Source: a virus
Strand: one strand, 5' to 3'
Length of the DNA: 21,463 nucleotides
Virus record (IMG/VR): IMGVR_UViG_3300030103_000301
Span: 1 to 21,463 of that record
Shown: positions 1 to 21,463 of the stretch, piece after piece
Numbering within the stretch: position 1 is the stretch's first letter
Layout of the letters: every line of letters starts with the position of its first letter
Position numbers and translations under genes: made by a program
The notes under the pieces: generated by a model
The model's database searches: none
What the model was told of the DNA's origin: nothing
What the model saw: only the letters and a program-made list of their open reading frames with translations

Positions 1-162
1 ACCCCTCACCCACAATGCTTCAGTGGGCTTGACCATCTCAAGACAGATGAACACTGGCCTATAAAAGCATATCGTGCATTTTACAAGGTTGACAAATCTA
101 AGTTTGCCAGCTATAACAAAGGGCGTAGTATGCCACAATGGATGAAAGGAGAAGTAGCATGA
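1..162 (+). CDS. C-terminal end of a phage protein, possibly pyrimidine-dimer-glycosylase-like (5' truncated)
   Basis: Frame 1 is open from the first base to a TGA at 160-162, giving 53 C-terminal residues; the start lies outside the window. The readable tail follows the pattern TPxPQC...AYRxFYxxDKxxFAxYxKGRxxPxWx. I associate this ending with a family of small marine phage proteins often labelled pyrimidine dimer DNA glycosylase or simply hypothetical. The catalytic N-terminus is not in view, so the function cannot be confirmed. The stop overlaps the ATG of the next gene (ATGA at 159-162), which supports this being the true reading frame of an operon member. Identity is tentative; the coding call is firm. 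Confidence 0.65.
   Translation, partial: TPHPQCFSGLDHLKTDEHWPIKAYRAFYKVDKSKFASYNKGRSMPQWMKGEVA
147..151 (+). promoter_or_regulatory. Ribosome binding site deciding the start at 159
   Basis: AGGAG lies 7 bases before the ATG at 159 and inside the end of the upstream gene. It selects M at 159 over the in-frame ATG at 138, which has no comparable Shine-Dalgarno sequence at the right distance. Confidence 0.65.
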
Positions 163-392
163 ACATAACACACAAAGAAAGAGTGAGGTTTCTAAAGTCT
201 CACAATGACTTAAAGAGTATGCTTATGACAATACATGAGTGCAATGACCTATGGATTTCTGATGTAGGCAAACTAGAAAACCTTGAGCATCTGTTGCATA
301 GCGTGATGAAGTTTGTGCCTGAGATGGATGATGAGGGTAGACCAAAATATTATGCAGACTATGTACTTGAAGAACTAGAGGATGACGAGTAA
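159..392 (+). CDS. Small hypothetical phage protein (77 aa)
   Basis: A 77-residue acidic protein beginning MNITHKERVRFLKSHND and ending in an acidic cluster (EELEDDE). An in-frame ATG exists at 138, but the AGGAG at 147-151 and the ATGA overlap with the preceding stop favour 159. The composition suggests a soluble, mainly helical protein with no signal peptide, membrane segment or metal-binding motif. I do not recognise the family. It is coupled to both neighbours: its start overlaps the upstream stop, and its TAA shares a base with the ATG of the tiny gene that follows (TAATG). The position at the head of the replication module fits an early phage accessory protein, but no specific role can be inferred. 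Confidence 0.7.
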   Translation: MNITHKERVRFLKSHNDLKSMLMTIHECNDLWISDVGKLENLEHLLHSVMKFVPEMDDEGRPKYYADYVLEELEDDE

Positions 393-457
393 TGGATGTA
401 GCAAGTTTTATTCTAGGTATGTTTATAGTTGACATACTGTTCGGACTTATGTTATAA
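392..457 (+). CDS. Putative 21-aa hydrophobic membrane peptide
   Basis: A very short frame opening at an ATG that overlaps the previous stop (TAATG) and ending TAA at 455-457. The product is 21 residues, almost entirely hydrophobic (Ile, Leu, Phe, Met, Val) with Asp at positions 2 and 14, so it could form a single membrane-spanning helix. A weak GAGG lies about 11 bases upstream; the tight stop-start overlap suggests translational coupling. It fills most of the gap before the next gene. Two more small membrane peptides with the same kind of junction occur later in this module, which makes a real product more likely. Chance remains possible at this length. Confidence 0.4.
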   Translation: MDVASFILGMFIVDILFGLML

Positions 458-487
458 GATAGTATCACTTAACGAAAGGAGAAAGAT

Positions 488-1339
488 ATGCCATTAGATT
501 TTGTAAACAATATAATTGACGCAGTGCCAGTTGACTTGGACTTTGATGTAAAGTTTGAACCAACCAAAGTGCGTGACAAGAAGTATGTAATCAACGGTGA
601 CACTGGTGAATACATAGGAGTAGTGGGAGATAGCTTCAACTGTGCATCACACAAGGATTTCTTTCACGGTGTACAAGACACTATGATTGAGAACCTATCT
701 GACACACAGCTTGAGGGGGCAGTGGTAAACTGGCGTGATGCACGTTCCAATGCTTGGGCTATGATGGATGTTACATTCCCAAATGTGAAGAGCCTTATTC
801 AGACAGACAAACATGCCAGCGTTATATCGCCACGCATCATTGCTCTGCATGGTATTGACGGTAGCTGTTCTAATCAGGTATTCTTTGGAGAGATTGACTT
901 CTTCTGCCTGAATGGTATGATACGTGGAGACCATGATAAGGTACGCAGAAAGAACACGTCTAACTTTAGCATGGACAGGTTCATCTCTGACCTACGCAAG
1001 TCACGTCAGGACTTTGACACACGGACTGCACAGCTACAGCGTTGGGCGGAGACTAGCCTGATGTCAGTGGATGTACGGGCTTTCTTGGAGAAGTTACTGA
1101 AGTCTGACCGTGCGGCAGACAAGATGTTTACCTTGTACAATCAAGAGGTTAGTGTACGTGGACGCAATGTGTGGGCATTGTATTCTGCCTTTACTAACTA
1201 CGCTACATACGCAGATGAACGTAACGGTTTTGAGATGCGTAACACAGGCAACGATACTGCCGCTATGACTATGTTCAACAGGGAGAACAAAGTATCACAG
1301 TGGATAGGCAGTAACGAGTTCAAACAACTAGCAGCATAG
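488..1339 (+). CDS. DUF932 family protein (phage/plasmid-like)
   Basis: The 283-residue product matches the pattern I know from DUF932 (phage/plasmid-related protein). Residues about 116-161 read as the core block: an LHGIDGS segment equivalent to the family's NSHDGS, then a strand-rich stretch leading to FFCLNGMI, followed by a basic RRKNTSNF segment. The C-terminal part (about 226-272) has the expected RNVWALYSAFTNYATYADE-type helix and a late NTGND...FNREN block. Biochemical function of the family is unknown; members occur on phages and plasmids, often near recombination or replication genes. A strong AAAGGAGAAA precedes the ATG at 488. It is followed 14 bases later by the ADP-ribosylglycohydrolase with its own excellent ribosome binding site. 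Start and frame are secure. Confidence 0.8.
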   Translation: MPLDFVNNIIDAVPVDLDFDVKFEPTKVRDKKYVINGDTGEYIGVVGDSFNCASHKDFFHGVQDTMIENLSDTQLEGAVVNWRDARSNAWAMMDVTFPNVKSLIQTDKHASVISPRIIALHGIDGSCSNQVFFGEIDFFCLNGMIRGDHDKVRRKNTSNFSMDRFISDLRKSRQDFDTRTAQLQRWAETSLMSVDVRAFLEKLLKSDRAADKMFTLYNQEVSVRGRNVWALYSAFTNYATYADERNGFEMRNTGNDTAAMTMFNRENKVSQWIGSNEFKQLAA

Positions 1340-1340
1340 A

Positions 1341-1349
1341 AAGGAGGTG
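1341..1349 (+). promoter_or_regulatory. Extended Shine-Dalgarno for the ADP-ribosylglycohydrolase
   Basis: AAGGAGGTG, the longest anti-16S match I noticed in the window, sits 4 bases before the ATG at 1354. It suggests strong translation of this accessory gene compared with its neighbours. Confidence 0.6.
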
Positions 1350-1353
1350 CGCC

Positions 1354-2202
1354 ATGTTGACATTAGACAGTGCAATGGGTATGTTCATCGGACTCGCAGT
1401 GGGTGATGCGCTTGGCGCACCCCTAGAGTTCATGCCCAGCAGAGAACCGGATGACTATATCACTAAGTATATGAAGGGCGGTCATCACGATATGAAGAAA
1501 GGTGAGTGGACTGACGATACAGCTATGGCATTAGGCATGGCACAGTCTTTCATCGACAATGATGGTGAGTTCAAGCCAGAAGATATCATGGGTAACTGGG
1601 CAGTGTGGCGTAGCCACGGTGAGTTCATCCCACGAGGTCACTGTTTTGATATTGGTAATACAACTGAACGTGCTATCATAAAATACATTAAAGACAAGAC
1701 AGTGTACAACGGAGTATCACTTGACACTGAATCAGGTAATGGTGCGCTGATGCGACTTGCACCTGTGGTCATGGTATCCGCAACACCGGAACGTGCAATG
1801 GAGTTAGCTGTAGCACAGACAATCATGACACACGGTAGCCCTACAGCTATCGAGTACAGCCGTGTATTTGCACACGAACTGTGGCATGGTGACGCATTGC
1901 AAAGATATAGAAAATACAGGTTGCCTTTAGACATTGACCGTGAGAAGGTTATGTCAGGTGGTTACGTAGTAGAAACATATCAGTGTGCTATGTGGGCTTT
2001 CATGACTACGAATAACTTTGCTGATTGTATTATCAAGGCGGTCAATCGTGGGTATGACAGTGACACCTGTGGTGCAGTAGCCGGTATGATAGCTGGCGCA
2101 CATTATGGATACAAAGGTATACCAAAACGGTTCACAGAAGAACTTGCATGGCATGATGAATTATGTAGAGCAGCAGTAAAGCTGCATCAGTTAAGGAGAT
2201 AA
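1354..2202 (+). CDS. ADP-ribosylglycohydrolase (DraG/ARH family)
   Basis: The 282-residue product has all the signature blocks of the DraG/ARH fold. These are GLAVGDALGAPLEF (residues 13-26), the metal-binding WTDDTAM (52-58, D54 and D55), NGALMRLAP (129-137), the helix around YVVETYQCAMWAF (204-216), and the second metal-binding block GYDSDTCGAVAG (233-244, D235, D237, T238). Family members use a two-metal (usually Mg) centre to remove ADP-ribose from proteins or other acceptors. The usual GGDTDT reads RGYDSDT here, but both aspartates and the threonine are kept, so the enzyme should be active. Length is normal for the family. It lies between DUF932 and the recombinase. The substrate cannot be read from sequence; reversal of host or defence-derived ADP-ribosylation is an inference. 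Confidence 0.92.
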   Translation: MLTLDSAMGMFIGLAVGDALGAPLEFMPSREPDDYITKYMKGGHHDMKKGEWTDDTAMALGMAQSFIDNDGEFKPEDIMGNWAVWRSHGEFIPRGHCFDIGNTTERAIIKYIKDKTVYNGVSLDTESGNGALMRLAPVVMVSATPERAMELAVAQTIMTHGSPTAIEYSRVFAHELWHGDALQRYRKYRLPLDIDREKVMSGGYVVETYQCAMWAFMTTNNFADCIIKAVNRGYDSDTCGAVAGMIAGAHYGYKGIPKRFTEELAWHDELCRAAVKLHQLRR

Positions 2203-2203
2203 C

Positions 2204-3121
2204 ATGAAGTTACAAAAGCTAATACACGATTACACTTCTTCCTATGATTACAAACAGTTGCGTGACGAAACTAAAGCACAATATAAATACTTTCTAAACG
2301 TAATGCTAGAAACAAAAGTTGATGGAGTGCAACTTTTTTCTTTGGAGTGTGACAAAATTACAACACGTATGGCAAAGACAGCGTATAACGAGTGGTGTGA
2401 ACGTGGCATACATCTTGCCAACCACACTATCTCTGTTACTCGCATCGTGTTTAATCACGGTGTGCGTGAGGAACTATGTATGACCAATCCTTTTGCTATA
2501 GTCCGTAAACGGGCCGCTGAGAAGCGTAAGGTTGTTTGGGGTAGGGAGGATGTACAAAAGTTCTTAGACGTATCCTACAGCGATTTTAGGTGGCGTAACA
2601 TAGGATTGATTGCACAGATGGCATACGAATGGTGTCAACGTCTGGGTGATATGCGTATGCTGACATGGGATAGTGTCAATCTGGTTGACCAGACTGTGCA
2701 TATTGAGCAGTCAAAGCGTAGAGCAGAAGTGTTCTTGCCTATATCAGATGAGTTACATCAGATGTTAGTACAACAGAATGAAGACTTTGGCTTTCAAGAT
2801 TATGTAGCACCAAGACCTAGACCAATACGAGGTGTCTATCAACCATACACGTTGCACAAACTACCATTATATGCACGTGAGATTATGGAAGAGGCTGGGT
2901 TGCCAAAGGAATTACGCCTATCGGATTTACGTAGGACAGGTACAACTGAAATGGTGGATGCAGGTGTCGGTATCGGACAGATAATGTCGGTTACAGGACA
3001 TGCTAATGCACAATCTGTCACACCTTATCTAAAAAATACACTGACCAGTGCTGATTACGCATTGACGCAGCGTAAAAATCATGGTACAAGTACACCAAGT
3101 GCCGCAAAGGAAAGTGATTAA
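2204..3121 (+). CDS. int: Phage tyrosine recombinase / integrase
   Basis: The 305-residue protein has an N-terminal helical core-binding domain (about 1-100) and a C-terminal catalytic domain. Catalytic positions can be assigned in order: Arg I at R146 (CQRLGDMRMLTW), the beta-hairpin Lys at K171 (QSKRRAE), box II Arg at R243 (SDLRRTGTTEM), H266 (TGHANAQ) and the nucleophile Y275 (TPYLKNT). The family's box II His, three residues before the second Arg, is Ser (S240). Such enzymes cut and rejoin DNA through a 3'-phosphotyrosine link, usually for phage integration or dimer resolution. The ATG at 2204 follows GGAGATAAC and the upstream stop by one base. The gene sits inside the replication operon with no adjacent repressor, excisionase or recognisable attachment site. 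Confidence 0.88.
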   Translation: MKLQKLIHDYTSSYDYKQLRDETKAQYKYFLNVMLETKVDGVQLFSLECDKITTRMAKTAYNEWCERGIHLANHTISVTRIVFNHGVREELCMTNPFAIVRKRAAEKRKVVWGREDVQKFLDVSYSDFRWRNIGLIAQMAYEWCQRLGDMRMLTWDSVNLVDQTVHIEQSKRRAEVFLPISDELHQMLVQQNEDFGFQDYVAPRPRPIRGVYQPYTLHKLPLYAREIMEEAGLPKELRLSDLRRTGTTEMVDAGVGIGQIMSVTGHANAQSVTPYLKNTLTSADYALTQRKNHGTSTPSAAKESD

Positions 3122-3124
3122 TAC

Positions 3125-3916
3125 ATGAATAATATATATAACACTATAAGTGATATAGATATACCTAATGGAACTACAAAGAGAATGAATTGTCCTGAGT
3201 GTAATGGGTACAAAACATTTACAGTGACCAATAACATGGGTTCACTTGTATGGAATTGTTACAAGGCTTCCTGTGGTACTAAGGGTGGTACTCGTGTTCA
3301 CTTATCAATGGACGATATACGTGCTGGCTTTGCTGGTGCTAAAGAATACGCATCTGATGTACCATTTGTACTGCCTGACTATGTTGTACCACACAACAAT
3401 CGTAGTGAGATATTGACATATGCAGAGCAGTGGAATATAAATGCAGACGAACTTGGATTGATGTATGATGCGAAAGAGAACAGAGTGGTGTTCCCCGTTG
3501 TACATCAGGGTAAGATGGTTGACGCTACAGGTCGCACACTATCTACCCGATTACCGAAGTGGAAACGCTACGGTAAAAGCACCTTGCCTTTTTCGTTTGG
3601 TTATGGTAGGGTAGCTGTAGTTGTTGAGGACTGTGTGAGTGCCGCAGTTGTAGGTAACGATGCTTTTGTTGGTGTTGCTGTGTTGGGAACATCGTTGTCC
3701 GAAGGACACAAGAGGTATCTTGCACAGTTCTCGACTGCTATCATTGCACTAGACCCTGATGCCTTACCAAAGACATTGGCGTTTGCAAAAGAATTGAGAG
3801 GTCACGTATCTAACGTCAAGGTGTTACGCTTGACAGATGACTTGAAGTACCGTAACAAAGAGGACATGGACAATTTAATTGAGATAGGAGATACGAATGG
3901 AATTATCACTGGTTAG
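3125..3916 (+). CDS. DNA primase, zinc-ribbon plus Toprim (T7 gp4 primase-like)
   Basis: The 263-residue product starts with a zinc ribbon: C23/C26 (NCPECNG) and C45/C50 (WNCYKASCG), as used by T7-type primases to recognise template sites. The Toprim domain follows, with its acidic motifs at E169 (VVVEDCVSA) and D210/D212 (ALDPDA), which bind Mg for RNA primer synthesis. In T7 this domain is the N-terminal half of the fused gp4; here it is a separate gene. Its last 20 bases overlap the start of the helicase gene, which keeps the two products stoichiometrically and translationally linked. AAAGGAAAG upstream of 3125 is a reasonable ribosome binding site. The family assignment is strong; the exact priming site is unknown. 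Confidence 0.87.
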   Translation: MNNIYNTISDIDIPNGTTKRMNCPECNGYKTFTVTNNMGSLVWNCYKASCGTKGGTRVHLSMDDIRAGFAGAKEYASDVPFVLPDYVVPHNNRSEILTYAEQWNINADELGLMYDAKENRVVFPVVHQGKMVDATGRTLSTRLPKWKRYGKSTLPFSFGYGRVAVVVEDCVSAAVVGNDAFVGVAVLGTSLSEGHKRYLAQFSTAIIALDPDALPKTLAFAKELRGHVSNVKVLRLTDDLKYRNKEDMDNLIEIGDTNGIITG

Positions 3917-5117
3917 AAGTTTGATGGATAAAGGGTTCTACGATGACCATCGTGGCGCACGTTGTCCTGACAGACTGTTCAGCAAAGATGTACGCAAGAT
4001 AAAGCAGACAGTTGATACTGCTATGCAGCGTTACGAGCGTACTGTAACACCAGATGAGGTTGAGGCATTGTTTATGTCTAACAACCCGACACTGACTACA
4101 GCACAGAAGCAAGCATACTCTGCTCTGTTTCACAACATCAAGAAAGAGACACCGCTGGGTGGTGACATTGCAGGTGAGGTATTGTCTAAGCTGTTTCAAC
4201 AAGTGGTTGGAGAAGACATTGCCAACCTTGGATTTGATTATGTCAATGGTGATAAGGCTACACTTGAACCTTTGCGTAATCTACTAGAGCAGTACAGTGA
4301 TGACTTCACGCCTGACCTGAAGGTTGAATGGGATGACATTGACCTTGACACACTGATGGCAAAGGCTGACCTTGAGGCACGGTGGACGTTCAACATTCCT
4401 AGCCTGACACGTAAGGTAGAAGGGGTAAATGCTGGACACTTGATTGAGATTGGCGCAAGACCAAACACTGGCAAGACATCCTTTCATGCCAGCTTAATTG
4501 CCAGCCCCGGTGGTTTTGCACATCAAGGTGCTAACTGCATTGTGTTGTGTAATGAAGAAGGTTATCATCGTGTGGGTGCAAGATACCTGACTGCCGCTAC
4601 AGGCATGACAATGCGTGATATTAAGAACAACGCAAGCAAGGCACGGGATTTGTATCAGCCTGTAAAAGAACGCATTAAGATTAAGGATGCAACAGGCCGT
4701 GACATGGCGTGGGTAGAGTCTATCTGTAAGACATACAAGCCAGACATCGTTCTGCTTGATATGGGTGACAAGTTTGCCAAGGGTGGATATGCAAGACAAG
4801 ACGAGGCACTAAAAGCTAACGCTGTTCATGCCCGTCAGATTGCAAAGGAACATGAATGCGCTATGTTTTACATGTCTCAGCTATCAGCAGAGGCAGAGGG
4901 TAAGGTACTGCTCAATCAGTCGATGATGGAAGGTTCACGCACAGGCAAGGCAGCAGAGGCTGACCTTATGGTGCTGATTGCTAAGAACCCTGTTGTCGAT
5001 GGGCAAGAAGAAGAGGACACGCAGCGTCACCTCAACGTAGTAAAAAATAAGTTGACAGGGTGGCATGGTGTGGTACACTGTGAACTGGATTATAAGACAG
5101 CGAGGTATGAAGCATAA
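3897..5117 (+). CDS. Replicative DNA helicase, DnaB/T7 gp4-type
   Basis: The 406-residue RecA-fold ATPase shows Walker A at GARPNTGKTS (186-195), the catalytic Glu region at CNEEG (218-222), Walker B at IVLLDMGD (284-291, D288), and a DnaB-type late motif around SRTGKAAEADLMVLI (347-361), then VKNKLTGWHG (382-391), likely the arginine/lysine finger region. The N-terminal 160 residues are mainly helical and probably serve hexamer assembly or primase contact. The enzyme should unwind DNA 5'-3' ahead of the phage polymerase. GGAG at 3887-3890 sits 6 bases before the ATG at 3897, inside the end of the primase gene, so this start is well supported. The stop overlaps the polymerase ATG (TAATG). Confidence 0.88.
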   Translation: MELSLVRSLMDKGFYDDHRGARCPDRLFSKDVRKIKQTVDTAMQRYERTVTPDEVEALFMSNNPTLTTAQKQAYSALFHNIKKETPLGGDIAGEVLSKLFQQVVGEDIANLGFDYVNGDKATLEPLRNLLEQYSDDFTPDLKVEWDDIDLDTLMAKADLEARWTFNIPSLTRKVEGVNAGHLIEIGARPNTGKTSFHASLIASPGGFAHQGANCIVLCNEEGYHRVGARYLTAATGMTMRDIKNNASKARDLYQPVKERIKIKDATGRDMAWVESICKTYKPDIVLLDMGDKFAKGGYARQDEALKANAVHARQIAKEHECAMFYMSQLSAEAEGKVLLNQSMMEGSRTGKAAEADLMVLIAKNPVVDGQEEEDTQRHLNVVKNKLTGWHGVVHCELDYKTARYEA

Positions 5118-7156
5118 TGAAATTAGTATTAGACGTAGAAAATACAGTGACGCATCGTAATGGTAAGATGCATCTTGACCCCTTTGAGCCAGACAATTCA
5201 CTAACTATGATTGGTGTGTTAACTGACCAAGGTGTTGAGAGACACTTTCCATTTGACCATGCGGATGTTCCCAATCAAAAAGATTACCATGAGCGTGTGC
5301 AATGGTTTTTAGATGAGGCAACTGTACTCATCATGCACAATGCAGCACACGACTTGCTGTGGCTATGGGAGTCAGGATTTAAGTATGATGGCCCTGTGTT
5401 TGACACAATGCTTGCTGAGTATGTGCTACAGCGTGGGCAGAAAAAACCTTTGTCTCTTGAAGCTTGTGCAGAAAGATATGAATTAGATACAAAGAAACAA
5501 GACACTCTTAAAGAATACTTTGCCAAGGGGTATAGCACACGTACAATACCTTATAATGAGTTGACTGAATATTTGTCTGCTGACCTTCATGCTACACAGG
5601 AATTATCTGATAAGCTGATGTATAGATTAAACACTACAGACAGTAGGTTATATGACACAGTTACTCTCACCAATCAGGTTTGTGTTTCACTGTCACGTAT
5701 CTATCAAACAGGATTTACTGTTGACAAGGATGCATTAGATAGTGTAAAACAAGAGTATGAAGAAGAACGAGAACAGTTAGTAAAGGATTTGCAAAAGCAT
5801 GTTCGTAATCTGATGGGTGATACACCTATCAATCTGAATAGTCCAGAGCAGTTGTCATGGGTTATCTATTCACGTAAGGTCAAAGATAAAACGTATTGGG
5901 CTAATACGATTGACCCTTACATGGATGACACAGACTTCCGCACTCTCCTGTCCAGTGGCACAGAGCGTCTGTACAAAACCAAAGCGGTTCAATGTACAGA
6001 TTGCTCTGGGTCTGGATACATAACTAAGACAAAGAAGGATGGTACACCATATGCAAGACCTAATCGTTGCCCTACTTGTAATACTGCAGGGTTTTTGTTC
6101 AATTCCACAAGTGAGATTGCTGGCCTCAAGTTTAAGCCACCATCATCTAAGTGGGCTAGTGCGAATGGTTTCAGCACAAGTAAGCAAAACCTTGAGACAC
6201 TTGGTAATATAGCCAAGGCAAAGGGTATGACAGATGCAGCAGAGTTTCTGTCTAAGGTCAGGCGTTTGAGTGCCGTTGATACATACCTATCATCATTTGT
6301 TGAGGGTATACGTACATATACTAAGAGTGACGGTAAGCTGCATGTTCGTTTATTACAGCACCGCACACAAACAGGTCGTCTTTCCGGGGCTGACCCTAAC
6401 ATGCAGAACATGCCACGTGGTGGTACGTTTCCTGTAAAGAAAGTATTTATTTCACGCTGGAATGGTGGCAAGATACTTGAAGCTGACTTTGCACAGCTAG
6501 AGTTTAGAGCAGCCGCTTTCCTATCACAAGATGGAGTCGCAATTGAAGAAGTTTCTACTGGGTTTGATGTACACTCATACACCGCTAAAGTTATTAGTGA
6601 AGCTGGTCAGCCTACGAATAGACAGGATGCAAAAGCGCACACCTTTGCGCCCCTTTACGGGGCAACGGGGTACGGACGCACACCTGCCGAAGCAAAATAC
6701 TACACACACTTCACAGAGAAGTATGAAGGTATCGGGCTTTGGCATACCAGATTGGCTAAAGAAGCTTTAAATACTGGTGTAATACGAACACCATCAGGCA
6801 GAGAGTTTGCTTTTCCTGATGTTGTACGCAAAGCAAGTGGCAGGGTATCACACTTTACACAGATAAAAAACTACCCTGTACAGTCCTTTGCTACTGCAGA
6901 TATTGTACCTATTGCATTGATGCATATTGAAGGGTTGATTTCTAATATGAAATCATGTATAGTCAATACAGTGCATGACAGTATTGTTATTGATGTGCAT
7001 CCTGATGAAGAAAAGGAAGTAATAAATGCAATTAATAATACAAACAAGGAGTTACCTAGTTTGATTGCATTAAGATGGGGAGTTAACTTTAATGTGCCTC
7101 TTCTTTTAGAGTCAAAAATAGGTGACAATTGGCTTGACACGAAGGATGTAAGCTGA
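5117..7156 (+). CDS. DNA polymerase, family A, with 3'-5' exonuclease and DnaJ-like zinc insertion
   Basis: 679 residues. The DnaQ-like proofreading domain comes first: Exo I D6/E8 (LDVENT), Exo II N75/D79 (HNAAHDLLWL), Exo III Y152/D156 (YLSADLHAT). Residues 293-325 hold two CxxCxxxG knuckles (C293, C296, C318, C321), a partial DnaJ central domain. The polymerase domain follows: TGRLSGADPNMQNMPR (419-434), motif A D457 (EADFAQLEFR), motif B O-helix R502/K506/F510/Y514-G515, and motif C H620-D621-S622. Motif C is HDS rather than the HDE of T7 and E. coli Pol I; the essential Asp remains. F510 corresponds to E. coli Phe762. The start overlaps the helicase stop. The same insertion is, to my knowledge, the hallmark of HMO-2011-type marine phages. 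Confidence 0.95.
   Translation: MKLVLDVENTVTHRNGKMHLDPFEPDNSLTMIGVLTDQGVERHFPFDHADVPNQKDYHERVQWFLDEATVLIMHNAAHDLLWLWESGFKYDGPVFDTMLAEYVLQRGQKKPLSLEACAERYELDTKKQDTLKEYFAKGYSTRTIPYNELTEYLSADLHATQELSDKLMYRLNTTDSRLYDTVTLTNQVCVSLSRIYQTGFTVDKDALDSVKQEYEEEREQLVKDLQKHVRNLMGDTPINLNSPEQLSWVIYSRKVKDKTYWANTIDPYMDDTDFRTLLSSGTERLYKTKAVQCTDCSGSGYITKTKKDGTPYARPNRCPTCNTAGFLFNSTSEIAGLKFKPPSSKWASANGFSTSKQNLETLGNIAKAKGMTDAAEFLSKVRRLSAVDTYLSSFVEGIRTYTKSDGKLHVRLLQHRTQTGRLSGADPNMQNMPRGGTFPVKKVFISRWNGGKILEADFAQLEFRAAAFLSQDGVAIEEVSTGFDVHSYTAKVISEAGQPTNRQDAKAHTFAPLYGATGYGRTPAEAKYYTHFTEKYEGIGLWHTRLAKEALNTGVIRTPSGREFAFPDVVRKASGRVSHFTQIKNYPVQSFATADIVPIALMHIEGLISNMKSCIVNTVHDSIVIDVHPDEEKEVINAINNTNKELPSLIALRWGVNFNVPLLLESKIGDNWLDTKDVS
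5993..6091 (+). other. Partial DnaJ-like zinc module inside PolA
   Basis: This stretch encodes residues 293-325, with C293-x2-C296-x3-G300 and C318-x2-C321-x3-G325 separated by a 21-residue basic, Lys/Arg/Pro-containing loop. DnaJ has four such CxxCxGxG knuckles forming two zinc sites; only one pair is present here, enough for a single zinc. It lies just after the exonuclease and a helical linker and before the polymerase thumb/palm, where T7 polymerase has no equivalent. Confidence 0.75.
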
Positions 7157-7183
7157 TATAACTATCAAACTTTCAACTAAGAT

Positions 7184-7190
7184 AAGGAGT
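7184..7190 (+). promoter_or_regulatory. Ribosome binding site in the 41-bp gap after PolA
   Basis: AAGGAGT lies 7 bases before the ATG at 7198. The 41-bp gap is the largest between genes of the + strand module, all others being overlaps or a few bases to about 30. I see no convincing -35/-10 promoter or hairpin in it. Confidence 0.5.
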
Positions 7191-7197
7191 AAAACAT

Positions 7198-8100
7198 ATG
7201 ACACAACTTACAACAATTGATACTAATAACTACGCAGCTATGGCAAAGGCAATGGGCATTGCATCTGAAGCAAACAACTCAAAGCAAAAGTCTAGCAGCT
7301 TGGCTCGTTTACGTATCAATCATAGCCCTGTCATGGGGCAGACAGAAGTAAAAGGTAAGATGGTCAACATGGAAGTTGTTTCTGGTGGTGCATACAAACT
7401 AGAAATTCCTGATGGCGAGACTTACTATGCTTCATCAATTAAGGTACGCCCATTCATGCAGCGTTTTATGTACAAGCGTTTTGTACGTGGCATGGGTGAC
7501 GCACCTAATCGCTACATTAAAACACTCATGTCAGATGACTTGAACATAGACCTCAAGGACAATGACGGTGGCTTTAACTGTGGCAAACCTGCTGGTTACA
7601 TCAAGGACTTCAAGGCATTGCCAGAGAAGATGCAAGAGTTAATCAAGCAGATTAAACGTGTCCGTGTTGTGCTTGGCACAGTAGAACTAAAAGATGCAAT
7701 CACTATTAATGGTGATGCTGCTGACCTTGGTGCTGTTCCATTCATATGGGAGATTGACAATCGAGATGCTTTCAAGATTGTCGGTGAGAGTTTTACCTCA
7801 CTTGCAAAGATGCAGCGTCTTCCTGTACAACACTTAATTACGGCTAACACTCAGGAAAGAAAGTTACCTAACGGTAATGCCTTTTACCTTCCAGTGGTGT
7901 CGCTAGATGTCTCAAAGACAATCACCATCAGTGATAAAGACCAAGCAATGTTTGCTGATTTTATTTCATGGGTGGATAACTATAACTCTTATATCGCAAA
8001 CGCATGGGCTGAAAAAGCTAACTCAGACATGGATGACGATGACATTGATGTTGTAGATAATTTGGTTGACATTGAGATTGAGGAAGACGAGGTAGCGTAA
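7198..8100 (+). CDS. Probable single-stranded DNA-binding protein (T7 gp2.5 analogue)
   Basis: A 300-residue protein between the polymerase and the exonuclease. The middle is beta-rich and mixed (for example VEVVSGGAYKLEIPDGETYYASSIKV-type strands), and the last 25 residues (276-300) are strongly acidic with DMDDDD and EIEEDEVA. An acidic C-terminal tail is the shared trait of phage SSBs such as T7 gp2.5, where it contacts polymerase and primase-helicase. Unlike gp2.5 the tail does not end in an aromatic residue. I see no sequence motif proving an OB fold, so the call rests on tail composition, length and neighbourhood. The stop overlaps the exonuclease ATG (TAATG). The gene frame is secure; the function is moderately supported. 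Confidence 0.6.
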   Translation: MTQLTTIDTNNYAAMAKAMGIASEANNSKQKSSSLARLRINHSPVMGQTEVKGKMVNMEVVSGGAYKLEIPDGETYYASSIKVRPFMQRFMYKRFVRGMGDAPNRYIKTLMSDDLNIDLKDNDGGFNCGKPAGYIKDFKALPEKMQELIKQIKRVRVVLGTVELKDAITINGDAADLGAVPFIWEIDNRDAFKIVGESFTSLAKMQRLPVQHLITANTQERKLPNGNAFYLPVVSLDVSKTITISDKDQAMFADFISWVDNYNSYIANAWAEKANSDMDDDDIDVVDNLVDIEIEEDEVA

Positions 8101-8960
8101 TGAACCATCCTGCTGAACTTGCATTGCATCAGTACATGGAAGATGCAGTATCAGGCAAAACAACAATGTCTGATGCTACCATTGACCAAGTAGCAAGCGA
8201 CATTAAAGATGCACTCAAGAGGCAGTTTGGTGGTAGCAAACGGGGTGACTTCAGACTACGTATGTCTAACGTGGGTCGCCCCGCTTGCCAACTTTGGTAT
8301 GAGAAGAACAAGCCGGATGTTGCACTACCAAAGCCTACAACATTTGTAATGAACATGATGCTTGGAGATATAGTTGAGGCTGTTTTTAAAGGGCTATTAA
8401 AAGAAGCAGGAGTAGCGTATGAAGATAATAAAAAAGTTACCCTTAACTTGCCTAATGCTAACATTTCTGGCACATATGATATTGTAATTCAGGATGCGGT
8501 TGATGACATTAAATCAGCTTCCGACTGGTCATATAGAAACAAGTTTGAATCCTACAATACTCTGGCAAGTAGCGATGCATTTGGATACGTTGCACAATTA
8601 GCTGGTTATGCAAAAGCATCAGGAAAAAAAGCAGGGGGTTGGTGGGTAGTAAATAAAGCCAATGGTCAGTTTAAGTATATACCTGCTAGTGGTCTTGATG
8701 TTGATTCTGAGGTAGCAAAGATACAAACTACAGTAGACGATGTAAACAACAATAAGTTTGAGCGTTGTTTTGAACCAGAGGCTGAGACCTTTAGAGGAAA
8801 AGAAACAGGAAATAAAGTTCTAAGTAAGTCATGTTCTTTTTGTTCATACAAAAATGACTGCTGGCCTAAACTTACACGGCTACCTGCCGTTAAGTCACAA
8901 GCTAAAGAACCTAAGATGGTTGACTACGTAGAACTAGCAGAGGAATATAATGCCGCCTAA
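8100..8960 (+). CDS. PD-(D/E)XK exonuclease, RecB/Cas4-like, with predicted Fe-S cluster
   Basis: A 286-residue RecB-type nuclease. Visible motifs: GDIVEAVFKGLL (89-100), D127 in SGTYDIVI, the active-site D136-I-K138 with following KSAS, and the QLAGYA helix (Q166, Y170). One cysteine upstream (C63, RPACQLWY) and three at the C-terminus (C245, C248, C254 in SCSFCSYKNDCW) match the spacing used by Cas4/AddB nucleases to hold a 4Fe-4S cluster that staples the domain together. In T7-like phages the nuclease at this position (gp6) degrades host DNA and removes primers. Translation is coupled to the upstream SSB-like gene, and its end overlaps endonuclease I by 11 bases. No key residue is missing. 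Confidence 0.82.
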   Translation: MNHPAELALHQYMEDAVSGKTTMSDATIDQVASDIKDALKRQFGGSKRGDFRLRMSNVGRPACQLWYEKNKPDVALPKPTTFVMNMMLGDIVEAVFKGLLKEAGVAYEDNKKVTLNLPNANISGTYDIVIQDAVDDIKSASDWSYRNKFESYNTLASSDAFGYVAQLAGYAKASGKKAGGWWVVNKANGQFKYIPASGLDVDSEVAKIQTTVDDVNNNKFERCFEPEAETFRGKETGNKVLSKSCSFCSYKNDCWPKLTRLPAVKSQAKEPKMVDYVELAEEYNAA

Positions 8961-9411
8961 TTTTAAACAGTTTAGAGCAGCACGTAAGTATGGGTACAGG
9001 TCAGGCTTAGAGGTCAAGCTATCTGATTATCTAAAGAAACTAAAGATTGACTTTGGTTACGAATGTATTAAGATAGAGTGGGAAGACTTAGCCTACCGCA
9101 CCTATACCCCTGACTTTGTTTTGTCTAATGGTATTATAATAGAAACAAAGGGAATGTTTACAGCAGCAGATAGACGTAAGCATTTAGCTATAAAGAAGCA
9201 GCATCCTAAACTAGATATACGTTTTGTATTTGAAAATCACAGACGTAAGTTACGAAAAGGTGCTAAGTCTACATACGGGGAATGGTGTGATAAGCACGGA
9301 TTTATGTGCTACAATAGAATTGTTCCAGAAGAATGGTTAAAAGAGAAAGGCAAAAATAAACACCCAGAGTTTATCAAGTTCTCTGGTACAAAAGTAAAAA
9401 GGAGAAAATGA
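8950..9411 (+). CDS. T7 endonuclease I-like Holliday junction resolvase
   Basis: The 153-residue product aligns by eye with T7 gp3 almost throughout. It shares GYRSGLE near the N-terminus, YTPDFVLSNG (52-61), IETKGMF (64-70), DRRKHLAIKKQHPKLDIR, and YGEWCDKHG towards the end. The four catalytic residues are E21, D55, E65 and K67, matching the T7 enzyme's E20, D55, E65 and K67. The enzyme cleaves four-way junctions and branched DNA as a domain-swapped dimer; in T7 it also breaks down host DNA and is needed before packaging. It overlaps the exonuclease gene by 11 bases. The C-terminus is highly basic (TKVKRRK). Length is close to the T7 protein's 149. Confidence 0.95.
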   Translation: MPPNFKQFRAARKYGYRSGLEVKLSDYLKKLKIDFGYECIKIEWEDLAYRTYTPDFVLSNGIIIETKGMFTAADRRKHLAIKKQHPKLDIRFVFENHRRKLRKGAKSTYGEWCDKHGFMCYNRIVPEEWLKEKGKNKHPEFIKFSGTKVKRRK

Positions 9412-9767
9412 TGAGCAAAATAGAACGTGATAGGGTAGAACCAGAAGATTTTATTGTACGGGTTAGACCAACTCAAGATAGTGAGGGTGTATGGAATGGA
9501 GAAATTGATGTTGCAATTATAACACAACCAGAAAATCCTTTGGATGATGAGGACTATTTTCAGGTAATGCACTTCTGCAAAATGCTTGCATCAACAATTC
9601 CAGTCATGGAAGTTAATGAAGATTTTCGTGAGTTAGTACATGAATATGTAATGGAAACACTTGACAGGCACTATGAAGTTGAGTTAGAAGATAAGCCACA
9701 AGTTGTTGGAAGAGAGGGCAACGTGGTTAAGATTGACTTTGGTACAAAAACAGAAGGGAGTGCATAA
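9411..9767 (+). CDS. Conserved-looking hypothetical phage protein (118 aa)
   Basis: An acidic 118-residue protein starting MSKIERDRVEPEDF. A tandem ATGATG offers starts at 9408 and 9411; AAGGAG at 9399-9404 is 3 bases from the first but 6 from the second, so 9411 is preferred. The sequence alternates strands (FIVRVRP, GEIDVAIIT) with helices (DYFQVMHFCKMLAST, ELVHEYVMETLDRHYEVE) and ends in a short strand (VVKIDFGT). No catalytic motif is visible and I cannot name a family. It sits between endonuclease I and DUF3310, in a run of small genes typical of phage nucleotide-metabolism regions. The TAA overlaps the next ATG. Confidence 0.75.
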   Translation: MSKIERDRVEPEDFIVRVRPTQDSEGVWNGEIDVAIITQPENPLDDEDYFQVMHFCKMLASTIPVMEVNEDFRELVHEYVMETLDRHYEVELEDKPQVVGREGNVVKIDFGTKTEGSA

Positions 9768-10066
9768 TGACAAGTTACAAAAACATAATGGAAAAGATTG
9801 AACAGGCAGAGCAGATTGGCAAAGAGTCATACGGTAATGTAAACATGGTGGATAGTCCACCTCATTACAACAGCACAGAGATTGAATGCATTGAAGCTAT
9901 TGCCGCAGCTACTAGTGATGGATTTGAATATTATCTACAAGGTAACATCATGAAATATTTATGGCGTTATCGCTACAAAAATGGTGTTGAAGATTTGGAA
10001 AAAGCAAGATGGTATTTAAACAAATTAATATTTGAAGTTGAGGGTTTATACGATGATGAGAGTTAA
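9767..10066 (+). CDS. DUF3310 family protein
   Basis: The 99-residue product carries the DUF3310 signature from residue 30 on: SPPHYN, a helix with IECIEAI (39-45), then FEYYLQGNIMKYLWRYRYKNGVEDLEKARWYLNKLI (53-88). The family is common in T7-like and other phages and is sometimes listed as a nucleotide-kinase-like protein, but no reaction has been firmly established to my knowledge. It is small, helical and fused here to a 29-residue polar N-terminal extension. GAAGGGAG precedes the ATG, which itself overlaps the upstream stop. The gene end overlaps the next small gene by 14 bases. The family call is confident; function unknown. Confidence 0.88.
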   Translation: MTSYKNIMEKIEQAEQIGKESYGNVNMVDSPPHYNSTEIECIEAIAAATSDGFEYYLQGNIMKYLWRYRYKNGVEDLEKARWYLNKLIFEVEGLYDDES

Positions 10067-10214
10067 GATGTTTCTTACATTGGATGTAGACCCAGAAGAA
10101 TATCCAGTTCCTGCTGATGAAAATGTAGCAGAAGAATTAGAAGAGAGCCTTCAGGAATACTTGTATGACATAGAAGGAATTAAAATACGTAACATTAGAA
10201 CAATACAGGAGTGA
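10053..10214 (+). CDS. Small hypothetical protein (53 aa), overlapping DUF3310
   Basis: A 53-residue acidic protein starting MMRVKMFLTLDVDPEEYPVP. An upstream in-frame ATG at 10032 exists, but GAGGG at 10040-10044 places the ribosome on the ATG at 10053 (or 10056). The predicted fold is strand-helix-strand: a first strand MRVKMFLTLDVD, an acidic helix NVAEELEESLQEYLYDIEG and a last strand IKIRNIRTIQ. This alpha-beta shape recurs in small phage proteins beside ribonucleotide reductases, but I cannot assign a family. It ends 4 bases before the reductase ATG, and its own last codons carry the AGGAG used by that gene. Confidence 0.65.
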   Translation: MMRVKMFLTLDVDPEEYPVPADENVAEELEESLQEYLYDIEGIKIRNIRTIQE

Positions 10215-10218
10215 CCCT

Positions 10219-12162
10219 ATGATAAGTAATCATTTACCTACAGACTATCAAAACTTTATTGCGCTGTCTCGTTATGCGAGATGGAAAGAAGATGAACAAA
10301 GAAGAGAGACTTGGACTGAGACAGTTCAAAGATACTTTGACTACATGGAAAAGCATTTAAAGACCAACCACAAATACAAATTACCTACTGATTTGCGTGT
10401 TGAATTAGAAGATGCTGTACTAAATCAAGACATCATGCCAAGCATGAGAGCCTTAATGACATCTGGTCCTGCACTGGACCGTTGCCATGTAGGTGGATAC
10501 AATTGTTCATACGTACCTGTGGATAGCCCACGTGCGTTTGATGAGACAATGTATATACTCATGTGTGGTACTGGTGTAGGCTTCTCTGTTGAACGTCACA
10601 ACATTGAGAAGCTACCAATCGTCAACGAAGATATGCATAAGACCGATACTGTTATCAAGGTTGGCGATTCACGTCCGGGCTGGGCCAAATCACTGCGTGA
10701 ACTTATCTCTCTCCTGTACGCAGGGCAGATACCACAGTGGGATGTATCAGAAGTACGTCCTGCAGGTGCAAGGCTAAAGACCTTTGGTGGTAGAGCCAGT
10801 GGCCCAGCCCCGCTTGAAGAACTGTTTGAGTTTTGCATAGAGAAGTTCAAAGCAGCAGCAGGTCGTAGACTGTACCCTATTGAATGTCACGACATTATGT
10901 GTAAGATTGGTGAGGTTGTAGTTGTCGGTGGGGTCAGACGCAGCGCACTCATTAGCCTATCCAACCTGAATGATGACCAGATGGCTCATGCTAAATCAGG
11001 TATGTGGTGGGAAAACGAAGGACAACGTGCGCTTGCAAACAACAGCGTTGCCTACAAAGGAAAGCCACAGATGGGTACATTCATGCGTGAATGGCTATCG
11101 CTGTACGAAAGTAAGTCAGGTGAACGTGGTATCTTTAATCGTAAGTCTGCTCAAGTACAAGCAGCTAAGAATGGACGCAGAGATGCGGAACAAGATTTCG
11201 GATGCAACCCTTGTAGTGAAATTATATTACGTCCCTATCAGTTCTGTAACTTATCTGAGGTGGTTGTGCGTGAAACAGACACGCAGCAGACACTAACAGA
11301 GAAGGTACGCTTGGCTACAATACTAGGTACTTTCCAATCTACCCTGACTGACTTCAAGTATCTGCGTAGTATATGGAAGAAGAACACAGAGGAAGAACGT
11401 CTGCTTGGTGTATCTCTTACAGGTATCATGGACAATCAGTTGACAGCAGGTAAGTCTGCTCATCTTGGTATGAACATAGGCACTACATTAGAAGCACTAA
11501 AGGATGTAGCTATCAATGCTAACAAAGCTATGGCAAAGCAGTTAAAGATACCACAGTCTACAGCTATCACGTGCGTCAAACCATCGGGAACTGTATCACA
11601 GTTGGTAGATAGTGCATCAGGTATTCATGCAAGGCATAACCCTTATTACATTCGCACTGTTCGTGGTGATAACAAAGACCCATTAACACAATTCATGGTA
11701 TCACAGGGTATTCCAGCAGAGCCAGATGTAATGAAGCCAGATAGCACAACAGTATTTAGCTTCCCAATGAAGTCGCCTAACAATGCTGTAAATAGAACAA
11801 CTATGTCGGCTATTGAACAGCTTGAGTTGTGGCTAAAGTATCAGCGTCACTGGTGTGAACACAAACCATCTGTAACAATCTCTGTAAAAGAAGAAGAGTG
11901 GATGGATGTAGGCTCATGGGTGTATGAACACTTTGATGAAGTATCAGGCATCAGCTTCCTACCATTTAGTGAGCATACATATAAGCAAGCACCTTATCAG
12001 GATTGCACCAAGGAAGAGTACGAAGAGATGAAAGCACAAATGCCTAGTGCTATTGACTGGGTTGTACTACGTGACTTTGAAAAGGAAGACACTACATCAG
12101 GTGGGCGTGAGTTAGCTTGTACTGCAGGGGTATGTGAAGTTGTTGACTTAACTGCAGCATAA
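10219..12162 (+). CDS. nrdJ: Adenosylcobalamin-dependent (class II, monomeric) ribonucleotide reductase
   Basis: The 647-residue protein matches the monomeric class II enzyme typified by Lactobacillus leichmannii RTPR. The five functional cysteines fall in order with the family's spacing. C96 (NCSYVPVDSP) and C343 (QFCNLSE) form the reducing pair. C332 in NPCSEI is the thiyl radical site, with E334 as the acid/base. C634 and C639 in the tail (ACTAGVCEV) shuttle electrons. C332-C343 are 11 apart and C634-C639 are 5 apart, as in the Lactobacillus enzyme. The enzyme reduces ribonucleoside triphosphates using a radical generated from coenzyme B12, supplying deoxynucleotides for phage replication. 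It is somewhat shorter than the 739-residue relative but complete. The phage thus depends on host cobalamin. AGGAG at 10207-10211 supports the start. Confidence 0.93.
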   Translation: MISNHLPTDYQNFIALSRYARWKEDEQRRETWTETVQRYFDYMEKHLKTNHKYKLPTDLRVELEDAVLNQDIMPSMRALMTSGPALDRCHVGGYNCSYVPVDSPRAFDETMYILMCGTGVGFSVERHNIEKLPIVNEDMHKTDTVIKVGDSRPGWAKSLRELISLLYAGQIPQWDVSEVRPAGARLKTFGGRASGPAPLEELFEFCIEKFKAAAGRRLYPIECHDIMCKIGEVVVVGGVRRSALISLSNLNDDQMAHAKSGMWWENEGQRALANNSVAYKGKPQMGTFMREWLSLYESKSGERGIFNRKSAQVQAAKNGRRDAEQDFGCNPCSEIILRPYQFCNLSEVVVRETDTQQTLTEKVRLATILGTFQSTLTDFKYLRSIWKKNTEEERLLGVSLTGIMDNQLTAGKSAHLGMNIGTTLEALKDVAINANKAMAKQLKIPQSTAITCVKPSGTVSQLVDSASGIHARHNPYYIRTVRGDNKDPLTQFMVSQGIPAEPDVMKPDSTTVFSFPMKSPNNAVNRTTMSAIEQLELWLKYQRHWCEHKPSVTISVKEEEWMDVGSWVYEHFDEVSGISFLPFSEHTYKQAPYQDCTKEEYEEMKAQMPSAIDWVVLRDFEKEDTTSGGRELACTAGVCEVVDLTAA

Positions 12163-12290
12163 TGATAGAGTGTAGTGGATTAGACTTGCTGTGGTGGCAG
12201 TGGTGGATACTGGTAATGATTACAGTAAACACCACACTTAACTTGGTAGTATTCTTCAAACATAGGTTTAGAAAGAAAGGAGATAATTAA
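12162..12290 (+). CDS. Small Trp-rich single-pass membrane protein (42 aa)
   Basis: A short frame opening at an ATG overlapping the reductase stop (TAATG) and closing with a TAA that overlaps the next ATG, so both ends are coupled. The 42-residue product has a short N-terminus, then LLWWQWWILVMITVNTTLNLVVFF, a membrane segment opened by four Trp around one Gln, and a basic tail KHRFRKKGDN. By the positive-inside rule the C-terminus should face the cytoplasm. No clear Shine-Dalgarno is seen; the tail codons carry the AAAGGAG for the following gene. The exact fit between two genes and the membrane-protein composition support a real gene. It could be a holin-like or host-envelope modifier, but nothing shows this directly. 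Confidence 0.6.
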   Translation: MIECSGLDLLWWQWWILVMITVNTTLNLVVFFKHRFRKKGDN

Positions 12291-12535
12291 TGGGTATAAG
12301 AAATATACTAATCAACGCTGCTCGTTCACATTATGCAGGTCATATAAATAAACACCTATCAAATGTTGAGGTGTTATTAGAAAGGCCAGCAGGTATTGGT
12401 GAACATCAGGACATACAAGAAGCAATTGAAATAGAGTTAGGTCATATTGCTGACTACCATGATAAGCTAGAGATGCTAACTAAGTTCTTTATTAAACAGG
12501 AAGAGGAGATTGAAGATGACAATAAAACCAAGTAA
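12290..12535 (+). CDS. Conserved small hypothetical protein (81 aa) of marine phages
   Basis: The 81-residue helical product begins MGIRNILINAARSHYAGHINKH and continues with a pattern of HxxNVEVLLxxPxGIGEHxDIxEAIExELxxIAxYxDKLEMLxKF. I recall similar short proteins from cyanophages and pelagiphages, always unnamed. The central GIGEH and the helix pairs before and after suggest a compact helical hairpin; there is no metal or nucleotide motif. AAAGGAG at 12276-12282 gives a good ribosome binding site and the ATG overlaps the preceding stop. The end overlaps the next gene by 20 bases. Coding status is secure; function is unknown. Confidence 0.75.
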   Translation: MGIRNILINAARSHYAGHINKHLSNVEVLLERPAGIGEHQDIQEAIEIELGHIADYHDKLEMLTKFFIKQEEEIEDDNKTK

Positions 12536-12950
12536 AGAGAACCGAAAGAAGTTTGACATTGATTTAGAGTACGGTGAGGTACGTGAACAGATGGTAGCTG
12601 ATATGCTACAGGATAAGAAGATAGAGGTGAAATCAGAACGAGATGTATGGCAACGAACTGGAAACATTGCTATTGAGTATGAGTGCTATGGCAAGCCTAG
12701 TGGTATCAATGCCACTGAATCAGATTATTGGTTTCACAATTTGTGTATTGGAGAAGATACCTTTGCTACGCTTGTCTTTAATACAAAGAGTTTAAAACGT
12801 ATCATTGACAAACTAGACTACAAGAGGTCTGTGTCAGGCGGTGATAATAATGCAGCACGTATGTACTTACTAAACCTGCAGAAGCTATTCTCATCGGACG
12901 TAATTAAAGCCTTTAAGGATGAAACAGATGGACTTAGAAACGCAAGCTAA
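12516..12950 (+). CDS. Putative PD-(D/E)XK nuclease-like protein (144 aa)
   Basis: GAGGAG at 12503-12508 lies 7 bases before the ATG at 12516, which I prefer over the in-frame TTG at 12510. The 144-residue product has a helix with E21 (LEYGEVREQMVADML), then a strand KIEVKSERD with E37-V38-K39, then GNIAIEYECYGKPSG (49-63). A Glu helix followed by a strand with ExK is the layout of small restriction-like (PD-(D/E)XK) nucleases, and IEVKxE...TGNIAxE...GKPSG is a recurrent phage variant in my recollection. The metal-binding Asp normally just before the ExK strand would have to be D33. Substrate unknown; a role in DNA degradation or junction processing is an inference from fold and neighbours. 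Confidence 0.6.
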   Translation: MTIKPSKENRKKFDIDLEYGEVREQMVADMLQDKKIEVKSERDVWQRTGNIAIEYECYGKPSGINATESDYWFHNLCIGEDTFATLVFNTKSLKRIIDKLDYKRSVSGGDNNAARMYLLNLQKLFSSDVIKAFKDETDGLRNAS

Positions 12951-13308
12951 AGAATGGATAAAGGAGAAATACAAAGACATGGAGATGAATGAATATCAAC
13001 GCAAGTCTATTGAGTTTGCTATCTATCCAGCCACGCACAGGATACTTTATCCTGCGCTTGGTTTGGCTGGTGAGGCAGGTGAGGTTGCCAACAAGGTTAA
13101 GAAGTTTATTAGAGATGGTGCTGACAAGGAATCGTTTGAAGTCAAGAAACTTGAAATAGCAGCGGAGATTGGTGATGTTCTATGGTACTGCGCTAATTTG
13201 GCAAATGACTTGGGTATTAATCTTTCTGATATTGCTTCTGAAAATTATTCTAAACTATCAGGACGAAGTAAAAGAGGCACACTTGGAGGTGATGGAGACA
13301 ATAGGTAA
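12928..13308 (+). CDS. MazG-like nucleotide pyrophosphohydrolase
   Basis: The product has the all-alpha NTP pyrophosphohydrolase signature: LGLAGEAGEV with E49/E52 and EIGDVLWY with E80/D83, the four acidic ligands for Mg, after an N-terminal MNEYQ...YP segment typical of MazG. Such enzymes hydrolyse (d)NTPs to monophosphates; in phages they may recycle host nucleotides or lower (p)ppGpp, the latter being debated. Possible starts are 12919, 12928 and 12979. AAGGA at 12915-12919 best serves 12928. MazG proteins usually begin at the NEYQ block, so 12979 cannot be excluded. It overlaps the PD-(D/E)XK gene upstream and a 32-residue peptide downstream. Confidence 0.85.
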   Translation: MDLETQAKEWIKEKYKDMEMNEYQRKSIEFAIYPATHRILYPALGLAGEAGEVANKVKKFIRDGADKESFEVKKLEIAAEIGDVLWYCANLANDLGINLSDIASENYSKLSGRSKRGTLGGDGDNR

Positions 13309-13390
13309 GCTATTTATTTTATCACTGCTATGTTATTACATGTATTATGTGGGTACAATAATACATTACACAATAAAAGAGGGGGCTTAA
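13292..13390 (+). CDS. Putative 32-aa membrane peptide, last gene of the + module
   Basis: A short frame beginning METIGKLFILSLLCYYMYY and ending KEGA. About 20 hydrophobic and aromatic residues make a single membrane helix, with a mixed tail. It overlaps the end of MazG by 17 bases. GGAGGTG sits right against the ATG at 13292, closer than ideal, so initiation may rely on coupling; the GTG at 13289 is an alternative. The longer in-frame version from 13169 lies wholly inside MazG and is probably not used. The TAA at 13388-13390 falls inside the loop of the terminator hairpin. Short length keeps confidence moderate. Confidence 0.45.
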   Translation: METIGKLFILSLLCYYMYYVGTIIHYTIKEGA

Positions 13391-13400
13391 TTGCCCCCTT
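13379..13400. terminator. Bidirectional intrinsic terminator between convergent modules
   Basis: GGGGGC at 13381-13386 pairs with GCCCCC at 13393-13398 around the loop TTAATT, and the stem can extend by A-T and G-T pairs on the outside. A TTGTTATTAT stretch follows on the + strand and TCTTTTATTG on the - strand, so it can end transcripts from both sides. It lies between the last + gene (stop at 13390) and the stop of the 1293-residue - strand gene at 13405. Confidence 0.85.
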
Positions 13401-13404
13401 GTTA

Positions 13405-16400
13405 TTATGGTTGTGCTAGAGCAAACTCTATCATTGCAAATAGATGTTCTGGGTCTCCTAGATTAGGCTCTTGATTAGCAAGCCCACCATCACGTATCAA
13501 AGCAGGTAAGTTTTGCCATGCATCTGCCCTTTCAGAGGGTGTCAGTCTTCTATATCTTTGTTGTAACCTCATATACACAGTCAGCTTACCATCTATAGGA
13601 GAGCCGTCTGGCGTAACCAATTCACCAGCATCTTGGTCGGCTATATAGTCATCCATTTGACTTTTATAAAATCTAAGTTGACTTTCTACAAAGGCAATAG
13701 CAGCTATGTTAGTAAACTTTTCAACATTATCTTCGCCCACAGAAGCAGCCCGTGCAGCCTGTTCACTTCTCCACTCAGGACTACGTATTACGTTTACAAT
13801 ATTAGGCAGCATTGAACGTAAATAACGTGTTTCATATTGATTAAAACCTTTTGATATGGTTCTGCTAGGAACTTTAAAGTCTCTATAACCTAGTCTTTCC
13901 AAATACTGACCTGATTCACTCAACTCTTCAGTAAGTCCAATACCACTAAATACCTTTAAGGGTATTCCTATACGTTTACGTGGCCTACCTTCCTCTTGGA
14001 ATACAGTTTCTCTAGAAGGTAATTCATCCATTGAGCCGGGGTCAAAGATATTTGAAAATCCACGTCTATTAAGAACCTCTTTAGCTGCCCTTTTAAATGG
14101 TCCTTCGTACTCTTCACCAGTCTCTGGGTCTTTTCCAAGCATGGCTTCTTGACGAACATCTGTAAAGACAGAAGTTCTTTTACCTGCTATGCGTTGCATT
14201 TCTATTACCTGAGTTAAAGGAGTTAGAAATGTAGCACCATATTCTGTAATCGCTTCAGCTAAAAGTTCTTTACCTTTTTCTCCACCCATAGCATCAGCAG
14301 TAGACATCATCTTTGCGAAGTCTTCGAATATAACTGCACCTGTTCCTGTGCGTACATTTGTACCTAAGAATGTTTGTTTGATATCATCAAAGTCTAGCCA
14401 GTTACGAAATGTTCCATCACCTTCTGGCCCACTAAAAGTCATGCCATTTATAGTGACCTCTGTACCTGCTAATGCGCCACGTTTAATTGCCTCTGCTATC
14501 CAAAGTGCCTGTCTTAAAATAGGTGATTGAGGTGTAGTATCTATCAAACCATTTTCTGTTTTTAACATCTTGTAGTCTGATGGCACATCATCATTATATT
14601 CTTCGCTTCTATACATCATAGCTGCTGGTAATATAATCGTAGCACCAATAATATTACGAGATATTTGCTGTCGTTCTTTTTTTGTAAGTTTACCTACTGC
14701 CGTAGTAAAATCTCCTGTGCTTGCAGCAATAGAGCGTTTAATAATAGGGGCAAATGCACCACCAGAATAGTTACCCGCTAATTCCATACTATTAAACATA
14801 AACCTTGGAAAAGGTACAACAGCAGTTAATCCAGTGCGTGTAATAAAAGATGTAATTTCTCTAAACACAGGAACTTCAGGTTGCTTGGCATATGTAATAT
14901 CTAATGCTTTATCTGTAGCGTCAGCTACTAACTCATTAAATGACCGACTACCTTTAGGCACTAGGTCAGAAGCATCATTCATTAAGTCAGGTAATCTACC
15001 TGCATTTAAAGCCTGTACTAGGTCAATGCCATATTCTCTTTGCACAAGACGTTCTAGTTCACCTGTAAATGCACCCCTGCGAATAAGAAACTCTTGCCAT
15101 CTATTAGGTAAGTTAAGAACATCAACACCCATCTCTGCAGCATTTAATATTCCATCTACACCTCTACCTAATTTAGTTTTTGCTGTTCCTGCCCCTGTGC
15201 TTTTGCGTATTTCGTTGATAGTGTTAAACATCATATCAAACTGAGCAGAATACTTATCATTACTCAGCACAAAATCTGTTATTTGTTTTGAGTCTCTCAT
15301 TTTGGTAGGGTCAAACATATAACGCATATGTCTAAAGCTACCTGTCCAGTTGCCTTCACCGGGTTTGAATGTTTTTATACCTGCAACTAAACTATTTGTT
15401 GGACCTTTTGCATTACTAAAGTTATACATTGCAGTATCTAGTATATTTTGCATACCTTCAAGAGGCGCACGTACAACAGCAGATGACAAGTTTCTACCTG
15501 CTGTAGCTAACTGTGATACTAAAAGTCCACGTCTTATGTTCTCTACACGAACCACAAACTTCTGCAAGCCGTTCATGCTATCAAAAAACTTTTTTTCCTC
15601 TGCTGCACGTTTAGCACTAGCAGGTTTTACACGTTGTGATAGCTGAGAAAATTTATTAAGTACCCTACCTGCTTCTGATGCAGAGCCTAACATCATTGTA
15701 GCGTACTCTTCAAAGTTTATGTCATATTTATTTAATAGGTCTAGCAATTCATCTGCTGGTATGATGTCTTTATTTACTGACATTTCAAACAGATTATCTA
15801 CCAATCCTTTTGAAGGGTCATACAACTCTGGTTTTCTATCTAAAACTTCTTTAGCAATAGCAGTAAAAGAATTTAAATTTTCAGCTTTGATAATAGGTAT
15901 GGTAAGTTCCCCATCATCATTAATGAGAAAATCAGGAATGTCATCTTCCGGTGCATCTTTAAGACCAACAACCTCTAGTGCCTTATCCCTTTTTTTAGTA
16001 GAACTATACTCTGCTAACTTTTTACGAGCAGCTTCTTTGGCTGCTGAATTATTTAATTTAATCACACCATCATCTGTAACAGAGATAAGCAAGTCTTTGT
16101 TTATAATTACAGGTTGACCTGCAGAATCATATGTATCTTTACTTCGTGCGCCAATAGCTTGTTCAAAACTCATAATGAGTTGTTCTTTTATACCTTGATT
16201 TGCATCGGCTATCTTTTTTGCTGCGCCACGTTTTATTTTCTTTTGGTCTGCAGTGTTTGCTGTTGCTAACTCTAAATTAAACCGCTTACTATTCGCAAGT
16301 TTCTTAGCTTCTTTACCAGCAGCTATTGCTGCATCTTTGTACTGTCTACCTAATGTTGCTACTGGTCCAAGAACAGGTATAGCTTCCATAGCAGTAAAGA

Positions 16401-17286
16401 AATTTAACATTTCCCTGCCCCATTGCTCTGCGGCAGTAGCAGGGTCTTGTTTTGTACCCCTTGCTATATACTCATTAAAAAAATCATAACTCGCTTGGTT
16501 TGTATCCTGCCATGTTTCAAAGAAAGACTGCACTACATCTATCGAACCTGAACCTGCTGCATTCATAGCATTACCTAAACTAATCATTGCATCAAATGCA
16601 TCGGCTCCACCGAACGCTATAAAGTCTTTGATAGCACCATCATCCATCTTAGGTATGACGATGGTCTCTATAGCTTTGTCTCTTCTAGCATTATTTACAA
16701 TAGTGTCTTCATCTAAATCAATTTCAGGCAGCATAAATTCGGGTATGTCAGGTCTAGTGCTAAGTATAACTTCTCTAATTTCTGCCTGTTCTCTTGCCTC
16801 TGCTATTGCTTGTTGTTCTTCCTCAATAGTAAAGTCAATAGAAAATGCAAGGTCATTTATACTTGCTTCTACTTCATCTGCTTCTGCAGTAACTTGTTCA
16901 TAACGAGACTTTATTTCGTTATCTTGGTCAGAATAACCCGGAGGAAAAACTGCTCCATCTTCAACAGGCACAGGTGGTAACTTTTCAGGACGAGGAACAA
17001 CGCCTATGATATCTCCATTGTCATCATATTCTAGCATCATCTCATCTTTTTGACCACGTTCTTGTGGTGGCTGATAATCAACAGCAGGAGAAAAAGATGT
17101 ATCAATTAACTGATTAAGTTCGTCTGTGCTTTGCTCTTGTATAGGCCGTTGTTCCACAGCAGAAATATCTGGTGTGACTACAGAATCAAGAGGCACATTA
17201 TCCTGAATCTGATTTTCTACATCAAACTGCTGGTCTATTAATGCCTGTAAATCTGCAGTAGACTGAGTTTCATTCTGAAGCATCAT
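13405..17286 (-). CDS. Very large virion protein, possible internal/ejection protein (T7 gp16-sized)
   Basis: 1293 residues. The first 200 are acidic and disorder-prone with a duplicated short motif. Residues 225-330 are more hydrophobic, including FFTAMEAIPVLGPVATLG. The middle (560-900) has helices and conserved-looking blocks such as AGRNLSSAVVRAPLEG, LNLPNRWQEFLIRRGAF, VVPFPRFMFNSMELAG and IIGATIILPAAMMYRS. The rest is charged and helical. I see no lytic transglycosylase motif like that at the start of T7 gp16. Size and last position in a - strand structural run fit the largest internal core protein of T7-like podoviruses, injected with the DNA; this is inference. The start ATGATG overlaps the upstream stop; no strong Shine-Dalgarno is seen, so coupling is likely. 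Confidence 0.7.
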   Translation of the reverse strand: MMLQNETQSTADLQALIDQQFDVENQIQDNVPLDSVVTPDISAVEQRPIQEQSTDELNQLIDTSFSPAVDYQPPQERGQKDEMMLEYDDNGDIIGVVPRPEKLPPVPVEDGAVFPPGYSDQDNEIKSRYEQVTAEADEVEASINDLAFSIDFTIEEEQQAIAEAREQAEIREVILSTRPDIPEFMLPEIDLDEDTIVNNARRDKAIETIVIPKMDDGAIKDFIAFGGADAFDAMISLGNAMNAAGSGSIDVVQSFFETWQDTNQASYDFFNEYIARGTKQDPATAAEQWGREMLNFFTAMEAIPVLGPVATLGRQYKDAAIAAGKEAKKLANSKRFNLELATANTADQKKIKRGAAKKIADANQGIKEQLIMSFEQAIGARSKDTYDSAGQPVIINKDLLISVTDDGVIKLNNSAAKEAARKKLAEYSSTKKRDKALEVVGLKDAPEDDIPDFLINDDGELTIPIIKAENLNSFTAIAKEVLDRKPELYDPSKGLVDNLFEMSVNKDIIPADELLDLLNKYDINFEEYATMMLGSASEAGRVLNKFSQLSQRVKPASAKRAAEEKKFFDSMNGLQKFVVRVENIRRGLLVSQLATAGRNLSSAVVRAPLEGMQNILDTAMYNFSNAKGPTNSLVAGIKTFKPGEGNWTGSFRHMRYMFDPTKMRDSKQITDFVLSNDKYSAQFDMMFNTINEIRKSTGAGTAKTKLGRGVDGILNAAEMGVDVLNLPNRWQEFLIRRGAFTGELERLVQREYGIDLVQALNAGRLPDLMNDASDLVPKGSRSFNELVADATDKALDITYAKQPEVPVFREITSFITRTGLTAVVPFPRFMFNSMELAGNYSGGAFAPIIKRSIAASTGDFTTAVGKLTKKERQQISRNIIGATIILPAAMMYRSEEYNDDVPSDYKMLKTENGLIDTTPQSPILRQALWIAEAIKRGALAGTEVTINGMTFSGPEGDGTFRNWLDFDDIKQTFLGTNVRTGTGAVIFEDFAKMMSTADAMGGEKGKELLAEAITEYGATFLTPLTQVIEMQRIAGKRTSVFTDVRQEAMLGKDPETGEEYEGPFKRAAKEVLNRRGFSNIFDPGSMDELPSRETVFQEEGRPRKRIGIPLKVFSGIGLTEELSESGQYLERLGYRDFKVPSRTISKGFNQYETRYLRSMLPNIVNVIRSPEWRSEQAARAASVGEDNVEKFTNIAAIAFVESQLRFYKSQMDDYIADQDAGELVTPDGSPIDGKLTVYMRLQQRYRRLTPSERADAWQNLPALIRDGGLANQEPNLGDPEHLFAMIEFALAQP
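17092..17262 (-). repeat. Duplicated STxxLxxLIDxxF motif in the 1293-aa virion protein
   Basis: Residues 9-21 (STADLQALIDQQF) and 53-65 (STDELNQLIDTSF) share S, T, L, L, I, D and F at equal spacing within an otherwise disordered, acidic N-terminus. The copies are 44 residues apart. Confidence 0.6.
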
Positions 17287-18584
17287 ATGAGTTTATAACC
17301 TGTCCATATAAGTTTAGCAAAACCTTCTTGACCCTCAGTATTTGTAGTTCGTATTTTTATAACAGCGTTTCTTGAAAACTCACCTTTCCTTGCTCTTGCT
17401 AATACATCATCTGCTGTCATAAGTCCTGTCGGACTTAGGTCTACAAATTTTGTATAAGAAACAGGTGCGCCTCTGGATGTTGCTTGAACTCTATTATACT
17501 GCTCTTCTGCTTTGTTTTTAAAATTAGATATCTGCAGGTTTACCTGTTTAACTTCTTCATCAGCATTAGCGTGAAGCAATTTATATTGTTCACCTTCATA
17601 ACGTGACTTTAGAGATTGATATGCAGCCCGTTCCAAATCAAATGCTTCACCCTCATTACCCGCTATAACTTGACCAATCTTTCCATCTAATCCCTTTACT
17701 GCAAACTTTGATATAGCTGTTTCTCTAGTTGTTTTTAGTATTGTAGTGATGCTAGAAGTTAAGTCTTTATCAAGAGGCCCAAGTGGTTCGTCTCCTGCAC
17801 CTCTAGCATTTCTTTCATCTAATTGGAACTTCAACCACTCATCATGCGCACGATTACGTTTTGCTATTAAACTAGCTATTATTTCTGGGTTTGCAGCATT
17901 TCCCTTTGCCCGTTCATCTTCTAGCTGTTGAGTATAACCAACGTGCATGGCTATATAAGTGCTTGGCTTTTTTTCATTACCTCGCATACTTTTTGCAAAC
18001 TCTTGTCCTGTTTTTAAACCTGCTCTATCAACAGTAGCTGTGCCGATATCAAACTTTCTAACAGGTGCTGATTCTGAAACGCCTACGTCTTTATTAATTT
18101 GAGTTGTTAAATCAACATTCTTTAAAAATCCAGTACCCATAATTTCACCAGATTGTAGCTTACGCATAGAGGCTGTATATGGGTTAAGACTACGAACAAG
18201 TTCTTCCATAGTTCCTATGTCTTCTCCTTGTGTATGCGTAACTAAAGTACCAACATCAATACCTGCATCACTACTTTCTGTAAACAATTTATATGCACGT
18301 TCAGCCCCTGCAAGATTACCACCATATTCGTTAATAACACGAATTGCATCTACAGCAGTAGCATTCGGTCCAAGAGTAGACTGAATACCTTCTGCATACT
18401 CAGTCATAGTTCTTTCAAATTCAGCATCTTGTTTTTTCTGAGCATCACGAAGAGACATACGTTCTTTAGCAACTCTTTCTGCACGTTCATCTGTCCTGCG
18501 CATGTCATCTTTAAGACGGTCATCTAGGCTTTCTGCAAGCCCACCTACAAAACCCTCAAAAAAATTACCGCTAAACAATCCCAT
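17283..18584 (-). CDS. Putative virion protein (433 aa) with amphipathic N-terminus and coiled coil
   Basis: The protein opens with MGLFSGNFFEGFVGGLAESL, a Gly/Phe-rich amphipathic segment that could insert in or lie on a membrane. A long charged helix to about residue 70 (RRTDERAERVAKERMSLRDAQK) looks like a coiled coil. Further helices follow (for example 215-260 and 320-365), and the C-terminus turns to strands with RNAVIKIRTTNTEGQEGFAKLIWTGYKL. No enzymatic motif is visible. Between the 167- and 1293-residue genes, with overlaps at both ends, it is probably part of the same particle sub-assembly, possibly a second internal/ejection protein. GGAGAG upstream of 18584 supports the start, and TAATG couples it to the gene before. 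Family not recognised. Confidence 0.7.
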   Translation of the reverse strand: MGLFSGNFFEGFVGGLAESLDDRLKDDMRRTDERAERVAKERMSLRDAQKKQDAEFERTMTEYAEGIQSTLGPNATAVDAIRVINEYGGNLAGAERAYKLFTESSDAGIDVGTLVTHTQGEDIGTMEELVRSLNPYTASMRKLQSGEIMGTGFLKNVDLTTQINKDVGVSESAPVRKFDIGTATVDRAGLKTGQEFAKSMRGNEKKPSTYIAMHVGYTQQLEDERAKGNAANPEIIASLIAKRNRAHDEWLKFQLDERNARGAGDEPLGPLDKDLTSSITTILKTTRETAISKFAVKGLDGKIGQVIAGNEGEAFDLERAAYQSLKSRYEGEQYKLLHANADEEVKQVNLQISNFKNKAEEQYNRVQATSRGAPVSYTKFVDLSPTGLMTADDVLARARKGEFSRNAVIKIRTTNTEGQEGFAKLIWTGYKLI

Positions 18585-19087
18585 TACACTCTCCGTGACA
18601 TCAGGCCAGTTGGTGCTTCTTCTTCTACTGCTGGCTCTTCTGTTTCTTCAGCAGCTTCTTCATTATCTTCCATCTTGCTTTCTAGCTTTAACAATGTTTT
18701 TTGTACTAAGCTATCTCGTGGACGGTCTTTACGTAAGCCTTGTTCTAACCCTGTTTCGTATTCTATCTGTGCGCTATCTGCAATAAGCATTACCATTTCG
18801 ATAAGCACTGGAAGCACAAGCATACCTGTATCAATGGTATGAAGTCCTTCCATAACACCACCTAGCTGAATAATATTAGCTAAGTCAGTTACGGGTACAC
18901 CCATTTCTAGTACATCAAGTAGCTGATTAGAAAAGTCATCTGTTGACATACGCTCAAGATAATGTTCAATAGCATCATCTACGGTTACAAGTTTAGGTGG
19001 GCTTTGCCACGGCCTTGCACCCAACTCATGTGTCAATGACATGCCGGGAATAGGAGCGTCAAATAGTGGTTGTGCTGCTTCAGCCAT
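18584..19087 (-). CDS. Putative virion structural protein with PIPGxSLT motif (167 aa)
   Basis: Residues 12-31 contain PIPGMSLTHELGARPWQSPP. I recall this kind of block (PIPGxSLTxxxGxxPWxxPP) from structural proteins of marine T4-like and T7-like phages, though with no defined function. After a helical section there is a hydrophobic stretch at about 85-103 (IDTGMLVLPVLIEMVMLIA) that could be a membrane or buried helix. A very acidic tail follows (135-157, EDNEEAAEETEEPAVEEE), ending in TGLMSRRV. The start at 19087 overlaps the end of the 73-residue gene by 8 bases and the stop overlaps the ATG of the 433-residue gene. The structural role is inferred from the motif and neighbours. Confidence 0.7.
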   Translation of the reverse strand: MAEAAQPLFDAPIPGMSLTHELGARPWQSPPKLVTVDDAIEHYLERMSTDDFSNQLLDVLEMGVPVTDLANIIQLGGVMEGLHTIDTGMLVLPVLIEMVMLIADSAQIEYETGLEQGLRKDRPRDSLVQKTLLKLESKMEDNEEAAEETEEPAVEEEAPTGLMSRRV

Positions 19088-19301
19088 TCTGTTTCATCGC
19101 CTCTCTGTGCTTACGCAATACCTTCATATGTTGTGCAACACGATATGCAGGTTGACTAGCCATCTCTTTATTCATATTTCCCATAGGTTTTTTTCTAGGA
19201 GCAAGCAACCCACTTTTAGTTTCCTGTGTATCTAGGTCATCATTAAAATTTTCAATGTCCATATTTGCATAAGCAACAGCACCCGGATTAAACTGACGCA
19301 T
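19080..19301 (-). CDS. Small basic protein of the virion module (73 aa)
   Basis: A 73-residue protein starting MRQFNPGAVAYANMDIENF. The first third is acidic (ENFNDDLDTQE), and the rest is basic (APRKKP, KVLRKHREAMKQNG) with a probable C-terminal helix. No family is recognised. GGAG about 9 bases before the ATG at 19301, inside the end of the 724-residue gene, supports the start. It overlaps both neighbours (14 and 8 bases), so it is part of the same transcript and probably a minor virion or assembly protein. Its size and charge asymmetry would also fit a chaperone or scaffold, but there is no direct sign of either. Confidence 0.65.
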   Translation of the reverse strand: MRQFNPGAVAYANMDIENFNDDLDTQETKSGLLAPRKKPMGNMNKEMASQPAYRVAQHMKVLRKHREAMKQNG

Positions 19302-21462
19302 ATTCTTTACTCCGTTTATTTTCGATTACTATATCCATTGCTTTTCTGGTTAGCCACTTGAGTGTAGGTTTGTTACTAATAAACTGAGCATACTGTTTAC
19401 CATATCTACCATAAAATTTTCTAAACCACTTAGGTGCATCATACTGCATCCATGTGCGGAAGATAAACCAACGTGGGTCTCCTTTGCCATATACTTCACG
19501 AGCAACCCAGCAGAACAAATTACCAAAGCCATGCTGAATACCTGCACCAAGAACTGTACCAACTAGATTACCAACAGCTTGACCTGTTGCACTACCTGCT
19601 TGTTCAGATGCAATTGCTGCACGAGTAGAAGCATCAAGTTCTGCAATAGCCATATCCACGATACGGTCTTGTGCATTTTCTGCAGATGTCCAAGCCCACT
19701 CCATAGTGTCACCATAATACTGCCATAGGTTTGAATATGCTTGATTAGATATATCGAGAATTGCATTTGCATTGAGTTCATTAGCACGATTAACCGCAGC
19801 GGTATCAGCAGTAGCTACTTCTCTACGCCATTGAGCATTGTTTTGTGCAATTACAAGTTGGTTCTTTGCATTAAACTGGTCACGTTGATTATTTAATTCT
19901 GCATTAAATCTTTCAAGTGTGTTAACCTGACCTGCATTAAACTGTGACTGAGCATTTGATTGGGTTGCATTAAACTGTGATACTTGATTAGCAAGGTTAG
20001 CAAAGAACTGGTCAACTTGTTGTTGGTTAGCTGCATTAAACTGACGTGCTGCATTTTCTGCAGCTTGGTCAGTGAACATAGATTGCGCACGTTGTTGTGC
20101 TTTAAACAATTCAGTCTGTTGCTGGTTTGACAGATTAGCCATATCAACCTGCATAAATGATTGTGCATTTTGTACAGCAGCTTGTTGTCTATTGTTTAAA
20201 TTAGACAGGTCCATATTTGCTAATGCACTAGCTTCTGCAAGAACCATAGCTTGACTATTAGACAAGTTTTGCAGATTCATTGTATTAGCTATACGTGAGT
20301 TTTCTAAAGCAATTTGCTGTTCAGCAGTAAAGTTCATGTTAGCTGCATCAGCTACACGTGCAGCATTTTGCACTCTTACTTGAAACTCTTGGTCAAACTC
20401 TTGACCTAAAAACTTAGCACGTTGCTCTGCAGCAAGCATTGCTGACTGCTGACGGTTGGACAAGTTTTGCTGTTCAAACTGTGCAGCAATAGCTGCATCT
20501 GCCTGTGCTATTGGTAAGGATGCTTCTATAGCTGCTTGTACAACAGCTTGTCCAGCGATAGATGAAGCACCTAAACCACGAGCAGCTAACTGTGCATTAG
20601 CGGTACGAATAGCACCAGCAGCCCATGCAGGTGGATTAGCACCTTGAAACTGCTGTTCTAATATAGCAAGCTGGCCTTGTACACTAGCTTGTTGTGACGG
20701 ATTTGCTTGTGCAGCAGCAGCTTGTGTTTGAGCAGTTGCTTGTGCAGCTTTTGTTGCATCTACACCTGAACCACTTATAAGTTCACCAGCTTGAATTTGT
20801 CTTTGTTGAGGATTATTTATTAAGACAGCATTGCCCTGTGCAGCCTGTAGGTTTCCCACAGATGTTGCTGTCTGTTGTGCTGCAGTTACTTGCGCACGAG
20901 GGTCTTGAGGTGTAGCCTGTGCTGCTTGTGTAGCATTCATTGCTGCATCTATACCGGGTGCAGATTGTGCTGCTTGAAACTGTGCAGCTTGAGTTTGTTG
21001 CGTAGGTGAAGCAAATGATGTACCTGCAATAGCAGTAGGAACAGCTACACTACCAGTAACAGTGCCAGTACCTGCTGCTACTTCTTGACCTGCTGCAAGA
21101 GGTATTCCTTGTGCAATTACCTCACCACCTACAGGCACAGCAGGTTTGTACATGCGTTCTACTGTTCTTTCACCAATAGTCTGTGGTACTGCTGTAGTTT
21201 GTGCGCCACCTGTACCACTACCTGTACCACTACCTGTACCACTACCTGTACCACTACCTGTGCTAGTAGTAAATGCTTGAAGTAATGGTTGAGGCTGGCT
21301 ATTAGCATTTAAATTACTACCCATACCACCTGTCTGCATCTTAACCACACCACCTTTAGCCATCATACGTGCAGCATTGGTATATCTATCCATCTGTGCT
21401 TTACGTTGTGGGTCTTCCTCAATAAACTGCTGGAACTGTGACATATCACCCTGATATCCCAT
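19288..21462 (-). CDS. Large repetitive virion protein with hendecad repeats (724 aa visible, possibly 5' truncated)
   Basis: The frame is open to the window edge. An ATG at 21462 could be the start, but only one upstream base is visible, so the gene may be longer. Order: a charged N-terminal segment with AKGGVVKMQTGG (35-46), a Gly/Thr/Ser linker (68-86), Ala/Gln/Val-rich low complexity (about 120-330), at least 20 consecutive 11-residue repeats (333-552), a linker, a Gly-rich hydrophobic stretch ATGQAVGNLVGTVLGAG (625-641), and an aromatic C-terminal domain. That domain reads CWVAREVYG...DPRWFIFRTWM...APKWFRKFYGRYG (651-688) and ends in basic residues. I have seen this ending in other phage structural proteins but know no function. 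It is likely a fibrous or internal virion component. Confidence 0.75.
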   Translation of the reverse strand: MGYQGDMSQFQQFIEEDPQRKAQMDRYTNAARMMAKGGVVKMQTGGMGSNLNANSQPQPLLQAFTTSTGSGTGSGTGSGTGSGTGGAQTTAVPQTIGERTVERMYKPAVPVGGEVIAQGIPLAAGQEVAAGTGTVTGSVAVPTAIAGTSFASPTQQTQAAQFQAAQSAPGIDAAMNATQAAQATPQDPRAQVTAAQQTATSVGNLQAAQGNAVLINNPQQRQIQAGELISGSGVDATKAAQATAQTQAAAAQANPSQQASVQGQLAILEQQFQGANPPAWAAGAIRTANAQLAARGLGASSIAGQAVVQAAIEASLPIAQADAAIAAQFEQQNLSNRQQSAMLAAEQRAKFLGQEFDQEFQVRVQNAARVADAANMNFTAEQQIALENSRIANTMNLQNLSNSQAMVLAEASALANMDLSNLNNRQQAAVQNAQSFMQVDMANLSNQQQTELFKAQQRAQSMFTDQAAENAARQFNAANQQQVDQFFANLANQVSQFNATQSNAQSQFNAGQVNTLERFNAELNNQRDQFNAKNQLVIAQNNAQWRREVATADTAAVNRANELNANAILDISNQAYSNLWQYYGDTMEWAWTSAENAQDRIVDMAIAELDASTRAAIASEQAGSATGQAVGNLVGTVLGAGIQHGFGNLFCWVAREVYGKGDPRWFIFRTWMQYDAPKWFRKFYGRYGKQYAQFISNKPTLKWLTRKAMDIVIENKRSKEYASV
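19807..20466 (-). repeat. Twenty in-register 11-residue (hendecad) protein repeats
   Basis: Residues 333-552 divide into 20 blocks of 11 without an insertion or deletion. Blocks begin NL, NA or similar and often end in QF, RF or LF. Examples are NLSNQQQTELF, NAANQQQVDQF, NATQSNAQSQF, NAGQVNTLERF and NAELNNQRDQF. Marker NLSN/NLNN segments recur at residues 333, 399, 421 and 443, spaced 66, 22 and 22, all multiples of 11. The register may continue to residue 574. At DNA level the repeats are diverged, so this is a protein-level repeat. Confidence 0.85.
21209..21268 (-). repeat. 12-bp tandem repeat encoding a Gly-Thr-Gly-Ser linker
   Basis: On the + strand the unit CCTGTACCACTA occurs four times perfectly at 21209-21256, followed by a degenerate fifth copy at 21257-21268. 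It is in frame with the - strand gene and encodes a (GTGS)n run in the N-terminal region. The identity of the copies points to recent expansion by slippage. Confidence 0.9.
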
Positions 21463-21463
21463 A

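Follow-up and report, generated by a model that had tools for sequence, protein, structure and literature searches.

An unbroken, length-quantised eleven-residue repeat in a late protein of HMO-2011-type podoviruses, a candidate DNA-ejection tube

A 724 amino acid (aa) open reading frame from a short-tailed marine phage contains an array of approximately 20 eleven-residue repeats (hendecads) in a single unbroken register. In homologous open reading frames the length of this array changes only in whole multiples of 11 residues. The protein may well be a DNA-ejection (pilot) protein whose helices line up next to each other to form a DNA-conducting tube, a reading to which we give about an even chance.

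The window, i.e. the whole stretch of DNA analyzed here, is a 21.5-kb fragment from the single virus record IMGVR_UViG_3300030103_000301. Its gene content and gene order agree with those of Puniceispirillum phage HMO-2011. Genes for an integrase, primase, DnaB helicase, DNA polymerase A, endonuclease I, class II ribonucleotide reductase and MazG are present, and a convergent late block comes after the early genes. The window thus comes from a podovirus of the HMO-2011 type, short-tailed and marine. Phages of this type are among the most abundant marine phage groups. The phage early region of the window also carries an ADP-ribosylglycohydrolase-like protein (positions 1354–2202, plus strand, E-value = 1.6e-62).

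The 724 aa sequence shares 63.6% identity over its whole length with HMO-2011 phage1322_25, which is annotated only as hypothetical and displays the same flanks and the same register. The start of the 724 aa open reading frame is one base from the contig end and the HMO-2011 homologue has 18 extra N-terminal residues, thus the contig end has probably cut off the N-terminus of the window protein. Neither the protein nor its downstream neighbours gave an informative match to Pfam, PHROGs or NCBIfam, and a literature search found no paper on the 11-residue repeat of the HMO-2011-type protein. The protein and its parts are as follows.

19288–21462, minus strand: the 724 aa hendecad protein, homologue of HMO-2011 phage1322_25
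20680–21462, minus strand: N-terminal region, residues 1–261, low-complexity and Ala/Gln/Thr/Gly-rich
20488–20679, minus strand: conserved N flank, residues 262–325, PAWAAGA...RGLGASS...LPIAQ, a non-repeat anchor
20071–20466, minus strand: array I, residues 333–464, 12 hendecads with a 22-residue super-repeat (NLSNxQQ...)
20050–20088, minus strand: conserved junction, residues 459–471, [LF][FL][ST][DN]QAAxNAA, with the register kept
19807–20070, minus strand: array II, residues 465–552, hendecads of the form NAxxQxxxxQF
19615–19839, minus strand: conserved C flank, residues 542–616, NAxWRR...W..SAEN
19519–19608, minus strand: short Gly-rich segment, residues 619–648
19291–19515, minus strand: C-terminal helical domain, residues 650–724, CWVAREVYG...

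Residues 333–574 correspond exactly to window positions 19741–20466 on the minus strand and display one unbroken 11-residue register. Residue class was tested against position modulo 11 and compared with shuffled sequences. Period 11 gives Z = 10.0 for residues 333–552 and Z = 10.3 for residues 333–574, and 0 of 1000 shuffles score as high. A preliminary description of this DNA had claimed a strict register at these positions that possibly reached residue 574. The register stands far above the shuffled controls, and the extension holds as well, since the first part of the C flank, which aligns gap-free among the seed phages, stays in the 11-residue register to residue 574. Besides period 11, only its multiples 22 and 33 score in the array, and with correction for scanning, period 11 still shows Z = 8.4 (0 of 500 shuffles as high). 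The periodicity scan shows no period 7 in the array, and period 11 is absent from the rest of the protein. Twelve other window proteins give a period-11 Z of at most 3.4. The array is 15% charged, with Ala at 19%, Gln at 17% and Asn at 16%, and these counts agree with its description as low in charge and rich in Asn, Gln and Ala. Column 1 is Asn in 15 of the 22 blocks of the window protein. The block boundaries had been given as NL or NA at the start and QF or RF at the end; NL starts are found in the first section and QF/RF endings in the second.

Homologous open reading frames, 305 in number, were collected from IMG/VR and from cultured phages. The homologues in CRP, HTVC, CHOED, MQM1 and rhizobial phages are annotated as "hypothetical protein". 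Genome contigs gave few homologues, located in metagenome-assembled genomes. Array length was taken as the distance from the L of LPIA, before the array, to the W of NAxWRR, at the array end, both being non-repeat anchors. The 305 homologues show 15 values: 141, 152, 163, 174, 185, 218, 229, 284, 317, 339, 427, 449, 559, 669 and 779 residues. All 15 equal 9 modulo 11 over this range of 141–779 residues, or 12–70 repeats. HTVC033P, for instance, has 14 hendecads, CRP-1 has 20 and HTVC103P has 28. Thus the comparison of homologues that had been proposed as a check finds every length class a whole multiple of 11 away from the others. The chance of a shared remainder under free lengths is approximately 11 to the power −14, a figure that is illustrative only because the length classes are not fully independent.

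The register inside the arrays was followed with a PSSM trained without the length class of the segment under test. The expected register is kept in 2761 of 2761 internal segments, thus no compensated indels are hidden inside the arrays. The two array sections on either side of the junction (LFTDQAAxNAA) each vary on their own, and both obey the multiples-of-11 rule. Close relatives show zero core indels, and in most aligned members the core identity is 65–81% with no hypervariable tip.

The first section, with its 22-residue repeat, is the one that grows in relatives, often by 110-residue steps. Long relatives gain a 110-residue repeat, the lengths stepping through 229, 339, 449, 559, 669 and 779, and the longest members show a self-identity of 0.50 at lag 110 vs 0.16 at lag 11. 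The large steps are thus explained by recent duplication of 110-residue units. Adjacent hendecads share only about 20% identity, which makes this account harder to apply to the small steps. Recombination between unequally aligned repeats is a further possible source of multiples of 11, one that needs no selection. The absence of out-of-register indels in the sequences argues for constraint. Three loci (L189, L191 and L221) carry 70 hendecads between the anchors, i.e. 779 residues or about 115 nm as a helix. A straight helix of this length is too long for a capsid or a periplasm, and no model put forward here explains it.

The array appears to be helical. Proline is absent from all 2991 distinct hendecads and glycine makes up 1.1% of array residues. 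AlphaFold, run on the full protein and on its core, predicts helix throughout the array at low to moderate confidence (mean pLDDT 60, pTM 0.20–0.26, monomer only). One model shows helices at 302–351, 358–393, 404–459 and 464–621 and a second at 302–352, 358–459 and 464–644, with breaks at about 353–357 and at 460–463, the latter near the junction. The lack of proline, the predicted helices and the multiples-of-11 rule bear out the earlier reading of the repeats as helical hendecads. The N-terminal region (residues 1–261) is modelled mostly with low confidence and is highly variable in length among relatives.

The array does not follow the classical hendecad coiled coil with its single face. 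Amphipathicity on one face, calculated at 98 degrees per residue (11/3 residues per turn), is near zero, with a fraction of 0.003. Hendecad cores have a 3-4-4 spacing (PMC11664599). Columns {2,6,10} and columns {4,8,11} are each spaced in this way, with centres at 131 and 295 degrees. Of the 462 subsets of six columns, the one that they form carries the least charge, and the two sets rank top for hydrophobicity among 33 disjoint seam pairs. Charges are centred near 41 degrees and Gln/Ser/Thr near 198 degrees, on the opposite side. The most conserved column is column 1 (Asn), with a mean of 96%. A second-harmonic test of two-sidedness that uses only the 11 columns falls short of significance (p = 0.16), thus the presence of two opposite hendecad seams on the helix is well supported but not proven. 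A helix of this kind suits the wall of a helical barrel or a sheet, and two opposite seams with no single face are unlike a simple dimer or trimer rod. The preliminary description had offered either a long rod or a tube-lining helical bundle; the bundle fits better and the rod less well because of the two opposite seams and the almost complete lack of single-face amphipathicity.

Foldseek of the full model against the PDB showed zero matches, and a PDB sequence search gave only low-complexity matches with the single protein and none with the family profile. VIA-align of the core model returned generic long-helix rows only (highest Z 7.2, poor rmsd), which are not informative; phiX174 H is absent from these rows, which proves nothing. 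Among viral models, Foldseek retrieved phage proteins that carry S74 and, weakly, a row named "DNA transfer protein".

Among the phage proteins used for comparison, only phiX174 H displays period 11 (scan-corrected Z = 4.5, p below 0.001). The same scan gives period 7 for the tail needle of P22 (Z = 7.9) and the tail fibre of T7 (Z = 7.5), and it finds no period 11 in the ejection proteins of T7, P22 or SU10 (Z at most 2.9). The phiX174 H tube is decameric (PDB 4JPP), and 18 of 23 inward positions are Asn, Gln or Arg (PMC7354561). H resembles the window protein in that it is helical and Asn/Gln-rich, carries 11-residue repeats and has an uncharged amide side opposite a charged side; by analogy the likeness may extend to the ejection role, which for the window protein is proposed here. 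However, H has three hendecads followed by heptads (PMC7354561), whereas the HMO-2011 gene 25 family displays 12–70 unbroken hendecads, and H comes from a ssDNA microvirus whereas the family belongs to dsDNA tailed phages. The family profile matches no PDB chain in a library that should hold H (4JPP). With no sequence relationship between the two, the window protein may work like H but is not an H protein. The low charge and high Asn/Gln content had been thought to suit a confined space, either the capsid interior or the ejection channel. The composition has a precedent in the solved phiX174 H tube (PMC7354561); a straight rod confined to the capsid is impossible for the longest relatives at 779 residues and about 115 nm.

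The position of the gene also points to ejection. In six phages (HMO-2011, CRP-1, HTVC103P, Slicky01, MQM1 and RHph_N3_19) the late operon closes with a block in which the hendecad gene lies close to the beginning and the gene for the largest protein comes last. The remaining members of the block in the window are the following.

18584–19087, minus strand: 167 aa protein, downstream of the hendecad gene, HMO-2011 gene 24
17283–18584, minus strand: 433 aa protein, third in the block, HMO-2011 gene 23
13405–17286, minus strand: 1293 aa protein, last and largest in the block, HMO-2011 gene 22

The 167 aa protein is strongly conserved, with homologues in about 280 open reading frames of the fetched loci. 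It shows the motifs PIPGxSLT...RPWQxPP at its start and GLMxRR at its end but no notable family match. The gene for the 1293 aa protein is convergent with the early genes; the protein carries conserved PFPRFMFNSME and ENIRRGxLVSQxAT motifs and has no family or PDB match. Profiles of two of the downstream proteins gave no notable match against the PDB. The SU10 ejection proteins gp20–24 occupy the same position at the end of the late operon (PMC9509320). The T7 gp14-gp15-gp16, P22 gp7-gp20-gp16 and SU10 gp20-gp24 proteins are likewise helical and are found in a block at the late-operon end with the largest protein last, but those tested lack period 11 and no sequence relationship to them was found. 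HMO-2011 gene 45 (locus L082, 8795–9511) contains an SU10_adaptor domain (PF24175, E-value = 9e-26), which by sequence similarity would link the HMO-2011 tail to kuravirus-type tails.

Homologues of HMO-2011 phage1322_25 share the register but vary in array length (12–70 hendecads) and in the C-terminal module. In the window protein the C-terminal domain (residues 650–724) gives a confident helical model (pLDDT 92–96). The sole family it matches is CFI-box-CTERM (NF041770) at 15.8–19.3 bits (E-value = 0.00075–0.009), below the curated cut-off of 40 bits, thus its apparent kinship with the bacterial CFI-box-CTERM domain is distant and sub-threshold. By motif, the CWVAREVYG domain is found in 29 fetched loci only, always within the hendecad open reading frame. 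In the remaining relatives it is absent or swapped for Peptidase_S74, and many simply terminate after the Gly-rich tail. Peptidase_S74 forms the C-terminus in four cultured relatives, CRP-738, CRP-3, CRP-212 and CRP-235, and is absent from the window protein. The CRP-235 relative (locus L099) displays in addition a LysM domain, which is a peptidoglycan-binding domain, at residues 71–110 of its 844 aa hendecad protein. The DNA ejection protein family phrog_4287 matches two of the S74-bearing relatives, in one case over the helix and C-terminus, and the virion structural protein family phrog_6121 is also matched among these relatives. However, much of the PHROG "ejection" match falls within the S74 domain, and the window protein differs in having no PHROG match and another C-terminal domain.

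In the proposed ejection tube, the central 240 residues would make up one long alpha-helix, either continuous or with a slight kink, and several copies would pack side by side through the two hendecad seams. The charged side would face outward and the uncharged Gln/Ser/Thr/Asn side the lumen, and DNA would slide through the tube across the host envelope. The register, the quantised length, the lack of proline, the helical models, the two seams and the gene position all support this reading, as do the phiX174 H likeness, the SU10-like position, the SU10-type adaptor of HMO-2011, the PHROG matches and the LysM domain of one relative. Against it are the lack of a structural homologue in the PDB by profile or Foldseek, the modest confidence of the AlphaFold monomer, the lack of period 11 in the T7, P22 and SU10 ejection proteins, a Gly-rich segment that is not transmembrane-like, the p = 0.16 for two-sidedness, the S74 domain of some relatives and arrays of about 115 nm that exceed the periplasm. 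We infer the virion location, from gene position and homology, as well as the ejection role, a barrel and not a bundle or fibre, the oligomer number and the side facing the lumen. A literature search found no published virion proteome for the hendecad protein.

More tentatively, the family might represent an unrecognised class of DNA-translocation tube in dsDNA podoviruses, an all-hendecad parallel alpha-helical barrel with two seams and an amide-lined lumen. Its length would be set in steps of 1.6 nm (11 residues) and about 16 nm (110 residues) over 12–70 repeats, and it would have evolved independently of phiX174 H while working like it.

The main rival is possible but unlikely. Here three copies of the array would wind into a long hendecad coiled coil, the shaft of a tail fibre or tail needle, and the C-terminal domain (CFI-like or S74 chaperone) would be the trimerising tip. 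Peptidase_S74 (endosialidase chaperone) is typical of trimeric fibres and ends the four cultured relatives, the HMO-2011 hendecad gene comes after a run of annotated tail-fibre genes, and the arrays of up to 779 residues would, if straight, fit only outside the capsid. However, the needle and fibre of P22 and T7 show a period of 7 that the window array lacks, the hydrophobic pattern lies on two opposite sides and not on one, the core is conserved and lacks a hypervariable tip, many relatives stop just past a Gly-rich tail, and the window protein carries no S74. It is doubtful, and less probable than a fibre, that the array is an internal core or spool protein, or a head-morphogenesis rod, that organises capsid DNA and is not a conduit. 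The gene is placed among late structural genes, and the low charge and an amide surface in contact with DNA would suit packing against DNA too, but lengths of about 115 nm, if straight, exceed a podovirus head (the MQM1 capsid is 70.6 nm; PMC10410586) and the LysM domain of one relative points to the cell wall. Least probable is an array folded back into antiparallel hairpins with no parallel side-by-side assembly, its length reflecting domain duplication, for although the AlphaFold helix breaks and a 110-residue super-repeat that could be the hairpin unit favour it, proline is absent, glycine is scarce, the register is unbroken everywhere and loops would tolerate indels other than multiples of 11.

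To our knowledge, the building of a channel through the envelope has been worked out in detail in only a few short-tailed phages. If the ejection-tube reading is true, the hendecad protein would be a simple channel built of repeats, with its length written in the sequence in 11-residue steps. For a natural helical protein it is unusual to keep so strict a quantisation over as many as 70 repeats, and this allows the length, symmetry and lumen chemistry of the channel to be tested directly.

Several other roles were considered and rejected. MQM1, a relative, has a tail of 9.2 nm (PMC10410586) and an anchor distance of 185 residues, or about 27 nm as a helix, which does not fit a tape-measure role. 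A C-terminal membrane anchor, resembling the gp14 membrane segment, is rejected on hydropathy; the Gly-rich segment (residues 619–648) is not transmembrane-like in most relatives and the mean hydropathy is above 1.6 in only 2% of the C-tails. The CWVAREVYG domain had also been considered as a separate small open reading frame in some relatives, but the motif scan placed it only inside the hendecad open reading frame. Endolysin and transglycosylase matches in one relative are due to its LysM domain. In CRP-603 and CRP-207, the neighbours of the hendecad gene include a cell wall hydrolase and a LysM/GH19-like protein.
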